From Thermophilibacter provencensis (GTDB lineage: Bacteria > Actinomycetota > Coriobacteriia > Coriobacteriales > Atopobiaceae): 64,000 nucleotides of DNA. This document shows positions 1 to 64,000 of the stretch, piece by piece (positions within the stretch are counted from its first letter, which is position 1; each line of letters begins with the position of its first letter). Made by a program: the position numbers and the translations under genes. The stretch spans positions 744,001 to 808,000 of the forward strand of contig NZ_LT671417.1 of the NCBI RefSeq assembly GCF_900128445.1, read 5' to 3'. The notes under the pieces are model-generated. The model did not search any database and was not told the origin of the DNA. It saw only the letters and a program-made list of their open reading frames with translations.

Positions 1-981
1 GGTGATGGCCACTTTGGCACCGAGCGGTATCTCGAATTTCGCGTGGTCATAGAGCATGCAGTTGCCGAAGCTCAAGCTGAAATCGTCTGCCGAGATGGGA
101 AATTTACTATGCAGTTCCAGGGCCTTGCTCTGGCGGAACCGCACGGTGCGAATGCTGTCGGGGGCCTCAATCCCTTCGAGCGCTTCGAGGCGCTTCTCCA
201 TGTCCTTAGCCGCCTGGTACATCCTCTTCTGTTTGGTGCCGGTTGCTTTCTGATGCCCCAATCGACCTGCATACTCGTTGCTTTTCTTTGCGCCCTTCTG
301 CTTGGCGTCGACCTGCCGTGCTTTTTTCCGTTGTTTTTCGATGGCGGCTTCAAGGCGCTCGCGCTCGCGCATCGCCTCTTCGTATCGAGCCGCCTGAACT
401 TTGCGCTCTTCTTCTTTCTGTCGCAGATAGTCGGTGTAGTCACCCCAGAATTCGGAAATACCGCCGTCTTTGAGCTCCCAGATCTTGTCCACTACCTGAT
501 CGAGAAAATAACGGTCATGGCTCACAATGAGAAGGGCTCCATCAAATGCCTTGAGTTGTCCGACGAGAAGGCTGATGCCGTCTTGGTCGAGGTGGCTCGT
601 AGGCTCATCAGCAAAGATCGCGCTTGCATGCTGGGAGAGCGCAGAGGCAATCTTGGCGCGCGTCTCCTCTCCGCCGCTCATCGTCTCCTGCGCCACTCCG
701 GCGACGTTGAGACGGGAGAGCATCTCACCACTGTCCTGAGCCGCATCAAGGTCGAGTTCATCGAGTTGGCCGATGAGGGCAATGCTGCCGAAGCGCCTGA
801 CGTCGGCGTCCGCAATGGTAAGATTGCCGCTCAGAATTTTAAGCAGGCTGGTTTTGCCTGCGCCATTGTCTCCCACCAAGCCGATGCGATCGTAGGAGTA
901 GATTTCCAACTCTTCGATATCCAGGATATCGCGGCCGGCATATTCCAAAAAGATGTCTTTAGCTTTGACTATGAGTTCCAT
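1..981 (-). CDS. msr(D): Msr(D)-type ABC-F ribosomal protection protein, 3' end outside the window
   Basis: ABC-F ATPases of the Msr/Mel group bind the ribosomal E site and displace macrolides; they have no membrane domain. The first 327 residues are present, starting MELIVKAKDIFLEYAGRDIL. Seen are a Walker A (GDNGAGKT, residues 37-44), an ABC signature (TMSGGEETRAKIASAL), a Walker B (IFADEPTSHLD), an H-loop (LIVSHDRYFLDQVVDKIWEL) and a charged linker rich in Lys/Arg. The N-terminus closely resembles remembered Msr(D)/Mel. The second nucleotide-binding domain lies beyond base 1. The ATG at 979-981 has AGGCGG upstream. The gene follows the mef-like exporter by 261 bases on the same strand, the classic mef-msr(D) order, so a macrolide resistance role is likely. 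Confidence 0.85.
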   Translation of the reverse strand, partial: MELIVKAKDIFLEYAGRDILDIEELEIYSYDRIGLVGDNGAGKTSLLKILSGNLTIADADVRRFGSIALIGQLDELDLDAAQDSGEMLSRLNVAGVAQETMSGGEETRAKIASALSQHASAIFADEPTSHLDQDGISLLVGQLKAFDGALLIVSHDRYFLDQVVDKIWELKDGGISEFWGDYTDYLRQKEEERKVQAARYEEAMRERERLEAAIEKQRKKARQVDAKQKGAKKSNEYAGRLGHQKATGTKQKRMYQAAKDMEKRLEALEGIEAPDSIRTVRFRQSKALELHSKFPISADDFSLSFGNCMLYDHAKFEIPLGAKVAIT

Positions 982-1242
982 AGGTTGAACCGCCTTTTGT
1001 GTATTAGCCTTTTACTGGAAGCGCAGCCATGCCAAAAAAGATTGCTCACGTCGATTTTTCGCCTTTGCCCAATTGCCGGCGCGAGCGTTTTGACCTTGCG
1101 CAAGCCGGCAAATCCGAAAATGATAGTTGGCGACGAATAAGGAGCGCGATGTGGGATGTCGGTGCAATACCTCGTCGTCGCAAGGGCTTGAAGGCTGACG
1201 CGTGAACCGATGGCTGCTGCCTCTTTTTTTCGAATACTTGGG

Positions 1243-2529
1243 CTATTGAATCCGCCCGGTATCTCTTTTCCCCACGTTTCGGACGCTCGGAGCAAGCAGC
1301 ATAGCCATCGCAAGCAGTACCATGGTCGCTCCAGAGCCGACGAACCATAACGGAGCTCCAAGCAGATCCGCAAAAACGGAGGGAGCTGCGAGGCCCATGG
1401 GCATGGCCCAAGCCATGATGGTTCCGTAGAGGCCGAAAACGCGGCCTAGGTACTCAGGAGGTATCTGCTCCTGCATAAGGGCAGTCTGGGTTCCCGCGTA
1501 CAACGGGGAGCATGCGCCCATAAGAAAGCTCACCGGCAGGAAAGCAGCGAAGAATGACGGGCCGAGCGATCCGGATACGATTGCGGCAATGCCGAAGCCG
1601 GCAATCGCAGCGACCATGGTGAACGACCTATTGCGGAACCCTCCCGTAACCGCCAAGATACCGGACCCAGCCAGCATGCCTGCAGAAAAAAGGATTTCCA
1701 CCAAAGCGGCATCCCCCGTGCTACCGCCAAAATGCCCCAAGGTCATTATTGGGAACAATGCCGCGAGCGGAGAGAACGCGAAAGCGAAGACGAACCCGCA
1801 CCAAAGAAGGGCGAACAGCCCCCTGTACCCCCTAATCAGCTTGTAGCCGTCCGAAATCTCAGAGAAGAGCTCTCGAACCTTATTGGAAAAGGACAAGCTG
1901 CGGTCGGCTTCGTCGAGGCCCCCTGCGTCTATCTGTGCGGCGAGGACGGCTAAAGAAGCGAAAAGCGCTCCCAGCACGTCGAGGACAATCATAGCGGTAA
2001 TGCCCGCCACGGGATAAATCACTGCTGCAAGCGCGGCGCCAAGAATGTATCCGCCGGACTGAATCGCCTGAGTCACCCCCGATAGGCGAACGAGATGCTC
2101 CGGTGGGGCGAGATGGGGCGTGAGAGATTGGGAGGCTGGCGTGTAGAACGAAGTACCAACTGCACGGAGAAACAAGGCGATGAGAATTAGCCATGCAGGT
2201 AAGCTGCCGGCCAACGAGGCAATCACCAAGGCGGCACCCACCGCGGCAATGAAGAGGTCGGCGCCGATGAGGACACGTTTCAAAGGCAGTCTGTCGACAA
2301 GGGCGCCCGCAAGGATTCCGAACAAAGCAATCGGCAGAAAGCCTGCCAGCGATGCTAAGGAGAGGAGAGAAGACGACCCTGTCGTGAGGGCGAGATGCCA
2401 AATAAGACCCATTTGGAGAATCGAACTCGTCAATGTCGAAACGAGCTCCCCGCCCCATACGAAACAAAGCTTGAATTGCCATGAATGGCACAGCAGAGCA
2501 GACCTGCCCCGAGAGGTTTCAAATATCAT
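1243..2529 (-). CDS. mef: Mef-like MFS macrolide efflux protein
   Basis: A 428-residue MFS permease of the Mef family, which exports macrolides by proton antiport. It is recognised by its order of motifs: an N-terminal region like WGGELVSTLTSSILQMG, then LASLAGFLPIALFG, LVDRLPLKRVLIGADL, RAVGTSFYTPASQSLTPHL, and near the end PPEYLGRVFGLYGTIMAWAMP, all matching the remembered Mef(A) pattern. About 12 hydrophobic segments are visible. ATG 2529 is chosen because it gives the family-typical short N-terminus. The longer open frame to 2580 begins with TTG and adds 17 residues unlike Mef. It is transcribed from the promoter at 2670-2698 through an attenuator-like leader and is followed by the ABC-F gene. 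Confidence 0.88.
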   Translation of the reverse strand: MIFETSRGRSALLCHSWQFKLCFVWGGELVSTLTSSILQMGLIWHLALTTGSSSLLSLASLAGFLPIALFGILAGALVDRLPLKRVLIGADLFIAAVGAALVIASLAGSLPAWLILIALFLRAVGTSFYTPASQSLTPHLAPPEHLVRLSGVTQAIQSGGYILGAALAAVIYPVAGITAMIVLDVLGALFASLAVLAAQIDAGGLDEADRSLSFSNKVRELFSEISDGYKLIRGYRGLFALLWCGFVFAFAFSPLAALFPIMTLGHFGGSTGDAALVEILFSAGMLAGSGILAVTGGFRNRSFTMVAAIAGFGIAAIVSGSLGPSFFAAFLPVSFLMGACSPLYAGTQTALMQEQIPPEYLGRVFGLYGTIMAWAMPMGLAAPSVFADLLGAPLWFVGSGATMVLLAMAMLLAPSVRNVGKRDTGRIQ

Positions 2530-2581
2530 GGTTATGTCCAATCGTGAAATGGCGTGCAGAAAAACAGCGCGACGCCACAAC

Positions 2582-2601
2582 AGCGCCGCTTTCTAGGCGC
2601 T
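2582..2601 (-). promoter_or_regulatory. Attenuator-like hairpin overlapping the leader-peptide stop
   Basis: AGCGCC and GGCGCT form a perfect 6-bp stem with an 8-base loop that contains the leader stop codon. No T-tract follows, so it may act on translation or pair alternatively with sequences nearer mef. Confidence 0.5.
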
Positions 2602-2628
2602 CATCCACGTGCGGAAAAGACCAACCAC
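2593..2628 (-). CDS. 11-residue leader peptide of the mef-msr(D) operon
   Basis: A GTG-started mini-ORF encodes MVGLFRTWMSA and then TAG. It has an exceptionally strong Shine-Dalgarno (AAAGGAGG at 2635-2642, 6-base spacer), better than that of the mef gene itself. It sits between the promoter and mef, and its stop codon falls in the loop of the hairpin at 2582-2601. By analogy with erm, mef and msr leaders, drug-stalled translation of this peptide probably controls expression downstream. The analogy is inference; the peptide, ribosome site and hairpin are seen directly. Confidence 0.65.
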   Translation of the reverse strand: MVGLFRTWMSA

Positions 2629-2669
2629 GACACCCCTCCTTTGTTAATTCGGTCTGGCAAACCATGTAA

Positions 2670-2698
2670 TATTAACGAGGCTTGAGTTTGCCTGTCAA
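2670..2698 (-). promoter_or_regulatory. Sigma-70-type promoter for the mef-msr(D) operon
   Basis: On the minus strand there is a consensus -35 TTGACA (2693-2698), a 17-base spacer and a -10 TTAATA (2670-2675; TAATAT is offset by one). Transcription would begin near 2662, giving a leader of about 130 bases that carries the leader peptide and hairpin. Confidence 0.75.
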
Positions 2699-2872
2699 GA
2701 ATCGACCATCGGAAAGGGCAATCCTCTCTGGCCATTCGATTCCTTTTGTATCTATGGCTGCATTTACGTTATGTGGTTATTTATTTCGTTAGAATTCCCA
2801 AGCAAAACGCTTTTATGCACCATGTCTGCGCAAGCGAGAAAAGCCATTTCTAAGCCTCGGTCCACGAAAATG

Positions 2873-3852
2873 TCAACTTGGCTTTTCATTGAGCCGATAC
2901 TTCCAACACCGCTGAAAACGAACCAAACGCGTAGCTCTTGCGTGTCCGCAACTCGCACCATCAAAGTATGCAAGCATCCTGATGAGCAGGATAGCCTCTG
3001 ATCGTCTGTATCTCAATTCGGAACAAAGATCCTGGGAAAAAGGGGATGCGGCGCCGAACGCGAACAATGTGTGTACGCTGTCGAGAAATGAGGCGCGCGC
3101 CGAGAAACCGGTGGTCCATACTCCACGCCGCACCCCCAACTGAGCCTCGTAGGATTGGACCTCTTTAAGCAACGGTTCGAGGTCTTTTTCGCGCTCAGCG
3201 GCGTCCCTGGCCTTGTCTTCGATGCCGGCGAGTTGCTCGGTAATCCAATCGATTACCTGACCGACGTCGTTGTACCTGCCCTCGATCTCGTTTCTTGCCG
3301 CCTGTCGTGCCTCGGCGGGCTTTTGGAGGTAATCGTCATGAAGGGCTGCGTAGGTCCTAGCGATGTCCAGGGCGTTTTTGACCTTCGCCCTCTGGTCGCC
3401 GGCGATCATGGAGGCGATCGATTCCAGCTTGGCGTCGATGCACTGGAGGCTGTCGCTGATTTCGGTCATGTACGCCTGACCGACAACCATCGCCGCTGCG
3501 GCAAGGCCGACGCTGGCGATCTGTGCGGGGCTGACCCCAGCGGCTTTGAGGGAGACGTCGCCGCTCAGGCGACCTTTCGGGTCTCGGACGAGGGCCCTTA
3601 CCGCTTCCGGATCCTTCTTCGAGGCGACGAGGTCCTTAAAGCTGTAGCCTTCGGGAACCTCGACTTTGTAGAGCTGTTTTCCTCGACGAGGTCTATGACG
3701 TCCGAGGCGAGGCCGAGAATGGCGTCCGCCCGCTCTCCGATGCCGACGTTGTTCTCTTTGCCCGCATCGGCGTTCGCGACGAGCCTGATGTTCTCCAAGT
3801 CCTCGACGGGAACGACCTCGACGCTGATTGGCGCAAGTTCTTTGTCGCTCAT
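2873..3852 (-). pseudogene. Frameshifted accessory gene paired with the GIY-YIG-like gene
   Basis: Two reading frames make one protein. It starts MSDKELAPISVEVVPVEDLEN (ATG 3852), reads to ...ASDVIDLVEE, then continues in the next frame as QLYKVEVPEGYSFKDLV... to about 2873. The switch falls in a run of four A on the coding strand (3677-3680); one more A would restore E-E-K-Q-L-Y. The middle part has a short hydrophobic stretch (IASVGLAAAAMVVG) followed by long charged helices. The last 50 residues (after SELRYRRSEA) look unrelated to the rest, so the 3' end may also be damaged. I do not recognise a function. The gene lies 11 bases downstream of the GIY-YIG-like gene, so the two were probably an operon. 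A sequencing error is possible. Confidence 0.6.
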
Positions 3853-3863
3853 GCTCTTAGCGC

Positions 3864-4523
3864 CTATCTCGCCTCATCGGAACGCGCCAGGACGTCCCAT
3901 TTGTTGTACGAGCCCTCGGCCTGAAGATCCCTGACGAGGGCCTCATAGCGGGTCTCGAGGTCTTTCTCCTCACACGGGAAGAGCAGAATCATCATTGGTC
4001 TTTTGAACTTGAAGTCAGCGTAGACGTCGATGTTGCCGAAACCGCAAAGCTGTGTGTATATGCTGAAGCCCATGGATTTGCCGCAACCGACATAGACGTC
4101 CTCGTAGGCGGAAGGGTCTTTCTCTCGTGCCGATTTCATCGTGACGACGGCGTAGCAGCCGGCGATCGCCATGTACCCATCGCTGAGGTCGGCTTCGCTG
4201 GAGACGTTGTTCTCGAAGTTCTCGAAGAAATCTTTTGCGGAGATCGGCGGAAGCGAGCTTGCCACGGCCTTCTTGCGGGATGCCTCGAGTGACTTTTGCT
4301 GCTCCTTCTTGTCTTTGATTGCCCGACCCTTTGAAAGGAATGAGTCCCTGGCTTCTCCCAGGCTATCTGCCGCCTGCTTCCCCCTTTGCTGCCCCCAGTC
4401 GATCAGAGCGGGCCCGTATTTGTTCACAGCGGGCTCAACGAAGGGCAGAACGTCTTTTCCGATGTCGATGGCCCTTTTGACGTCTTGCAGCTTAATCTTT
4501 CCCAATTGCGTACCTCTATTCAT
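3864..4523 (-). CDS. GIY-YIG-like domain protein of the conjugative element cargo
   Basis: A 219-residue protein with an alpha-helical, Lys/Glu-rich N-terminal half and a C-terminal domain (about 110-215) that reads as a GIY-YIG fold: GCYAVV (GIY position), then EDVYVGCG (YIG position), NIDVYADFKF, a Glu in ETRYEALV and an Asn in SYNKWDV. GIY-YIG domains usually cleave DNA. The pattern is read by eye and the family link is moderate. ATG 4523 is preferred to the TTG at 4529. No strong ribosome site precedes it. It is followed by the frameshifted partner gene. Confidence 0.5.
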   Translation of the reverse strand: MNRGTQLGKIKLQDVKRAIDIGKDVLPFVEPAVNKYGPALIDWGQQRGKQAADSLGEARDSFLSKGRAIKDKKEQQKSLEASRKKAVASSLPPISAKDFFENFENNVSSEADLSDGYMAIAGCYAVVTMKSAREKDPSAYEDVYVGCGKSMGFSIYTQLCGFGNIDVYADFKFKRPMMILLFPCEEKDLETRYEALVRDLQAEGSYNKWDVLARSDEAR

Positions 4524-4602
4524 GGACAACCGGAAGCTTATCGAGAAGCAGCCGGCAGCGTCTTGTTTCTATCAAGTGCGTAAATTATCTCACCACATGC
4601 AA

Positions 4603-4634
4603 GACCCCTTGCCGAGATATAGCGGCAAGGGGTC
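4603..4634. repeat. Perfect 12-bp inverted repeat between cargo and sortase module
   Basis: GACCCCTTGCCG (4603-4614) and its exact reverse complement (4623-4634) flank an 8-base loop. Neither strand has a T-run after the stem, so it is a poor intrinsic terminator. It marks the junction between the conjugation/sortase operon and the left cargo. Confidence 0.55.
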
Positions 4635-4672
4635 GAAGGGCCATATTCGGTTGTAGTTTCGATCTGCAAGTC

Positions 4673-4768
4673 CTAGTCTCGGTCGTCGTCGCCGGTTGCG
4701 CAGCAGGCGTAGGCCGTGAGCGTGAGGAGCCCCATGAGGGGCCCTATTCCGAAGGGCGCGAATCCCAT
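4673..4768 (-). CDS. 31-residue hydrophobic peptide encoded after the class B sortase
   Basis: A small ORF starts inside the last 25 bases of the sortase gene and encodes MGFAPFGIGPLMGLLTLTAYA followed by CCATGDDDRD. It has a near-perfect Shine-Dalgarno (AAGGAGGTGGAAAC before ATG 4768). The sequence is a single glycine-rich hydrophobic segment with a Cys-Cys pair and an acidic tail, so it is probably a membrane peptide. Its translational coupling to the sortase suggests that it works with the sortase or surface protein. No function is known to me. Confidence 0.6.
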   Translation of the reverse strand: MGFAPFGIGPLMGLLTLTAYACCATGDDDRD

Positions 4769-5475
4769 GTTTCCACCTCCTTCGCGTAGACCACGGTGCG
4801 GGAGTTGCTCGTCTGGTAGCTGCACGTCACGAAGGCCCAGGCATGCGCGATGTCCGCCGAATCTTCCAGGACGACCTCGCACTGGGACAATTTGTCCCCG
4901 AGGTAGGCGTCGAGCTCCGCAGCGCCGGCGAAGTCGGTCCGCTTGCCCTCTGAGCTCGCGTCGACCACGTCAGCCGCGAAGACCTCGAGCTCGATCGCAT
5001 TCTCGCGGGTGTAGACCCGGATGGTGCGGTGCCCCTCGGCGAAACCGCGCGACGAGTATTGCGCGAGCGGCGCGAACATAGTGCCGTCGGACATGTGGTG
5101 CCCGTAGACGATGACGAGCGGGCTCTCGGCGCCCTGCGCGCACCCGGCGTCGATGTAGGGAGCGCCCCACGCTGATCTTTCGCCGCCGGCGTCGTGCGTG
5201 AGGTAGAAGTCGGGCGATTCGGGCCGGCCCTGGACGATCGGGTAGTCGACGGTCGTGCCCGGCACGTGCACCCAAGCGACGACGGAGGCGGGAAGGGCGT
5301 CCCAGTCGATGCCGCCTCCCGTCTCTTGAGCCTCCATTGCCGCATCCTTTTCCGCAGCAGGCGCCTCGTGCACCCCGTACGGGTTCCTCTCGGGCAGCGG
5401 CAGGACGGCGAGCGCCGCCAGCGCCAGCAACGCCACGGCAATGGCGAGTGCCGTGGCGGCTTTCCCTTTGTTCAT
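4744..5475 (-). CDS. Class B sortase
   Basis: A 243-residue transpeptidase that anchors surface proteins to the cell wall. An N-terminal membrane anchor (residues about 5-26) is followed by the sortase barrel: VAWVHVPGTTVDYPIVQ, the catalytic His in IVYGHHMSDGTMF, the catalytic Cys in AFVTCSYQTSNSR, and the Arg in SNSRTVVYA. It lies 72 bases downstream of the VaFE surface protein with a YAKTG sorting signal, so it is probably that protein's dedicated sortase. The gene contains one copy of the GGGACAAATTGTCCC motif and overlaps the 31-residue peptide. Confidence 0.9.
   Translation of the reverse strand: MNKGKAATALAIAVALLALAALAVLPLPERNPYGVHEAPAAEKDAAMEAQETGGGIDWDALPASVVAWVHVPGTTVDYPIVQGRPESPDFYLTHDAGGERSAWGAPYIDAGCAQGAESPLVIVYGHHMSDGTMFAPLAQYSSRGFAEGHRTIRVYTRENAIELEVFAADVVDASSEGKRTDFAGAAELDAYLGDKLSQCEVVLEDSADIAHAWAFVTCSYQTSNSRTVVYAKEVETWDSRPSE
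4884..4898 (-). repeat. GGGACAAATTGTCCC motif, copy 1 (in sortase)
   Basis: A 15-base near-palindrome (GGGACAA-N-TTGTCCC) in the sortase coding region, read as D-K-L-S. Identical copies in the same codon phase lie in the NlpC/P60 and VirB4 genes of the same element. Confidence 0.7.
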
Positions 5476-5547
5476 GTCCTCCCCCGTTCGCAGGGGAGGC
5501 CCCGGGCGGGCGCCCAGGGCCTCCGGTTCGGTATCGATGCGGCGCCG

Positions 5548-8289
5548 CTACTCTTCCGGCTCTTCGGCAGGCTCTTCGGCTGCCGCGTCCTTGCTTGCGC
5601 CGGCCGTCTTGCGCTTGCGGTACGCGAGCACTCCGCCCGCGCCCGCCGCAGCTGCCAGAGCGATGCCTGCGGCCACGGCGTAGCCGGTGGCGTCGGGGGC
5701 GTCGGCCCCGGTCTTGGCGTAGGGCTCCTCGGGCACCTCGGGCGTGTCGGGGTTGTCCACGACGACGCTCTGCTCGGCGGAGTCGATGTCCTCGTGGGTC
5801 GCAACGACGTTGCCGGCGGAGTCCAGGACCTTCTCGAAGACGACGAGCTCGTCTCCCTCGGCCAGGCCCTCGGTGTCGAACTCGAAGGTCACCTCGACGG
5901 TGCCGGAGGGCGCCTCTGGCTCGAAGGGCGTGCGCGCGGTCACCTCGTTGCCGTCCTTGTCGAGGAACGGCTCTCCGGTGCCCTTGTCCATGAGCGTGCC
6001 CACGGCGATGTAGGTCTCGCCGGGGACGAGGCCCTTGTAGGCCACCGTGTCGACGACCTTTGCCTTGCCGGCCTCGATGACCTGGTCGCCGTCGGCGGCG
6101 TCGGCCGCCTGGGTGCCCACCTCGACGGCGACGTGGACGGTCTGGCCCTCGTCGGAGAGGTCCGCGTGCGACGCCACCTCGGCGCCGTCCTTGCGAAGGC
6201 TCTCGAACACGACCAGGTCGCGGCCGCCGAGCAGGCTCGCGTCGAAGGAGATCTCTACGTCCTGGCTGCCCGTCGAGAGCGCGGGCGCGAACTCGGCCTT
6301 GGCCCCCACGGGCTTGCCCGAGGCATCGGTCACGGGCTCGCCGGTCGCCTTGTCGACGAGGGTTGCCGAGAGCTCGTACTCCTCGCCGGCCTTCAGCCCC
6401 TCGTAGGCCACCGCGTCGACGACCTTGGCCTCGGCGTCGGCCGAGACGTCCTTGTCGCCGTCCGCCCCGTCCTTTGCTGTGGTGGAGATGCGCGGGCCCT
6501 CCTGGTCGTCAAGGCCCATCCACACGGCCTTGGCCACCGTCGAGTCGCGCTCGATCCAGAAGCTCCTGGTGATGAGCTCGAGGCCCTCGTTGGCCTCGCA
6601 GCGCAGCTCGGTCATGGTGTAGGCGCCGTACGGCAGTGCCGCCAGCGAGTCGTCGACCGGCGCCGAGGAGCCGTCCTCGCCGAGCGAGAACCAGATGCCG
6701 GCCTTCGGGTCCATGTCGGCGGCAGCAATCGGGCCCTCATGGCCGAGCAGGGCGTCGTTGGCGTTGGTGTCCCTCGAGTGCCTGTTCCAGCTGCTCGCGG
6801 TGGACGCGTCGCCGTTGCGGTCCGTCACCAGCACGTGCGTCTCGCCGGTGGCCGCGTTCTCGATGGCGAACGGGACCATGAGGCCGGCGTTGTCGGTCTC
6901 GCTCTTCTTGGAGAGCTCGAGGTCGTTGCGCACCACCTGGTCGCGGAACTCGAGCGCGGCGCCGTCCGCGGAGGCGCTCACGATCTCGCCGCCGGTGCGG
7001 ACCTCGAAGGTGCGGGGCTCGCCGTCGGTCAGTAGGTAGCTCCCGTTCGTCGCCGTCTCCCGCACGTCGTAGGTTCCGTACGGCAGTGCGTCGGCCGCGG
7101 TCTGCGCGGTGTAGGCGCCGGCCTCGTCGTTCCATGCGGTGGTCAGCGTGGCCACGGCTTCGCCCGGCTCGTGCCATTCGCCGTCAACGAGGACCTTGTG
7201 CGCCGAGCGGTTCGTGACGGTGAACTCGATCCCGTCGAGGCCGGGGTGCTCGCCAGGCGCCTCCTTGTGGCCGCTGCCCGCGAGCGCCTCGGACGCCTGC
7301 AGCTCCTTGTCGGACTTGGTCACCTGCACGCCGCCGCGGAAGACCTCGTCGGTCACGGGGTCGCCCGTGAGGTCGCGCACCTCGCCGGCCTTCACGGTGA
7401 ACGCGACGGAGGCGTCGCTGGCGTCGTAGCCCTCGGGCGCTCCGGACTCGACGATGCGATAATTGCCTGCGGGAAGTGCGTCGGCGCCGGTCGCGGCGAC
7501 GTGCGATCCGTTCTCGGGCGCGGTCTTGATCGTGGCGCAGACCTCTCCGTCGGCGTAGTACTTGCCGCCGACCAGCACGTACCGGCCGGTCTCGTTAACG
7601 ACGGAGAAGCTCGCGCCGTCGAGCGAGGCGTCGCCCTGGGGCTCTGCGCCCGCCTCGGAGTCCTCTTTGGCGACCTTGACGCCGCCTGCGGACCAGCTGA
7701 AGCTCACGAGCGTCTGTGAGCCGCCGCCGGTCCTGACGCAGAACGCCTCGAACCCGGCGGAGACCCTGCCGGCGCCCGCCTTCATCTTGGCGAAGGTCCC
7801 GCCGATCAGCTCGGATTTCGCCCAGGAGGCGAACTCGGCGCTCGTGCCGTGCGTGGCAGCCGACTCGGACCCAGAGTAGGCGTAGGCGATGAGCACGTGG
7901 CTCGCCGCGGCGTACTTCGCGTCGTCCCAGCCGCCGCCGTCGTACCAGCTGCCCGGGAACATCGACGCGTCGAAGCCGGGAGAGCCGAACGAGTACCAGA
8001 TCGCCGCTGTCACGTCGCCGCTCGGCACGGGGCTCGTCGAGTAGGAGCCCGGCGCGGGCGTCGGGGACGAGGGCTCGGCGCAGTAGGCGATGTTCCCGTC
8101 GGCGCTCATCCACGTGGTGGCGAAGCCGCCGTAGGGGATCTTGCCGCCGATGGACACGTCTACCGTGCTCGGCGCGGCGTAGGCGGGCGAGGCCGCCACG
8201 GAGGCGAGCAGCGCCCCCGCCGCCAGGATGAGCGCCATGGCGCATCGGAGGAGCTTTTCCTGCAGGGTGCAGTCTTTCGCTGCGTTCAT
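5548..8289 (-). CDS. Sortase-anchored VaFE-repeat surface protein with thioester-like N-terminus
   Basis: A 913-residue pilin-like or adhesin-like wall protein. A signal peptide (to about residue 39, ending AYAAPS) precedes a TQXA/thioester-type domain with IAYCAEPSSP (Cys70). Several SpaA/Cna-B-like segments follow (VTKSDKEL..., LELSKKSETDN...). Two VaFE repeats (about 617-735 and 738-853) have the pattern AKVVDAVAYEGL...ATLVDKATGEPV...FESLRKDG...SHAD. The sorting signal is EEPYAKTGAD, then a hydrophobic helix, RKRK and an acidic tail. Such proteins form internal isopeptide or ester bonds and mediate adhesion. The setting in a conjugative element suggests a role in donor-recipient contact. 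The downstream class B sortase should anchor it. Confidence 0.88.
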   Translation of the reverse strand: MNAAKDCTLQEKLLRCAMALILAAGALLASVAASPAYAAPSTVDVSIGGKIPYGGFATTWMSADGNIAYCAEPSSPTPAPGSYSTSPVPSGDVTAAIWYSFGSPGFDASMFPGSWYDGGGWDDAKYAAASHVLIAYAYSGSESAATHGTSAEFASWAKSELIGGTFAKMKAGAGRVSAGFEAFCVRTGGGSQTLVSFSWSAGGVKVAKEDSEAGAEPQGDASLDGASFSVVNETGRYVLVGGKYYADGEVCATIKTAPENGSHVAATGADALPAGNYRIVESGAPEGYDASDASVAFTVKAGEVRDLTGDPVTDEVFRGGVQVTKSDKELQASEALAGSGHKEAPGEHPGLDGIEFTVTNRSAHKVLVDGEWHEPGEAVATLTTAWNDEAGAYTAQTAADALPYGTYDVRETATNGSYLLTDGEPRTFEVRTGGEIVSASADGAALEFRDQVVRNDLELSKKSETDNAGLMVPFAIENAATGETHVLVTDRNGDASTASSWNRHSRDTNANDALLGHEGPIAAADMDPKAGIWFSLGEDGSSAPVDDSLAALPYGAYTMTELRCEANEGLELITRSFWIERDSTVAKAVWMGLDDQEGPRISTTAKDGADGDKDVSADAEAKVVDAVAYEGLKAGEEYELSATLVDKATGEPVTDASGKPVGAKAEFAPALSTGSQDVEISFDASLLGGRDLVVFESLRKDGAEVASHADLSDEGQTVHVAVEVGTQAADAADGDQVIEAGKAKVVDTVAYKGLVPGETYIAVGTLMDKGTGEPFLDKDGNEVTARTPFEPEAPSGTVEVTFEFDTEGLAEGDELVVFEKVLDSAGNVVATHEDIDSAEQSVVVDNPDTPEVPEEPYAKTGADAPDATGYAVAAGIALAAAAGAGGVLAYRKRKTAGASKDAAAEEPAEEPEE

Positions 8290-8301
8290 CTTTCCGCCTC
8301 C

Positions 8302-8760
8302 CTATCTCTCGACGCTTCGCTGTGCGCGGGGCGCCTCGTGCTCGGTAGCGCGGCTCGCCTGGCGGGCGTGCTCGGCGCGCTCCGCGAGGTAGCGCGAGCG
8401 CCCTGCGTCAACGGCCTCTTTGAGCTGCGCCGGCATGACCTTCACGGTGTCCTTGACCGCGCGTCCGCCCTCGTCGAGCTCGGGCTGGCCGTCCGGGCCC
8501 ATCACCGTCTTCCTCAGCCACACCTCGCGGTTCGCGAGCAGCGGTATGTCCCGGAAGTCGGCCCCCTTGAAGCGGCTCTCGTTAACGAACATGGGGCTGA
8601 ACTCGTAGCCTCCCACGTCCATGCCGTCGACGACGGTGCCCTTGGGAAGGGTCGCCGAGTTGAAGGTCCTGGCCTCGCCGGTCGCGCGGTCGGTGTACTC
8701 GATGCCCTCGCGCACGAAGCTCTTGTGCAGCGAGAGGTACACGTTCTTCCTCTCTTCCAT
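8302..8760 (-). CDS. Conserved conjugative-element protein with shared C-terminal tail
   Basis: A 152-residue soluble protein of no family I can name. ATG 8760 is chosen because it has AAAGGAGG 6 bases upstream; the longer frame to 8784 lacks this. The body (VYLSLHKSFVREGIEYTDRA...FSPMFVNESRF...IPLLANREVWL) looks like a small beta-rich domain. The C-terminus, LAERAEHARQASRA followed by a basic stretch, is nearly the same as the ends of two other proteins of this element (17204-17755 and 17813-18346). It lies between the VirB6-like gene and the surface protein in one operon. Confidence 0.65.
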   Translation of the reverse strand: MEERKNVYLSLHKSFVREGIEYTDRATGEARTFNSATLPKGTVVDGMDVGGYEFSPMFVNESRFKGADFRDIPLLANREVWLRKTVMGPDGQPELDEGGRAVKDTVKVMPAQLKEAVDAGRSRYLAERAEHARQASRATEHEAPRAQRSVER

Positions 8761-8869
8761 GTCTTTCCTCCTTTTCGTTTTCAATCGGTCCTTGTCTTCA
8801 TCCGCCGGGACGCGTGCCCCGGCGCGGCGCCCCTATCTCATGGCGACCGCCCCCTTCCTCGCTTTTCCG

Positions 8870-9871
8870 CTAGAAGCCGCTCACGATGTCGCGCGCCCAG
8901 GAGCCGCTTTTCACGAGGGCCAGGATGAGCAGCACGCACATGGCCAGGTACTGCAGCGCGTAGGTGAGCCCGTTCGCGACCGCGTCGGCCGGGGTGCCCG
9001 TCCCGGGGTTCGCCCCGGTGAGCCCGCCGAGCACGAGCGGGAACGATATGAGCAGCACGAGGATGATGACGCCGGCGATGCAGACCGCCCCGAAGCTCTT
9101 CAGGTAGCCAAGGCCTATCTGGCGCGTGGCGTCCATGCCGAGGAACGCCAGCGGGATCGGGGCGAACGCGGCCATGATGTAGAGCTGGAGCGCGCGGGCC
9201 CAGCAGACCACGAGGGCGACGACGTAGGCCGCCAGCACCACGACCCAGCTGATGAGGCTCACGACGAGCATGGCGATGAGCGACGGGATGTCGTCGTCGG
9301 TGGTGACGACTGACACCTCGGGCAGGTCGAGCGCGCCACCGGCGCCGAAGAGCGCCTCGACTCGGTCGATGGCGAGCCCGCAGACCTCGTAGATCGACGC
9401 CATCAGGTCGAAGCTGTTCTGTATGAGGAACAGGAACACGGCGAAGAACACGAGGAGGAACACGACCTCCTTGACGCCGGGAAGGCTCTGGCTGCCGTCC
9501 ATGCGCTGGGATATCTCGATGAGCTTCAGGGTGAAGACCAGGCCGAGCACCCCGCACCCGATCGGCAGGATGGCAACCTGCCATACGCCCCGGGCGACGT
9601 CGTGCATGGTCAGGTCGCTCGAGCTCGTGAGCATGTGCGCGAAGTCGGCCGAGAGGATCCCGTTCGCGCCGATCGACCCGAGCACGCCCGTCTGCGCCTT
9701 GAACATCCAGTTGCAGCAGTCGCGCAGAAGGCCGCACAGCCAATCGTTGACGTCCCCGGCTATGTCGGCGTATGCCGGCTGCGCGGGGACGAGCAGGAGC
9801 GCGCAGAGGGCGAAGGCGGTCGCGGCGGAGACGGCGAAGACCCTTCGGCGTCGCGATTCAAGCGCCCGCAC
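8870..9871 (-). CDS. VirB6-like polytopic membrane protein of the conjugation machine
   Basis: A 333-residue inner-membrane channel component. GTG 9871 is chosen: the upstream gene ends GGAGGCGATGTAG and this supplies the ribosome site. Residues 1-36 look like a cleavable or anchoring hydrophobic segment (AATAFALCALLLVPAQPAYA). Then follow ...CCNWMFKAQTGVLG and five or six membrane helices (about 95-115, 130-155, 195-225, 250-280, 300-325). A soluble, acidic loop (VSVVTTDDDIPS) lies between them. The layout matches VirB6/TrbL-like proteins of Gram-positive conjugative elements. It overlaps nothing downstream and sits after the secreted protein gene. Confidence 0.75.
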   Translation of the reverse strand: MRALESRRRRVFAVSAATAFALCALLLVPAQPAYADIAGDVNDWLCGLLRDCCNWMFKAQTGVLGSIGANGILSADFAHMLTSSSDLTMHDVARGVWQVAILPIGCGVLGLVFTLKLIEISQRMDGSQSLPGVKEVVFLLVFFAVFLFLIQNSFDLMASIYEVCGLAIDRVEALFGAGGALDLPEVSVVTTDDDIPSLIAMLVVSLISWVVVLAAYVVALVVCWARALQLYIMAAFAPIPLAFLGMDATRQIGLGYLKSFGAVCIAGVIILVLLISFPLVLGGLTGANPGTGTPADAVANGLTYALQYLAMCVLLILALVKSGSWARDIVSGF

Positions 9872-9873
9872 GG

Positions 9874-10593
9874 CTACATCGCCTCCAGCGAGCCGCTGCG
9901 CGAAACCACGGTGACCACCGTCGAGGCGGGGTCGTCGAGCGTGAAGGTCGTCGACGCGACGTTCCAGGCGTAGTCGAGCCACACCTCCTTGTCCCAGGTG
10001 GCTCCCGTCGCCTGCGGGGACACCTTCGCCGCCTTCCCGGCGACGGCCTCCTCGATGGCGGCGACGTCCGCGCCCAGCGCCTCGGAGAGGCGGTCGTCGG
10101 TGCCGGTCACGGAGAACGCTCCGTCTTGCGCCTTCTGGGGCACGTAGGCCTGCGTCAGGAGGTCGCAGGCCAGGGTGCGGGCGTCCCCGCCGCCCGAGAC
10201 CTGGATGAGCGACAGGCCTCCCGCCTTGTCGCCGGTTCCCTTGACGTCGATGGGCACGCTGAGCACGCCGCCGGCCTCGGAGGGCTCCTCGGCCGAGAAG
10301 AACCAGGCGCGCTCGGTGCCGTCCGCGCTCTCCACCATGGCGCCCTCGACGATCCGCAGCGTGGCGGTCGGGTCGTCGGCGCCCGTCCACGCGGTGTTCC
10401 AGAGCGCCTCGGCGCCCGATGTCGCCTTTCCAGTCTCCGAGCCAGTGCCTTCAGGGGCGCCGGCCATCGCGGGCGGCGCCAGCTCCTGGGGGCTTTCCTG
10501 CGGGGCGATGGCGCAGCGCGCCGCGCCCGCGCCGAGCGCCACGGTGAGCGCGCCTGCCGCGACGGCGGCCATGACCCTTGACTTTCCCTGCAT
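9874..10593 (-). CDS. Exported conjugation protein of unknown function
   Basis: A 239-residue protein with a signal-anchor (MAAVAAGALTVALGAGAARCAIA), a Pro/Ala/Gly-rich linker, then a soluble domain (WNTAWTGADDPTATLRIVEGAMV...LSLIQVSGGGDARTLACDLLTQAY...WDKEVWLDYAWNVASTTFTLDD). The position between the cell-wall hydrolase and VirB6 is where TcpC/VirB8-like proteins are found in Gram-positive elements, and the size and single N-terminal membrane segment agree. No clear sequence signature is visible, so the VirB8-like assignment is inference only. Confidence 0.6.
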   Translation of the reverse strand: MQGKSRVMAAVAAGALTVALGAGAARCAIAPQESPQELAPPAMAGAPEGTGSETGKATSGAEALWNTAWTGADDPTATLRIVEGAMVESADGTERAWFFSAEEPSEAGGVLSVPIDVKGTGDKAGGLSLIQVSGGGDARTLACDLLTQAYVPQKAQDGAFSVTGTDDRLSEALGADVAAIEEAVAGKAAKVSPQATGATWDKEVWLDYAWNVASTTFTLDDPASTVVTVVSRSGSLEAM

Positions 10594-10602
10594 TGGTTTC
10601 TC

Positions 10603-12204
10603 CTATCTCGCGGTGAGCGCGCAGCTGAAGCTGCCGATGCCGCTCGCTATGCGGCACACGTCGCCCGTTCGCGGCTCGTGTATGTACCTGTCGTCGCCGA
10701 TGTAGATGGCAACGTGGCCCGAGCGGTAGAGGATGTCGCCGGGCTTCGCCTCCGAGAGCGGTATGCGCCTGAGCTCCTCGTACTGGGAACCCGTGTAGTG
10801 GCTTATGCGGATGCCCGCCTGCGCGTAGCAGTACTGCGTGAGCCCGCTGCAGTCGAGCGCCTTGCCGGGGGTCGAGCCTCCCCACACGTAGGGCACGCCG
10901 AGCTGGCTGTACGCCGCCTCGACGATCGCGTTCCCGTTCGCGGCCGGGTCCTTCAGGTCCTCGACCGTCATGGAGTCGAGCCTGTAGAGGCCCCATTGCG
11001 CCATGATCGACTTCAGGGACTCGACGTAGGACGAGTCGGTCGCCCAGCCGGCGTCCTTGAGCCCCTCGGCCATCCTGTCCGAGTCGTGCCTCTCGATCGC
11101 CTCGCGGATGAGGGCGTTGCCCGAGTAGCGCTCCGCCTGCAGGAAGACCCTGCTGCGGAAGCGGATGCACTCGGCGTCGCCGGCGAAGCGGATGAAGCTC
11201 GCCGTGATCTGGGTGTGCTCGCCGGGCACGTACTCCTCGCTGGTGGCCCAGTTCGCCTTGCCGGCCACCTCGGGGCAGCCCGCGTAGCCCGACCACCACT
11301 TCATGCCGAAGAGGTTGTGGTCGCGCTCTGCGAGCTGGCTCATGCGGTCGCCCTGGCCGGACTCCTGGATGATCTGCGCGATGGTGCAGCCCGCCGGGTG
11401 CCCGTACTCCTCCTGGCACTCGAGCGCCGCCTCGACCATCTCGTAGGTGATGTAGGGCGGCAGCCCCTCGAGGCCCTGCTTGGAGGCTGCGTCGTCCCAG
11501 AAGCCGAACAGCGCGCTCAGCAGCTGCGCGACGGCGAGCGCGCAGGCGACGAAGGCCACGATACCGGCCACCGCCCCGAGCAGGGCGGGCGCCGCGCCCG
11601 AGACCGCGCCCGCGATCGCGGAGGCGGCGCCCTTCGACCCCGCGGCTCGGGCCGCCTCGCCCGACGCCTGCGCGGCCGCCTGGGCCGCCTGGTGCTTGGC
11701 CGGGGCGGTCGCGCCGGCTGCCTCGGGGCCGCGCGCGCCTCCCTTTGGGGCGCCGAGGGCGGTCGCCGCCTTGCGGCTGCCTTGGGCGGCTTTCTTCGCC
11801 TTCCTCTGCCGCAGCCTTCCCGCGGCCTTCTTGGCCGCATGCCCCGCGTCGTACATGCCCGAGGCGCCCTCGAGCTCCTCCGAGTCGTCGAGCTGGGAGA
11901 CTGCCTCCCGGGCGATCGCCAGCTTCGCCGCCTCGACGCGCGAGCGCATCGCTGCCGCCGCGCGCCGGTCTCCGGCGGGTTGGGACAATTTGTCCCCGAG
12001 CCCGCCTTCCGGCGCGTCGGGCCTGGAAGGGCGCCCCTTCGCCGTTGCGGCGGAGCCTCCCGCCTGGTCGAGCGGGCCGGCTCCCTCCGAGACGTTTCCC
12101 AGGGCGTCGCGCTCGGTCTCCGCGACGTCGCCCGCGGTGAGCACGTCGCGGCGCCGCGCCCCGACCACCTCGAGCATCCCGCCGCCCTCGCTCGGGCCGG
12201 CCAT
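10603..12204 (-). CDS. Bifunctional cell-wall hydrolase: glucosaminidase plus NlpC/P60 peptidase
   Basis: A 533-residue conjugation hydrolase that opens peptidoglycan for the mating channel. It has an Ala/Arg/Lys-rich cytoplasmic part (1-205), one membrane helix (about 215-245), a glucosaminidase-type domain (about 260-400: CTIAQIIQESGQGDRMSQLAERDHNLFGMKW) and a C-terminal NlpC/P60 domain with the catalytic Cys in LDCSGLTQYCYAQAG and His in YRSGHVAIYIGDDRYIHE. The ATG at 12204 comes 2 bases after the virB4 stop with GGAGGAATAG upstream, so translation is coupled. It contains a GGGACAAATTGTCCC motif in the linker (GLGDKLSQ). Confidence 0.88.
   Translation of the reverse strand: MAGPSEGGGMLEVVGARRRDVLTAGDVAETERDALGNVSEGAGPLDQAGGSAATAKGRPSRPDAPEGGLGDKLSQPAGDRRAAAAMRSRVEAAKLAIAREAVSQLDDSEELEGASGMYDAGHAAKKAAGRLRQRKAKKAAQGSRKAATALGAPKGGARGPEAAGATAPAKHQAAQAAAQASGEAARAAGSKGAASAIAGAVSGAAPALLGAVAGIVAFVACALAVAQLLSALFGFWDDAASKQGLEGLPPYITYEMVEAALECQEEYGHPAGCTIAQIIQESGQGDRMSQLAERDHNLFGMKWWSGYAGCPEVAGKANWATSEEYVPGEHTQITASFIRFAGDAECIRFRSRVFLQAERYSGNALIREAIERHDSDRMAEGLKDAGWATDSSYVESLKSIMAQWGLYRLDSMTVEDLKDPAANGNAIVEAAYSQLGVPYVWGGSTPGKALDCSGLTQYCYAQAGIRISHYTGSQYEELRRIPLSEAKPGDILYRSGHVAIYIGDDRYIHEPRTGDVCRIASGIGSFSCALTAR
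11982..11996 (-). repeat. GGGACAAATTGTCCC motif, copy 2 (in cell-wall hydrolase)
   Basis: The same 15-base near-palindrome as at 4884 and 13988, read again as D-K-L-S and using AAA and TTG codons that are uncommon in this GC-rich gene. Confidence 0.7.
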
Positions 12205-12206
12205 TC

Positions 12207-14684
12207 CTATTCCTCCGCCTCTCGCGCCGCCCGGCGCATCTCGCGCTCGGCGACCTCTGCGGGCTTGGTGTTCCACAGGTCGTAGAGCGGGCCTTTCGGG
12301 AAGTCGTCGGTGATGGGCACGCGGATCCCGGCGCTGATGAGCAGGCCCTCGCCGGGCTTGACGGCGTCGCCGATGTAGCCGCGCTCCGTGGCGGAGAGCT
12401 GGAGCATCTCCGCCCATGCGTCGAGGTCGGCGGTGGACTGCTTGTGCAGCAGGAAGAACTCGGAGTTGAGCACCATGTCGCGGGCCTCGGCGTTGGCCAG
12501 CATGTGGCTCGTGTTCTGGCTGATGCCGGTGCAGATGAGGCCGAACTTGCGCCCCTCGCGCCACAGGCGGGCGAAGTACTCGACCACCGTCGGGTGCGCG
12601 AAGAGGCTCTGCACCTCGTCGATGTAGAGCCAGGTGTAGTTGGGGCGCGGCGGCGTTACCATCACGCGGTTGCGCACCATCTCGAGCGCCGTGATCATGC
12701 CGAACACGCGCATGTTCTGGCCGAGGCCGTGCATGTCGATGTTGGTGATGCGGTTGTCGAGCGCCACGTTGCTCTGGCCGTTGAAGAAGGAGAACGCGCC
12801 CTTCACGTAGCGCTCGTAGCGCAGCGCGATGTCGGCGGCCTCGGGCTCGGGCTGAGCGAGCAGCGCCGCGTGGAAGTCGCCGAGCGTGGGCAGGCGGCCG
12901 TCCCTCGCGCACTCCCGGTACGCCTCGCCGACGCAGCGGGCGATGATCGAGCGGTCGCGCTCCGGCAGGCCCTCGCGGCCCTCGGCCATGAGCGCGCTCG
13001 AGAGCGCGAGCACCGCGTCGGTCTTGTACGCGAGCTTGGCGGCGTCGGCGCGGTCCGCGACGTCGGCGGTGTCGAGGGGGTTGAGCACCGCCGAGCATCC
13101 CGGGGCGAGCTCGACGTTCGCGCCGCCGAGCGCGCCGACGAGGTTGCCGTACTCGCCGGCCGGGTCGAAGATCACGACCTCGTCCTCGGGGTGCGCGAGC
13201 ACGGTGTTGGTTATCTCGCGCTTCACCGAGAAGCTCTTGCCCGATCCGGGCTTGCCGCACACGAAGCCCATGGGGCTCGCCAGGCGCTTGCGGTCGCACA
13301 GCACCAGGTTCCCGCTCTCCCTGGACTGCCCGTAGTAGCCTCCGCCCGCCTCGTCGAGGCTCTGGCTGGCGAAGGGCATCTGCATGGCCACCTGCCCCGT
13401 GGTGAGGTAGCGGCTCACGGTGACGTGGTTGTCCCCGAGCGGGAGCACCGAGTTGAGAGCCTGGCGCTGCCGGAAGTGGAGCGGCTCGAGGCCGATCGTG
13501 CAGCCCTGCGCGACGCTCGTCACCTGCTGGACGCGGCGGTCGAGCTCCTCGAGGCTGTCGGCCCAGGTGTAGACGAGGCCCGTGTAGACGAACAGGCGCT
13601 CGGACTTGTTGCGCAGGAAGTCGAGCAGCTCCTCGGCCTCCTCCTTCGAGAAGCGCAGCTCGGGCGGCAGGATCTGGTAGTCGTAGCCCTTCTTCACGGC
13701 GCTCATCTGCTCGTCGATGATCTCCTTGTCCATCCAGTCGATCTGGCGCTTCACGAGCGCGAGCGCCTCGCTCTGCGCGATGGGCTGCACGTGCAGCGTC
13801 ACGTTGAGCGGCAGCGGCAGGTCGATGATGGAGGCGAGGTAGGTCTCCTCGATGACCGACCCGAAGCTGCGCACCGCGAGCACCGCGCCGTAGCGCCCGT
13901 CGCTGCGGAAGCAGTCGGACCTGCCCTCGGGCTTGAAGTCGAGCGTGGAGGGCATGACGAAGTCCTTCGTGCGCGCTCCCGACGTCGGGGACAATTTGTC
14001 CCAGGAGAACTCGAAGCGCGACCCCGGGCGCAGCTGCCCCTGCAAAAGCTCGAGCCTCTCGACGCCGTCGAGGGCGCGCGACGAGCAGCGTATGCGCGCG
14101 AGCGTCTGCTCCACGTCGCCCCGGATGCGCGCGAGCTTGGGCACCGCGGCGTCGACGTCGTCGGCGCCCACGGCGTAGGTCAGGTAGCGGTGGCGCACGA
14201 GGTTCGAGACGCCCTCGCGCATCTTGTCGTTGAGGATCCGGTTGTACTCTTCGGCGAGCCCGGCGGTGGCGCGCTCCCCGGGCTCGAAGAAGACCTTGCG
14301 GCCGACCTCGTCGGCGGGGATGGGCGCGTTCACTACCTGGAGCTGCACGTGGGAGTCCGCCGGGAAGTAGTTGAACAGCGAGCTCATCACGGTGAAGGCC
14401 GTCTCGCGCGCCTCCTTGCGCGCGGACTGGTAGCTGATGTCGGAGAACTCGACCGTCTGGCTGAACACCCCGGGCATCACCTGGGCGATGCCGTCCCTGT
14501 ACATGGCGTCGTAGCCGACGTAGGCGGCCATCTCGCGCGAGCGGTCGCGCTCCCGGCGGCGCCTCTGCCGCTCGGCCTCCGCGCCCTTCGAGGCGTCCTT
14601 GCGCCCGCCCGTGCCGCCGAGGAGCAGCCCGAGGGTGCTCGGGCGCTTCGGCCTATTCTCCTTGTTGCTTCTTGCTCGGCTCAT
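12207..14684 (-). CDS. virB4: VirB4-like conjugation ATPase
   Basis: An 825-residue ATPase that powers the type IV secretion machine. The N-terminal half is the VirB4/TraE-like domain (GYDAMYRDGIAQVMPGVFSQTVEFSDISYQ). The C-terminal motor has Walker A (FVCGKPGSGKSFSVKREI, about residues 475-490), the signature EVVIFDPAGEYGNLV, Walker B (TWLYIDEVQSLFAHP) and the Gln/Arg region (GRKFGLICTGISQNTSHML). The start overlaps the end of prgI by 32 bases, as is common in these modules. A GGGACAAATTGTCCC motif occurs at residues reading SWDKLSPT. Confidence 0.93.
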   Translation of the reverse strand: MSRARSNKENRPKRPSTLGLLLGGTGGRKDASKGAEAERQRRRRERDRSREMAAYVGYDAMYRDGIAQVMPGVFSQTVEFSDISYQSARKEARETAFTVMSSLFNYFPADSHVQLQVVNAPIPADEVGRKVFFEPGERATAGLAEEYNRILNDKMREGVSNLVRHRYLTYAVGADDVDAAVPKLARIRGDVEQTLARIRCSSRALDGVERLELLQGQLRPGSRFEFSWDKLSPTSGARTKDFVMPSTLDFKPEGRSDCFRSDGRYGAVLAVRSFGSVIEETYLASIIDLPLPLNVTLHVQPIAQSEALALVKRQIDWMDKEIIDEQMSAVKKGYDYQILPPELRFSKEEAEELLDFLRNKSERLFVYTGLVYTWADSLEELDRRVQQVTSVAQGCTIGLEPLHFRQRQALNSVLPLGDNHVTVSRYLTTGQVAMQMPFASQSLDEAGGGYYGQSRESGNLVLCDRKRLASPMGFVCGKPGSGKSFSVKREITNTVLAHPEDEVVIFDPAGEYGNLVGALGGANVELAPGCSAVLNPLDTADVADRADAAKLAYKTDAVLALSSALMAEGREGLPERDRSIIARCVGEAYRECARDGRLPTLGDFHAALLAQPEPEAADIALRYERYVKGAFSFFNGQSNVALDNRITNIDMHGLGQNMRVFGMITALEMVRNRVMVTPPRPNYTWLYIDEVQSLFAHPTVVEYFARLWREGRKFGLICTGISQNTSHMLANAEARDMVLNSEFFLLHKQSTADLDAWAEMLQLSATERGYIGDAVKPGEGLLISAGIRVPITDDFPKGPLYDLWNTKPAEVAEREMRRAAREAEE
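13988..14002 (-). repeat. GGGACAAATTGTCCC motif, copy 3 (in virB4)
   Basis: Third identical 15-base near-palindrome, in the same orientation and codon phase as copies 1 and 2. Confidence 0.7.
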
Positions 14685-15078
14685 AGAGCTCGGCTCCTTT
14701 CTTCCTTGCCCTGCGCCTCGCGCGACGTCCCGGGCGGCCCGGGCGCGGCGAGCCCTCGGGGAGGCTCCCGGCGAGGCAGGGCTCGTACGCGAGCAGCTGC
14801 GGGGAGAGCTCGTGTGCCGCCAAAAGCGGCAGCAGCTCCTCGGCGCGCATGCCGAAGGGCCGCCAGAACCCGGCGAGCCAGAACGGCATGCTGCAGAGCA
14901 TGATCGGGAAGGCCGCGTCCGCGACGTCGGCGTGCAGGCCCAGGTGGACGAAGGCCGCCGCCCCGACCGCGCTGCCGAAGCCGAGCGACACGCATGCGAG
15001 CGTGCGCAGGCTCATCTTCCCGACGATCTTCTCCTCGTACTCGCCGATGTCCTTCTGCACCGGTATCCGGAGCGCCAT
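14653..15078 (-). CDS. prgI: PrgI family conjugation membrane protein
   Basis: A 141-residue protein that starts MALRIPVQKDIGEYEEKIVGKMSLRT, the typical PrgI opening, followed by two membrane helices (about 25-48 and 52-72, FGSAVGAAAFVHLGL and FPIMLCSMPFWLAGF). The tail is extended and very basic (PGRRARRRARKKG), longer than I remember for the family, and it overlaps the virB4 start. PrgI probably works as a VirB3-like partner of VirB4. Confidence 0.8.
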   Translation of the reverse strand: MALRIPVQKDIGEYEEKIVGKMSLRTLACVSLGFGSAVGAAAFVHLGLHADVADAAFPIMLCSMPFWLAGFWRPFGMRAEELLPLLAAHELSPQLLAYEPCLAGSLPEGSPRPGRPGRRARRRARKKGAELYEPSKKQQGE

Positions 15079-15090
15079 CCGCGACGCCCC

Positions 15091-15306
15091 CTATGCCGGC
15101 AGCCAGGACGTGTCCAGCTGCCCGAAGTAGACCGACGCGGCGATGATGATCGCGCCGCCGGCGATGGTGGAAATGGCGGTCGCGATCTGCGGGCCGCCCT
15201 GCTGCTCCCTGATGGCCAGGCCGAGCGAGACCGCTCCCCACACGACCAGGAAGCCGCCGAGGAAGGTCACGCAGCCCGACACGAGCTTGATGACGTTTGC
15301 GAGCAT
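15091..15306 (-). CDS. Small Maff2/VirB2-like membrane protein
   Basis: A 71-residue protein, MLANVIKLVSGCVTFLGGFL..., with two membrane helices separated by a short loop (REQQGGPQIATAISTIAGG) and a Trp-Leu end. This is the size and layout of Maff2 peptides of Tn1549-like elements, which are VirB2/pilin-like candidates. ATG 15306 has AAAGGAG 6 bases upstream; the longer open frame to 15393 is not needed. It lies between the coupling protein and PrgI. Confidence 0.75.
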   Translation of the reverse strand: MLANVIKLVSGCVTFLGGFLVVWGAVSLGLAIREQQGGPQIATAISTIAGGAIIIAASVYFGQLDTSWLPA

Positions 15307-15389
15307 GCTGTTCTCCTTTGCTTTCGGTTGACGATGTTCCTTGCTGTTCCTCCCCCGCGGCGGGGGAGGCCCGCGCCGTCGCGGCCCCG

Positions 15390-17207
15390 TCACGAGGCGC
15401 CGTCCTTCCGCCTGCGGTACTCCGCGAAGTCAAACGGGCCGCGGCGCGCGGCCTCCTCGAGCAGGCTCGAGCGCGGGTGGCGCTCGAGCCGGTACTTCCG
15501 GTCCATGAGCGGCATGCACCCGTTCACGAGCACGAGCGCGTCCTCGCGCGGCATGCGCGCCACCTCGGCGGGCTGTATGAGGTCGCGCTCGGAGATGCCG
15601 CGGTTCACGGTCCGGGTCCAGCCGGCGCCCCGCGAGTCGCTCTGCGTCTCGCTCGCCACCGTCTGCTTGCCGGCCATCTTGCTGATCTCCTCGTTGGTCT
15701 CGTTCGCCTTGCCGCCCAGGTAGAGCAGCGTGTCGCAGGCGTTCACGATGGTCTCGGCGTTGTTGTCGCCGTAGGTCTCCTTCAGCTGCGAGAGCGACTG
15801 GACGATCATCGAGACGGCGATGTTCCTGCTGCGGGTGACGGCGATGGTCCGCTCGAAGTCTGGTATGCGCCCGATGTTGGCGAACTCGTCGAAGACGAAG
15901 TGCACCGTCGTGGGCAGCGAGCCGCCGTGCGCCTCGAGCGCCTCGGCGCAAAGCGCGCTCACGGCTGTGTCCATGAGCAGGGCGAACAGGAAGTCGAAGG
16001 TCGAGTCGGTGTCGCTCATAGACGCGAAGAGCGCGACCTTCGCGCCCTCGTCGCCCATGTGGGCGAGGTCGAGCTCGTCTTTGGAGGTGAGGTCGCGCAC
16101 GGCGCGGATGGAAAGCGGCTTCAGGCGGACGTTGCAGCTCGAGAGCATCGACTTCATGGTGTCGCCGGCGGCCACGCGGAACTCGCGGTAGCTCGCGAGC
16201 GCGAAGTCGTCGGGGGGCGCGGGCTCGCGGACCTTGACCCACTCCCACGCGCCGTCCTCCTCGGCGAAGCCGCGCAGCGAACCGCCCTCCGCCGAGGCGC
16301 CGCCGCGCCTGACGTAGCGCTCGCCGGTCTCCAGCTCGCGGAACACCATGTCGAGCGGGCTCATGTAGCCCGGGTCGTCGCGGGCGTCGGCGAGCGAGAG
16401 CAGCGTGAGCAGCCCGTCGAGGTTCCGGTCGGCGGGCTCGCAGTGCATGACGAGGTAGGCCGTGAGCGCGGTGTAGACCAGGCGCTCGGCCTTCTCCCAG
16501 TAGGGGTCGCCCTTGTGGTCGGCCTCGCCCTCGGTGTTGGCGACGATGCCGCGGGCGAAGCGGATGACTCCCGCCTCGTCGCTTATGTAGGCTATGGGGT
16601 TGAAGCGCATGGAGCGCGTGAAGTCGATGGTGTCGAACGCGCGGATCTCGTAGCCGAGCTCCGCCAGCGCGCCGCCCATCTCGCGGATGAGCGTGCCCTT
16701 CGGGTCGGTCACGAAGAAGCTGGCGTTGGCCTGCAGGAGGTTCGGCTTGACGTAGTAGCGCGTCTTGCCGGTGCCGGGTCCTCCAACCACGAGCACGTTG
16801 TCGTTGGTGTCGGTGGAGAGGTCGAACCTGCGGCTCACGAGGCGGATGCGCGCGTTGTCGGTGAGGATGATGTTGTTGTCGGGGTCCTTGGGGTCGCCGA
16901 AGGGCGCGATGTCCTTGCGCGTGGCCCACCTGGAGCTACCGTGCTCCTCGCCGTCGCGCCGGGCCCCCTTGGTCCCCAGTGAGCGGGCCCAGGCGAAAAG
17001 TGCGCCGCACGCGCAGGCGGTCCCGGCGCACAGGGGAAGCGCCTCCGCGGAGAAGACGTGTCCCGCGCGGAGCGCTGCCGGGATCGCCGCCATGGCGGCC
17101 TCCGGGTCGAGGATCGGGTTCGCGCCCGACGCCGCTATTGCCGCGGCCGCTGCGTCTCCCATGGCGAACGCGGCTGCGGCCAGCGCGGCCGCCGCCTGCC
17201 ACCTCAT
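15390..17207 (-). CDS. traG: TraG/VirD4-type conjugation coupling protein
   Basis: A 605-residue ATPase that brings the relaxosome to the secretion channel. Two N-terminal membrane segments (AAAALAAAAFAMGDAAAAAI and LCAGTACACGALFAWA) precede the motor. Walker A is VVGGPGTGKTRYYVKPNL, followed by FFVTDPKGTLIREMG; Walker B is VHFVFDEFANIGRIPDF; then come TRSRNIAVSMIVQSLSQLKETYG and the C-terminal VLVNGCMPLMDRKYRLERHP. Its start overlaps the pcfB stop by 4 bases. Confidence 0.93.
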   Translation of the reverse strand: MRWQAAAALAAAAFAMGDAAAAAIAASGANPILDPEAAMAAIPAALRAGHVFSAEALPLCAGTACACGALFAWARSLGTKGARRDGEEHGSSRWATRKDIAPFGDPKDPDNNIILTDNARIRLVSRRFDLSTDTNDNVLVVGGPGTGKTRYYVKPNLLQANASFFVTDPKGTLIREMGGALAELGYEIRAFDTIDFTRSMRFNPIAYISDEAGVIRFARGIVANTEGEADHKGDPYWEKAERLVYTALTAYLVMHCEPADRNLDGLLTLLSLADARDDPGYMSPLDMVFRELETGERYVRRGGASAEGGSLRGFAEEDGAWEWVKVREPAPPDDFALASYREFRVAAGDTMKSMLSSCNVRLKPLSIRAVRDLTSKDELDLAHMGDEGAKVALFASMSDTDSTFDFLFALLMDTAVSALCAEALEAHGGSLPTTVHFVFDEFANIGRIPDFERTIAVTRSRNIAVSMIVQSLSQLKETYGDNNAETIVNACDTLLYLGGKANETNEEISKMAGKQTVASETQSDSRGAGWTRTVNRGISERDLIQPAEVARMPREDALVLVNGCMPLMDRKYRLERHPRSSLLEEAARRGPFDFAEYRRRKDGAS

Positions 17208-17755
17208 CTCTCGGGCCCCTCGATCTGGCGCGGGCCGCGGTCCCGGCCGATGTCCTGGCTGTGGGCCCTCGACGCCTCGCGCGCACGCTCCGCGCGCTCC
17301 GCCAGCCGCTCGGGCTCCTGGCGCCTCTCGGCGATCTCGGCTAGCCGCTCCCTCGCGCGGTCAGCGGCCTTGCCCGTCTCTTGCTCCAGCTGGCGGAAGG
17401 CCTCGTCGACCTCGGGGGCGTCCTCCACCTTGAAGAGCAGCCAGTCGCGGCCCTCGCCGGGGATGATGTGGTGCTCGACCGACGCGGCGCGCAGCTTGTC
17501 GGAGACGACCTCCTTGATCGTCGCGTACTCGGGAAGCCCAGAGAGCTCCTCGAGGCTGAGCTTCGCGTAGGTCGGCACGCCGTCGGCCGCGATGGCCTCG
17601 GCGCGCCCGCCGGCGATGGTCCCGCGGATTCCCGCGAGGCGCTCGGAGAGCTCCCTCGCGCTGCGCGCCATTGCCTCGGCGCCGGCCTCCTGGCCGATCC
17701 TCAGCATCCAGTCGAGCAGCTTGCCGCCCGCCTCGTCCCCGTAGTCGCTCGCCAT
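17204..17755 (-). CDS. PcfB-like (DUF3801-type) conjugation accessory protein
   Basis: A 183-residue soluble protein immediately upstream of and overlapping traG, the standard place of PcfB, which helps dock the relaxosome to the coupling protein. The core YAKLSLEELSGLPEYATIKEVVSDKL...VEHHIIPGEGRDWLLFKVEDAPEVDEAFRQLE fits the DUF3801 layout. The C-terminus, LAERAERAREASRAHSQD, is shared with two other proteins of the element. Function by family and position; the sequence match is moderate. Confidence 0.65.
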   Translation of the reverse strand: MASDYGDEAGGKLLDWMLRIGQEAGAEAMARSARELSERLAGIRGTIAGGRAEAIAADGVPTYAKLSLEELSGLPEYATIKEVVSDKLRAASVEHHIIPGEGRDWLLFKVEDAPEVDEAFRQLEQETGKAADRARERLAEIAERRQEPERLAERAERAREASRAHSQDIGRDRGPRQIEGPER

Positions 17756-17812
17756 CCCGCGCCTCCCTTCCAGTCGAGATGAAAAAGGGGCGCCTTCGCG
17801 CCCCGGTCGTCC

Positions 17813-18346
17813 CTATTCGGCCCCGACGGCCCTCTCGCGCGCCATTGGGGCGCGGGCTTCCTGCCCGGCGTGCGCGCGGCTCGCCTCGCGGGCGGACGCG
17901 GCGCGCTGCGCCAGCGGCTCGGGAGACTTCTCGTGCAGATGGGCCCACTCGCCGCTGCGGCACTGCTCCGGCGTCGCCTCGCACATGTCGCGCATGGCGC
18001 GCTCGAACCGCTCGGGCTCCTGGGCGATGGCGCCGAAGCTCCAGCTCTCGAAGCCGGTCCACGCGTCGCCGTCGCGCTTGAGCGTCCACCACTCGTCGCC
18101 GCCGTTCACCTGCTGGATGAACGCGAGGTCGCGGTAGCAGAACCCCTGGCGTATGGCCCAGTTGCCCGAGCCCAGCGCCTCGCGGAGCCTGTCGACGCTG
18201 TCCGTGCGGGAGAACTCGTAGGGGTACTCCTCGAGGAACGGGTCGTCCTGCCAGTCGAAGCCGCCGACCTTGAGCCAGCCGTTCTCCTGGCACTTCTCCA
18301 CGAGCCCGTCGTGCTCGCGGCCGGTTATCCTCTCGAAGCCGTCCAT
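17813..18346 (-). CDS. Conserved conjugative-element protein with shared C-terminal tail
   Basis: A 177-residue soluble, Trp-rich protein that starts MDGFERITGREHDGLVEKCQ. Its body (FDWQDDPFLEEYPYEFSRTDSVDRLREALGSGNWAIRQGFCYRDLAFIQQVNGGDEWWTLK) resembles the small DUF-type proteins often found in Gram-positive conjugative elements. I cannot name the family. It ends LAQRAASAREASRAHAGQ plus a basic tail, nearly the same as the ends of PcfB and of the protein at 8302-8760. The gene starts the conjugation operon after a 201-base gap from the dnaC-like gene. Confidence 0.6.
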   Translation of the reverse strand: MDGFERITGREHDGLVEKCQENGWLKVGGFDWQDDPFLEEYPYEFSRTDSVDRLREALGSGNWAIRQGFCYRDLAFIQQVNGGDEWWTLKRDGDAWTGFESWSFGAIAQEPERFERAMRDMCEATPEQCRSGEWAHLHEKSPEPLAQRAASAREASRAHAGQEARAPMARERAVGAE

Positions 18347-18547
18347 GGGCCCTCCGCCTTTCGTTTGTTGCTTGGCGGGCGGCGTCCTCGCGATGGGGGC
18401 ACGGTGCGAGTCGGAGCAGACGTGCGTGCTGGCGCGTCGGCGCCGCCCAAGACGTGTATAGCGATTTCAATTGCGTCGGAGGGCGGGGCCGCCCGCGATG
18501 GGTCGAGCTGGGTCGAGCCGTCCGCGCCTCCACGGGAAGCGCACAGG

Positions 18548-19336
18548 TCAGCCGCGCCGGCGCCTGTCCCTTCCGCCCAGGTAGACGGGCCTGCAGGTCT
18601 GGGAGATCCTGCTCGCGATGGCCTCTGCCGTGACGCGCTCGCCGCGCCTCGCGAGCCTGTCCGCCAGCGCGCCGGGCGCGTAGTTCGACGTGACGATGGT
18701 CGGGCGCATGTCCTCGTAGCGCGCATCGAGCACGCTGAACACGGTGCCGACGGACCATTCGGTCGCGTCCTCCTTGCCGAGGTCGTCGAGCACGAGGACG
18801 TCGCACTTGGCGTACCGCGCGACGGCGGCCTCGGTGCCGCCCTCGTCGAACGTCGCCTTCACGCGCTCGAGCATGCCCTTGGCGGTCGTGAAGGCGACCT
18901 CGTAGCCCGCCTCGGCGAACAGCCTGGCCATGGCGGAGGCGGCGTGCGTCTTGCCGGCACCGACGCCCCCGTGTATGTAGAGCCCGGCGCCACCGTTGCC
19001 CGCGAACGAGGCGATGTACTCGGCGAACTCGGGGCGGTCTGCCTCGGCGGCCCAGTAGCGCCTGGGGATGCCCGCGCGCGCGAGCACCTTCTCCCGGCGG
19101 GCCTCCTCCTCCTTGGCGGCGAGGTTGGCGCGCCTTCGCGCCTCGGCCTCCCGCTCGCTGACCGCGCCCTCGCACGGGCAGGGGGCGGCGGAGACCCAGG
19201 CGACCCTGCCTGCTAGCGCCGCGCCGAGCGGCTCGAGGGCGGCGCCGCAGTGCGGGCACGCCCTCGGCTCCGGCTCGTCGAAGGAGAGCCCGGCCGCACG
19301 GGCCTGCTCCAGGGTGATGAGTCCCGCTCGGTCCAT
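18548..19336 (-). CDS. DnaC/IstB-like AAA+ ATPase
   Basis: A 262-residue helicase-loader-like ATPase. ATG 19336 (MDRAGLITLEQARAAG) has AAGGAAGGGG upstream; the longer frame to 19396 is unlikely. The N-terminus has a Cys4-type zinc site (ACPHCGAAL...APCPCEG), then a helical region, and a AAA+ core with Walker A GGVGAGKTHAASAMARLF, Walker B VLVLDDLGKEDATEW and sensor TIVTSNYAPGALADR. It follows the Rep-like gene, which fits replication of the excised element. Confidence 0.85.
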   Translation of the reverse strand: MDRAGLITLEQARAAGLSFDEPEPRACPHCGAALEPLGAALAGRVAWVSAAPCPCEGAVSEREAEARRRANLAAKEEEARREKVLARAGIPRRYWAAEADRPEFAEYIASFAGNGGAGLYIHGGVGAGKTHAASAMARLFAEAGYEVAFTTAKGMLERVKATFDEGGTEAAVARYAKCDVLVLDDLGKEDATEWSVGTVFSVLDARYEDMRPTIVTSNYAPGALADRLARRGERVTAEAIASRISQTCRPVYLGGRDRRRRG

Positions 19337-19350
19337 CGGGCGCCCCTTCC

Positions 19351-19866
19351 TTATCTTCTGAAGTCCTTGTTGTCCCTTTTGCTTATTGGGTGGCATATCG
19401 TCAGGGGTTTCCCTGTCATCTCGTCAGGGGTTCGGGCTGCGAACCCTGACGGTTCGTCATCCTTGTTCGCGGTGAACCCTGTCATCTCGTCACCCTTTCG
19501 CGCCGGGAACCCTGACGAATCGTCAGGGGTTGCCAGCGCTCCGGGCGGCAGCCTCTCGCGCACGATGCGGTACCGCTTGGTTGCGTGCCCGCGCGCCGGG
19601 GCGTGCACGCCGCATTCCTCGATGAGGCCCTGCTCGAGCAGGTCGCGGATGGCGCGGTATGCGCTGCGCTCCTGCACGTTGAGGAACCGGGCCAGGCCGC
19701 CCTTGCTCTCGAAGTAGCCGCACCCGGCATCGCAGAAGCCGAAGATGCGCGCGTAGACGAGCAGGGGAAGGCCGGAGAGGCCCAGGTCCGCCATCATGAA
19801 GTGCCGTACCGTCGTGAACTCGCGCGGGGAGGGGCCGTCGCGCCCCCTCGGGCCTGCGGCCGCCAT
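19351..19866 (-). CDS. Rep-like winged-helix replication protein with iterons in its 3' part
   Basis: A 171-residue protein. ATG 19866 follows AGAAGGGG. The core REFTTVRHFMMADLGLSGLPLLVYARIFGFCDAGCGYFESKGGLARFLNVQERSAYRAIRDLLEQGLIEE is a winged-helix domain of the kind seen in replisome organisers and RepA-like initiators. From about residue 118 an 11-residue unit repeats four times (PDDSSGFPARK, GDEMTGFTANK, DDEPSGFAART, PDEMTGKPLTI). The underlying DNA is a 33-bp repeat array with inner palindromes, so this region probably serves as a binding site as well as coding sequence. Confidence 0.65.
   Translation of the reverse strand: MAAAGPRGRDGPSPREFTTVRHFMMADLGLSGLPLLVYARIFGFCDAGCGYFESKGGLARFLNVQERSAYRAIRDLLEQGLIEECGVHAPARGHATKRYRIVRERLPPGALATPDDSSGFPARKGDEMTGFTANKDDEPSGFAARTPDEMTGKPLTICHPISKRDNKDFRR
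19399..19531. repeat. Iteron-like array, 33-bp units, candidate origin of the excised element
   Basis: Three full 33-bp units plus partial ones, each opening with CGTCA and carrying half-sites such as AACCCTGACG and CGTCAGGGGTT in inverted order. They lie wholly inside the 3' part of the Rep-like gene. Position beside a DnaC-like loader gene supports an origin role (inference). Confidence 0.6.
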
Positions 19867-19871
19867 CGGCG

Positions 19872-20120
19872 CTAGCCCCTTCTGGGCGAGCCGACGACGC
19901 TGTTGCGCTCGACCCATGCGACGAGCTCGTCGTGCAGCACGATGCCGTCGCGCGTCTTGCCGCCGATGTAGCGGATTGGGAACGGGTCGTCGGGGTCTTT
20001 TGCGAGCCGGTACATGGCGTCGCGGCTGATGCGCAGCATCGCGCACGCCTCGTCGGCGCCGAATATCGCGTTGGTCGATGCGATGAGCCTCACCTGGCTC
20101 CTGCTAGTGCTCTTGGTCAT
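19872..20120 (-). CDS. Helix-turn-helix DNA-binding protein
   Basis: An 82-residue protein with a MerR/excisionase-type HTH: FGADEACAMLRISRDAMYRLAKDPDDPFPIRYIGGKTRDGIVLHDELVAWVERNS. The second half (recognition strand plus DELVAWVE) matches AlpA/excisionase-like proteins. It lies 5 bases upstream of the Rep-like gene. It probably controls excision or replication; which one cannot be told from sequence. Confidence 0.75.
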   Translation of the reverse strand: MTKSTSRSQVRLIASTNAIFGADEACAMLRISRDAMYRLAKDPDDPFPIRYIGGKTRDGIVLHDELVAWVERNSVVGSPRRG

Positions 20121-20198
20121 GGTCGTCCTCGAGCTCCTTTCGTCTCGAGGCTCCCTCGCGTGCCCGGCCGCGGGCGGCTCCCGGGGCGGTCGCCGCCG

Positions 20199-20417
20199 TC
20201 ATTTCCTGCCGCTCCTCGATTCGATGTAGGCGTCCACGGACGCCCTCGAAACCAGGAGCTTCCTTCCGAGCCTGTACGAGTCGATCTCTCCCGACCAGAT
20301 GAGGTCGTACGCCTTGTTTCGGCTTGCCCTCATGTACTCCTGCATCTCGATCACCGTCATCCATTCGTCGCGATCTTGGTTGCCCTCGGGCGCGACGCAT
20401 TCGGCTGTGTGTGCCAT
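20199..20417 (-). CDS. Excisionase-family DNA-binding protein
   Basis: A 72-residue protein starting MAHTAECVAPEGNQDRDEWM with the HTH MTVIEMQEYMRASRNKAYDLIWSGEIDSYRLGRKLLVSRASVDAYIES, the classic excisionase/helix-turn-helix pattern. ATG 20417 follows GGAGG at 5 bases; the open frame to 20555 is longer but has no ribosome site. It is the first gene of the element's replication/transfer block, next to a terminator and repeats, and probably regulates excision. Confidence 0.8.
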   Translation of the reverse strand: MAHTAECVAPEGNQDRDEWMTVIEMQEYMRASRNKAYDLIWSGEIDSYRLGRKLLVSRASVDAYIESRSGRK

Positions 20418-20527
20418 GGTTCCTCCAATCTTCCCGTGCGGCACCGCGCGAGCACACCGCACGGCACCGTGTCCCTTTTCGTCTGCGCGACGATTGAACC
20501 GCCTGATGTCGATTGGTGAGCACGGCA

Positions 20528-20650
20528 GGAGCTGAGACGGGTCGAGGTGGGTCAAGCTGGTCGTGTCTTCACGAAACGGCCATGAGCCGCGTGCCTTAGC
20601 TGGCAGCTAAGTCCCCGAAAAGTAAAAGGCGCCCATGCGGGCGCCTGCCT
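20528..20650. repeat. Repeat module R1 upstream of the excisionase gene
   Basis: GGGTCGAGGTGGGTCAAGCT, then TTCACGAAACGGCC, and AAAGTAAAAGGCGCCCA recur with changes at 21752-21838 (R2). The two half-sites GGGTCGAG and GGGTCAAG also resemble GGGTCGAGCTGGGTCGAGCC near 18495-18515. A 17-base palindrome CTTAGCTGGCAGCTAAG (20595-20611) lies within. A regulator or excisionase binding role is inference. Confidence 0.55.
20624..20645 (-). terminator. Intrinsic terminator upstream of the excisionase gene
   Basis: On the minus strand GGCGCCC-GCAT-GGGCGCC is followed by TTTTACTTTT. It would stop transcripts arriving from the yjdF side before the excisionase promoter region. Confidence 0.7.
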
Positions 20651-20987
20651 AGTAGCTGGAGTTGTTCGGTTGTGGTCGGAATGCTCGTCTTCCGCGGTGC
20701 TGTCGTCCGGGGTCCGGCATCTGTCGTTCGCCTCTTCTGTCGTGTTTGATGTTGCGTGTTCTGCGAGCGACCTTGCGCGGGCCTGCCGGCCCGTTGCCCC
20801 AGGTGCACCCGGATAAATGGTACCCATCCGTTGGAACATGGACATCGCGGGAGGGTTGTTTGGGCAAGCTAGGATGGATGAGCGGCGGGGTTCTAAATGC
20901 AATAATTCGAGCTAAAGGGCCTTGTACTCTCTTTTGTAAAACGCGAGGGTGCAATAAACTCGACGATCACCCTGAACCTTTTCTGAA
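20651..20987. other. No convincing gene
   Basis: Open frames on the minus strand here lack ribosome sites and family-like sequence. I see nothing else in this stretch except the start of the module at 20988. Confidence 0.5.
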
Positions 20988-21123
20988 CGAATCAGCTCTT
21001 AGGCGGTATGACGCGACACGCATCGGTAGTGCTCGGACTGGGTTAGTCATCGAGTGGGTATAGAACATACGTTCTCGTTATAGCACCAGGTGGCAGGCGT
21101 AGTTTCAATCGAAGCTACGCCTG
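20988..21123. repeat. Module A: shared leader, SOS-like box and hairpin
   Basis: This contains CGAATCAGCTCTTAGGCGGT, then ACTGGGTTAGTCATCGAGTGG, a GAAC-ATAC-GTTC box (21063-21074), and a hairpin CAGGCGTAG/CTACGCCTG with the loop TTTCAATCGAAG. The first 90 bases match module C (26547-26639); the box and hairpin match module B (about 23490-23580). Confidence 0.7.
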
Positions 21124-21149
21124 CTGCTATATATGGGTTGATGGCGGTA

Positions 21150-21569
21150 TCAATGACCGCGATGCTTCTGTTTGCGCTTCAGTTTTCGCTGCTCGAAGCG
21201 CGCCTCCGCCTCATCCGCGCGACGCTGGCTTCTTGCTTGGGCCGACTCCCGCTTCATCGCTTCCCGCTGTGCCGCGAGCGCCTGCTGTGCCTTGGTGCTC
21301 ACTGCGGGCCGCTTAAGGGCCTTCGCCGCCTCGCGGGCGCGCCGCTTGGGGTTCTTCGCGGGTTTGCTCGTCTCGACCAGGTCGTCACCGAAGAACGAGA
21401 GCTTCGCCCATTTGCCGACAACGAATCGCAGGATCTCCTCATCGGACGGCTCCGCGCCGAAAACGATGCGGGCGGCGCCGTACCTTCCGTCCTCGACGTG
21501 CTCCGCCAGCCCGACCCAGAATTGGCCGTCATGATATACGGTCAGGGCGGACGACACGCTGATCTGCAT
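21150..21569 (-). CDS. yjdF: YjdF family protein (DUF2992)
   Basis: A 139-residue protein with the YjdF opening (SALTVYHDGQFWVGLAEHVEDGRYGAARIVFGAEPSDEEILRFV) and the usual Lys/Arg/Ala-rich coiled tail (RREAAKALKRP...RKLKRKQKHRGH type). ATG 21569 follows AAAGGAGGAACC. YjdF proteins are the usual gene product downstream of yjdF riboswitches, which sense azaaromatic compounds; the biochemical role of the protein is unknown. Here it is ICE cargo with a structured leader of the expected size. Confidence 0.85.
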   Translation of the reverse strand: MQISVSSALTVYHDGQFWVGLAEHVEDGRYGAARIVFGAEPSDEEILRFVVGKWAKLSFFGDDLVETSKPAKNPKRRAREAAKALKRPAVSTKAQQALAAQREAMKRESAQARSQRRADEAEARFEQRKLKRKQKHRGH

Positions 21570-21594
21570 GGCTGGTTCCTCCTTTATGTAGATG

Positions 21595-21690
21595 ACCACG
21601 CAGAGAAGGGACAACCAAGGAGGCAGGTTACTGATGCGGACTCCCGCACGCCCACGACTACCCGACGGGGACTGTGTTTTCATCTCTGGT
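21595..21690 (-). promoter_or_regulatory. Candidate yjdF riboswitch
   Basis: The leader of yjdF folds on a closing helix (ACCAGAGA, 21683-21690, with TCTCT and TGGT at 21595-21606). It holds conserved-looking single-strand segments such as GATGAAAACACAGTCCCC and GGGTAGTCGTGGG. A -10 TACAAT lies at 21697-21702, and AAAGGAGG follows the element. The assignment rests on the downstream gene, the size of about 96 nt and the closed structure; a covariance search was not possible. Confidence 0.6.
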
Positions 21691-21751
21691 GCCCGCATTG
21701 TAGCACGCGCGGATTCACGATGTTGATTGCCGGCGCCTAGACGGAGATGAA

Positions 21752-21838
21752 AGCGGTTCGATCTAGGTCAAGCCGGTCGCTCGTTCATGAAGCGGCCGAT
21801 TCCCTGAAAATAAAAGGCGCCCACGAGGACACCTACAG
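21752..21838. repeat. Repeat module R2
   Basis: A diverged copy of R1: GGTTCGATCTAGGTCAAGCC, TTCATGAAGCGGCC, AAAATAAAAGGCGCCCACG. The hairpin is degraded compared with R1 (GGACACC in place of GGGCGCC). Confidence 0.5.
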
Positions 21839-21875
21839 GCTATCTTCGAACTACTTGGTTTGGGGCAGACGGAGG

Positions 21876-21937
21876 AAAAAAAATAGGGCAGAATCGCTCT
21901 CACGATCCCGCCCCGCAAACCCGAGGGTTTCTAACTG
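21876..21937 (-). ncRNA. AbiF-associated small RNA, copy 2
   Basis: A 62-nt RNA starts CAGUUAGAAACCC. It makes a short hairpin (AAACC/GGUUU), then a 12-bp hairpin (GGGGCGGGAUCG with CGAUUCUGCCCU, loop UGAGAG, with G-U pairs) and ends at an eight-U tract. It has the same length, start and architecture as copies 1 and 3. It lies in tandem after copy 1, downstream of the HEPN toxin gene. Confidence 0.7.
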
Positions 21938-21942
21938 GCTTC

Positions 21943-21970
21943 ATTATTCCGGGCTTCTCAGTTCTGTCAT
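21943..21970 (-). promoter_or_regulatory. Promoter of small RNA copy 2
   Basis: -35 ATGACA (21965-21970), a 16-base spacer and -10 AATAAT (21943-21948). The start would be at 21937. Confidence 0.55.
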
Positions 21971-22009
21971 TGACCCAGGTATCACCCGTCTCCTATAGCG
22001 AGTGAATAT

Positions 22010-22071
22010 AAAAATAGGGCAGAGTCGCTTGCGCAAGTCCGCCCCTAAAACCGTGAAGGTTTTGCTATCTG
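22010..22071 (-). ncRNA. AbiF-associated small RNA, copy 1
   Basis: A 62-nt RNA starts CAGAUAGCAAAACC. It has hairpin 1 AAAACC/GGUUUU and hairpin 2 with arms GGGGCGGACUUG and CGACUCUGCCCU (one mismatch, loop CGCAAG), then a U-tract. It begins 5 bases beyond the stop codon of the toxin gene. The two-hairpin form resembles the structured RNAs reported beside AbiF-type HEPN genes (established in outline; this match is mine). Confidence 0.75.
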
Positions 22072-22075
22072 CAGG

Positions 22076-23038
22076 CTATTCTACCAACCCGAGCGATTCT
22101 GTCAACCTGCGAAGGAACTCGAGCGCGGAGCGAGCTGCGGCGTCGGGCCCCTTGTCGGGCAGCGCCTCGGTTCCGCCGTCGGCCCTGGCGAACATCTCGG
22201 CGAGCTCGGATGCGGCGCGCGAGCGCGAGGAGCCCTCGGGTACCAAGCCGGAGTGCGCCACGAGCACGGTCGCGACCTCCTGCATGGCCGTATTCCCCAT
22301 CCACTTCCTCCTGGTCGCCTTGGGAATTCCCACGGCGGCGACCCTTCGGGAGACGCCGCTGGACGCCGAGCCCCGGGCGGCGCCCCTCTCGGCGAAGCAG
22401 TTGATCAGGCACGAGCCGTGCGCGGCGCAGTTGCGGACGGACTTCACGCGCTTGAGGTCGTAGTGGGAGGCCTCGAGGCGCCTGTCGCCCCATCGCCTGG
22501 CGCAGAAGCGCACGAAGTCGATGAGGGTGCTGAACGAGGTGAGCTCAAGGAAGGCCCAGGCAGGCATGTCGCCGGAGTACTTCGCGTAGAGGCTCGAGCT
22601 GTAGGGGCTGCGGCCGCTCATCTTGAGCTCGCGCAGGCGGTACTCCCTGTTTGCAGTGGTAAGCGATGCCATGTAGTCGGCCACGATGGCGTAGCCGTCC
22701 TCTCCACGGTCCTCCATCTCGCGAAGCAGTGTCACCTTCTGGAAATGCTCGATGTCGAGCGTCATGCCGAGCAGGGCGTGGCGCAGCTCCTGGTCGAGCG
22801 CCGCGAGCAGGCGCAGCTGGCCGAAGTCGAGGTCTACGTAGCGGCCGTCGCGCGGGCCTCCCTCGTATTTCGAGAAGAGTTTGCGGTAGGATGCGAGCTT
22901 GAAGAAGTTGCACTTGTCGCGCAGGTAGTCCGCGGCCTCTTCCTCGGAACACAGTTCGAAGGCTACGCCCTTCTGCTTGAGGTGCTCTATCTGCTGCTCG
23001 ATCGTGAGGATCGGCTTCCTATCGTGGGGTTCGGCCAT
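22076..23038 (-). CDS. AbiF/AbiD-like HEPN abortive-infection toxin (Abi_2 family)
   Basis: A 320-residue Abi_2 protein: LTIEQQIEHLKQKGVAFELCSEEEAADYLRDKCNFFKLASYRKLF and MTLDIEHFQKVTLLREMED are family hallmarks. The HEPN RNase motif R-x4-H is VRNCAAHGSC (R202, H207). The first 215 residues are the family core; the Arg/Ala-rich remainder is variable. ATG 23038 follows AGGAG. Abi_2 proteins cause growth arrest on phage infection, probably by RNA cleavage. Two small RNAs follow on the same strand, the first driven by a promoter within the gene. By analogy with reported AbiF RNA toxin-antitoxin pairs, they probably restrain the toxin (inference). Confidence 0.85.
   Translation of the reverse strand: MAEPHDRKPILTIEQQIEHLKQKGVAFELCSEEEAADYLRDKCNFFKLASYRKLFSKYEGGPRDGRYVDLDFGQLRLLAALDQELRHALLGMTLDIEHFQKVTLLREMEDRGEDGYAIVADYMASLTTANREYRLRELKMSGRSPYSSSLYAKYSGDMPAWAFLELTSFSTLIDFVRFCARRWGDRRLEASHYDLKRVKSVRNCAAHGSCLINCFAERGAARGSASSGVSRRVAAVGIPKATRRKWMGNTAMQEVATVLVAHSGLVPEGSSRSRAASELAEMFARADGGTEALPDKGPDAAARSALEFLRRLTESLGLVE
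22078..22105 (-). promoter_or_regulatory. Promoter of small RNA copy 1, inside the toxin gene 3' end
   Basis: A consensus -35 TTGACA (22100-22105), a 16-base spacer and -10 TAGAAT (22078-22083) overlap the last codons of the toxin gene. It would give strong independent transcription from 22071. Confidence 0.75.
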
Positions 23039-23320
23039 GCTCGGTCTCCTGCCATTGATTTGAGAATCCTATTCTACCAGCATGTTTGCCCTGAATCCTG
23101 AAGGCCCGTTCGCCAACTCATAAGCAAGCCACCTGAGACTACTCACTTTGTTCACGAATGACGAAGACCTGCGACCTGGGGTTTTGCAAATGGCGCGCAA
23201 GCCACCCGCGTTAATTCACTTGCGATTGCAGCTGGCGGCTTGCGGGCAAAAGGGCGGTTGAGTTTCAAAACGGGCGTTTTCGGCGCCATCGAGCCTCCAA
23301 AGGCGACCCGCCGCGCACTT

Positions 23321-23379
23321 TGGGACAAAAACAAAAACTCAAAGCCCTGAGTTTGAAAAAAGTTTTTGAGGTTGTCCCA
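23321..23379. repeat. Palindromic REP/MITE-like intergenic element
   Basis: TGGGACAA (23321-23328) and TTGTCCCA (23372-23379) bound an A/T-rich inner inverted repeat (AAAAACTCAAA against GTTTTTGAGG). Short ORFs across it (for example 23152-23430, minus) look like translated repeat, not protein. The stretch 23039-23320 holds the promoter of the toxin gene but nothing else I can support. Confidence 0.5.
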
Positions 23380-23489
23380 GCTTTTGTCCCCGAAGCCGAC
23401 GAAACGCGACATCGCGTCATTCGGCGGCACGCGTTCCGTGTCGATGCCGAAAATTGGGTGTAACTGGAGTGACGGGACGGCAGGACCGA

Positions 23490-23575
23490 CGCCATCGAGT
23501 GGGAATAGAACAGACGTTCGATAAAATCATATAGTATCAGATAGCGGGCACGGTTTCAATCGAATCCGTGCCCGC
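23490..23575. repeat. Module B: SOS-like box and hairpin
   Basis: CATCGAGTGGGAATAGAACA leads into GAAC-AGAC-GTTC (23508-23519), then an A/T-rich -10-like TATAGTATC and a hairpin GCGGGCACGG/CCGTGCCCGC whose loop TTTCAATCGAAT repeats that of module A. It separates the toxin block from the methyltransferase block. Confidence 0.65.
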
Positions 23576-23662
23576 TGCTGTATGCGTGTCTTTGCACGCC
23601 CAATATGTGCCGTAAAAGTCGTCTTCTTCAACGTCAAAGTGAATGCGCTTCATTTTTGCCTC

Positions 23663-24493
23663 TCAAAATCTTATTTTCACGATTTGCATTTTCATCCCGT
23701 TGTCACCGACCCTTGCGAGAAACCGGAAAAAGCCGCTGACAGAAGGGTCTCTCAAATCGTTGTAACCCAGCATATAGCCGCGACTTGTGACCTGCAGACG
23801 GCTGTTCCACGTGCCGATTTCCTTGGCGGCATCCGAAACCGCAAAATATGCCCCCACATCCTTGATTTTTGCAGTCTTAAGCCATGTTTTTGCGATCATC
23901 TTTACTGCCGTCCGATTGGCAGCATCAAAGACCAGCACACCGCCGGGGAAAGCGTCCGCCATCTCCCGCACCAGTTCCCGGACCTGCTGGGTCAGAAAGT
24001 AATAGAACACCCCGGAGGCAAAGAACACCGCCCCGCCGGAGGCATCGATTTTGCCGAACCATGCGGTGTCTTTCAGATCGCAGGGGATATTTTGTTCTCG
24101 ATCCTCGGCGGGCAGCAGCTGCTGCCGCAAGGCAATCACATCCGGGAAGTCCAGATTGTAGATCTTGCATCTACCGTTGTCGCAGGTTCTGCCGGTGTTG
24201 TCCAGCCCACAGCCCAGATTGACCACCGCCGCACTGGGGTGGCCTTTCAGGTAATCCCGCACCTCGAAAGCAAGATCACCCTGCCGCATGGCCACCTCCA
24301 GCGCACCAAAGCGCTGCATCAGGCTGCGGGAGTTTTTCTCTGCCTCTGAAAAGTCGTAGTCGATCTGGTCGAGCAGACGAGCCGCTGTTTCATCCTTGTA
24401 AAGGTTCGGGTACAGCTCCGTACACAGCTTCCGGGAATACAGCGGGAGGATCAGCGTCTCCTGCACGGTGTTTTTCTCAATTTTGCATTTCAT
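23663..24493 (-). CDS. LCM/PPM-type class I SAM-dependent methyltransferase
   Basis: A 276-residue methyltransferase of the leucine-carboxyl-methyltransferase-like group often seen in gut Clostridia. It starts MKCKIEKNTVQETLILPLYSRKLCTELYPNLYKDETAARLLDQIDYDF and has the SAM motif VVNLGCGLDNTG, the post-I acidic IYNLDFPDVIALR, and GGAVFFASGVFYYFLTQQVRELV. The substrate is unknown; small-molecule or polyketide-like methylation is usual. Base composition is lower in GC than the flanking element, which suggests transfer from Firmicutes. It is the last gene of a four-gene minus-strand block. Confidence 0.8.
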   Translation of the reverse strand: MKCKIEKNTVQETLILPLYSRKLCTELYPNLYKDETAARLLDQIDYDFSEAEKNSRSLMQRFGALEVAMRQGDLAFEVRDYLKGHPSAAVVNLGCGLDNTGRTCDNGRCKIYNLDFPDVIALRQQLLPAEDREQNIPCDLKDTAWFGKIDASGGAVFFASGVFYYFLTQQVRELVREMADAFPGGVLVFDAANRTAVKMIAKTWLKTAKIKDVGAYFAVSDAAKEIGTWNSRLQVTSRGYMLGYNDLRDPSVSGFFRFLARVGDNGMKMQIVKIRF

Positions 24494-24504
24494 AGGTTTC
24501 TTCC

Positions 24505-24636
24505 TCAGTGAATAAAAATTGTCATGATTGCCGCCAACACAGCCGCTATGGCCGTCATGCCTATCGCCATGTGCAGGATGGATGCGAAAATGCCCGTGCT
24601 TGATACCCCTACTTCCGCGCCGTGACGCAGAGCCAC
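24505..24636 (-). CDS. Small membrane protein in the methyltransferase block
   Basis: A 43-residue ORF from GTG 24636, overlapping the end of the preceding methyltransferase gene. It ends ...STGIFASILHMAIGMTAIAAVLAAIMTIFIH, a single 25-residue membrane helix. The ribosome site is only AAGAAAAG and the start is uncertain. It lies between two methyltransferase genes and 11 bases before the next, so it is probably cotranscribed. Function unknown. Confidence 0.5.
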   Translation of the reverse strand: MALRHGAEVGVSSTGIFASILHMAIGMTAIAAVLAAIMTIFIH

Positions 24637-25214
24637 CTTTTCTTTTTGCGTATCTGCACCTCGTGAAAACCCGCCTGCTCCAGACACGCCTTTAATTCAA
24701 TGTCCTTGTAGATGGTCATGCCGCCGATGATCTGCGTCCACCTCTCGTCCTTGTCCGTATCGCCATTGCTCTCGTTGCAGATAAGAATTGTCCCGCCTGG
24801 CTTCAGCGTCCGCCGGACCTCACGGAAGCATCGGGGCAAATCAGGCCAGAAATAGACGGTCTCAAAGGCCGTGGCGGCATCGAAGTAGCTATCCTCAAAC
24901 GCCATATCCGCCACGCTGCCCTGCAGAACGGCGCAACGCTTCTCCTGAATTGCAGTTCGGTTGAGCTTTCTAGCCTTCTCCACGCTGACGGGTGAATAGT
25001 CGATGCCCTTGACGACGCCATGCGGGCATTTTTTCAGCAGCCGTTTTATGTTCGCCCCGCCGCCGCAGCCGCAATCCAGCACCTTGGCGTTTGGCGCAAG
25101 CCGTAGAAATCGAAGTCCCCACCGCGCCACAGGGCTGTGGCCCAGATTCATCATGGCAACCATAAGTTTTCCGCCGAGGCCCACGGGCTTGCGGGTGTTT
25201 TCAAAGAACGACAT
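24609..25214 (-). CDS. Class I SAM-dependent methyltransferase (UbiE-like)
   Basis: A 201-residue enzyme starting MSFFENTRKPVGLGGKLMVAMMNLGHSPVARWGLRFL. Motif I is AKVLDCGCGGGANIKRLL, the acidic loop VKGIDYSPVSVEKARKLN, motif II GSVADMAFEDSYFDAATAFETVYFWPDL, and motif III LKPGGTILICNE. ATG 25214 has GGAGGGG upstream. It overlaps the upstream methyltransferase gene by 14 bases, so the two are an operon. The substrate is unknown. Confidence 0.82.
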   Translation of the reverse strand: MSFFENTRKPVGLGGKLMVAMMNLGHSPVARWGLRFLRLAPNAKVLDCGCGGGANIKRLLKKCPHGVVKGIDYSPVSVEKARKLNRTAIQEKRCAVLQGSVADMAFEDSYFDAATAFETVYFWPDLPRCFREVRRTLKPGGTILICNESNGDTDKDERWTQIIGGMTIYKDIELKACLEQAGFHEVQIRKKKRWLCVTARK

Positions 25215-25845
25215 CTGGCCCCTCCGATTTCGTGCATTCCGCATAGGTCAACGGGAACGAGGCCTTCAGCACCGCGCTTTTCTGCACCGCCCAGCCGTTT
25301 TGACGCAGGAAACGCAGGTATTCCTCGCTTGTCCACCTGCTGTGGAGGGGAAATCCCGCCATGCTCATGAAAAAGGCTTTTGCCTTGCCGGAAATCGAGT
25401 TCCCCGCGTGGGTGAAGGTTGGCGCGATGAGCACGCCGTCGTCCTTCAGTACCCGCCTTATTTCTTGCAGGGCCTTTTCCGGATGCGGCACTATGTGAAG
25501 CGCGTTGGACGCGATCACCACTTCGAAGGACTTCTGTGCATAGGGCAGGCGGAACATATCTTGTACGGAAAAGTGCAGCTTCGCGGATTGATTGCCCCGC
25601 TCTGCTTCAAGGATCATCTTTGCAGAAGCGTCCGTAGCCTCGATGTGCGCCGCCGCATTCACGATGCTCTTTGCGATAAGCCCCGTGCCGGTGGCAACCT
25701 CCAGTACGGTTTTTGCTTTCACTACCGGCCTGATCAGTCCATACATCTTCTCATACGCCGCCCGGTCGTTTCGCATGAAACGGTCGTATCGACCGGCATT
25801 CTTGTCCCAGAAGCCCTTGCGTTCGCGTATGGCTATCGCCCCCAA
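25201..25845 (-). CDS. Class I SAM-dependent methyltransferase, start uncertain
   Basis: A 214-residue enzyme: RERKGFWDKNAGRYDRFMRNDRAAYEKMYGLIRPVVKAKTVLEVATGTGLIAKSIVNAAAHIEATDASAKMI gives motif I and the acidic residue; FRLPYAQKSFEVVIASNALHIVPHPEKALQEIRRVLKDDGVLIAPTF gives motifs II and III. The only in-frame start is TTG 25845 without a ribosome site. A nearby ATG (ATGGCTCTAACT) is in another frame and stops after eight codons. The true 5' end may therefore be damaged by a small indel. Confidence 0.75.
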   Translation of the reverse strand: MGAIAIRERKGFWDKNAGRYDRFMRNDRAAYEKMYGLIRPVVKAKTVLEVATGTGLIAKSIVNAAAHIEATDASAKMILEAERGNQSAKLHFSVQDMFRLPYAQKSFEVVIASNALHIVPHPEKALQEIRRVLKDDGVLIAPTFTHAGNSISGKAKAFFMSMAGFPLHSRWTSEEYLRFLRQNGWAVQKSAVLKASFPLTYAECTKSEGPDVVL

Positions 25846-25961
25846 ACAGTTAGAGCCATCTAACTATAACACACGAATCATGCAGTAAGATAAGGCTAAC
25901 CTTATTTTCTTGGCTAAGACGCATCTCTTCGGTTTTCGCTTATAACGGCGCGAGTCAGATA

Positions 25962-26048
25962 CTAGGCTGGAGCTGAAGATGGAGCTTGGCGGACAGGTAG
26001 GTCGATACTGGTTCCCGGAATGGTGATCCAGCCAATTACACCAGTGCT
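25962..26048 (-). pseudogene. Class B sortase fragment
   Basis: On the minus strand one frame reads TGVIGWITIPGTSIDLPVRQAP before a stop. This matches the conserved sortase B segment (compare VAWVHVPGTTVDYPIVQ in the intact sortase of this element). No start, His or Cys motif is present. It is the relic of another element at the edge of the cargo region. Confidence 0.6.
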
Positions 26049-26126
26049 CTAGTCGTGCAGGTAAACCCAATCCATGACGGGAAATAGGTCCTTTTCTCTA
26101 GTTCGACGTCTTTCGCGGGCGACGGG

Positions 26127-26370
26127 TTAATGTGGCTGGCGGGATTCCCTGCACGAAGCCGCTGTCGCCACCGCCTCCAGGCGCGGTTCACTCGGCAAGA
26201 TGGGCGACTACGAGGCCGTGCTCGGCGAGGTCAGAAGATCCGATATGATGCGGGGCATCTGGTCCTCTTGCGTCTCGGCATCACCCCATGCGGAAGGCGT
26301 CGATTTCGAAGAGGCGGTCGATTCGGCCATCGAGCTCGCAAGGCTTTCGGAGCTTGACGATTTGGACTGA
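26127..26370 (+). pseudogene. 3' remnant of an unidentified element gene
   Basis: Reading from a stop at 26127, the frame CGWRDSLHEAAVATASRRGS, then LGKMGDYEAVLGEVRRSDMM, RGIWSSCVSASPHAEG and VDFEEAVDSAIELARLSELD ends at TGA 26370. It is protein-like and GC-rich but lacks a start with a ribosome site; ATG 26200 would give 56 residues. Family unknown. It is oriented opposite to the element. The rest of 25870-26735 shows nothing else except module C and the terminator. Confidence 0.4.
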
Positions 26371-26546
26371 TGGAGGCGAGAAGTCCCCCCACCGCGCCAA
26401 TACCAGACGATTGCGCTATAGGCATCTCTCCGACCCTTTGAATCACCCCTTTTCACGCAACCCGCTACGAACCCCGGCGGAAATCAGGGAGTGATTAAAG
26501 GAACGACCTGCGGTTTCGCGAATCAATCGAGTCATTCCCGAAATCG

Positions 26547-26639
26547 CGAATCAGCCCTTAGGCGGTACGACGCGACACACATCGACAACACTCGGACTGG
26601 ATTAGTCACTGAGTGGGAATAGTAATAGAACATTTGTTC
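26547..26639. repeat. Module C: second copy of the shared leader with an SOS-like box
   Basis: CGAATCAGCCCTTAGGCGGT, GCGACACACATCG, ACTGGATTAGTCACTGAGTGG and GAAC-ATTT-GTTC (26628-26639) repeat module A (20988-21074) at roughly 80 percent identity by eye. The hairpin is absent. It marks the right limit of the accessory block. Confidence 0.65.
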
Positions 26640-26734
26640 TTGTATTTCATGCGGTTTCGTATGGTTCCGATGGCGACCGATGGGGGCGTTTCGCAACCGC
26701 CGCACCTGCAAGCCACATGGTTTCACAATCGGGC

Positions 26735-26773
26735 AAAAACTCAGAAGGCTCCTCGAGAAAAACGAGGAGCCTT
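26735..26773 (-). terminator. Intrinsic terminator after the alcohol dehydrogenase gene
   Basis: On the minus strand an 11-bp stem AAGGCTCCTCG/CGAGGAGCCTT with a 7-base loop is followed by CTGAGTTTTT. Confidence 0.8.
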
Positions 26774-26815
26774 CCTGTTTCCTTCGGCGCGGGCGGATCG
26801 GGATCCACTGCCGAT

Positions 26816-27979
26816 CTAGAGGCACTCGGTCAGAATCTGGAACACCTCGCTGCGCTCCAGTTTCTTGGCGCAGCCGCCGGTGAGCACGCAGGTGTCGGCT
26901 ACCTTGCGGAGCGTCTCGTCGGACGCGTCGGAGCCCATCTCGGCGAAGCTCGTGGGCAGGCCCATCTCGCCGATGAACGTCTGCAGGCGGTCGATGCCCT
27001 CAAGCGCCACCGTAAGGTCGTCTTTGTCCTTGGCGTCGACGCCCCACACCTCGCGCGCCCAGCGGGCGAACTGCTCGGGCGCCTCGGGGGCAAGGTGGCG
27101 GTAGAGCGCCGGGTGGATGACCGCGAGGCCCATGCCGTGGTTGGTGTGGGTGTATGCGCCGTACTGGTGCTGGATCATGTGCGCCTGGAAGTCCGTGGCC
27201 TTGCCGATCTTGAGCACGCCGTTCTCGGCCATGGCGGAGTCGTAGACGAGCTCGCTGCGCGCCTCGAGGCTCTGGTCGTCCTCCGCGACGACCAGCATGT
27301 TGCGGATGACGTTCTTCTGAATGGCGAGGTTGATGTCGTCGGTGACGTTGCGCTCGCGCGGGGTGCCGAAGTAGCTCTCCATGCAGTGCGAGAGCGTGTC
27401 GAACGCGCCGCTCATGAACTGCGCGTGGGGGACGGTGAGCGTGAGCGCCGGATCGAGCGCCGCCCACGAGGGCAACGCGCCGACGAAGGCTCCCTTCACG
27501 TGCGTCTCCTCGTTGGTGATGACGGCGCCGTTGTTCTGCTCGGCGCCCGTGCCGGAGAGCGTCACGATGCAGCCCATGGGGATGAACGAACTCGGCATCT
27601 TGCCGTCGACGTGCTCGAATGTCTCGATGTCCTCGTCAAGCATCGCCTGCGCGGAGACCACCTTGCAGCAGTCGAAGACCGACCCGCCGCCGACGGCGAG
27701 GATGAAATCGACCTGCTCCTCGCGCGCGAGCGCAGCACCTTCCTGGCACTTCTCGTAGGTCGGGTTGGGCATGATGCCGCCGAAGTCCACCACGCGTTTG
27801 CCCGCGCCCGTGAGCTTATCGACCACGTGGCCGTAGACGCCGGTTCGTTTGACCGAGCCTCCGCCGTAGGCGAGCATCACCGTCTTGCCCATGGCACCCA
27901 TCTCGGCGTCGAGCGCCTGGTCCACCGCGCCCTCGCCGAAGTAATTCTTGACCGGGTAGTCATAAGTAAATGCGTTCAT
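26816..27979 (-). CDS. Iron-containing alcohol dehydrogenase (butanol dehydrogenase/YqhD type)
   Basis: A 387-residue NAD(P)H-dependent enzyme that reduces aldehydes to alcohols. The nucleotide-binding motif is FILAVGGGSVFDCCKVVSAQ. Iron-binding residues lie in SGAFDTLSHCMESYF and in the NHGMGLAVIHPALYRHLAPE region. The length is that of the YqhD/BdhA group. ATG 27979 has AAGGAGGAAC upstream. It stands 44 bases downstream of an aldo/keto reductase gene on the same strand, so the two probably form an operon for carbonyl detoxification. Confidence 0.92.
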   Translation of the reverse strand: MNAFTYDYPVKNYFGEGAVDQALDAEMGAMGKTVMLAYGGGSVKRTGVYGHVVDKLTGAGKRVVDFGGIMPNPTYEKCQEGAALAREEQVDFILAVGGGSVFDCCKVVSAQAMLDEDIETFEHVDGKMPSSFIPMGCIVTLSGTGAEQNNGAVITNEETHVKGAFVGALPSWAALDPALTLTVPHAQFMSGAFDTLSHCMESYFGTPRERNVTDDINLAIQKNVIRNMLVVAEDDQSLEARSELVYDSAMAENGVLKIGKATDFQAHMIQHQYGAYTHTNHGMGLAVIHPALYRHLAPEAPEQFARWAREVWGVDAKDKDDLTVALEGIDRLQTFIGEMGLPTSFAEMGSDASDETLRKVADTCVLTGGCAKKLERSEVFQILTECL

Positions 27980-28023
27980 CGTTGTTCCTCCTTGCCAAAG
28001 AAAGGGAGCGGGTCTTCTCTGCG

Positions 28024-28875
28024 CTAGACGTTGCGGGCGAGTCCGCAGATCATCTCGACGGTCTTGGGATCGTGATGGCTAAAGAATGTGCTCTCGTGCT
28101 CGTCAAGCGCAGCGATCCGAGCCATCTCGTCATCGCTCAGCACGAAGTCAAAGACGTCGAAGTTCTGCTCCATGCGCTCGCGCCGCACGCTCTTGGGGAT
28201 GCACACGATTCCGCGCTGCAGCTGCCAGCGCAGCGCCACCTGCGCCACGCTCTTGCCGTGAGCCCCGCCGATGGCGGTGAGCACGGGGTTGTGGAAGAGG
28301 TCGTTGTGGCCCTCCGCAAACGGCGCCCAGCTCTCCATGGTTACGTCGCGGCTCTCAAGATAGGTCTGGTCCTCATGACGCTGGAAAAAGACGTTGCACT
28401 CGATCTGGTCCACGGCGGGCGTTACGTTGGTGAACGCCATGAGATTGGCCAGGTGGTCGGGGTAGAAGTTCGCCACGCCGATCGCGCGCACCACGCCCTG
28501 CTCGTAGAGCTCCTCCATGGCGCGCCACGCGCCAAAGATGTCACCAAAGGGCTGATGGAAGAGGAAGAGGTCCAGATAATCCAAGCCCAAGCGCTTGAGG
28601 GTGGCGTCAAAACCGCGCTTGGCGCCCTCGTAGCTCATGTCCGAGACCCAAAGCTTGCTGGTGACGAACACCTCGTCGCGCGGGATGCCGCTCGCGCGGA
28701 CGGCGGCTCCCACAGCCTCCTCGTTGCCGTAGCTCGCCGCCGTATCGATGAGGCGGTATCCCACATCGAGGGCGTTCTCGACAGCAGCCTGGCATTCGGC
28801 TGCGTCCGGAATCTGGTACACGCCAAAGCCCAGTTGCGGCATCCGGGCGCCGTTGTTAAGGGTCACGTACTCCAC
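28024..28875 (-). CDS. Aldo/keto reductase (AKR5-like)
   Basis: A 283-residue NADPH-dependent carbonyl reductase. GTG 28875 is chosen (AAGGAGGCAAAC before it); the open frame to 28986 runs back into the promoter region. Motifs: LNNGARMPQLGFGVYQ, the Asp/Tyr pair in RLIDTAASYGNEEAVG, the Lys in VFVTSKLW, the His in LFLFHQPFGD, and the cofactor end IPKSVRRERMEQN. It is divergent from the MFS gene across a region with repeated operators. Confidence 0.92.
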   Translation of the reverse strand: MEYVTLNNGARMPQLGFGVYQIPDAAECQAAVENALDVGYRLIDTAASYGNEEAVGAAVRASGIPRDEVFVTSKLWVSDMSYEGAKRGFDATLKRLGLDYLDLFLFHQPFGDIFGAWRAMEELYEQGVVRAIGVANFYPDHLANLMAFTNVTPAVDQIECNVFFQRHEDQTYLESRDVTMESWAPFAEGHNDLFHNPVLTAIGGAHGKSVAQVALRWQLQRGIVCIPKSVRRERMEQNFDVFDFVLSDDEMARIAALDEHESTFFSHHDPKTVEMICGLARNV

Positions 28876-28959
28876 GTTTGCCTCCTTCTTGGGGAAATCG
28901 GACAGCTCCACCCTACGGCTGCGCGCCCGATCGCAGAAGTCTCCCTTGGTGCGAGGCTT

Positions 28960-28996
28960 ATAACGCTGGGGTACACATAGCCTCATAACGCTGAGG
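28960..28996. promoter_or_regulatory. Repeated operator-like sites between divergent genes
   Basis: ATAACGCTGGGG (28960-28971) and ATAACGCTGAGG (28985-28996) are direct repeats; the second lies in an inverted repeat CCTCA-TAACGC-TGAGG. They sit between the aldo/keto reductase and MFS genes, where a regulator would control both. Confidence 0.45.
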
Positions 28997-29072
28997 TTAG
29001 AACCATGTCACCAATGGAGACTTCTGCGAGACCGCCGCGCGGGTCTACGCTCCTTGACAAGGAGGGGTCAGC

Positions 29073-30473
29073 GTGAGTCGGAGAGAAAGCAGTGCGGCGA
29101 CAGCCGAGAAAGGCGCCGGTATGGGCGGCATGCTCGCAGCCATCATCGTGGGCACGCTCATGCCGGGCTGCGACACCACGATCGTGGCCATTGGCATCTC
29201 GACGCTCATGGAGGCGTTTGGGGTGGACGAGGTCGTCGTCCAGTGGCTCTCCACGGGCTACCTGCTCGCCCTTGCCATCGGCATTCCCGTGGCGGGCTGG
29301 CTCGAGCGCCGTCGCGGCGGGCGCTTCTCGTGGATGCTCGGGCTCTGGGTCTTTCTCGCGGGTTCGGTGTGCTGCATCCTCTCGCCCAGCCTGCCCGTCC
29401 TCGTGGCCTCGCGCGTGGTCCAGGGCTTTGCCGCGGGCGTGATCATCACGCTCATGACCACGCTGCCCGTGGAGATGGCGCACGCGCGCGGCGTCATCAA
29501 CGTGGGGTCCATCATGTCGACCATCATGCTGCCGCTCTCGTGCGGCCCGATCTTCGGGCCCGTCATCGGCGGCATCATCCTCAACTTCCTGAGCTGGCAC
29601 TGGCTCTTCATCATCAACGTTCCCGTGGTCGTTGCGGCCATCGTGCTTGGCGAGAAGTACGTGGAGGGCGCACCGCGCCCCGCCTCTCTGACGCGGCCCT
29701 TTGACCCGGTTGGCTTTGTTCTTGTGGCGGCGGGCATCGCCCTTCTGCTCTTCGGCCTGACCGAGGTGAGCCGGGGCGGTGACCTCACGCGTCCGACGGT
29801 GGTGGCTCCGCTCGTGGGCGGCGTGGCGGCTCTCGCGCTCTTCGTAGCGTGGCCGCCCACGCGCGACCCGCGCCGCGCCTTCGTTAACGTGACGCTCATG
29901 AGGAGGCGCTCGGTTCCAACGGCGTCTGCCGCCATCTTCATGGCGGGCGTGGTGCTCTACTCCGCGCAGTTCCTGCTGCCCCTCTACTACCAGGACCTTT
30001 TGGGGGCGGACGCGCTCGGTGCCGCGCTGATGCTGCTGCCCCAGGGCGTGGGCGCGCTGCTCTCGCGCTCGCTTGCCGGCCGTCTGACGGACGCGTACGG
30101 GGGGCGCGTCGTCGCGGCGGGCGGCTTTGCGGCCACGGCGCTCACCACGGCGCCCTTCCTCCTGCTGGACCCGCATGCCCCGACCATGCTCATGGGGACC
30201 ATCCTCTTTGTCCGAGGTCTGGCGGTGGGCATGCTCATCGTTCCCATCACCACCTGCTCCTACACCTCCGTCCCCGATGACGCCATTCCTGACACCGCTG
30301 TCATCGTGCGCATGTTCCAGCAGGTGGGAGGCTCGTTCGGCACGGCGGTCGTGGCCGCTACGCTCTCGGCGGCGGGCGGCTTTCCTGTGGCGTTTCTCGT
30401 CGTGGTGCTCGCCGCGGCGCTCGGCTCTGCCGCGGCGCTCACGATGCCGCGCAAGCGGGCGAGAAGGTCCTGA
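29073..30473 (+). CDS. DHA2-type MFS multidrug exporter (EmrB/QacA)
   Basis: A 466-residue permease with about 14 membrane helices. Motifs: LMPGCDTTIVAIGISTLMEAF (DHA2 motif D1), TGYLLALAIGIPVAGWLERRRGGR (motif A), SRVVQGFAAGVIITLMTTLPVE (motif B), LSCGPIFGPVIGGIILNFLSWHWLFIINVPV (motif C). GTG 29073 has AAGGAGGGG upstream. It exports cationic or hydrophobic drugs by proton antiport in related proteins. It opens a plus-strand run of redox genes and may export a toxic substrate or product. Confidence 0.9.
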   Translation: MSRRESSAATAEKGAGMGGMLAAIIVGTLMPGCDTTIVAIGISTLMEAFGVDEVVVQWLSTGYLLALAIGIPVAGWLERRRGGRFSWMLGLWVFLAGSVCCILSPSLPVLVASRVVQGFAAGVIITLMTTLPVEMAHARGVINVGSIMSTIMLPLSCGPIFGPVIGGIILNFLSWHWLFIINVPVVVAAIVLGEKYVEGAPRPASLTRPFDPVGFVLVAAGIALLLFGLTEVSRGGDLTRPTVVAPLVGGVAALALFVAWPPTRDPRRAFVNVTLMRRRSVPTASAAIFMAGVVLYSAQFLLPLYYQDLLGADALGAALMLLPQGVGALLSRSLAGRLTDAYGGRVVAAGGFAATALTTAPFLLLDPHAPTMLMGTILFVRGLAVGMLIVPITTCSYTSVPDDAIPDTAVIVRMFQQVGGSFGTAVVAATLSAAGGFPVAFLVVVLAAALGSAAALTMPRKRARRS

Positions 30474-30526
30474 CGCCAGATGCGGCACAGAACGTGCAGT
30501 TTTAGTTACGCAGCTAGGAGGCTTTC

Positions 30527-31183
30527 ATGACTACGACAGACAGTCGCTTCAAGGTTATTCTCGTCAACGCCGGGCCGCACAAGAGCGGGTGCACGGACCG
30601 GGCGCTGCGCGAGGTGGCGGGCGCGCTCGAGGAGAACGGCGTCGGCGCCGACGTGTTCTGGGTGGGCACCAAGCCGCTCGCGAGCTGCGTGGCCTGCAAG
30701 CGGTGCACCGTGACCGGCAGGTGCGTCTTCGACGACCGCGTGAACGAGTTCACGAGCGTCGCCTGTGACTACGACGGCATCGTTCTCGGATCGCCCGTGC
30801 ACTTCGGCGCCGCCACGGGAGCGGCCACCGCCTTCTTCGACCGCGCGTTCTACAGCTTGCGCCAGAGGGTGGGCGACGACGCCTTTCGCATGAAGGTCGG
30901 TGCGGCCGTGGCGAGCTGCCGACGGGCGGGGAACACGGCGACCATCGACCAGCTCAACCGATACTTCCAGCTGTTGCAGATGCCCATTGCCACCTCGCGC
31001 TACTGGAACATCGTGCACGGCGCCACGGCAGAGGAGGTGGAGCAGGACGTCGAGGGCCTGCAGGCCATGCGCTTCCTCGGCGGGAACATGGCGTTTCTCA
31101 TCAAGGCCATCCGCGCGGCTCAGGATGCGGGCATCGAGCTGCCCGCTCAGGAGCCGACCACCTACACCAACTTCATCCACTGA
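30527..31183 (+). CDS. Flavodoxin-like NAD(P)H-dependent oxidoreductase
   Basis: A 218-residue FMN-binding protein: VILVNAGPHKSGCTDRALREVAGAL is the phosphate loop; VGTKPLASCVACKRCTVTGRCVFDD is the Cys-rich loop typical of iron-sulfur-flavoprotein/NADPH-dependent FMN reductase relatives; YDGIVLGSPVHFGAATGAATAFFDRAF contacts the flavin. ATG 30527 has AGGAGG upstream. It follows the MFS gene by 53 bases in the same direction. Confidence 0.88.
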   Translation: MTTTDSRFKVILVNAGPHKSGCTDRALREVAGALEENGVGADVFWVGTKPLASCVACKRCTVTGRCVFDDRVNEFTSVACDYDGIVLGSPVHFGAATGAATAFFDRAFYSLRQRVGDDAFRMKVGAAVASCRRAGNTATIDQLNRYFQLLQMPIATSRYWNIVHGATAEEVEQDVEGLQAMRFLGGNMAFLIKAIRAAQDAGIELPAQEPTTYTNFIH

Positions 31184-31213
31184 TGTGTCCCAGCAGGGTG
31201 GAAGGGTTTTCAC

Positions 31214-32062
31214 ATGGCAACCTGGCTCATAACGGGAGCGTCCAGCGGCCTCGGTCGTGGCATAGCCGAGGCGGCGCTGGCGCGCGGGGAGAACGTGGCG
31301 CTGGCGGCCCGCGACCTAGGACGCGTTGACGATTTGGTGAGCGACTACCCAAATCAGGCGCTTGCGGTCTACCTCGACCTCGGCGACCTCGCAAGCATAG
31401 AGTACGCCGTCATCGCCACGCGCGAGCGCTTTGGCGGCCTTGACGTGCTCGTGAACAACGCCGGGCATGGTTATCGCGCCACGGTGGAGGAGAGCGAGCG
31501 GGAGCGCATAGACGAGCTCTTCAACACCAATTTCTTTGCCGTGGGGCGCATCATCCGGCGCGTCCTGCCCACCATGCGCTCCCAGCGCTCCGGGCTCATC
31601 GTCAACGTGAGCTCGATTGGCGCGGTGCGCGGCGCGCTGGGCAACGGCTACTACTCAGCGTCCAAGGCGGCGCTTGAGCTGCTGACCGAGGCCTTGGAGA
31701 AAGAAGTTGCCCACCTGGGCATCGAGACCATGATCGTGGAGCCAGGGGCCATGCGCACGGGGTTCTTCGGGGACGCCCTCCTCGAGACCCGGCGCCACAT
31801 CGCTGACTACGACGAGATTGCCGATAGGTATCGCAAGACCGAGGCGACCGACTCCCATGACCAGCCGATCGATCCCAAGGCGGCCGGGCGCGTGGTCGTC
31901 GAGGCAATCGTGGGCGGGAACCGTCCCCAGCGGCTCCTTCTGGGATCGGACTGCGTCGCGGCAGCTCGCGCTGCGCTGGAGGCACGTCTGGCGGAGCTGA
32001 ATGAGTGGGCGGACGTAAGTGTCCGCGCAGATTTCGACAATGATGACGAGAGGTGTGAGTAA
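31214..32062 (+). CDS. Short-chain dehydrogenase/reductase
   Basis: A 282-residue classical SDR: WLITGASSGLGRGIAEAAL (cofactor), VLVNNAGHGY, the catalytic Ser in IVNVSSIGAVRG and Tyr/Lys in YYSASKAAL. The C-terminal part (EPGAMRTGFFGDALLE...AGRVVVEAIVGGNRPQRLLLGSDC) is typical of the oxidoreductases that reduce ketones or aldehydes. It lies 30 bases after the flavodoxin-like gene and just before an aldo/keto reductase, so all are probably cotranscribed. Confidence 0.92.
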   Translation: MATWLITGASSGLGRGIAEAALARGENVALAARDLGRVDDLVSDYPNQALAVYLDLGDLASIEYAVIATRERFGGLDVLVNNAGHGYRATVEESERERIDELFNTNFFAVGRIIRRVLPTMRSQRSGLIVNVSSIGAVRGALGNGYYSASKAALELLTEALEKEVAHLGIETMIVEPGAMRTGFFGDALLETRRHIADYDEIADRYRKTEATDSHDQPIDPKAAGRVVVEAIVGGNRPQRLLLGSDCVAAARAALEARLAELNEWADVSVRADFDNDDERCE

Positions 32063-32072
32063 CGTGGGAGCT

Positions 32073-33065
32073 ATGACGAACGCACGCGTTCTGGGCAAGA
32101 GTGGCATCGAGGTGAGCTCGGTTGGCATGGGCTGCATGGGCATCACGCACGCGAGCGGGGACCCGATGCCGGACAACGATGCGGTGCAGGTCATCCGTGC
32201 GGCGCACGAGATGGGCTACACCTTCTTCGACACCGCAGAGTGCTACGTCGGCCGGCGCGCCGACGGCACCGAGGCGCACAACGAGGACGTGGTGGGGGAG
32301 GCGCTCGCGCCCGTGCGCGACGAGGTGGTCATCGCCACCAAGTTCGGCGTCACCCACGCGCCGGATAAGACCATTCTCGTTGACTCGCGTCCTGAGACCA
32401 TCCGCGCCTCGGTGGAGGGCAGCCTCCGCCGCCTGCGCACGGACCACATCGACCTCTACTACCAGCACCGCATTGATCCCAAGGTGGAGCCGGAGGTCGT
32501 GGCGGGCGTCATGGCCGACCTCATCAAGGAGGGCAAGGTCCGCGCCTGGGGCATCTCCGAGACTACCGAGGACTACCTGCGCCGCGCCGACGCCGTCTGC
32601 CCTGTCTCCGCGATTCAGAACCGCTACTCGCTGATGGCGCACTGGAACGAGTCCCTCTTCCCGGTGCTCGAGGAGCTGAACGTGGCCTTCGTGGCCTTCT
32701 CGCCCATGGCGAACGGCTTTCTCACGGGCGCCTACAGCCATGCCACGCACTTCGAGGGGGCGCAGGACTACCGCGAGGGCATGCCCCAGTACACCGAGGA
32801 GGGCGAGAAGCGCGCCGAGCCGCTCATGAGGTTCCTGCACGAGCTCGCCGGCCTCCACTCCGCGACGCTCGCGCAGGTCTCGCTCGCGTGGATGCTCCGC
32901 AAGAAGCCCTACGTCGTCCCCATCCCCGGCAGCCGCAAGCCCGAGCGCCTGCGCGAGAACCTCGGTGCCGCCGAAGTTATGCTCACCGACGACGAGATCG
33001 CCAAGATCGACGAGCTTCTCGATGGCCTTGACCTTATGGTCTTCGGCGGACACGCGGTCAGGTAG
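32073..33065 (+). CDS. Aldo/keto reductase (AKR13-like)
   Basis: A 330-residue NADPH-dependent reductase starting MTNARVLGKSGIEVSSVGMGCMG. Motifs: the Asp/Tyr pair FFDTAECYVG, the Lys in VVIATKFGVTH, the His in DLYYQHRIDP, the cofactor end VVPIPGSRKPERLRENL. The start is uncertain: a GTG at 32064 is in frame, and the SDR gene stops at 32062. It is the third reductase of the plus-strand run. Confidence 0.9.
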   Translation: MTNARVLGKSGIEVSSVGMGCMGITHASGDPMPDNDAVQVIRAAHEMGYTFFDTAECYVGRRADGTEAHNEDVVGEALAPVRDEVVIATKFGVTHAPDKTILVDSRPETIRASVEGSLRRLRTDHIDLYYQHRIDPKVEPEVVAGVMADLIKEGKVRAWGISETTEDYLRRADAVCPVSAIQNRYSLMAHWNESLFPVLEELNVAFVAFSPMANGFLTGAYSHATHFEGAQDYREGMPQYTEEGEKRAEPLMRFLHELAGLHSATLAQVSLAWMLRKKPYVVPIPGSRKPERLRENLGAAEVMLTDDEIAKIDELLDGLDLMVFGGHAVR

Positions 33066-33074
33066 GGGACGCGC

Positions 33075-33800
33075 ATGAGCGACAAGATCAAGGCGACGGA
33101 CAGGCCCTACGTCATCTGCCACGTCTTTGCCGGGCTCAACGGGCGCATCGACGGCGCCTACATGTTCGACCCCGCGGCGGCCGAGTCGCGCGCCGAGTAC
33201 TCGCGCATGCAGCGGGAGCTCGGGGCGGACGCCGTTGCCTACGGCAGCGTCACCACCAGGGGCTTTGTGGGCGGGGGCGTGCCCGCGCTCGATGCGGGCG
33301 CGAGCGTGCCCGACGGGGACTTCGTGGCCCCGCATGCAGAGAGGAGCTTCTACGTCTCCATCGACCCTGCCGGCGAGATCACCTGGACGGGAGCCACCTA
33401 TAGGCGCCCCGGCCGCGCCGACGCGCACGTGATCGAGGTCCTGACCAACGAGGCATCACCGGCGTACCGTGCCCACCTTCGCGAGCAGGGCGTGTCCTAC
33501 GTCATCGCTGGCAGGCTCGCGCTCGACCTCCCGCTCGCCCTGCGCAAGCTCCGCGGCCTCTTTGGGATCGAGCGGGTGCTCGTGTGCGGCGGGGGCAAGA
33601 CGGACATGGCGTTTCTCGCCGCGGGCGTGCTCGATGAGCTCAGCCTCGTTCTCTCGCCCACGGTCTCGGGGGAGCCGGGTACGGCCTCGGTCTTCGACGA
33701 GACGCCCCCTGTTGCGGAGGGCTCGTTTGCCTTTAGGCTCGCGGACGTGGAGCGTCTGCCCGGAGACGGCCTCCACCTTGTCTATCGGGTCGCGCGATGA
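33075..33800 (+). CDS. RibD C-terminal/dihydrofolate-reductase-like oxidoreductase
   Basis: A 241-residue protein with the RibD-C fold: YVICHVFAGLNGRIDGAYM at the start, DAVAYGSVTTRGFVGGG, YVIAGRLALDLPLALRKLRGLFGIERVLVCGGGKTDMAFLAAGVLDELSLVLSPTVSG. Such proteins bind NADPH and reduce pterin-like, riboflavin precursor or other substrates. It starts 9 bases after the previous gene and overlaps the next by 4, so the operon continues. Confidence 0.8.
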   Translation: MSDKIKATDRPYVICHVFAGLNGRIDGAYMFDPAAAESRAEYSRMQRELGADAVAYGSVTTRGFVGGGVPALDAGASVPDGDFVAPHAERSFYVSIDPAGEITWTGATYRRPGRADAHVIEVLTNEASPAYRAHLREQGVSYVIAGRLALDLPLALRKLRGLFGIERVLVCGGGKTDMAFLAAGVLDELSLVLSPTVSGEPGTASVFDETPPVAEGSFAFRLADVERLPGDGLHLVYRVAR

Positions 33801-34813
33801 TGTCGAGACGCGACTTTTTGAGGGCCACGGGGCTTGCCGCAGCCACATGGGGGCTTGTCGGCTGCACACCTGCCGAGAAGGACGACGCGCCTACCGCTAA
33901 CGATGCCGCGGCGGCGTCCACCGAGGCCACGGCCGACACCCGCATCTTCGACGTCATCGACGACCCGCGTCTTGCCGGCTTTGGCCGTCTCGTCTTTCCC
34001 ACGGGGTTCGTTGCGCCCACGGAAGACATGACACTTGCCGACATGCCGGACATCCTGCCCTGGTACTCGGAGATCCACGCGGAGACCACCGTCGACGTGG
34101 TGAACTACCTGCTCACCCAATGCGCCGCGGGTCAGACGGTCTTCTACGACATCTACACGGACACCGAGAAGGACGCGGACCCCTCGCTCGCAGACACCGG
34201 GCTCTTCCGCTTTGCGGCCGAGGGCCTCTCGGAGGGCGAGCGCGCTCCCTTCGCCGTGGTGAGCGCCGGCGGTGGCTTCGCCTACGTCGCCGCCATGCAC
34301 GACTCGTTCCCGCACTGCCTCCATCTGGCACGCGCGGGGCTCAACGGCTTCGCGGTCATCTACCGCCCGGAAGCGCAGCTCGCCTGCGAGGACCTCGCGC
34401 GCGCGGTCTCGTTCATCTTCGAGCATGCCGACGAGCTGGGCGTGGACACGGCAGGCTACTCGCTCTGGGGCGGCTCCGCGGGCGCGCGCATGGCGGCATG
34501 GGTCGGCGGCTACGGCCCGGCGGCGTTTGGCGCCCCGGCGGAGACGCCGCAGCCCACGGCGATCGTCATGCAGTACACCGGCATGCGGGAGCTGACGGGG
34601 GCGGACCCCGCCACATATGCCTGCGTGGGTGACCGCGACGGCATCGCCAGCTGGCGCACCATGCAGGCACGCCAGGACGCTCTCGCAGACCAAGGCGTGC
34701 CCACCGAGTTCCATGTGTACGAGGGCCTGCGCCACGGCTTTGGCCTGGGTGTCGACACGGCGGCAGAGGGCTGGATCGACGACGCGCTCGCGTTCTGGGA
34801 GGCGCAGCGATGA
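33797..34813 (+). CDS. Tat-exported lipoprotein alpha/beta hydrolase
   Basis: A 338-residue esterase-like protein with a Tat signal (SRRDFLRATGLAAATWGLVGC, lipobox Cys at about residue 23). The hydrolase fold shows FAVVSAGGGFAYVAAMH (oxyanion loop), the nucleophile in YSLWGGSAGARMAAW, and the His in YEGLRHGFGLG. Acetyl-esterase-like; the substrate is unknown. It overlaps the next gene by ATGA. The pair lies with cytoplasmic reductases, which suggests that a compound is de-esterified outside and reduced inside (inference). Confidence 0.8.
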   Translation: MMSRRDFLRATGLAAATWGLVGCTPAEKDDAPTANDAAAASTEATADTRIFDVIDDPRLAGFGRLVFPTGFVAPTEDMTLADMPDILPWYSEIHAETTVDVVNYLLTQCAAGQTVFYDIYTDTEKDADPSLADTGLFRFAAEGLSEGERAPFAVVSAGGGFAYVAAMHDSFPHCLHLARAGLNGFAVIYRPEAQLACEDLARAVSFIFEHADELGVDTAGYSLWGGSAGARMAAWVGGYGPAAFGAPAETPQPTAIVMQYTGMRELTGADPATYACVGDRDGIASWRTMQARQDALADQGVPTEFHVYEGLRHGFGLGVDTAAEGWIDDALAFWEAQR

Positions 34814-35865
34814 GGCTGACGAGAAGGGGCTTCCTGATGGCGGCTGCCGCGGGCGTTGCCGCCGCGGTCACCGGCTGCTCCCGGGGGAGTGATGAACGGC
34901 CTCATGACTCCCTGGTGGGCGTCGAGGCGGAGGGCTCTGCTCCCGAGGCCTCGATCGACGACCTCGGGGGCGTTCGCGAGCTGGTGGAGCTTGACGTTGA
35001 CGAGGAGGGCCTCATGAGGCTGAGCGACGCACATGTGAGCCCCGACCCCGCAACGGCCACGGGCACGGTGCTCACGGCGGGGGTCACCCCGCGCGAGCAG
35101 CAGCGCCTCTTCCTCTGGGAGGAGGGCAACGTGCCGGCCGTCACCGAGGACCGGGGGAGCGGGATGGACCCGGTGGGCTTTCGACCCACGATTACGTCCG
35201 TTCCCGTGCCGAAGGGGACGGACGTCAAGGGCGCCGTCCTTCTCTGCGCGGGAGGCGCCTTCATCTTCCGCGGGGACGAGGCGGACTGCTATCCCACGGC
35301 GGAGGAGCTTGCCGTGCGAGGCTATCAGAGCTTTGTCGTGGACTACCGGCTCCGGCCGTACACACAGGCAGAGGGTGGCGTAGACCTGGCACGCGCCGTC
35401 CGCTTCGTGCGGGCCCACGCGGACGAGTTCGGGTTGCCCAGCGAGAGACACATCGCCGTGGGCGGCTACTCCGCGGGTGGGATTCTCTGCGGCGAGACGA
35501 TCCTCAACTGGAGGGGCCACGTGACGCCTGACGCGCTGGATTCCTCCTACGAGCCCGACGACCTCGACGCGGTCTCGGCGGACGTCGCCGCGGACGCCAT
35601 GATCTACTCGTTCTACGGGCGGCTCTCGGTGGCCTCCCTCGACGAGGAGGCTCTCGGCTCGGCGAACCTCCCGCCCACGTACTACTGCTACGGCACGCGC
35701 GACCCCTTCTACGACCAGTTCGAGGCGCAGGTGGAGCTCATGCGTCGACTGGGCTACACCGTACGTGCCCGTGTGCTCCAGGGCTGGCCGCACGGCTTCG
35801 GCGCGCTTGGCGACTGGATTCCCGAGTTCGACGCCTTCATGCAGGACGCGTTCTCGCGGGCCTAG
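34810..35865 (+). CDS. Tat-exported lipoprotein alpha/beta hydrolase, paralogue
   Basis: A 351-residue hydrolase with a Tat signal (RLTRRGFLMAAAAGVAAAVTGC). Motifs: oxyanion GAVLLCAGGAFIFRG, nucleophile in HIAVGGYSAGGILCGETIL, Asp in YGTRDPFYDQFE, and His in GWPHGFGALGDW. It is coupled to the preceding hydrolase. Its last bases lie next to a relic of a GH1 gene. Confidence 0.8.
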   Translation: MRLTRRGFLMAAAAGVAAAVTGCSRGSDERPHDSLVGVEAEGSAPEASIDDLGGVRELVELDVDEEGLMRLSDAHVSPDPATATGTVLTAGVTPREQQRLFLWEEGNVPAVTEDRGSGMDPVGFRPTITSVPVPKGTDVKGAVLLCAGGAFIFRGDEADCYPTAEELAVRGYQSFVVDYRLRPYTQAEGGVDLARAVRFVRAHADEFGLPSERHIAVGGYSAGGILCGETILNWRGHVTPDALDSSYEPDDLDAVSADVAADAMIYSFYGRLSVASLDEEALGSANLPPTYYCYGTRDPFYDQFEAQVELMRRLGYTVRARVLQGWPHGFGALGDWIPEFDAFMQDAFSRA

Positions 35866-35931
35866 CGCCGCCGCAAGGATAGCTTCTACGCGTACCAGAA
35901 GATCATCAAGAGCAACGGCTATGACGTCTGA
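35866..35931 (+). pseudogene. C-terminal tail of a GH1 6-phospho-beta-glucosidase
   Basis: Starting directly after the hydrolase stop, the frame reads RRKDSFYAYQKIIKSNGYDV and stops. This is the typical GH1 C-terminus. The rest of the gene is missing, so the redox operon replaced or inserted into a GH1 gene here. The region 35932-36067 is otherwise empty apart from the promoter of the next gene. Confidence 0.6.
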
Positions 35932-36067
35932 GTCATAGCTGACGAAGCAACAATGACTTCTGAGTCCGGGGCGTCCTTCTCGGCAACCGACCTTATTCCC
36001 AGCGTTGGGTCGAACGTGTCCGCCGGTGCCCAAGTGCTAAAGATCACTCGATAGGAGATGACCGTGC

Positions 36068-38023
36068 ATGTATGACAGGTTATTCGAGCGTGTTCGCATA
36101 GGTAACGTCGAGCTCAAGAACCGCATTGTGATGGGGCCGATGGACGAGTCGCTCGGGGATAACTCGGGCAACGTCTCGCCGCGGTGCATGGAGTACTTCT
36201 GCGCCCGCGCCGCAGGTGGCACCGGCGCCATCGTGACCTCGTATGTGGCCGCATGTCCGCCGGAGCTCGGGGGCATTGCCATGCCGGGGCAGCTGCGCCT
36301 GCTCTCCATCGGCAACCAGCTCTCCTTCGTGCACTTTGCAGAGCGCATCCACGCGTATGGCGCCAAGCTCTTCGTACAGCTCCACCACCCCGGGCGCAAG
36401 ACCTGCGCCGAGTACAACGACGGCCACGAGCCGGTCTCGGCAAGCTCGATCACGCCGGGTCTTGCCGCGCGCGGGGAGGCACCGGTGCACGAGCTTACCG
36501 TGGACGAGATTCACAAGATCGAGGACTACTTCGCCCGTGCCGCCCAGTTCGCCGTGTGGGCGGGCGTCGACGGCATCCAGCTGCACTGCGCGCACGGCTA
36601 CCTGCTCAACCAGTTCATCAACCCCGCCAAGAACGCGCGCACCGACGAGTACGGCGGCAGCCTCGAGAACCGCTGCCGCATCGTTGTCGAGATCATCGAG
36701 AAGATCCGCGAGGTCGCGGGTCCGCGCTTCCCGATCACGGTGCGCCTGAACGCCTTCGAGGGGGAGGGACTGCCCGGTGAGGCGGGCGCAGAGGAGATGC
36801 GGAGCGTTGGGGCCTATCTGGCGGCGCGCGGCGTGAACGGCTTCCACCTCACGCTCATGAGCATCGACCGCGTGGGCACGCCGGACATGAAAGCCGGCTG
36901 GCGCACGCAGATCTACGCGGACTTCAAGGCCGCCATGCCGGAGGGCGTGTTCGTCTACGGCCCCAACGAGATCAAGACGCCCGACGAGGCGGAGGCAGTG
37001 CTCGAGAGCGGCTGCCAGGACCTCATTACGCTCGCGCGCCAGCAGATTGCCGACCCGGCGTGGGCCAACAAGGCGCGCTCCGGCCATGCCGACGACATTC
37101 GCCCGTGCATCTCGTGCAACGCCTGCATGCAGCAGATCACGGTGGATCACCAGCCGCTGCGCTGCAGCGTGAACCCACTCGCAGGGCGCGAGCTGGACAA
37201 CCTGGCCCTGCCGGCGGGCGAGGGGACGGTCGTGGTTATCGGCGGCGGCCCCGGTGGCATGCAGGCCGCGCTCACGGCGGCTGCGCGCGGCTTCGACGTC
37301 GTCCTCTACGAGGCGGCGGAGCGCCTGGGCGGCGCTCTCCAGCTGGCGAACAAAGCTCCCAACAAGTTCCGCATCGACAACCTCATTCGCTACTTCGAGC
37401 GTCAGATTCAGAAGAGCCCGCGCGTGAGGGTGTGCCTGAACGCGCCCGTCACCGCCGGGACGCTCGATGACATTGCTGCCCTCGACCCCGTGGCCGTCAT
37501 CGATGCCACGGGCGGAAAGCAGGTCGTTCCGCGCATCCCCGGTGTCGAGCGTGCCGTCATGGCAAACGACGTTCTCTCGGGTGCGGTCGACCTCGCGGGA
37601 AAGAAGGTAGCCGTGGTGGGCGGCGGCATGACGGGCCTCGAGACCGCCGAGCTTCTCGCCTCCCGCGGCGCCGCCGCCGTCACAGTGCTCGAGATGCTGC
37701 CCGCCCCTGGGCGCGGAATCTTCTCGTTTAACGTCACCAAGACGGTGGGCGCGCTCGAACGGGCGGGTGTCTCGATCCGCTGCGGCGCTCGTGTGGATGT
37801 CCTCGAGGAGGGCGCCGTGGCCATCACGGATGTGGCGAGCGGCACAGCCGAGCGCATCCCGTGTGACGCTGCCGTGCTCGCGATCGGCGTGTATACGGAC
37901 CATTCGATGCGCGACCTGCTTGAGGCGCGCTTCGACCGGGTGATCGAGGTCGGCGACGCCAACCATGCCGGCAAGATCATGACAGCCGTGCGCGACGGCT
38001 GGGATCGCGTGAAGACGATCTAG
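36068..38023 (+). CDS. Old-yellow-enzyme/2,4-dienoyl-CoA-reductase-type flavoenzyme
   Basis: A 651-residue three-cofactor enzyme (FMN, 4Fe-4S, FAD). An N-terminal OYE barrel (1-370): LKNRIVMGPMDESLGD, KLFVQLHHPGRK, GVDGIQLHCAHGYLLNQFINPAKNARTDEYGGSLENR. The 4Fe-4S Cys set CISCNACMQQ...CSVNP comes at about 345-370. The C-terminal FAD/NAD part shows VVVIGGGPGGMQAAL and VAVVGGGMTGLETAELLA. Relatives reduce enoates, bile-acid intermediates (BaiCD/BaiH) or plant compounds in gut anaerobes. The substrate here is unknown. Confidence 0.9.
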   Translation: MYDRLFERVRIGNVELKNRIVMGPMDESLGDNSGNVSPRCMEYFCARAAGGTGAIVTSYVAACPPELGGIAMPGQLRLLSIGNQLSFVHFAERIHAYGAKLFVQLHHPGRKTCAEYNDGHEPVSASSITPGLAARGEAPVHELTVDEIHKIEDYFARAAQFAVWAGVDGIQLHCAHGYLLNQFINPAKNARTDEYGGSLENRCRIVVEIIEKIREVAGPRFPITVRLNAFEGEGLPGEAGAEEMRSVGAYLAARGVNGFHLTLMSIDRVGTPDMKAGWRTQIYADFKAAMPEGVFVYGPNEIKTPDEAEAVLESGCQDLITLARQQIADPAWANKARSGHADDIRPCISCNACMQQITVDHQPLRCSVNPLAGRELDNLALPAGEGTVVVIGGGPGGMQAALTAAARGFDVVLYEAAERLGGALQLANKAPNKFRIDNLIRYFERQIQKSPRVRVCLNAPVTAGTLDDIAALDPVAVIDATGGKQVVPRIPGVERAVMANDVLSGAVDLAGKKVAVVGGGMTGLETAELLASRGAAAVTVLEMLPAPGRGIFSFNVTKTVGALERAGVSIRCGARVDVLEEGAVAITDVASGTAERIPCDAAVLAIGVYTDHSMRDLLEARFDRVIEVGDANHAGKIMTAVRDGWDRVKTI

Positions 38024-38077
38024 GCTCTGGAAGGGGAGTGCGGTGAAAGACTTCAGGTTAGGAAAGGAGCGGGTCAT

Positions 38078-38524
38078 ATGATTCTCTTCATCAACGGTAG
38101 CCCTAACAAGGACGGCAACACGGCGCGCCTGGCTCGCGAGCTCATCGGCGAGCGACCTTACGAGCAGCTAAACCTTGCCGAGCGCAAGGTCTACGGCTAC
38201 GGCCAGAGATACGATGACGACGACTTCGATGACGTGCTCGGCCGCATCCAGGCGGCGGACACGCTGGTCGTGGGCTCTCCTGTCTACTGGCACAACCTCT
38301 CCGGCATGCTGCGCAACCTGCTCGACCGCTTCTACGGCCCGGTGCCTGCGGGCAGCATGTCTGGCAAGACGCTCTACTTCGTCTTCCAGGGCGGCGCACC
38401 CACCAAGGAGATGCTTGAGTGGGGAGAGTACACCATGAAGCGCTTTGCGGCGTTCTACGGCATGAGCTACGGCGGCATGGTCAACAACTTGTCTGATGCG
38501 GAGAGGCTGTCTGCACGGCTCTAG
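38078..38524 (+). CDS. Flavodoxin-like NAD(P)H-dependent reductase
   Basis: A 148-residue FMN protein: ILFINGSPNKDGNTARLARELIG (phosphate loop), ADTLVVGSPVYWHNLSGMLRNLLDRFYG, LYFVFQGGAPTKEMLEWGEYTMKRFA. ATG 38078 follows GGAAAGGAG. It comes 54 bases after the OYE-like enzyme and may supply reduced flavin to it. Confidence 0.85.
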   Translation: MILFINGSPNKDGNTARLARELIGERPYEQLNLAERKVYGYGQRYDDDDFDDVLGRIQAADTLVVGSPVYWHNLSGMLRNLLDRFYGPVPAGSMSGKTLYFVFQGGAPTKEMLEWGEYTMKRFAAFYGMSYGGMVNNLSDAERLSARL

Positions 38525-39213
38525 GGCGAGCAAACCGCTGGCCCTCGCCGGCGCGTCAGACGCGCCAGCACGGCACCAAGAAGGGCGCAGAGCGCCATGA
38601 CTGAGAAGTGCTCGAGCAGGTAGAGGGGGAGCGGCACCTCCGCTGGGAGCACGAAGGGCATGCGAAGCGTCACGTAGTCCCAGACGTGCAGCGTCACGAA
38701 CTCATAGACGCCCAGGCACGCGAGGGCGACCCAGGCTCCTAGGCCGAGAATCGCCGCGGGCCTGGGAGCCCTCGCCCCCTTTGCTCCGATGGCTGCGTCA
38801 AGGACGGGCGTAAGGTGGGTCCCCGCATGGAGGGGGAGGACGAGTAGGGCGAGGTACGAGGAGCTGAGGTGCGCCGCGCGGGCGGCCTCGTCAAGGGGGC
38901 GCAGCGCATCAACGAGCCCAGAGAGCACGAGGCCGCTCAGGGCGAGCGAGAGCATGAGCAGGAGGGAGGCGCCCGCCGCCACCGTCATGAGCGCTCGTGC
39001 GGCTCCCCAGCGGCCGCGCCCCATCGTGCGGACCCAGCCGGCGTTGAGCGCGAGGTGTGCCGTCGCGGCAAGGGTCATCCCAAGACCCAGGGCTGCGTGC
39101 AGGTCCTCGGGAAGGAGCTGATAGCCCATCTGCAGGAGCAACAGTGCGGCGAGCGCCATGTCGAGCGCTCGCCGCACCTGCTTGCGGGCCACTGCTTTCC
39201 GTGCGTGCGTCAT
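38521..39213 (-). CDS. DUF4405-like integral membrane protein
   Basis: A 230-residue protein starting MTHARKAVARKQVRRALDMALAALLLLQMGYQLLP with six or seven hydrophobic segments and His residues within helices (AAHLSSSYLALLVLPLHAGTHL, LLEHFSVMALCALLG). This is a cytochrome-b561-like layout; heme binding is inference. ATG 39213 overlaps the esterase stop, so it is coupled to that gene. Confidence 0.65.
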   Translation of the reverse strand: MTHARKAVARKQVRRALDMALAALLLLQMGYQLLPEDLHAALGLGMTLAATAHLALNAGWVRTMGRGRWGAARALMTVAAGASLLLMLSLALSGLVLSGLVDALRPLDEAARAAHLSSSYLALLVLPLHAGTHLTPVLDAAIGAKGARAPRPAAILGLGAWVALACLGVYEFVTLHVWDYVTLRMPFVLPAEVPLPLYLLEHFSVMALCALLGAVLARLTRRRGPAVCSP

Positions 39214-40091
39214 CTGAACAGCCACCCCATAATCTGCTCGTCGTGCGCGAAGAGGTAGCCGCCCGCGCCGTGCTGGCTCGTGTCGGCGGCAAAGCCCCGG
39301 TCGGTGAAGTAGCTCGTGGGCTTCACGTCGAGCACGACGAGCTCGTCGATTCGGTCCTCGGAGAGCCCCCGCGCGCGGTACGCGTCGCAGATGCGGGCGT
39401 ACGCCTCGCGGGCGGGCTCGGGCCCGTAGTAGTCGTCCTTCTCGCCAATGGCCATGTAGACGGGGACCTCTGCCTGCACGAGCGCCTCGACGTCGCCGTC
39501 CCAGCGCGAGATGGTGTGCAGCGCGCGCCGGTAGAGCTCGGGGCGCGTTCCTAAGACGATGGAGATGGTCTCGCCGCCGCCCGAGCATCCGCTCAGGTAC
39601 ACGTGGTCCGCATCGATGCTGTAGGCGCTGAGCAGCCATTCGGTGAGCTCCACCACGTCTGACGCCGATTGCTCGCCCCAGTCGTCGAGCTGGGGCGAGG
39701 CCACGACCATGTCGGCGATGTAGTCGTTCGCCACGAAGGGGTAGTCCTCCTGAAGATTCGCCCCCACGCCCTGGAAGTAGAGCCCCTCCCAGCCGGGGCA
39801 GGCCACGTAGAGCGCATAGGGCACGGACCCGTCGTAGGAGTCCGGCACATGGAGCGAGAAGTGCAGCGTTCTGCCTGATGGCGTCTGCAGGGCGTCGTCA
39901 ACGACGAAGCCGCGGTCTGTCTGCGACCCCTCCGTGAGGACGTAGCCGTCAAGCTCACGGACATCCGCGGCCTCCCCGGGGCCTGAATCGCCACCTCTCG
40001 ACGCCACCGAATCCTCCACTGCAGAGCATCCGGTAAGAGCAGGGGGCGCAGAGGTGGCGAGTGCAAGGAAAGTCCTTCTCGTGACATTCAC
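39210..40091 (-). CDS. Tat-exported lipoprotein esterase (PHB-depolymerase/feruloyl-esterase-like)
   Basis: A 293-residue protein from GTG 40091 (GGAGG 7 bases upstream). The Tat/lipobox signal is TRRTFLALATSAPPALTGC. The hydrolase shows VPYALYVACPGWEGLYFQG, the nucleophile in DHVYLSGCSGGGETISIV, the Asp in MAIGEKDDYYGPE, and the His in ADTSQHGAGGYLFAHDEQ. It resembles secreted esterases that cleave phenolic esters. It overlaps the DUF362 gene start-to-stop. Confidence 0.8.
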   Translation of the reverse strand: MNVTRRTFLALATSAPPALTGCSAVEDSVASRGGDSGPGEAADVRELDGYVLTEGSQTDRGFVVDDALQTPSGRTLHFSLHVPDSYDGSVPYALYVACPGWEGLYFQGVGANLQEDYPFVANDYIADMVVASPQLDDWGEQSASDVVELTEWLLSAYSIDADHVYLSGCSGGGETISIVLGTRPELYRRALHTISRWDGDVEALVQAEVPVYMAIGEKDDYYGPEPAREAYARICDAYRARGLSEDRIDELVVLDVKPTSYFTDRGFAADTSQHGAGGYLFAHDEQIMGWLFR

Positions 40092-41137
40092 GCCCCAACC
40101 TCCACGAGCCGGTAGGCGCGGCTGCCCAGCCCGATCTTCTCGGCGTGCTCGAGCACGTGCTCGCCGCCCAGGCTTTCGATGCGCTCGATGAGGTCGGCCG
40201 AGTCGTCGTCCGAGCTGTAGACGAGGTCCACGCACGCCTGGTCGAGCGCCACCGGGTCGGCGCTCGCCAGAATCCCGATGTCGGCCATCTTGGCGGGCGC
40301 CGGGTGAGAGTCGCAGTCGCAGTCAACGGAGAGGTGGTTCATCACGTTGACAAAGAGCATGTTGCCGCCCACGGCGTCCACCACGGACTTCGCCGCCTCG
40401 GCCATGCACTCCTGGAAGGCGCTGGTGTCGCCGCCCCAGGGGCTGTCGTGGCTCCGGCCGTCCGTGTGGATGAGGCACTTGCCCTCGCGCGACGCCATGC
40501 CGATGGAGATGTTCTTGAGCGCCCCGCCAAAGCCCGCCATCGCGTGCCCCTTGAAGTGCGAGAGGACGAGAAACCCGTCGTATTCGGGGAAGTGCGCGCC
40601 CACGAGGTTCTCCGTGAGGTGCTCGCCTCCCTCGACGGGGATGGAGGCGGAGCCGTCCTCGTCCATGATCTGGACCTCGGCGATGCCGGTGTAGCCGTGC
40701 TCGGCCGCCACCTCGTAGTGGCGCTGCGTCTCTCCGCGCTCGCCGCCATAGGCCGTGTTGCACTCCACGATGGTCCCGTCCACGGCGCGCACGAGGCCGG
40801 AGATGAGCTCCGGGTCGAGCGGGTTGCTCCCGGGCTCGCCCGTGGAGAGCTTCACGCCGATGCGCGGGCCGGTGAGGCTCCGTCCGATGGCGGCGTAGAC
40901 CGCCTGGATGGCCTGCGCGTCGATGGCGCTCGTGAAGTACACGGCGGGAACCGCGGGTGCGCTCCCCGTCGAAGCCTCTTCGGACGTAGCGTGGTCCTCG
41001 TGCGCCGTGTCATCGACCGTGCCCTGCGGCATTGCGCCGCCCGCGCAGCCGACCAGGCCTCCCCCGAGTACCAGCCCGCCCGCAGCGAGCGCGGCAGCCT
41101 CGATAAAGGACCTGCGTGAAAGATGACTCACGTGCAT
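40088..41137 (-). CDS. Tat-exported DUF362 protein
   Basis: A 349-residue protein with a Tat signal (SRRSFIEAAALAAGGLVLGGGLVGC) and a DUF362 body: RIGVKLSTGEPGSNPLDPELISGLVRAVDGTIVECNTAYGG, LSHFKGHAMAGFGGALKNISIGMASREGK, SVDCDCDSHPAP. DUF362 proteins are often linked with iron-sulfur proteins; the exact role is unknown. Here it is transcribed after an EFR1 gene, and the export signal is notable for a family that is usually cytoplasmic. Confidence 0.85.
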   Translation of the reverse strand: MHVSHLSRRSFIEAAALAAGGLVLGGGLVGCAGGAMPQGTVDDTAHEDHATSEEASTGSAPAVPAVYFTSAIDAQAIQAVYAAIGRSLTGPRIGVKLSTGEPGSNPLDPELISGLVRAVDGTIVECNTAYGGERGETQRHYEVAAEHGYTGIAEVQIMDEDGSASIPVEGGEHLTENLVGAHFPEYDGFLVLSHFKGHAMAGFGGALKNISIGMASREGKCLIHTDGRSHDSPWGGDTSAFQECMAEAAKSVVDAVGGNMLFVNVMNHLSVDCDCDSHPAPAKMADIGILASADPVALDQACVDLVYSSDDDSADLIERIESLGGEHVLEHAEKIGLGSRAYRLVEVGA

Positions 41138-41199
41138 AGTTCCTCCTTCTAAATGAAATCAAGTCGAAGCCGCAGGCTTTCGGCATAGCGAGAAGCGCA

Positions 41200-41997
41200 T
41201 CAGCATCCGCCGTTGGCCTCTTGCAGCTCGGCAAGGGTCACGCGCTCGTTGCGGAAGCGCGGTGCCTCCGGGTTCTTGTCGCCCGCCGCGCAGGCGATGG
41301 CGCGCGCGGGGCAGGCGTGCATGCAGGCGAGGCAGGCGTTGCAGCCGAAGCCCGCCTGCGCGCTGCGGACGGCCTTGCCGCCCTCGAGCGCGACGCACCC
41401 GGCCGGGCACACCTTGGCGCATATCCTGCAGCCGATGCATCTCTCGGGGTCGATGGTGAGAAAGTCCCCCAGCGCCGAGGGCTCGAAGCGCAAGCCGAGG
41501 CTCATGAACTGCTCGTGGGCCGCGCGGTCCTCGTCGGTCACCGGCTCGATCCACTGGCGGCGCGCCGCAACGTCCGCGCGGATGCACGCAAGGTTCTCGC
41601 CGATCTTCTTCTCGGGGATGCGGGCGCGCTGCTCGTCCATGTCGAAGTTGGGCAGCCAGTTGTCAACCATGAGGAGCGTGGTCACGTAGGCGGGGTTGAG
41701 CCCCGCCGCCCGCGCGTTCTCCAGGCACAGCTCGGCGGCGTTGGCGTGCCGGTTTCCGTAGGTGCAGACGAAGTAGAGGTAGGGCGCGTCGAACGACGCA
41801 CGGTTGATGAACTCCCGCACCATGTCGGGCATCATGTGACCGTAGGCGGGGTAGACGATGCCGATCGCGTCATCCGCGTAGACGAGCTCGCCCCCGCGGC
41901 GCATCTCCTGCGGGATGCTCAGGACCTTCTCGCCCTCTGCGGCCAGCTTACGCGCCGCGTAGAGGCAGTTGCCCGTCCCGGTGAAGTATAGAATCAT
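41200..41997 (-). CDS. EFR1-type ferredoxin-flavodoxin fusion
   Basis: A 265-residue electron carrier: an N-terminal flavodoxin (MILYFTGTGNCLYAARKLA, IGIVYPAYGHMMPDMV, LYFVCTYGNRHANA) and a C-terminal bacterial ferredoxin with two 4Fe-4S sets (CIGCRICAKVCPAGC and CNACLACMHACPARA). EFR1 proteins pass electrons in anaerobes. It lies upstream of the DUF362 gene. Confidence 0.92.
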   Translation of the reverse strand: MILYFTGTGNCLYAARKLAAEGEKVLSIPQEMRRGGELVYADDAIGIVYPAYGHMMPDMVREFINRASFDAPYLYFVCTYGNRHANAAELCLENARAAGLNPAYVTTLLMVDNWLPNFDMDEQRARIPEKKIGENLACIRADVAARRQWIEPVTDEDRAAHEQFMSLGLRFEPSALGDFLTIDPERCIGCRICAKVCPAGCVALEGGKAVRSAQAGFGCNACLACMHACPARAIACAAGDKNPEAPRFRNERVTLAELQEANGGC

Positions 41998-42039
41998 TCG
42001 AAACTTCCTGATTATCAGCGGACTGTCGTTTCCGATGGC

Positions 42040-42711
42040 CTATGCCAGGCCGAGACCGGAGACCCAATCACGAATCTCGGACTCGTCCGCACTGGACGAG
42101 AAGCGCTGGCCCTCCTGCCAGTTCCCGCCGCCCGCGGCCTCGGCAAGCAGCTCGCCGCTCTGCCCCAGGCCAGAGGACGATGACGTGCAGAACGGGATGA
42201 CCGTCTTGCCGTTCCAGTCGTTGCCGGAGATGAAGTTGTCGATCGGCCAGGCCGCGATGCCCCACCAGATGGGGTAGCCCACCAGCACGGTGTCGTAGTC
42301 CTCCCAGCCATCCGGTGTGACCTGCTCGAGCTCGACGTCGCGCAGGCTCTCATCCTCGTGCTCCTGGGTCACGCGGCTGTTGTCGTCGGTCCAGTTGAGG
42401 TCGTCGTCGGAGTAGGGCTCCGCGGGCGTCACCTCAAAGAGGTCGGCGCCCAGCTCGTCGGCGATGGTCTGCGCCACGGCCTCGGTGTGGCCCTGCGCCG
42501 AGTAGTAGGCCACGAGAACGTTGCCGCCTGCCGGAGCGGCGTCTGCGGCGGAGGAGTCGTCGGTTGCGGTCTCGGCCTGCTCGGGGGCGGCCTGCGCGGG
42601 GGCGGCCTCCTCCTCGTCATTGCTGCAGCCGGCGAGAAGGAGGCTCAGCGGTGCAATGGCGGCCGCGCCCATGAGGAAGCTGCGGCGTGACAGGGTTCGT
42701 GCGGTGTTCAT
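42040..42711 (-). CDS. Tat-exported lipoprotein flavodoxin
   Basis: A 223-residue protein. ATG 42711 has TTGGAGAATC upstream. The signal SRRSFLMGAAAIAPLSLLLAGC ends in a lipobox; an acidic Ala/Pro linker follows, then a flavodoxin: VLVAYYSAQGHTEAVAQTIADELGADLFEV, DTVLVGYPIWWGIAAWPIDNFI, VIPFCTSSSSGLGQSG. The extracytoplasmic flavodoxin could receive electrons at the membrane for reduction of outside acceptors (inference). Confidence 0.88.
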   Translation of the reverse strand: MNTARTLSRRSFLMGAAAIAPLSLLLAGCSNDEEEAAPAQAAPEQAETATDDSSAADAAPAGGNVLVAYYSAQGHTEAVAQTIADELGADLFEVTPAEPYSDDDLNWTDDNSRVTQEHEDESLRDVELEQVTPDGWEDYDTVLVGYPIWWGIAAWPIDNFISGNDWNGKTVIPFCTSSSSGLGQSGELLAEAAGGGNWQEGQRFSSSADESEIRDWVSGLGLA

Positions 42712-42759
42712 GAGATTCTCCAATCCACGGCGGTTGCGGGGTGGGGCGCTTTTCGCGAG

Positions 42760-43611
42760 TTACTCCTGGGCGTCGAAGTCGGGTCTGATCTTGAGGTAGC
42801 TCGCGAGTGCCTCCTCGGTCTGCTGGTAGTAGGTCTTGGTGTTGTCGAGCTCGGCGATGCGGGCCATCTCGGCTTCGGTTAGGCGGAAGTCGAAGATGTC
42901 CGCGTTGTCGGCGATGTGCACGGGGTTCTTGGAGCCCGGGATGATAGAGGTGCCCATCTGCACATGCCAGCGCAGGATGATCTGGACGGGGCTCTTGTCG
43001 TACTTCTCGCCCAGCTCCTCGAACACGGGCTCGGCAAGGAGGCTCGCGTCGCCGTGGCCGAGCGGGTACCATGCCTCGATGATGGTGCCGTAGGGCCCGA
43101 GGTAGGCGCGCAGGTCGCGCTGCTGGTGGTAGGGGTGGCACTCCACGGTCACGAGCTGAGGCTTGACCTCTGACGCGGAGCTCATGACCTCGGCGATCTT
43201 GTTCTGGGGGAAGTTGGAGAGCCCGAGCGCGCGCACCTTGCCGGCGCTGTAGGCCTCCTCCATCGTGTGCCATGCGGTCAGGTAGTCGCCCACCGGCTGG
43301 TGCAGGATGAGCATGTCCACGTAGTCGAGGCCCAGGCGCGCGAGTGTGGCGTCGATTGCCGGCATGCCCGCGTCGTAGACGCTCGGCCAGAGCTTGGTGG
43401 AGACGAAGACCTTCTCGCGAGCGACGCCGCTTTTGGCGATGGCGCGGCCTACGGCGCGCTCGTTCATGTAGGCATTGGCGGTGTCGATGTGCTCGTAGCC
43501 GGTTGCGAGCGCCGCCGTCGCGGCCGCCTCGGCCTCTGCCGGGCTCATGAGGAAGGTGCCCAGTCCCATGGTGGGCATGCGGACGCCGTTGTTGAGCTTC
43601 AGATACTCCAT
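42760..43611 (-). CDS. Aldo/keto reductase (AKR5-like)
   Basis: A 283-residue reductase paralogous to that at 28024-28875: LNNGVRMPTMGLGTFLM, HIDTANAYMNERAVG, VFVSTKLWPS, MLILHQPVGDY, SIIPGSKNPVHIADN. It is divergent from the LysR gene with about 130 bases between them, and is followed by the lipoprotein flavodoxin gene. Confidence 0.92.
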   Translation of the reverse strand: MEYLKLNNGVRMPTMGLGTFLMSPAEAEAAATAALATGYEHIDTANAYMNERAVGRAIAKSGVAREKVFVSTKLWPSVYDAGMPAIDATLARLGLDYVDMLILHQPVGDYLTAWHTMEEAYSAGKVRALGLSNFPQNKIAEVMSSASEVKPQLVTVECHPYHQQRDLRAYLGPYGTIIEAWYPLGHGDASLLAEPVFEELGEKYDKSPVQIILRWHVQMGTSIIPGSKNPVHIADNADIFDFRLTEAEMARIAELDNTKTYYQQTEEALASYLKIRPDFDAQE

Positions 43612-43643
43612 GGTCTCCTCCTTAATGGCGACTTTTCGAATAC

Positions 43644-43657
43644 AACGCTACGGCGTT
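43644..43657. promoter_or_regulatory. Palindrome upstream of the aldo/keto reductase
   Basis: AACGC-TACG-GCGTT, a perfect inverted repeat in the divergent promoter region between the reductase and LysR genes; a candidate regulator site. AACGCT also appears in the repeats near 28960-28996. Confidence 0.4.
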
Positions 43658-43740
43658 TACTGACGTGCGAGAAGTTCACGTTGGAATGATGGATATAACC
43701 ATGGGGTATATACGGCACATAATGCGTGACAGGAGGATCG

Positions 43741-44688
43741 ATGTACAACCCACAGCTCGACACCTTCATCCGCGTGGCGGAGGCGGGAAGCTTCTCCAAG
43801 GCGGCACAAGAGTCCTTCATCACGCCGACGGCCGTCATCAAGCAGATGAACCTCTTGGAGTTGCGCCTGGGGCTCACCCTCTTCCATCGATCCCGTCAGG
43901 GGCTCTCGCTCACCAAGGCGGGCGAGAGCCTGCTCGCCGACGCGCGCCACGTCGTGCGGTACTCCCAGGAGTCCGTCGCCCGCGCACGCATGGCGGAGCA
44001 CGCCGAGAAGCGCATCGTGCGCGTGGGCGTCTCGCTCATGACGCCGTCGACGTTCATCGCCCGGCTCTGGCCCAAGGTCAAGGAGCGCTGCCCGGGCATG
44101 AGCATGCAGGTGGTGACCTTCGAGAACGGGCCGGCGGCTGTGCGCGGGCTCGCGGACCTCGGGCGCGACATGGACGTCGTGGTGGGCGTCTTTGACGACA
44201 ACTTTCTCGCGGAGCACGAGTGCGCGGGGCTCGAGCTTGCGCGCGAGCCCTTGTGGTGCGCGGTTCCCGAGGGCGACTTGCTTGCCGCGTGCGAGGTGGT
44301 GACGTTCGACGCTCTGCGCGGGCGCTCGCTCATGCTCATCCGGCGCGGATGGAACTCGGACATCGACGTGCTGCGAGACCGCATCCGCACCGACTATCCC
44401 GACGTGACGGTCGTCGACTTCCCGCAGTACCGCGCAGAGGTCTTTAACCAAGCGGCGAACGAGGAGCTCGCCCTGGCCACGCTGCCGGTCTGGCGCGATG
44501 TGCACCCGCTTCTGTACACGCTCCCCACGGACTGGGGCTGCGCGGTCTCGTATGGTCTGCTGCACGCGCCCGACCCTGCCGAGTACGTTGCGGATTTCCT
44601 GAAGGCGGTGCGCGAGGTGATTCAGGATGACGATTGGTCGGGGGCCGCCCAACCGATCAATCCCCACGGGCAGCCCCCTGTCAGCTAA
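43741..44688 (+). CDS. LysR family transcriptional regulator
   Basis: A 315-residue regulator. ATG 43741 follows AGGAGG. The HTH is YNPQLDTFIRVAEAGSFSKAAQESFITPTAVIKQMNLLELRLGLTLFHRSRQGLSLTKAG; the rest is the periplasmic-binding-like effector domain (IVRVGVSLMTPSTFIARLWPKVKERCPGMSMQVVTF). Divergent from the aldo/keto reductase gene, so it probably controls the minus-strand redox genes. Confidence 0.93.
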   Translation: MYNPQLDTFIRVAEAGSFSKAAQESFITPTAVIKQMNLLELRLGLTLFHRSRQGLSLTKAGESLLADARHVVRYSQESVARARMAEHAEKRIVRVGVSLMTPSTFIARLWPKVKERCPGMSMQVVTFENGPAAVRGLADLGRDMDVVVGVFDDNFLAEHECAGLELAREPLWCAVPEGDLLAACEVVTFDALRGRSLMLIRRGWNSDIDVLRDRIRTDYPDVTVVDFPQYRAEVFNQAANEELALATLPVWRDVHPLLYTLPTDWGCAVSYGLLHAPDPAEYVADFLKAVREVIQDDDWSGAAQPINPHGQPPVS

Positions 44689-44756
44689 TCATACCGTGAT
44701 AGCTTTGAGTTCACTACATCCAGCGGAGTACGGCGCGGACGAGCCAGCGTACCGCC

Positions 44757-44933
44757 CTAAGCAAGATCCTCATAGTCCTCCTCCCCGAGCGCCTCGGCGG
44801 CGAGCGCCGCGGCGTCCCTCATCTCGGGCGTCACCCCCATGGCGGCGCACCGCTCCTCCGGGGGCGCGGACGGGTTCGCCCGCTCGAGGAGCGCGTCGAC
44901 CTTGAGGACCGACCGACCGGTTGTTTCGGGCGA
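44757..44933 (-). pseudogene. Possible 3' gene remnant
   Basis: The minus-strand frame ends SVLKVDALLERANPSAPPEE, RCAAMGVTPEMRDAAALAAE, ALGEEDYEDLA and a stop. It is protein-like with acidic helical character, but no start with a ribosome site is found upstream. Family unknown. Confidence 0.3.
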
Positions 44934-45354
44934 GCTTCGCCGGCACCGCTCTGAGCGGGGCCGGCCGAGCCCGAGAGGAGCCGGAAGAGCATCGTGGCCC
45001 TTGCGGGGAAAGCGGGCCCCGTGACAGGCTGCGCGCACGAGGAATAACCGACATCCGCCGGCTTCGGCTCGTCGTTATTGGGTTGTCTCTGGTTTTTGTC
45101 TTATCGGATAGGCACCCGGCCGAGGGGAAGTCGGGCCCTGTTCTGACCACTCGGATTTACTCTTACCCGGGTTAGCCGCTTCATGTGGCGGCATGTCATG
45201 CGTCTGAGCTGCTGTTTTCATGCGGCGGGTAGCCGGGTTGCTGCTGGGCTACTCGGAACTACTCGGACTTACTCTTTCCCGCTCGGCCCTGCAGGGCCCT
45301 GGAATCTCGCCGGGCCCTGCAGGCGCCCAATTTCTCGGAAATCAGAACGGCGAT
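44934..45354. other. Non-coding accessory stretch with short repeats
   Basis: ACTCGGATTTACTCTTACCC (45149-45168) recurs as ACTCGGACTTACTCTTTCCC (45261-45280). GGCCCTGCAGGGCC (45285-45298) is a perfect 14-base palindrome, and GGGCCCTGCAGG recurs at 45312-45323. No gene is visible. Confidence 0.45.
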
Positions 45355-46489
45355 TCATAGGGAATCCGAGGACATCGCCTCGGCTCCCGAGCGCATGACT
45401 TCGCTCAGCATCTTGATCCCCTGGCTTAGCTCCACCTGCTTCTTAAAGTAGTCGGCATGCTCAAGGAAGCGCTCGCGCAGAGCGCGCAGGCCTGCCGCCT
45501 TTTCTGACCTTGCGTCCGCATCGCTGACGATTCTATCGAAGCAGAGCACGAGTGCGGTGAAGTCGTGGATGACGGGGAAGCGCTTCGTAAGGGCGACGAG
45601 CTCCTGGTCGATTCCGAGCTCCTCCCGCGCTGCCGTCGCGATGGAACCGACGGGCTTCTGTAGGCGCTGACCGATCGTGTTCAGAACGTTGCCGTTATGA
45701 GCGGCCGCGTTGCGCAGGGCCTTCACGGGGAACAGGAGCTGCTTGACGGATTCGGCCTCCTTGCTGCGGCCTCCTCTGAGGTCGTAAAAGTAGAACTTGT
45801 AAAGCGCGATGATTCCTCCGAAGGAGACGAGCTCGAGGTAGTTCCAGACGTACATGTCCTCGCGTCTGCCGTACTTACTCGCGAGGCCCCGGGTGTAGTT
45901 CGAGTCTCCTAGGTACGAGACGCTGCGCTCGAGGTGCTCAGGGTCTATTCCCAAAGTCTGGTCCTCGGCGATGTGGAGCATCTCGAGGAAGAGCGTCGCC
46001 CGCTCGTTGCCGCCCACCCCATCTAGTCGGTCGGCGATGGCCTTCATCCTCTCGACGGCGGCTTCTGACCCGCTTGGATCGAACCGCTCCTCCAGCATCC
46101 TCTCCTTACGCACCCTCTCGTGGGCGAAGAGGAGGTCGAGAACCTCCTTCCCGTCGGCGCCGTCGTCCATCATCGTCCGGTTGAGATGGACCTTCATGTA
46201 ATGCTCGATGTCGAGCGTCATCGAAAGGATGTGCTCGCGGAGGTGGTGGTCGAGTCTGGTGAGCTCGGCGAGGTAGGCGAAGTCTAGGTTGACGTAGCGT
46301 CCGTAGCCCTCCGACGCAGGGCTACGATACGTTGAGAAGCACTTCGCAAACGCCTTGACCTTTTAAGAAGAAGTTCTTGTCGCGGAGGGACGCGACCGCG
46401 GCCTCGGGGCTCACTATGTCGAAGCGGACGCCCCGCTCTGCGAGGTGGGCGACCTGTTGCTCTGCCGGGATGAGCGGGCGCTCCTTCAT
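45355..46489 (-). pseudogene. Second AbiF-like HEPN toxin gene, frameshifted
   Basis: ATG 46489 begins MKERPLIPAEQQVAHLAERG...AVASLRDKNFFLK, parallel to the intact toxin at 22076-23038. A run of four A (46361-46364) shifts the frame; with three A it would read on as VKAFAKCFSTYRSPASEGYG, then RYVNLDFAYLAELTRLD and MTLDIEHYMKVHLNR to SDSL at 45355. The HEPN motif is LRNAAAHNGN. All family landmarks are otherwise present (about 377 residues). A nonfunctional toxin, a sequencing error or a programmed frameshift are the possibilities; the shift required (+1) does not fit a usual -1 slippery site. Confidence 0.75.
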
Positions 46490-46507
46490 GATCGTGCCTA
46501 CAGAACG

Positions 46508-46569
46508 AAAAATGCGGCTGTAGGTACAGGTACCCGCAGCCGCTAAAAGCCCGAAGGCTTTTCACACTG
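46508..46569 (-). ncRNA. AbiF-associated small RNA, copy 3
   Basis: A 62-nt RNA starts CAGUGUGAAAAGCC. Hairpin 1 is AAAAGCC-UUCG-GGCUUUU, and hairpin 2 has outer arms GCGGCUG/CAGCCGC and inner GGGUAC/GUACCU; it ends AUUUUU. It has the same length and plan as copies 1 and 2, but lies upstream of its toxin gene, ending 18 bases before the toxin ATG. Confidence 0.75.
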
Positions 46570-46574
46570 CGGAC

Positions 46575-46602
46575 AGTATACCCCGCTTTGCCGAAGGGAC
46601 AA
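46575..46602 (-). promoter_or_regulatory. Promoter of small RNA copy 3
   Basis: -35 TTGTCC (46597-46602), a 16-base spacer and -10 TATACT (46575-46580), giving a start at 46569. Copies 1 and 2 also have 16-base spacers. Confidence 0.65.
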
Positions 46603-46696
46603 AGGGTGCGGGGAATGCCCGCGCATCTGCGACACTTGCTGGCCCTGCGGGGCAGCGGGACATCCTCTCAATGCGTAGAAGCTTGGGTGATGCGGA

Positions 46697-46885
46697 TTAC
46701 CTCCACGACATGCCGAATATGAGGGCACTCTCGCGCTCGACGTCAGAGGGCTCCTCCTCGCCGCGCATGGCGGAGAACTCCCGCGCGAGGAAGTCGACGG
46801 TCCAGGCGAGCCCCTCGTCGACCTCGTCGGCGGAACGGATGTGCCTAAGCTCCCGGTACACGCGCGCCATCTCGTCGCGGAGCAT
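46697..46885 (-). CDS. Small acidic hypothetical protein
   Basis: A 62-residue ORF, MLRDEMARVYRELRHIRSAD followed by EVDEGLAWTVDFLAREFSAM and ending ALIFGMSWR. Its codon pattern is GC-rich and protein-like; no strong ribosome site is seen, and an in-frame stop lies shortly upstream. It could be a remnant of a longer gene. Family unknown. Confidence 0.4.
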   Translation of the reverse strand: MLRDEMARVYRELRHIRSADEVDEGLAWTVDFLAREFSAMRGEEEPSDVERESALIFGMSWR

Positions 46886-46941
46886 CTTGTAGATGCGGGC
46901 CCTCTGCTAACTGCGCGACAATTATGGTATGAACAGCTCTA

Positions 46942-47313
46942 TTGAGAAAAAATGCCGCATACGGCAAAAATGCTCAATCTTACGTGCGCTGGGTAAACGC
47001 GTATTACGAAGACGGCGCGTTTTACATCATCACGCATGCGCACTCAAATAAGGTGAGACAGGCGGAGCGTGGCCCTGTCGTCGGAATAGCCGGCGAGTGG
47101 TTCACGGCGCATGGAAGGGGCGTCAATCTGGGCTATTTCGGGAAGGAGGGCAATCGTCGAATTGCCGAGAGGCTGCGGAGAGCGTTTTCCGAGTGGATCG
47201 ACAACGGCCACAATGACTTTGATGATGAAAACACGATAATCCTATGCGTGGAGCTGACAGACGGCGTGCTGTTATCGCATGGAACGAGGCATGAGTTCCA
47301 GCTCTCGGCATGA
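46942..47313 (+). CDS. Pyridoxamine-5'-phosphate-oxidase-like protein, 5' end apparently damaged
   Basis: A 123-residue flavin-binding-like protein: LRKNAAYGKNAQSYVRWVNAYYEDGAFYIITHAHSNKVRQ...PVVGIAGEWFTAHGRGVNLGYFGKEGNRRIAERLRRAFSEWIDNGHNDFDDENTIILCVELTDGVLLSHGTRHEF. Only a TTG start (46942) is in frame. An ATG (46929, MNSSIE) is in another frame and joins it just at the right place, so a few bases seem to be lost. Lower GC than neighbours. A terminator follows. Confidence 0.6.
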   Translation: MRKNAAYGKNAQSYVRWVNAYYEDGAFYIITHAHSNKVRQAERGPVVGIAGEWFTAHGRGVNLGYFGKEGNRRIAERLRRAFSEWIDNGHNDFDDENTIILCVELTDGVLLSHGTRHEFQLSA

Positions 47314-47355
47314 TGGCATTGTCGAGTAAGAAATAATCAAAGTAGCTTGCTAGCG

Positions 47356-47388
47356 CCGGAGCCGCGGGTGTCTCGCGGCTCCGGTTTT
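47356..47388 (+). terminator. Intrinsic terminator
   Basis: An 11-bp stem CCGGAGCCGCG/CGCGGCTCCGG with a 7-base loop, followed by TTTT. Confidence 0.85.
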
Positions 47389-47454
47389 GTAGAGAGAGGC
47401 ATCGGCAAGCCGCGTGCTACGATTCCCTAAACCCTGCTCGACCAAGGAGTCCCC

Positions 47455-48513
47455 ATGAAAGCGCTGGTGCATGACGGCTGCGGAAACATCGCCCTTCTCG
47501 ACAGGCCGCGTCCGCGTCTTTTGGAGCCCGCGGACGCCATCGTTCGGGTGACGCGCTCAACCATCTGCACGAGCGATCTGCACATCATGCGCGGCGCCGT
47601 GCCGCGCGCAAAGCCGGACACGGTGCTCGGTCACGAGTTTGTGGGCGTGGTCGAGGAGGTGGGTGCGGGCGTGCGCTCCTTCTCGCCCGGCGACCGCGTG
47701 GCGGTGAACTGCGAGACCTTCTGCGGAGAGTGCTTCTTCTGCAAGCACGGCTGGGTCAACAACTGCGAGCGCGGCGGCTGGCTTCTGGGCTGCACCATCG
47801 ATGGTTGCCAGGCGGAGTATGCGCGCGTGCCGTACGCGGACAATGCCCTTACGGGCATCCCGGACGATGTCTCGGACGAGGGAGCGCTGTTCCTGGGCGA
47901 CATTCTGGCAACGGGCTGGTGGGGAGCGCGTCTGGCGGAGATGGGGCCCGGTTCAACCGTCGCGGTGATCGGGGCGGGGCCGGTTGGGCTCACCACCATG
48001 ATGTGCGCACGGCTGGCCAATCCGGCGCAGGTCATTGCCCTCGACGTGGATGAGTCGCGCCTTGAGCTCGCGCGCGGGCATGGCCTTGCGGATGTCGTCA
48101 TCAACCCTGCCGAGAAGAGCCTCAGCGACGTCGAGTCCCTCGTGCGCGCCGCGACGCACGGCCGCGGAGCAGATGCCGTGATTGAGGCGGCGGGCGGTGA
48201 CGACACCTTCGAGATGGCCTGGCGCATCGCCCGTCCCAACGCCGTCGTGGTGATCTCTGCAATGTACGAGCGTGACCAGGTGCTGCCGCTGCCGAACATG
48301 TACGGCAAGAACCTCACGTTCAAGACCGGCGGAGTGGACGCGTGCGGACTCGACGAGGTGATGGCGCTCATCGCGGCCGGCAGGCTGGACACGAGCCTCC
48401 TCATCTCGCGTCGCTACCCGCTGAACGACATCCTGGAAGCATACCGAGCCTTTGAGCGGCGCGAGGACGGTTGCCTCAAGGTCGTTATCACTCCGTGGGA
48501 GGTGCGCGACTGA
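47455..48513 (+). CDS. Zinc-dependent medium-chain alcohol dehydrogenase
   Basis: A 352-residue MDR enzyme: the catalytic zinc Cys in RSTICTSDLHIM, GHEFVGVVEEVGAGV (His-Glu), the structural zinc Cys set CETFCGECFFCKHGWVNNC, the Rossmann motif VAVIGAGPVGLTTMMCA, and NAVVVISAMYERD. ATG 47455 follows AAGGAG. It resembles secondary alcohol or threonine/sorbitol dehydrogenase relatives. Stands alone between a terminator and a divergent end. Confidence 0.92.
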   Translation: MKALVHDGCGNIALLDRPRPRLLEPADAIVRVTRSTICTSDLHIMRGAVPRAKPDTVLGHEFVGVVEEVGAGVRSFSPGDRVAVNCETFCGECFFCKHGWVNNCERGGWLLGCTIDGCQAEYARVPYADNALTGIPDDVSDEGALFLGDILATGWWGARLAEMGPGSTVAVIGAGPVGLTTMMCARLANPAQVIALDVDESRLELARGHGLADVVINPAEKSLSDVESLVRAATHGRGADAVIEAAGGDDTFEMAWRIARPNAVVVISAMYERDQVLPLPNMYGKNLTFKTGGVDACGLDEVMALIAAGRLDTSLLISRRYPLNDILEAYRAFERREDGCLKVVITPWEVRD

Positions 48514-48588
48514 CGTCCTTCTCGCCGTGCCCTGCGCGGCACCTGCGCCATGGAGGGGCCGGGTCGCCAGGAGAGAAGGGCGAGCGCC

Positions 48589-49365
48589 CTATGCCACGAT
48601 GAACTTGCGCCGCAGCTCTTCGCGCGCGTCGTCGTCGACGCGGAGCGCTTCGGTGAGATATGCGTCGAGCGAGCCGTACGCCTCGTTGACCGCATCGAGC
48701 GCCGCGTGGAGATAGCGCGCGTCGACGCCGCCGACATCGAACATGTTCTGCGCGGAGCCCTTCGCCTCGATCAGCTCGTTCGTGGCGAGATAGTCCTTCT
48801 CGACAAGGTCCCAGGGGACGCCAAGCGCCGTCTCCACCAGCGCGGAGGCCATCCCGCAGCGGTCCTTGCCGGCGGAGCAGTGCCAGAGCACGGCGCCCTC
48901 CTCGAGGGAGAGGAGCTCCCGGAAGAGGCCGCGGTAGGCGGCAAGACCGTCCTCGCCGAGCACGAAGCGCGGGTAAAGGCCGGAGAACAGGTCGGCGATG
49001 TCCAGCTCGCCGCTCATGAGCTTCTCGCCCAGCGCCCTTATCGCCTCCTGTGCGTCCCCGCCGCTCGGCGCCCGGAACACGGGCAGGTGGACGAGGCGCG
49101 CCTCCGGCAGGGCCTCCATGGGGTCGGGCCAGCGCGCCGCCTCCTCGTCAGTTCGCAGGTCAACGACAAGGCGCACGTCGTAGGTGTCGCGCAGCGTCGC
49201 CAGGTCCCCGGCGGTCGCCGGGGCGAGCATCCCAGAGCGCAGGAGGCGTCGGGGCCTGACGTGCCCTCTGCCCGCGGGAAGCCCTCCCAGGTCGCGGGTG
49301 TTGTGCAGGCCCTCGAGGGCAATCTTTCCGTGGTTGATGGGGCTCGGCTCGATCGTGTCCGTCAT
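48589..49365 (-). CDS. Tyrosine-specific protein phosphatase (DSP/PTP-like)
   Basis: A 258-residue phosphatase. ATG 49365 (MTDTIEPSPINHGKIALEGLHNTRDLGGL) has AGGGAG upstream; the longer frame to 49398 uses TTG. The P-loop is VLWHCSAGKDRCGMAS. The N-terminal NTRDLGGLPAGRG segment is typical of the bacterial Y-phosphatase_3 family. Target unknown. Convergent with the alcohol dehydrogenase gene. Confidence 0.9.
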   Translation of the reverse strand: MTDTIEPSPINHGKIALEGLHNTRDLGGLPAGRGHVRPRRLLRSGMLAPATAGDLATLRDTYDVRLVVDLRTDEEAARWPDPMEALPEARLVHLPVFRAPSGGDAQEAIRALGEKLMSGELDIADLFSGLYPRFVLGEDGLAAYRGLFRELLSLEEGAVLWHCSAGKDRCGMASALVETALGVPWDLVEKDYLATNELIEAKGSAQNMFDVGGVDARYLHAALDAVNEAYGSLDAYLTEALRVDDDAREELRRKFIVA

Positions 49366-49485
49366 GCGGCGCTCCCTGTCAGCGGCGTGCGTTGCCAAGG
49401 CTACTTATTCCCAAAAGTCGCGCCCCCCACGCGGTTCGGCTATGCTAGGTGGCTCTTGCACGCAACCGTTTGGAGTCATAGACAC

Positions 49486-51645
49486 ATGGACCTTATCGCC
49501 ACGCTCGCAAGCGAGCTCGGCCTCAGGCCTGAGGCCGTCGACGCGGCAGTCAAGCTCATCGACGAGGGGAACACCATCCCCTTCATCGCGCGCTACCGCA
49601 AAGAGGCCACGGGCGGCATGGACGACGTTGCCCTGCGCGCCCTCGACGAGCGCCTTTCCTACCTCCGCAACCTCGAGAAGCGCAAGGAGGACGTCATTCT
49701 CCTCATTGACGCCCAGGGCAAGCTCACGCCCGAGCTCGAGGCGGAGATCCGGGCCGCCACGCAGCTCCAGCGCGTGGAGGACCTCTACAAGCCCTACCGC
49801 AAGAAGCGCATGACGCGCGCGCAGAAGGCGCGCGAGGCGGGCCTGGAGCCGCTTGCCAACATGATCTTCATGCAGGTGGCAACAAAGGGCTCCGCGATCG
49901 ACGAGGCGGCGCGCTTTGTGACGCCGGAGGCCGCCGAGGCGGGCTTTGACACGCCGGAGAGGGCGCTCGCGGGCGCTGCCGACATTGTGGCGGAGGTGGT
50001 GGCGGAGGACGCCGAGAACGTCGCCGACCTACGCGCCTTCACCGAGGCCACGGCAGACATCGTCTCCGTGGCGGTGAACGCAAGCGAGAAGACCCCCTAC
50101 GAGCCCTACTACGACTACGCCGAGCCCGCCGCCAAGATCCCCAACCACCGCGTGCTGGCCATCGACCGCGGAGAGCGAGAGGAGAAGCTCCGCGTGCGCG
50201 TCCGCGTGGACGAGGCGGCCGCGGTGGCGCGGCTCGGGGGGCGCTGGCCGCGCCGCCAGGGGGTCTTTGCCCCCGTCTTTGAGGCCGCCGTCGCGGATGG
50301 CTACAAGCGCCTGATGGCCCCCTCGCTCGAGCGCGAGATCCGCGCGCGCCTCACGGTGCGGGCCCAGACGGATGCCATCAAGGTCTTTGCCAAGAACCTC
50401 GAGGGCCTGCTCTCGGCCCGTCCCGTGCGCGGCGCCCGCATCATTTCGCTCGACCCGGGCTACCGCACCGGCTGCAAGGTCGCGGTGCTGGACGAGACGG
50501 GCAAGCTGCTCGACCACGGCGTGGTCTATCCCACCAAGCCGCGCCACGACGTCGCGGGCACCAAGCGCGAGCTCAAGCGCCTGGCCGACAAGTACGCGAT
50601 CAATACCATCGTCATCGGCAACGGCACGGCAAGTCGAGAGACCGAGGAGGTCGTCTCCGAGTTCATCGCTGAGTCCGCGCCCGACCTTCGCTATACGATC
50701 GTCAACGAGGCGGGCGCCTCGGTCTACTCGGCATCCGAGCTCGCGAGCCAGGAGTACCCGGACCTCGACGTCACCACGCGTGGGGCCATGAGCCTGGGTC
50801 GGCGCCTGCAGGATCCGCTCGCCGAGCTCGTGAAGATCCCGCCCCAGTCCATCGGCGTGGGGCAGTACCAGCACGACCTCGACCAGGCGGAGCTCGCGCG
50901 CACGCTGGGCTACGTGGTGGAAGACGTGGTCAACCGCGTGGGCGTGGATGTGAACACTGCAAGCGCGAGCCTTTTGGGCTACGTCTCTGGCATCACCTCC
51001 GCCGTGGCCAAGAACATCGTGGCCTATCGAGAGGAGCACGGCGCCTTCACCGATCGCCGCGAGCTCAAGAAGGTCCCCCAGCTTGGGCCCAAGGCGTTCC
51101 AGAACGCAGCCGGCTTCCTGCGCATCGCGGGCGGCAAGAACCCGCTCGACGCCACGGCCGTGCACCCGGAGAGCTACGACGTGGCCACGGCGCTGCTCGA
51201 GCGCGCGGGCGTGGGCGCCGACGAGCTCACGCGCGGCGGCGTGCCGGACATCGAGGGGCGCGCGGGCAGCGTGGGCGCGCTCGCGGCCGAGCTGGACTGC
51301 GGCGTGCTCACGCTGATCGACATCGTGGCCGAGCTCAAGAAGCCGGGGCGCGACCCGCGCGACGACGCGCCCGAGGTCGTCTTCAGCCGCGCTGCGCTCT
51401 CGATTGACGACCTGCAGCCCGGCATGGAGCTCACGGGCACCGTGCGCAACGTCGTGGACTTTGGCGCCTTCGTCGACGTGGGCGTTCACCAGGACGGCCT
51501 TGTGCACATCTCCAAGCTGGCCAACCGCTTCGTCAAGCATCCGAGCGATGTCGTGACTGTGGGCGACACGGTGAGGGTCTGGGTTGAGCGTGTTGATCGT
51601 GACCGGGGCAAGATTTCGCTTACCATGGTGCCGGGCAAGAAGTAG
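49486..51645 (+). CDS. tex: Tex-family S1 RNA-binding transcription accessory protein
   Basis: A 719-residue protein. ATG 49486 begins MDLIATLASELGLRPEAVDAAVKLIDEGNTIPFIARYRKEATGG, the standard Tex start; the long open frame upstream (from 48550) is antisense to the phosphatase gene. A YqgF-like RNase H domain shows IISLDPGYRTGCKVAVLD, the helix-hairpin-helix region RVGVDVNTASASLLGYVSGI...FTDRRELKKVPQLGPKAFQNAAGFLRI, and a C-terminal S1 domain GMELTGTVRNVVDFGAFVDVGVHQDGLVHISKL. Confidence 0.96.
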   Translation: MDLIATLASELGLRPEAVDAAVKLIDEGNTIPFIARYRKEATGGMDDVALRALDERLSYLRNLEKRKEDVILLIDAQGKLTPELEAEIRAATQLQRVEDLYKPYRKKRMTRAQKAREAGLEPLANMIFMQVATKGSAIDEAARFVTPEAAEAGFDTPERALAGAADIVAEVVAEDAENVADLRAFTEATADIVSVAVNASEKTPYEPYYDYAEPAAKIPNHRVLAIDRGEREEKLRVRVRVDEAAAVARLGGRWPRRQGVFAPVFEAAVADGYKRLMAPSLEREIRARLTVRAQTDAIKVFAKNLEGLLSARPVRGARIISLDPGYRTGCKVAVLDETGKLLDHGVVYPTKPRHDVAGTKRELKRLADKYAINTIVIGNGTASRETEEVVSEFIAESAPDLRYTIVNEAGASVYSASELASQEYPDLDVTTRGAMSLGRRLQDPLAELVKIPPQSIGVGQYQHDLDQAELARTLGYVVEDVVNRVGVDVNTASASLLGYVSGITSAVAKNIVAYREEHGAFTDRRELKKVPQLGPKAFQNAAGFLRIAGGKNPLDATAVHPESYDVATALLERAGVGADELTRGGVPDIEGRAGSVGALAAELDCGVLTLIDIVAELKKPGRDPRDDAPEVVFSRAALSIDDLQPGMELTGTVRNVVDFGAFVDVGVHQDGLVHISKLANRFVKHPSDVVTVGDTVRVWVERVDRDRGKISLTMVPGKK

Positions 51646-51696
51646 GTGGCGCCCCAGCGTCGGGACGCTGGATTTCTTGGTACAATGCGCAGGCAC

Positions 51697-51771
51697 AGGG
51701 GTATCGTCCAATGGTTAGGACAGTGGTTTTTGGTGCCATCAATGTGGGTTCGAATCCTACTACCCCTGCCA
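51697..51771 (+). tRNA. tRNA-Gln (anticodon TTG)
   Basis: Cloverleaf by eye: acceptor AGGGGTA/TACCCCT, D-arm GTCC/GGAC, anticodon stem GTGGT/GCCAT (two G-U pairs) with loop TTTTGGT, T-arm GTGGG/CCTAC with TTCGAAT, discriminator G and encoded CCA. A -10-like TACAAT lies at 51681-51686. Confidence 0.93.
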
Positions 51772-51780
51772 GACCACATG

Positions 51781-51811
51781 CGGCCCCGTCTCCCCATGGG
51801 AGGCGGGGCCG
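51781..51811 (+). terminator. Hairpin after tRNA-Gln
   Basis: CGGCCCCG.../...CGGGGCCG with an inner CCCATGGG; few T residues follow, so it is a weak or factor-assisted terminator. Confidence 0.5.
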
Positions 51812-51852
51812 TCTCGTTGCGGGGGCGATTCCATGCGGGCGCGCCTCATGGC

Positions 51853-51916
51853 GAGTGACTGGTTTTGGACAGACGAGTACCTTCCGACGGCCTCATCCGT
51901 CCAAAACAAGTCACTC
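51853..51916. repeat. Long inverted repeat (REP-like)
   Basis: GAGTGACTGGTTTTGGAC (51853-51870) and its complement GTCCAAAACAAGTCACTC (51899-51916) form 18-base arms with one mismatch around a 28-base centre. Confidence 0.6.
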
Positions 51917-51960
51917 TCCGGGGGAGGATGCTGACAGATGACCCTGTCACCTTTGTCAGG

Positions 51961-52881
51961 TCAGGAGAGCTCCAGCCCGTCGAGGGCGGCGCAGATGGCG
52001 TCGAGGAGGATGACGGCGAAGGTCTGGGCGTCCCCGACGGTAAAGGCGGCGGTGCCCACGGGAAGCTCGATGCGCGTTGTGGGGGGCGTCGCGTGCGAGC
52101 TCTGGACTGCGGTGCGAAGGCGCGGCGGGAGGGTGTCGAAGTCGTCGAGCATGACGTTGCCGACGCCCGACGCTACGTTTTCGGGCAGCGCGGAGGCGGA
52201 GAGGACAAGAAGCGCCTGAATGTCGGGGCTCGCGCCCTCGGGTGAATCGAGGAGCTCGATTCCGCACGAGTCGATCGTGGCGTGCGCGAGGTTCCAGATG
52301 CGCCCGGCGACGTTGCGGGAGATCGGGTCCTCGGCGGTGATGGCGATGTGGACGTTCTCGAGCACGCTTGCCGCGCGCGCGAAGCCCATGCCGCCCATCG
52401 GATGGGGGCCGTCGGCGGGCTTTCCTGCCCAGACGTGCCGGAGCCGCTCGATGGCATCGAAGGTGTCGGGGAAGGCCATGCCGTCTGCGAGTACGCCGAT
52501 GCTCTCTTGGAAGAGCTTCACCGCGGCCTCGGTGTGGACGCCGTAGGTCCCGTCCGGCTCGCCGCAGGAGAACCCGAGGATGTTGAGACGCTCCTGGAGC
52601 TGGCGGACGTCGTTGCCGTGAAAGTTGGGGAGGCGCAGGTAGAGGGTGCGGTCCCCGAGCTGGTAGCATTCGTCGACGAGCAGGGACCACGTCGCGGTGT
52701 CCACCTCGTCTCCGAGCGAGAGCCCGTGCTCGATGCGAAAGCGAGCGATGGCCGCGGAGGTCGAGGGCCCAAACGAGCTGTGCTCTCGCTCGACGGCGTC
52801 GATCACGTAGCCGAGCGACTCGAGCCGCTCCTGAATGTCCTCGACGGCGACACCCGCCGCACCTTGCCTAATAGCGTCCAT
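51961..52881 (-). CDS. Peptidoglycan-binding-domain protein
   Basis: A 306-residue cytoplasmic-looking protein without a signal peptide. Two PG_binding_1-type repeats: VAVEDIQERLESLGYVIDAVEREHSSFGPSTSAAIARFRIEHGL and VRQLQERLNILGFSCGEPDGTYGVHTEAAVKLFQESIGV. The C-terminal half (VHIAITAEDPISRNVAGRIWNLAHATIDSCGIEL) may be a divergent amidase-like or regulatory domain. It follows the polyprenyl synthase gene by 35 bases. Confidence 0.8.
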   Translation of the reverse strand: MDAIRQGAAGVAVEDIQERLESLGYVIDAVEREHSSFGPSTSAAIARFRIEHGLSLGDEVDTATWSLLVDECYQLGDRTLYLRLPNFHGNDVRQLQERLNILGFSCGEPDGTYGVHTEAAVKLFQESIGVLADGMAFPDTFDAIERLRHVWAGKPADGPHPMGGMGFARAASVLENVHIAITAEDPISRNVAGRIWNLAHATIDSCGIELLDSPEGASPDIQALLVLSASALPENVASGVGNVMLDDFDTLPPRLRTAVQSSHATPPTTRIELPVGTAAFTVGDAQTFAVILLDAICAALDGLELS

Positions 52882-52916
52882 CGCCTCTCCTCAAGCAAAC
52901 ACGGGATGGCGCGCGC

Positions 52917-53960
52917 CTAGCTCGCGCGCTCCACGAAAAAGTCTGACATAGAAAGTAGCAGGTCTCGAGCCTCAACCGTGATGTGACCCGCATCGGCGAG
53001 CCCTGTTGCGCCCTCCTTGGCACGCTCCGCCATCTGCCCTGCGAGCGTGCGGCAGTGCTCGATGCCGCCGCCCTGGCCAATGAGCTCAACGGCTCGGGCA
53101 AGCTCTGTGGGATCGGTGGCCGAGCTGCCGAGAAGCGCCACGAGCTCCTCTCGGCTTGCGGCGTCGAGATGCTCGAGCGCCCACACCACGGCGAGCGTCC
53201 GCTTGCCCTCGGTGATGTCCGAGCGGAAGTCCTTCCCCTGGGCCCTGGCGTCTCCCACGAGGTTGAGCAGGTCGTCGGCCAGCTGGAAGGCAACACCGGC
53301 GGTGAGCCCCACCTCGAGCAGGCCCTGCGCCGCCTCCTCCGATCCTCCGCCCACGAGCGCGCCCACGTAGAGCGGGATGGCCGCCGAGTACCAGGCCGTC
53401 TTGCTCGTGACCATGTAGAGGTAGTCCTCCGAGGTCACGTCCCAGCGGCCGTCGCGCACCCAGCCGAGGTCGAGCGCCTGGCCCTCGAGCGTGTGACGCT
53501 CCATGCGCACCAGCTCGGAGAGCGCCCGAAGCCTTCGGTCCGCGGGGAGCGTCTCGTCGCGCAGGATCACCTCGAAGACCTGGGTGAGCGCCAGGTCGCC
53601 GGCGTTTATCGCAAGGCCCTCGCCCTCCACGCGGTGGAGGCACGGCTCGCCGCGGCGCAGCTCTCCCTCGTCGGCGATGTCGTCGTGAATGAGGGCGGCG
53701 CTCTGGAAGAGCTCGACGGCAGCCGCGCATGAGAGCGCGTCCTCTGCCCGCCCGCCTACGGACTCGGCGCCGAGAAGCGCGAGCACGGGCCGCACGCGCT
53801 TGCCGCCGCTTGCGGTGAAGCGGCGGAGCGGCGCGTAGAGATAGCGCACGAGGTCATCGGAGACGGCCCCGTCTGCGAGGGGCTCGTCCGCGGCGTCCGC
53901 GAGCGCGCGCTCAATGAGGGGCAGGCGCTCCTTCAGGTAGGTGACGAAGAGCTCTTCCAT
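52917..53960 (-). CDS. Polyprenyl diphosphate synthase
   Basis: A 347-residue prenyltransferase that extends allylic diphosphates with IPP. First Asp-rich motif DDIAD (residues 93-97) in AALIHDDIADEGELRRG; SGGKRVRPVLALLGAE; second Asp-rich motif FQLADDLLNLVGD. ATG 53960 (MEELFVTYLKERLPLIERAL). Product length cannot be told; a quinone side chain or geranylgeranyl product is usual. It sits between galE and the peptidoglycan-binding gene. Confidence 0.92.
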   Translation of the reverse strand: MEELFVTYLKERLPLIERALADAADEPLADGAVSDDLVRYLYAPLRRFTASGGKRVRPVLALLGAESVGGRAEDALSCAAAVELFQSAALIHDDIADEGELRRGEPCLHRVEGEGLAINAGDLALTQVFEVILRDETLPADRRLRALSELVRMERHTLEGQALDLGWVRDGRWDVTSEDYLYMVTSKTAWYSAAIPLYVGALVGGGSEEAAQGLLEVGLTAGVAFQLADDLLNLVGDARAQGKDFRSDITEGKRTLAVVWALEHLDAASREELVALLGSSATDPTELARAVELIGQGGGIEHCRTLAGQMAERAKEGATGLADAGHITVEARDLLLSMSDFFVERAS

Positions 53961-53988
53961 GGTTCTTCTCGTCCTTCTCGCCTGCGCG

Positions 53989-55044
53989 CTAGCCCTCGTA
54001 GCCGTTGGGGTTGTGGGACTGCCAGTTCCAGGAGTCGCGGCACATGTCCTCGATGTTGAATTTGGCCTCCCAGCCCATGAGGTCTCGGGCCTTGGAGCAG
54101 TCGGCGTAGTTGGCCGTGACGTCGCCGGGGCGGCGCGGGTCAACAACGTAGGGGACCTCGTGACCGCAGGCCTTGGAGAACGCCTTGATGATCTCGAGGA
54201 CCGAGGTGCCAGTGCCCGTGCCGAGGTTGAAGACCTCGACGCCGGTGCGGCCGTTCATCCAGGCGAGCGCCGCCGCGTGGCCGGAGGCGAGGTCGCAGAC
54301 GTGGATGTAGTCGCGCACGCCGGTGCCGTCGGGCGTGTCGTAGTCATCGCCGAAGACGTGGACGGCGTCGCGCTTGCCGATGGCGGTTTGCGCGACGTAG
54401 GGCACGAGGTTGTTGGGGATGCCCTTGGGGTCCTCGCCCATGAGGCCCGAGGGGTGCGCGCCGATGGGGTTGAAGTAGCGCAGCAGCACGACGTTCCACT
54501 CGGGGTCGGCCGTGTGGAGGTCCGTGAGGATCTGCTCGATCATCCACTTGGTCCAGCCGTAGGGGTTGGTCGCGGGCTTCTTGGGGCTCTCCTCGGTGAG
54601 CGGCAGGCTGTCCGGGTCGCCGTAGACGGTGGCGGAGCTGGAGAAGATGATGGACTTGCAGCCGTGCTCGCGCATGACGTCGACGAGCGTGAGCGTGTTG
54701 CCGATGTTGTTGGCGTAGTACTCGATGGGCTTGGAGACGGACTCGCCCACGGCCTTGTAGCCGGCGAAGTGGATCACGCGGCTCGGGCGGTGCTCGTCGA
54801 AGACCTTGGCGAGTGCGGCGCGGTCGTTGACGTCCGCCTCGTAGAAGGTGAGGTTGGCGGCGGCGGGCTCGCCGACGATGGTCTTGATGCGGTCCACGAC
54901 CTTGGCGGACGCGTTGGAGAGGTCGTCGACGATGACGACCTGGTAGCCGCCTTGGAGCAGCTCGACGACCGTGTGGCTGCCGATGAACCCGGCTCCGCCG
55001 GTGACGAGCACGCAGGTGTCGGCGGGTGCGATCTTCTCGCTCAT
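53989..55044 (-). CDS. galE: UDP-glucose 4-epimerase
   Basis: A 351-residue SDR epimerase that interconverts UDP-glucose and UDP-galactose. VLVTGGAGFIGSHTVVELLQ is the NAD site; VIHFAGYKAVGESVSKPIEYYANN, IFSSSATVYGDP and the Tyr/Lys pair NPYGWTKWMIEQIL are the catalytic parts; LLRYFNPIGAHPSGLMGEDP and VRDYIHVCDLASGHAAAL are GalE signatures. ATG 55044 has AAAGGACTCCC upstream. Confidence 0.97.
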   Translation of the reverse strand: MSEKIAPADTCVLVTGGAGFIGSHTVVELLQGGYQVVIVDDLSNASAKVVDRIKTIVGEPAAANLTFYEADVNDRAALAKVFDEHRPSRVIHFAGYKAVGESVSKPIEYYANNIGNTLTLVDVMREHGCKSIIFSSSATVYGDPDSLPLTEESPKKPATNPYGWTKWMIEQILTDLHTADPEWNVVLLRYFNPIGAHPSGLMGEDPKGIPNNLVPYVAQTAIGKRDAVHVFGDDYDTPDGTGVRDYIHVCDLASGHAAALAWMNGRTGVEVFNLGTGTGTSVLEIIKAFSKACGHEVPYVVDPRRPGDVTANYADCSKARDLMGWEAKFNIEDMCRDSWNWQSHNPNGYEG

Positions 55045-55649
55045 GGGAGTCCTTTCGACGGAGCCCAGGTGTGTTGGGCTGCGTATTATCCAGATGACAG
55101 TATACGACCAGCGGGTGGACGCCGTGTGAGTCGTCCCGGCGGGCGGGGTGGCGGGGCGCCATGTTGTGGTGTGGCGTTGCGGCAAGACGTTGGGCGCTCC
55201 ACGGGCTTCTCGCGTGTGGCACCGCGGTCTGCGGCTTTCTTGTCGAAAGCGGCGCGTGCCGGGCCTCTTGGCGCAAGGGCCCCTCCCTGCTGGTAGGCAG
55301 CGCCAGAAAAGGCGCAGTTGTGTGACTGTGTCTGCTTGTGCGCTGGCGCGTGTGTCTCTCATGTCAGCTTTTGTCGATTGTGTGGCAAATATTTTATGCT
55401 CTGATCCAGCAAAGAGGCTGGTTTTAGCTTAGTTTAGCTATTTTGGCTTGTTTCTTGATGTTGTGTGGTTGGCTTTAGACCGCTCACCCCTCTGTGCATC
55501 AAACATTTGTCACACAATCGCCCATCCTTGCCACGTGCCGTTAGATTGCGCGCACTCGTACGGTTCCAATGCGCCGCGGCAGAAAAAGTTTTCGGCGCGT
55601 GAATGGAATCGGCCGTCCCAAACGTATTAGAGGTAAGGAGCAAAACCGG
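55045..55649. other. Long intergenic region
   Basis: It holds the galE promoter (TATACT on the minus strand near 55100) and a hairpin CCAGC-AAAGAG-GCTGG with TTTT (about 55408-55427). The sequence becomes AT-richer from 55370 to 55620. No gene with support is seen. Confidence 0.5.
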
Positions 55650-55823
55650 ATGATTGGAGGGGTCATGCTGGCCGGAAGGATGGTTGCTTGTCTGGCTGGG
55701 GCGGCGCTTGCGGCGTGCCTGGTGGTGGTGCTGATCCTTGCGGGCGGGTCCGATGAGGCGGGGGGCTGGTGTTGGCGCCGATGCTGGGCACGAGGGGCAC
55801 CGCGGCGGACACTGATAGACTGA
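55650..55823 (+). CDS. Small membrane ORF before the NlpC-like gene
   Basis: 57 residues from ATG 55650 (AAGGAG upstream): MIGGVMLAGRMVACLAGAALAACLVVVLILAGG, one membrane segment, then a Cys/Trp/Arg-rich tail of poor quality. A G6 run (about 55759-55764) and a better-looking tail in the next frame (GLVLAPMLGTRGTAADTDRL) suggest a frameshift, so the true product may be a longer exported protein. Confidence 0.4.
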   Translation: MIGGVMLAGRMVACLAGAALAACLVVVLILAGGSDEAGGWCWRRCWARGAPRRTLID

Positions 55824-55854
55824 GGCAGATTGCGGCATCTGCTTGGGAGGCCTC

Positions 55855-56388
55855 GTGGGCGAGAATGACGACATACGCGGACGGCTGCTTGCGTCGCTCG
55901 CCGCGCGCGGGCTTCTCGCCGATGACGGCGTGACCACGGTGCACGGTGAGCCCGCCTGGCGAGAAGTGCCCGCGGGCCACGAGTCGCAGGCGCTCATGGA
56001 CGCGAACGCGCTGCAGCGTCGCGTGGTGGAGTGTGCGCATGTGACGCCCGCGACCTACGCCGACCAGTGCGCCACCTGGGTGGAGAACGTCCTCGCAAGC
56101 GCGGGGGTTCCTTACGTGGTTGGCAGCGCTCGAGAGCTCTACGAGGACTTTTGCCGCAGTATCGACGCACGGGAGCTGCTTGTGGGGATGATCGTTGCCG
56201 TGGGGCGCCACCCCTACGACGCCGGCGGCTGGGCGCACGGGCACGTGGGCCTCTACGTGGGCGATCGTCGCGTGATGGACAGCGCCGACGGTCGCGTGCG
56301 CACGGTACCGCTGGAGCTGTGGGCCTCCGCATATGGCGTGATGTCCGAACCCCGCTGGGGCTGGCTCGGCGCCGTCGCGTTGGGGTAG
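55855..56388 (+). CDS. NlpC/P60- or CHAP-like peptidase domain protein
   Basis: A 177-residue protein from GTG 55855 (GGGAGG upstream). The putative catalytic Cys is in TPATYADQCATWVENVLASAGVPYVVGSARELYEDF and the His in GWAHGHVGLYVGDRRVMDSADGRV, the spacing of NlpC/P60 enzymes. No signal peptide is present, which is odd for a wall hydrolase; the membrane ORF upstream may be its lost N-terminus. Confidence 0.65.
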   Translation: MGENDDIRGRLLASLAARGLLADDGVTTVHGEPAWREVPAGHESQALMDANALQRRVVECAHVTPATYADQCATWVENVLASAGVPYVVGSARELYEDFCRSIDARELLVGMIVAVGRHPYDAGGWAHGHVGLYVGDRRVMDSADGRVRTVPLELWASAYGVMSEPRWGWLGAVALG

Positions 56389-56399
56389 GGATGGGAGTC

Positions 56400-58313
56400 C
56401 TATCGGGAGCGGCCGGTCGACCTCATGACGGCATGGCGGAATTCGTCAAAGCTCGTGGCTCGAGAAAGAAGGTCGGTTGCCTCTCCTTCCGAGAGAAGCC
56501 CGATCATCGCCTCATAGAGCGTCCGGAAGGCACCTTTATCAACGTCGCTGATGGCAAACAGGAGCACGAGCCTGACGGCCGCGCTGCCCCACGTTATCCC
56601 CTCTGTGCTCGTTGCAACTGAGATGCATGTCTTGTTTGCGCTCATTGAGGCGGCGTGTGGAATGGCAATGGCTCCAAATGCCGTGTTGCTGGCATGCTCG
56701 CGCTGAAGGACGTCCTTGTCAAAGAACTCGTCCACATATCCCAGCTCTTGCAGGCGGCTGCAGAGCAGCTTGATGATCTCCTCCCTCGACATACCCTCAA
56801 CCTGCGGGAAGAAGAGAGTCTCAGAAAAGTAGTCGTCGAAGCGCGCCTCGAGCGCCTGAAGCTCCTTATCCTGTCGAACGGAGAGGATGGCATCCGAGAT
56901 ATCAGGGAAGCCGCCCCTGGAGAAGGGCGGGATGTTCACCACGCGAGGGTGGGAGGCCTCGTTGACGGGAACGGTTGTGATGAGCAGGTCATATGCCACC
57001 CCTGTCAGCCCGTTCTCGTCTGGGACGCACGCCACGATGTCAAGCGTGGCGGAGTGCGCTAGTTCAAGTTGCTCAAGGAGCGCTCGTGCCATTCCGTGAT
57101 AGTCCGGGCACAGAAGAGCACCTTTGACCTTTGTGTCGTCCAAGCGCTGCCTTTCAAGTTCAGCGCCCACATGCAGGGCTACAAAGGCAATCTCGTCCTC
57201 GGAGAGGGTGAGGCCGTACTTGTTTGCTAACCTGATGGAGAGGCTGGTTCCGATGTCATAGGTGAGGGGGCACTCCTCGCGCACGGTTTTGGCGAGCGAG
57301 TTTCTCGCAAAGACTCCCTTTTGGTTGCGTTCGATTAGATTCTTGAGGTGCAGACAGAAAGGCATCAGGAAGCTCTGGGTTGCGAGGTTGACGTCGTACT
57401 GCTCGGAAATCGCTTCGGCAAGATCACGGGCATCTTGGACAAGCTCTTTTCCAACGATGCGCTCGAGCTGCGCATAGTCCGGGCTGGCAACGGCGTTCGT
57501 GTAGGCCATGAGGAGCATCTGAATGCCAAGGAGCTCGTCTAGGCCGAATTCGATTGAAAAGTCGCTCGAGAGCCGGCGACAGAGCTCTTCGGCAACGGGG
57601 TCCTTCTCGGCAAGGCGTTCGGGTGACTCAGAATCGTGCGGGAGCACGTCTCCGTTGCGCACGCGGTCAACGAGGATGAGCAGGTGCATGATGAGGTTGT
57701 TGCGTGATATTTCGTTGATGCGTCGGTTGCTGAGGCGCATCGTCTCGTCGAGGGCGTTCGTAACGGAGTCCACATCGAGTGCGGAATAGCTCTCCTTGAG
57801 GGCGGCTATACCGATTGCCCCCGTTCCGGCCTCTTCGAGGAGGCACTGTCCGATGAGGCGTCGCTTGCTCTTTTCCGGCCCCGCCATGCTCAGGCGATTG
57901 TTCTGGGTCTTGAAGGAGATTCCGAGCCGCTCGTAGGAGAGGTTCATCCTGCGAATGTCAGATCGAAGGGTGGAGAAGCTGACGTAGAGCTCCTCACAAA
58001 GGTCGAAGAGGTCGAGCGACTCCTCGTGGTCCACTATGAAGCGCTTGACAATGTAGCTTGACCTCTCGGAGGCGCTTTGGGGAACGGGCGAACCCTCCTG
58101 CTGGTCCAGCAGGGTGAGTGCGATCTTGCGGTTGAGGAGATAGCCGTCCTTGGACGAGAAGATGACAAGGTCTCCGGCGGACTCGTTTATCTGCTTGACA
58201 TACGACTTGATGCTTCTGGGGGAGCGTCCAATTTCCTTTGCGAGGTCGGTGGACCTGGTTGCCGAGTCATGGCGTAGGAGTGCCCTCAGGAGCTCCTCGT
58301 GTCCCTGCTTCAT
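56400..58313 (-). CDS. PRD-containing PTS regulator (BglG/MtlR type)
   Basis: A 637-residue activator controlled by PTS phosphorylation. ATG 58313 follows GGAGGAATACCC. Two HTH domains (1-60: LLRALLRHDSATRSTDLAKEIGRSPRSIKSYVKQIN; about 85-170), PRD1 and PRD2 (about 175-400, His in LIMHLLILVDRV and FVALHVGAELER), a GatB-like IIB domain (about 405-495) and a C-terminal IIA domain with the active His in FGAIAIPHAASMSANKT. It is divergent from the PTS-GH1 operon, which it almost certainly controls. Confidence 0.92.
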   Translation of the reverse strand: MKQGHEELLRALLRHDSATRSTDLAKEIGRSPRSIKSYVKQINESAGDLVIFSSKDGYLLNRKIALTLLDQQEGSPVPQSASERSSYIVKRFIVDHEESLDLFDLCEELYVSFSTLRSDIRRMNLSYERLGISFKTQNNRLSMAGPEKSKRRLIGQCLLEEAGTGAIGIAALKESYSALDVDSVTNALDETMRLSNRRINEISRNNLIMHLLILVDRVRNGDVLPHDSESPERLAEKDPVAEELCRRLSSDFSIEFGLDELLGIQMLLMAYTNAVASPDYAQLERIVGKELVQDARDLAEAISEQYDVNLATQSFLMPFCLHLKNLIERNQKGVFARNSLAKTVREECPLTYDIGTSLSIRLANKYGLTLSEDEIAFVALHVGAELERQRLDDTKVKGALLCPDYHGMARALLEQLELAHSATLDIVACVPDENGLTGVAYDLLITTVPVNEASHPRVVNIPPFSRGGFPDISDAILSVRQDKELQALEARFDDYFSETLFFPQVEGMSREEIIKLLCSRLQELGYVDEFFDKDVLQREHASNTAFGAIAIPHAASMSANKTCISVATSTEGITWGSAAVRLVLLFAISDVDKGAFRTLYEAMIGLLSEGEATDLLSRATSFDEFRHAVMRSTGRSR

Positions 58314-58390
58314 GGGTATTCCTCCGGTCGACCATTTCCTTGTGGGCGGGCGTGCTCCGTATGAACAGTATTGTTGTTCGCGTAAGAGGC

Positions 58391-58453
58391 GCAAGGGGCG
58401 GGGGAGGTAGGAAATTGCACCCCCGAGGGCAAGCCGCTGCGTTTGCCCCTTGC
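58391..58453. promoter_or_regulatory. Control region of the PTS-GH1 operon
   Basis: GCAAGGGGC (58391-58399) with GCCCCTTGC (58445-58453), and GGGCAA (58427-58432) with TTGCCC (58443-58448), form nested inverted repeats between the divergent regulator and PTS genes. They are candidate regulator sites. Confidence 0.5.
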
Positions 58454-58551
58454 ACCGTGCGGTGAAGTGGTTGCGTGGAACGTCCCGCCTTCGAGCGACA
58501 GAATCCATGGCGTCGGAAAAAGCAGTGCAAGACATGCGAAGGGAGCACGTC

Positions 58552-58881
58552 ATGTCCAAGGACCAGATCGGAATCTACCTGTGCTGCGGAGGGGGCCTCT
58601 CGTCTGGCTTTCTTGCGCAGCAGGGTCGCAAGGCCGCAAAGAAGCGTCAAATCAACGCACTCGTGGAGGCAAAGAGCGAGTCGGAGGTGACCCAGTATCT
58701 CCCGAAGATGGACGTGCTCTGCATTGGCCCCCACTACGCTTTCAGGCTCGACGCGTTTCGCAGGATGGCCGAGCCGTACAACGTTCCCGTGGTGGTGATT
58801 CCCGAGGATACCTACTCCATGCTCGATGGCAATGCCCTCATTGACCTTGCCCTGAGCACCATCGAGAAGAATGTGGGTTAG
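58552..58881 (+). CDS. PTS lactose/cellobiose-family IIB component
   Basis: A 109-residue phosphocarrier: QIGIYLCCGGGLSSGFLAQQGRKAAKK carries the phosphorylated Cys, and VLCIGPHYAFRLDAFRRMAEPYNVPVVVIP matches the IIB-lac/cel fold. ATG 58552 follows GGGAG. First gene of the operon IIB-IIC-IIA-GH1. Confidence 0.88.
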   Translation: MSKDQIGIYLCCGGGLSSGFLAQQGRKAAKKRQINALVEAKSESEVTQYLPKMDVLCIGPHYAFRLDAFRRMAEPYNVPVVVIPEDTYSMLDGNALIDLALSTIEKNVG

Positions 58882-58929
58882 GCCGCTTCTCTGAGTCAGC
58901 ACAGTCATCAACTGGGAAAGGAGTGCATC

Positions 58930-60234
58930 ATGGATAAAGTGATGAGCTGGTTTACCGATAGCCTGGCCCCCGGAATGCAGAGGGTGTTTGGTAATCCTTG
59001 GGTCTCCGCGGTGGCCTCTGCCATGCAGAAGATTCTCCCTTTCATCCTCGTGGGTTCGGTCGTCTCGATCTATAACGTCTTCGTCAGGTACATTCCCTCG
59101 CTTCCCGACCTCAGCTTCGTCAACACGTTCTCGTTTGGAATGATGTCGCTGATCGTTGCGTTCATGGTTCCGTACTTTGGCATGACCGAGCTTGATCACC
59201 CCAAGTACGAGGTGACCGCGGGCCTTACGTCAGTTACCGTCTTCCTCATGGCTCTGTGTCCCACGGTTGCCTCGCTTGCCAAGAACGCCGAAAGCGGGCT
59301 TACCGAGTACCTCGTGACGGACATCAACTACCTTGGCGGATCGGGGCTGTTCGTGGCCATCGTCATGGCGCTTCTCGTCATGCTCATCTTCCACCTCTAC
59401 TCGAAGTTGCACGTGCTCGAGGGGTCTGACGCGGTTCCCGACTTCGTCATCGAGTGGATTAACAACATCATCCCGATGACCTTTATCTACCTGCTGGTGG
59501 GTGCTGCCGTGTTTGTCCTTAGCGTCGATATCGTTGGCATCATCGATGTGATTTTCCAGCCGCTTAACGCAATCGGCCAGTCTCTGCCGGGTTTCCTCAT
59601 CATTAACTTCCTCTACGTTCTCCTCTATTCTGTGGGCGTTTCCGCTTGGTCGCTTAACGCCATCGTCAAGCCCATCCTCGTCGCCGGTATCTCTGCAAAC
59701 GCTGCGGCGGTTGCCGCGGGCGGCGCGCCCCTCTACATTGTGACCACCGAGACCATCTTCACCACGGCGCTTATCGCCATGGGTGGCCTGGGAGGCACGC
59801 TTCCCCTCAACGTGCTCATGTTCCGCTGCAAGTCGAAGAAGCTGCGCACCATGGGCAAGATCTGCATCGGCCCGTCCATCTTCAACATCAACGAGCCTCT
59901 GGTTTACGGTGCTCCAATCGTGTTCAACCCGCTGCTCATGATCCCCATGTGGATCAACTCCATCGTTGGCCCCCTCATCGTCTGGTTTGCCATGAGCTTT
60001 GGGATGCTCAACATTCCCGCGGGCGTCAACAACGTGTCCCGCATTCCCGCGCCCATCTGCACTTGGCTGACGACCGACGACTGGCGTGCCTTCATCTGGT
60101 TTGCTGTGCTGTTTGTGGTGTACCTGCTCATCTGGCTGCCCTTCGTCAAGAAGTACGACGCCCAGCTTGTTGAGCAGGAGGCCAAGCGAGAGGCGGAGCA
60201 GACGGCAGCGGAGGCCTCGCCGGCAACCGTGTAG
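58930..60234 (+). CDS. PTS cellobiose/lactose-family IIC permease
   Basis: A 434-residue membrane permease with about ten helices. It starts DKVMSWFTDSLAPGMQRVFGNPWVSAVASAMQKILPFILVGSVVSIYNVF; GKICIGPSIFNINEPLVYGAPIVFNPLLMIPMWINSIVGPLI is the conserved IIC-cel substrate region. It imports and phosphorylates a disaccharide or glycoside with the neighbouring IIB and IIA. Confidence 0.94.
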   Translation: MDKVMSWFTDSLAPGMQRVFGNPWVSAVASAMQKILPFILVGSVVSIYNVFVRYIPSLPDLSFVNTFSFGMMSLIVAFMVPYFGMTELDHPKYEVTAGLTSVTVFLMALCPTVASLAKNAESGLTEYLVTDINYLGGSGLFVAIVMALLVMLIFHLYSKLHVLEGSDAVPDFVIEWINNIIPMTFIYLLVGAAVFVLSVDIVGIIDVIFQPLNAIGQSLPGFLIINFLYVLLYSVGVSAWSLNAIVKPILVAGISANAAAVAAGGAPLYIVTTETIFTTALIAMGGLGGTLPLNVLMFRCKSKKLRTMGKICIGPSIFNINEPLVYGAPIVFNPLLMIPMWINSIVGPLIVWFAMSFGMLNIPAGVNNVSRIPAPICTWLTTDDWRAFIWFAVLFVVYLLIWLPFVKKYDAQLVEQEAKREAEQTAAEASPATV

Positions 60235-60269
60235 AACGCACGATGACTAAAAGAAAGCGGTGAGAAAAA

Positions 60270-60596
60270 ATGGATGAGATGAACCCGCTTGTTCCTGTTG
60301 CAATGCAGATTATCGTCCATGCGGGAGAGGCTCGCACCCGAGCGAACGAGGCGCTTGACGCGCTTTCCGAGAAGGACTTTGAGACTGCAAAGGCAAAGAT
60401 GGAAGAGGCGCATCGAGAGATAACCCTCGCCCACCAGTCGCAGACGGAGGTCATTCAGCGAGAGGCGGCTGGAGAGAAGATCGACGGCGGTGTGCTCTTC
60501 TCGCACGCACAGGACACACTGATGACCGTTATGTCCGAGGTGAACTTGTCCGACCGTCTAGTTCAGCTGTTCGAGGCGTTCTTCGGCCAGGTCTAG
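60270..60596 (+). CDS. PTS lactose/cellobiose-family IIA component
   Basis: A 108-residue all-helical phosphocarrier: MQIIVHAGEARTRANEALDAL, KAKMEEAHREITLAHQSQTEVIQREA, and the phosphorylated His79 in GGVLFSHAQDTLMTV. It completes the PTS. Confidence 0.93.
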   Translation: MDEMNPLVPVAMQIIVHAGEARTRANEALDALSEKDFETAKAKMEEAHREITLAHQSQTEVIQREAAGEKIDGGVLFSHAQDTLMTVMSEVNLSDRLVQLFEAFFGQV

Positions 60597-60679
60597 GCAG
60601 CCTGGCGTACGAGACGGTGAGCTTTCGCGGCCGGGATCAAAGACGATCTCGGCCGCCCGATTGCAGAGGAGAACTAGAG

Positions 60680-62134
60680 ATGGCGAATCTGCTCGACATC
60701 GAGAAGAGCCGTGCGCACGACGGCTTCCCCGAGGGCTTTCTTTGGGGAGCGGCGGTAAGCGCTAAGCAGGCGGAGGGGCAAGAGGGTAGAGGCCTTACTG
60801 TTGCCGATTTGCAGAACTTTGACCCCAACGACAAGACGAAGGTTAAGGGTGACTACTCCGCCCAAGAGATTGCCGATCGACTCGAGCATCCCGAGAAGTA
60901 CTGGTTCCCCAAGAAGATGGGAATCGAGTTCTACCGGAGGTACCCCGAGGACATTGAGCTTCTGAGCGGTATGGGGCTGCGCTGTTTCAGGTTCTCGATA
61001 GCGTGGAGCCGCATCTTCCCCAACGGAGATGACGGGATGCCGAGCGAGGAGGGGCTGGCATACTACGATGCCCTGCTCGACTGCCTCGAGGCGCATGGCA
61101 TGGTGCCGATAGTCACTCTGTACCACGACGACATGCCCGTTTCGCTTGCGACCAAGTACAACGGATTCCTCTCGAAGCACGTGCGCGAGGCCTATGTTCG
61201 CTATGCGGAAACCGTGATGCGGCGCTATGCTGGCAGGATTCGCTACTGGATCCCTGTCAACCAAATCAACCTGACAAGGGTCGGGCTGTCCTCGCTTGGC
61301 ATCGTGCGAGATACCGTGGATGACCTTGACGCAAAGAAGCTGCAGGCGGTTCACAACAAGTTCGTTGTCTGCGCGCGCGTTGCGAGCCTGGGACACAAGA
61401 TCGACCCCGAGGCTAAGTTTGGCGCGATGCTTGCCGACTTCCTGGTCAACCCGATGACCTGCAAGCCGGAGGACGTTATCTTGTCGACGCAGAAGAACCA
61501 GATGACCATGTACTTCTACGCGGACGTTCAGCTTCGGGGCCGCTATCCGGGATATGCCCTGCGATCTTTCGCCGATAATGGGGTGAAGATTGAGGTTGAG
61601 TCCGGTGAGCTCGAGCTCATAGCCAACAATACGATGGATTTTCTCGCCATCAGCTACTACAACTCAAATGTGGTCTCCGCCGAAAAGAACTCCATGGCAA
61701 TCGGTGATTCCGTCGTCAATCCGTACCTCGAGGCGAATCCTTGGGGATGGACCGTCAACCCCACGGGACTTCTCGACGGGTTCCTGAGGTACTGGGACCG
61801 TTACGGCGTTCCCCTCATGATTGCTGAGAACGGGTTTGGCCAGGTGGAGGAGCTGGGATCTGACAATACCGTGCATGATGACTATCGCATCGCTTACCTC
61901 AGGGAGCACATAGCGGCGATTGGGGAGGCCATCAGGCAGGGAGTGGACGTCTTTGCCTATTGCGCGTGGTCTCCCATCGACATGGTTTCTTCGGGGACGA
62001 GTGAGATGCGCAAGCGCTATGGGCTGATTTACAACGACCAAGACGACTTTGGCAACGGTACGCACACGCGCTATCCCAAGGACTCCTACCGCTGGTACAA
62101 GCAGGTTATCGAGACTAACGGTCGCGAGCTTTAG
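60680..62134 (+). CDS. GH1 6-phospho-glycosidase with Gln at the acid/base position
   Basis: A 484-residue GH1 enzyme expected to hydrolyse the phosphorylated glycoside delivered by the PTS. ATG 60680 (GAGGAGAAC upstream). FLWGAAVSAKQAEG, RCFRFSIAWSRIFPNGDDG and the nucleophile Glu383 in VPLMIAENGFGQVE are normal. The acid/base motif, usually T-x-N-E-P/I, reads WIPVNQINLTRV with Gln195. The loop after strand 3 is LYHDDMPVSL in place of the usual T-H-W/F-D-L/E-P. Gln at this position is the mark of plant myrosinases, which cut thioglucosides. It could be an S-glycosidase or an enzyme for activated aglycones. Confidence 0.92.
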   Translation: MANLLDIEKSRAHDGFPEGFLWGAAVSAKQAEGQEGRGLTVADLQNFDPNDKTKVKGDYSAQEIADRLEHPEKYWFPKKMGIEFYRRYPEDIELLSGMGLRCFRFSIAWSRIFPNGDDGMPSEEGLAYYDALLDCLEAHGMVPIVTLYHDDMPVSLATKYNGFLSKHVREAYVRYAETVMRRYAGRIRYWIPVNQINLTRVGLSSLGIVRDTVDDLDAKKLQAVHNKFVVCARVASLGHKIDPEAKFGAMLADFLVNPMTCKPEDVILSTQKNQMTMYFYADVQLRGRYPGYALRSFADNGVKIEVESGELELIANNTMDFLAISYYNSNVVSAEKNSMAIGDSVVNPYLEANPWGWTVNPTGLLDGFLRYWDRYGVPLMIAENGFGQVEELGSDNTVHDDYRIAYLREHIAAIGEAIRQGVDVFAYCAWSPIDMVSSGTSEMRKRYGLIYNDQDDFGNGTHTRYPKDSYRWYKQVIETNGREL

Positions 62135-62184
62135 GTTGCTGGGGTAGGGGCGCGGCTTCGGGTCCTTCTCGCAAGTGTATTCGG

Positions 62185-62300
62185 GCGGTTGGTGGAAGTG
62201 CGTTAAGTGCGTTCTGACGGCGAGAACAACGCGTTGAGTGCGTTGTGGGGGAATGCACTTGCGGGCGTGGAATGCACTTGCGGCTGGCGGCCCGCGCGCG
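62185..62300. repeat. Short repeats before the malic enzyme gene
   Basis: AAGTGCGTT occurs twice in tandem, GAGTGCGTT once, and GGAATGCACTTGCGG twice 19 bases apart. No gene is visible between 62135 and 62454. Confidence 0.5.
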
Positions 62301-62454
62301 GAGGACACTTGAGGTCAGCCGCAGCGCGTCGTCCTTCTCGCCGCACGAGCGCCAAACATCGAAAAAGACGCGCATTTGCCCGGCGACGTGGCTAGACTGG
62401 TGCTTGTCGTGAGTTCTGGCCGGCGGTGGCCGGCCCGTGAGATGGGAGTGAACC

Positions 62455-63633
62455 ATGGCCGAGGACGCCAAGCAGTACGCGTTGGACAAGCACGAGGAGT
62501 GGGGCGGCAAGATCGAGGTGATCAGCCGTGCGCCAATCACCACGCCCGAGGAGCTGGCCGTGGCCTACACGCCGGGCGTCGCCGAGCCGTGCCTCAAGAT
62601 CCGCGACAACGTGGAGGACTCCTACAAGTACACGCGCCGCGGCAACCTGGTGGCCGTGGTTACGGACGGCAGCGCGGTGCTGGGCCTGGGCAACATCGGC
62701 CCCGAGGCGGGCATGCCGGTCATGGAGGGCAAGTGCGCCCTGTTCAAGACTTTTGCGGACGTGGACGCCTTCCCTCTGTGCATCCGCTCCAACGACGTGG
62801 ACGAGATCGTGCGCACCGTGGAGCTGCTGGCCGGCAGCTTTGGCGGCGTCAACCTCGAGGACATCTCCGCGCCGCGCTGCTTTGAGATCGAGCGCCGCCT
62901 CAAGGAGTCCTGCGACATCCCCGTCTTCCACGACGACCAGCACGGCACCGCCGTCGTGACCTGCGCCGCGCTCATCAACGCGTGCCGCCTCACCGGGCGC
63001 GAGCTCGCCGACGTACGCGTGGTCTTCTCCGGCGCGGGCGCCGCGGGCATCTCCATCGCCAAGCTCATGCAGCGCATGGGCGTGCGCGACGTCATCATCT
63101 GCGACCGCACGGGTGCCATCTACGAGGGTCGCGAGGGCCTCAACCCCGAGAAGGCCGAGATCGCCACGTGGACCAACCGCGAGGGCGTGAAGGGCACCCT
63201 GGCCGACGCCGTGGCCGGCGCCGACGTCTTTGTGGGTGTGTCCGCGCCGGGCGTGCTCACGCAGGACATGGTGCGCACGATGGCCGCCGACCCGATCATC
63301 TTTGCCTGCGCCAACCCCGTGCCGGAGATCATGCCGGACGAGGCGCTGGCCGCCGGCGCCGCCGTGGCCGCCACGGGCCGCTCCGACTTCCCCAACCAGA
63401 TCAACAACGTGCTGGCCTTCCCGGGCATCTTCCGCGGTGCCCTGGACGTGCACGCCTCCGACATCAACGACGAGATGATGGAGGCCGCCGCCTACGCCAT
63501 CGCCGGCCTGGTTGACGACGAGCACCGCTGCGCCGAGTACATCATCCCGGGCGCCTTTGACGAGCGCGTGGCGCCGGCCGTGGCCGCCGCCGTGGCCGAT
63601 GCCGCCCGCAAGTCCGGAGTCGCCCGCCTCTAG
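62455..63633 (+). CDS. NAD(P)-dependent malic enzyme
   Basis: A 392-residue short-form malic enzyme that decarboxylates malate to pyruvate. LAVAYTPGVAEPCLKI, TDGSAVLGLGNIGPEAGMPVMEGK, the metal site CDIPVFHDDQHGTAVV, and the cofactor motif VVFSGAGAAGISIAKLM are all present. It ends in VAPAVAAAVADAARKSGVARL. A REP-like inverted repeat and a strong terminator follow. Confidence 0.96.
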   Translation: MAEDAKQYALDKHEEWGGKIEVISRAPITTPEELAVAYTPGVAEPCLKIRDNVEDSYKYTRRGNLVAVVTDGSAVLGLGNIGPEAGMPVMEGKCALFKTFADVDAFPLCIRSNDVDEIVRTVELLAGSFGGVNLEDISAPRCFEIERRLKESCDIPVFHDDQHGTAVVTCAALINACRLTGRELADVRVVFSGAGAAGISIAKLMQRMGVRDVIICDRTGAIYEGREGLNPEKAEIATWTNREGVKGTLADAVAGADVFVGVSAPGVLTQDMVRTMAADPIIFACANPVPEIMPDEALAAGAAVAATGRSDFPNQINNVLAFPGIFRGALDVHASDINDEMMEAAAYAIAGLVDDEHRCAEYIIPGAFDERVAPAVAAAVADAARKSGVARL

Positions 63634-63642
63634 GTGCAAAGG

Positions 63643-63669
63643 GTGCAAAAGGGACAGGCACTTTTGCAC
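63643..63669. repeat. REP-like inverted repeat
   Basis: GTGCAAAAG (63643-63651) and CTTTTGCAC (63661-63669) flank GGACAGGCA. Related GGGACA-type palindromes occur elsewhere in the window. Confidence 0.55.
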
Positions 63670-63674
63670 GCTCG

Positions 63675-63706
63675 GCGGCCCGTCGCAGGTGACGGGCCGC
63701 TTTTTT
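63675..63706 (+). terminator. Intrinsic terminator of the malic enzyme gene
   Basis: A 10-bp stem GCGGCCCGTC/GACGGGCCGC with a 6-base loop, followed by TTTTTT. Confidence 0.92.
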
Positions 63707-63776
63707 CTGCCTAATTATTGTCCGGTCATAGGCGTACATCTGTTCTATCGAGAGGTCCGGTGGAACGGAGGCGCGT

Positions 63777-64000
63777 ATGAGCACGGAGAAGGGCATCGTC
63801 CTGTTTGAGTCGGCAGACGGAGAGGTTACACTACCGGTAAGGGTTGATCCCGAGGGCGAGGAGATTTGGCTTAACCGCAGCCAGCTGGCGGCACTCTACG
63901 GGCGTGACGTCAAGACGATTGGCAAGCACGTTGCCAACGCGCTGCGGGAGGAACTTGCGGGAAGCGAGAATCGAACTGTCGCAAAATTTGCGACAGTTCG
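63777..64000 (+). CDS. RhuM-family protein, 5' part
   Basis: The first 74 residues: MSTEKGIVLFESADGEVTLP, VRVDPEGEEIWLNRSQLAAL, YGRDVKTIGKHVANALREEL, then AGSENRTVAKFATVR. The opening (phage-antirepressor-like WLNRSQLAALYGRDVKTIGKHV) is typical of RhuM proteins, which are linked to pathogenicity islands and defence loci; their function is unknown. The final 29 bases of the window form a palindrome. Runs out at the window edge. Confidence 0.8.
   Translation, partial: MSTEKGIVLFESADGEVTLPVRVDPEGEEIWLNRSQLAALYGRDVKTIGKHVANALREELAGSENRTVAKFATV
63972..64000. repeat. 29-base palindrome inside the RhuM-like gene
   Basis: CGAACTGTCGCAAA (63972-63985) and TTTGCGACAGTTCG (63987-64000) are exact complements around one A. 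It lies in the codons for R-T-V-A-K-F-A-T-V. Confidence 0.7.

Follow-up and report, generated by a model that had tools for sequence, protein, structure and literature searches.

A clade of bacterial GH1 proteins, mostly of PTS operons, with glutamine at the acid/base position

Described GH1 enzymes with glutamate or glutamine at the acid/base site

The closest described relatives of the protein considered here are the GH1 6-phospho-beta-glucosidases, among them 6wgd of Bacillus licheniformis, BglA (2xhy) and AscB of Escherichia coli and BglA-2 (4ipl) of Streptococcus pneumoniae. They have in common with it the nucleophile, the Asn that stands before the acid/base residue and the loop (Ser437 with Lys445-Arg-Tyr447, a Ser...Lys-x-Tyr pattern) that we take to bind the 6-phosphate. 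The protein is encoded in the window, the 64,000-nucleotide stretch of the Thermophilibacter provencensis genome analysed here (NZ_LT671417.1, positions 744,001 to 808,000), and belongs to a bacterial clade set apart from those enzymes by Gln in place of the acid/base Glu, by Ile191 and Leu206, and by a loop Glu or Asp253 (residues are numbered as in the window protein).

Natural Gln at this site is also found in plants. The QE-type myrosinase of Sinapis alba (1myr) has the same Gln-Glu pair within GH1 and an aliphatic residue two places before the Gln (Ile in 1myr; position 193 is Val or Ile in 34 of our 43 Gln-type rows, and Phe in 6 of them and in 72 of 73 Glu-type rows). The bacterial clade differs from it in its place among the 6-phospho-beta-glucosidases, in its phosphate loop and, by residue count, in having acidic residues rather than Arg at aglycone-side sites. 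A like change has been engineered in 6-phospho-glycosidases, going by the titles of Gan1D-E170Q and other laboratory Glu-to-Gln mutants (5ok7, 4zfm), E170 being presumably the acid/base residue of Gan1D; in the Gln clade the change is natural and fixed rather than laboratory-made. Passages of PMC1781453 report Gln at the acid/base site of rice Os4bglu14 and Os9bglu33 and tell of no thioglucosidase role for them; these are two plant genes, as against a clade spread across bacterial phyla in PTS operons.

A likeness in pathway is offered by the PttS/PbgS route for sinigrin in Companilactobacillus farciminis, where, according to excerpts of PMC8660893, PTS uptake is coupled with GH1 hydrolysis of the phosphorylated glycoside. 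PbgS differs from the Gln clade in being kin to BglA and AscB (48% and 50% identity, respectively, in the same excerpts), both of which have Glu at the acid/base site. No paper on Gln at the acid/base site of bacterial 6-phospho-glucosidases was found by title or abstract opening among open-licence articles in PMC, a search that is no proof of absence.

The window operon and residue 195

The GH1 gene is the last of a compact operon in the order IIB-IIC-IIA-GH1, from which a PRD/EII-domain regulator diverges (Table 1). The Met starts given for EIIB and for the regulator, whose open reading frame begins at 58559, are our choices. A first-pass annotation of this DNA had placed the GH1 gene in a PTS operon and expected a 6-phospho-glycoside as substrate. 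Lac-family EIIA, EIIB and EIIC do stand together, each with an NCBIfam score below the curated cut-off, and a 6-phospho-glycoside is indeed the substrate to be expected from a PTS operon combined with a kept 6-phosphate loop. Immediately downstream of the operon lies a gene for a malic enzyme (62455-63633, PRK12861-like, below cut-off).

Table 1. Genes of the window operon and residues of its GH1 protein
Feature	Position in window	Strand	Basis
Divergent PRD/EIIA-domain regulator (MafR-like)	56400..58313	-	NF053736 9.3e-20, TIGR00848 1.7e-14, both below cut-offs
PTS EIIB, Lac family	58552..58881	+	TIGR00853 2.8e-18 (frame from 58531), below cut-off
PTS EIIC, Lac/cellobiose family	58930..60234	+	TIGR00410/TIGR00359 2.8e-52, below curated cut-offs
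PTS EIIA, Lac family	60270..60596	+	TIGR00823 8.5e-27, below curated cut-off
GH1 protein, 6-phospho-beta-glucosidase-like, Gln at acid/base site	60680..62134	+	ATG at 60680, 484 aa, stop ends 62134
Asp150-Asp151, YHDDMP loop (usual: Tyr/Phe, then Glu/Asp)	61127..61132	+	Alignment rows
Asn194	61259-61261	+	Read from sequence/translation
Gln195 (CAA), replacing acid/base Glu	61262..61264	+	Translation, phmmer, clade tree
Asp253, beta5 C-terminal end, candidate substitute carboxylate	61436..61438	+	Alignment rows; modelled strand 246-253
Glu383 (GAG), nucleophile	61826..61828	+	Glu in 116/116 aligned rows
Presumed 6-phosphate-binding loop, Ser437 to Tyr447	61988..62020	+	Ser437, Lys445, Tyr447 in 116/116 rows

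Residue 195 lies in the context W-I-P-V-N-Q-I-N. A phmmer search against the PDB gave 193 matches at E 0.001 or better, and in the best three, whose alignments were examined (6wgd, 4ipl and 3qom), Gln195 pairs with Glu within an N-E-I-N or N-E-V-N motif. The earlier reading of Gln at the acid/base site is thereby upheld. The nucleophile, in the motif Glu383-Asn-Gly, is intact, as that reading also had it. An AlphaFold2 model of the protein (pLDDT 94.5) has the (beta/alpha)8 fold of GH1 and finds its best structural match in the PDB in 6wgd (Z 55.9, with an rmsd of 1.4 across 451 residues). A solved structure of the clade was sought with the Gln-type protein of locus L038 (Clostridium simiarum) as query. 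The seven PDB sequences that it matches at an E value of 1e-100 or lower are all shared with the window query, and the one alignment examined, that to the top match, shows Glu at the acid/base site.

Against NCBIfam models PRK09852, PRK09593, PRK09589 and PRK15014 the window protein scores below the curated cut-offs (best 430.5 bits against 623), and so does L038 (533.9 against 623). Such a shortfall is not peculiar to the Gln clade, because the Glu-type GH1 protein encoded beside a Gln-type one in locus L114 falls short as well (558.5 against 639). By its fold and ancestry the protein remains a member of GH1, but the family's usual mechanism cannot be assumed where residue 195 is Gln.

The YHDDMP segment (residues 148-153), which had also been flagged as unusual, is so: Asp150 is confined to three proteins, that of the window and its two closest relatives (L005, 62%; L144, 65%), that is, to 3/43 Gln-type and 0/73 Glu-type rows, with Tyr in the other 40 of the 43. 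On that count Asp150 was rejected as a clade-wide substitute acid. Glu356, which makes W-E-W of W-G-W at residues 355-357, is likewise found in 3/43 Gln-type rows (L036, L039 and L040), and one Glu-type row (L070) has W-D-W there. Neither residue is general, since each occurs in three Gln-type rows, and in different ones.

The search found three further GH1 genes in the window genome (2.63 Mb). L002, a 44% relative, has N-E-M-N; L003 (G000:C3:2456866) and L004 (G000:C3:1309098) are of the N-E-P type and very similar to each other.

The Gln clade and its operons

The first sample comprised 113 loci, 33 from 140 genomes of the family and 80 from a contig scan, these being the top-ranked of at least 577. 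Its 128 GH1 matches have Gln (43) or Glu (85) at the acid/base site, a ratio that is no prevalence, since the scan pattern favoured Gln and only the top-ranked loci were kept. The pattern contained N-Q, and it may have passed over Gln-type rows set in a different sequence context. In a first tree of 123 proteins a single branch (SH-aLRT 99) separated the 41 Gln-type rows from all others. The final tree, from which 20 rows had been dropped (16 near-copies or the like and four far outgroup rows) and to which 13 had been added, holds 116 rows, 43 Gln-type and 73 Glu-type; the window protein stands in it for its copy L001, and window residues 186-212, the acid/base region, were left out of its construction. 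The Gln-type rows again form one clade (SH-aLRT 99), and the Gln/Glu label needs one change on the tree, as against a mean of 34.9 on shuffling, with 0/500 shuffles as low. Both GH1 trees are quick ones without bootstrap, made of bacterial rows with no plant protein included.

On these trees Gln arose once, and it is fixed in the clade. The first-pass annotation had suggested looking for other GH1 proteins with N-Q, and 43 such rows in a single clade are what that search returned. Because they form one clade, Gln195 is not an error: sequencing error or a lone mutation was rejected as an explanation, Gln being common to the whole clade, and from the sequences the protein looks like a real variant enzyme. 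One Gln-type GH1 gene (G126:C136:210-1646) has one internal TGA stop.

The clade reaches across Bacillota (Clostridium, Enterococcus, Vagococcus, Lacrimispora, Holdemania, Gemmiger and an operon of Listeria monocytogenes), Actinomycetota (Atopobiaceae, Propionibacteriaceae, Demequina), Pseudomonadota (Escherichia sp. ESNIH1, Tatumella, a plasmid of Enterobacter ludwigii) and Synergistota. By their record titles, several of the Actinomycetota and Bacillota records come from animal guts. A DNA pattern for the motif matched 23 of 396 genomes of the class (reversed control, 0); three of its 26 loci (L130, L133 and L148) have no GH1 match, which leaves 20 genomes. The distribution is patchy, with the Gln motif in 2 of 26 genomes of the window's own genus. 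A search of 5426 complete Escherichia coli genomes for the L063 gene, at blastn sensitivity, found no match that covers 80% of it, its 10 listed rows being bglA.

The Listeria monocytogenes record has the order IIB-IIC-IIA-GH1-PRD with N-Q-I-N, an operon that, judging by gene order, we take to be lmo0914-lmo0918, with lmo0915 as its EIIC gene. In passages from the literature, lmo0915 is up-regulated in mouse infection (PMC2679221), and lmo0917 is up in soil extract and annotated as 'similar to beta-glucosidase' (PMC3179493). The PTS is named lactose- or cellobiose-specific, and the passages, from PMC2679221 among other sources, tell of no assay. In the records of loci L121 to L123 the Gln-type proteins bear the label 'glycoside hydrolase family 1 protein'; such generic labels stand although the mechanism-defining residue is gone. 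The L121 record itself (NZ_LR134399.1) is a 394 kb L. monocytogenes 'plasmid' with seemingly core chromosomal genes (coaA and vga(G) near the PTS operon), and may be a misassembled piece of the chromosome.

The survey of neighbourhoods covered 43 wide loci with 46 Gln-type genes, some of the stretches ending near the gene. Lac-family IIB, IIC and IIA genes occur together in 27 loci and IIC and/or IIA in four more (31 Lac-type loci in total); four have EIIBC, and in the other eight the stretch searched contains no PTS gene. In a tree of 32 EIIC rows, 17 of the 20 Gln-linked proteins stand on one branch with 1 of the 12 Glu-linked ones, and the Gln/Glu label needs three changes (shuffled mean 9.9). 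Transporter and Gln-type enzyme have largely travelled together, a shared history that speaks for a shared substrate. That there is one common phospho-substrate is not sure, because 8/43 loci have no PTS gene in reach and 3/20 Gln-linked EIICs (L066, L083 and L084) lie outside the main branch; these three, and the EIIBC loci, do not fit the shared-substrate view. An HPr gene is found in or beside the operon in 11/43 loci and Enzyme I in 4/43. Gln-type loci L042, L045, L052 and L055 have an Enzyme I and HPr of their own, as if the PTS were self-contained.

Tandem Gln-type genes are present at L039 (6547-9434), L153 (8717-11595) and L154 (8281-11323), and the upstream copies of the latter two have a divergent loop (NQINSLGGWGEF) and are the earliest-branching rows of the Gln clade, whose remaining members group with support 86. 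At L114 (8566-11943), in genome G052, the source of one of the window gene's two closest relatives, a Glu-type GH1, HPr and a Gln-type GH1 follow one another behind one Lac-type PTS; because both enzymes stand behind the same PTS, they probably have different jobs. Side genes in single or few loci encode methyltransferases, diaminopimelate dehydrogenase, hydrogenase, AI-2E and EamA transporters and a SLAC1 channel, and gave no hint of the substrate among the part of the neighbours annotated. Two further observations concern individual neighbourhoods. A protein of 205-217 aa with a weak diclust_near_Sec match, far below cut-off, is encoded beside the Gln-type gene at L036 (9449-10102) and L071 (918-1535), and the Gln-type operon of L122 (Enterococcus gilvus pCR1A) is close to lacBCD of the tagatose pathway.

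Catalysis with Gln at position 195

The rest of the active site is kept. Gln30, His149, Asn194, Trp355, Trp357, Glu383, Trp430, Ser437, Lys445 and Tyr447 are identical in 43/43 Gln-type and 73/73 Glu-type rows, bar one gap at Gln30 (72/73). With the nucleophile and the listed sugar-site residues identical in all 43 rows there is no sign of decay in the clade, and its pocket for 6-phosphoglucose seems unchanged. Residues that distinguish the Gln-type rows include Ile191 (43/43, against 10/73 Glu-type rows) and Leu206 (41/43, against 8/73). Seven places after the Gln (+7), in the beta4-alpha4 loop, 34/43 Gln-type rows have Glu, as against Glu in 0/73 and Asp in 1/73 Glu-type rows; position 253 is Asp in 14/43 and is Asp or Glu in 0/73. 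Taken together, an Asp or Glu at +5 to +9 or at 253 is present in 43/43 Gln-type rows (29 in the loop only, 7 with Asp253 only, 7 with both), whereas 67/73 Glu-type rows have neither and 6/73 have Asp or Glu at +5 to +9.

The first-pass annotation had named another Glu at the acid/base site as a case against its reading. At the site itself phmmer places Gln195, yet that case may hold, a displaced Asp or Glu being present in every Gln-type row. A control over column pairs used seven residue classes and columns in which a class occurs in at least 5 Gln-type rows and at most 10% of Glu-type rows; the acidic pair (columns 201 and 253) was the only one to cover all 43 Gln-type rows, pairs with 195 aside, a result to be read with the facts that the pattern was found by looking, that the control was made afterwards and that the rows share ancestry. 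In the window protein the carboxylate is Asp253, with Gly at +7 and Arg at +5. All seven rows that lack a loop carboxylate fall in one group of nine, so that few independent events are involved. All nine members have Asp253, and in two of them, Listeria and L147, the loop Glu is still present beside it. Such an order, which rests on few events, would be consistent with one carboxylate taking over from another.

The reading that we tentatively prefer, and that we hold to fall a little short of probable, is that the window protein is an active retaining GH1 enzyme on a 6-phospho-beta-glucoside from its own PTS, with the acid/base work shifted to another carboxylate and a leaving group that needs little protonation. 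The PTS of the operon would supply the 6-phospho-beta-glucoside, and Glu383, from knowledge of the family, would attack it to give a 6-phosphoglucosyl-enzyme; the aglycone would then leave and the intermediate be resolved without Glu at 195. Part or all of the acid/base work would fall to an aglycone-side carboxylate (Asp253 in the window protein, mostly Glu at +7 in the rest of the clade), assisted by a phenolic, acyl or thio leaving group that needs little protonation. We infer the activity and the substrate class from sequence, and likewise that the new carboxylates could reach the glycosidic bond; Asp253 and the loop Glu may instead simply bind the aglycone. More specifically, the catalytic acid/base could have moved, with Glu changed to Gln once, a loop Glu taking over, and that Glu lost in the window branch after Asp253 appeared, a course of events that we regard as doubtful.

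It is also rather unlikely that the enzyme is a hydrolase that does without an acid/base, with a very good leaving group (phenol, acyl or heteroaryl), water or a cellular anion to resolve the intermediate, and carboxylates that only shape the aglycone pocket. Gln cannot protonate, the operon is otherwise that of 6-phospho-beta-glucosidases, and the QE-type plant myrosinase is a natural case (passages of PMC6691170; Gln187 stands in the sequence of 1myr); but such an enzyme does not predict one acidic pair over 43/43 Gln-type rows, with Glu at +7 and Asp or Glu at 253 in 0/73 Glu-type rows. A transferase or phosphorylase, in which the neutral Gln allows the 6-phosphoglucosyl group to pass to inorganic phosphate or some other acceptor, with beta-glucose 1,6-bisphosphate as one possible product, appears improbable. 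Anions rescue retaining enzymes in which this Glu has been mutated to Gln, and the sugar in the present enzyme is itself anionic. In 6/43 loci (L035, L051, L052, L055, L062 and L072) the Gln-type gene has a HAD-type phosphatase gene nearby, but for the HAD proteins of L051, L052 and L062 the models matched are Cof-type or other phosphatases, and the matches listed include no beta-phosphoglucomutase; an enzyme of that kind beside the Gln-type gene would favour a phosphorylase, and for the three proteins tested it was set aside. That the protein is catalytically dead and retained in a sensory or regulatory role for the PTS is highly improbable. The acid/base residue has been lost in a fold with many paralogues, and G052 has Gln and Glu copies in one operon, but the kept nucleophile and sugar-binding residues speak against it, as does the absence of any other GH1 nearby in 37/43 loci (another is present in six).

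Thioglucoside hydrolysis as in myrosinase, and with it a bacterial route for glucosinolates, had been raised by the first-pass annotation. The likeness of the catalytic Gln/Glu pair holds good: 1myr reads ..INQLYSVPTRGY.. with Gln187, followed by R194 seven places on and T258-R259 after beta5. The thioglucoside role fares less well, and a bacterial counterpart of the QE-type myrosinase, acting as a 6-phospho-beta-thioglucosidase on PTS-imported glucosinolates, has little likelihood. Arg194 and Arg259 of myrosinase serve its sulfate/ascorbate site. By residue count, with differing loop lengths and without superposition, the loop Glu falls at R194 and Asp253 at Thr258 (and at the second Asn of V-F-N-N-G in the Thermotoga enzyme, presumably Asn223 in the usual numbering); by the same count 34/43 Gln-type rows have Glu at the Arg194 place, 14 have Asp just before the Arg259 place and 6 have Asp at it. 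Carboxylates at or next to the places of the myrosinase Arg residues, as this count gives them for most of the clade, would be of the wrong charge for a sulfated aglycone. In the window protein the count, over loops of differing length, puts Gly (+7) and Phe254 at the two Arg places; Arg stands at +5, where Thr-Arg follows soon after the Gln in this protein and two relatives (NQINLTRVG or NQPNLTRIS, compared with NQLYSVPTRG), so that an anionic aglycone is possible for those three.

The sinigrin route of Companilactobacillus farciminis lends the thioglucoside reading a PTS precedent. Passages of PMC8660893, however, name BglA and AscB as the glucosinolate enzymes of E. coli O157:H7, and AscB (K-12) and BglA (PCN033) have Glu in N-E-I-N; the EE-type plant myrosinases PEN2 and PYK10 likewise have Glu at the acid/base site (PMC6691170). 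Gln is therefore not needed for thioglucoside cleavage, and, since rice Os4bglu14 and Os9bglu33 carry it, it is no proof of a thioglucosidase. Among the part of the neighbours annotated, no sulfur-related gene stood out. For the window enzyme the glucosinolate reading is possible but weak.

Knowledge of what the enzymes of the Gln clade cleave would allow many annotations to be corrected. It would also provide a natural system in which to ask how a glycosidase can function when its acid/base is missing and whether catalytic carboxylates can migrate. If the acid/base did move as outlined above, the clade would present the relocation of a catalytic residue at two successive places in a well-studied hydrolase family, tied to a dedicated PTS.
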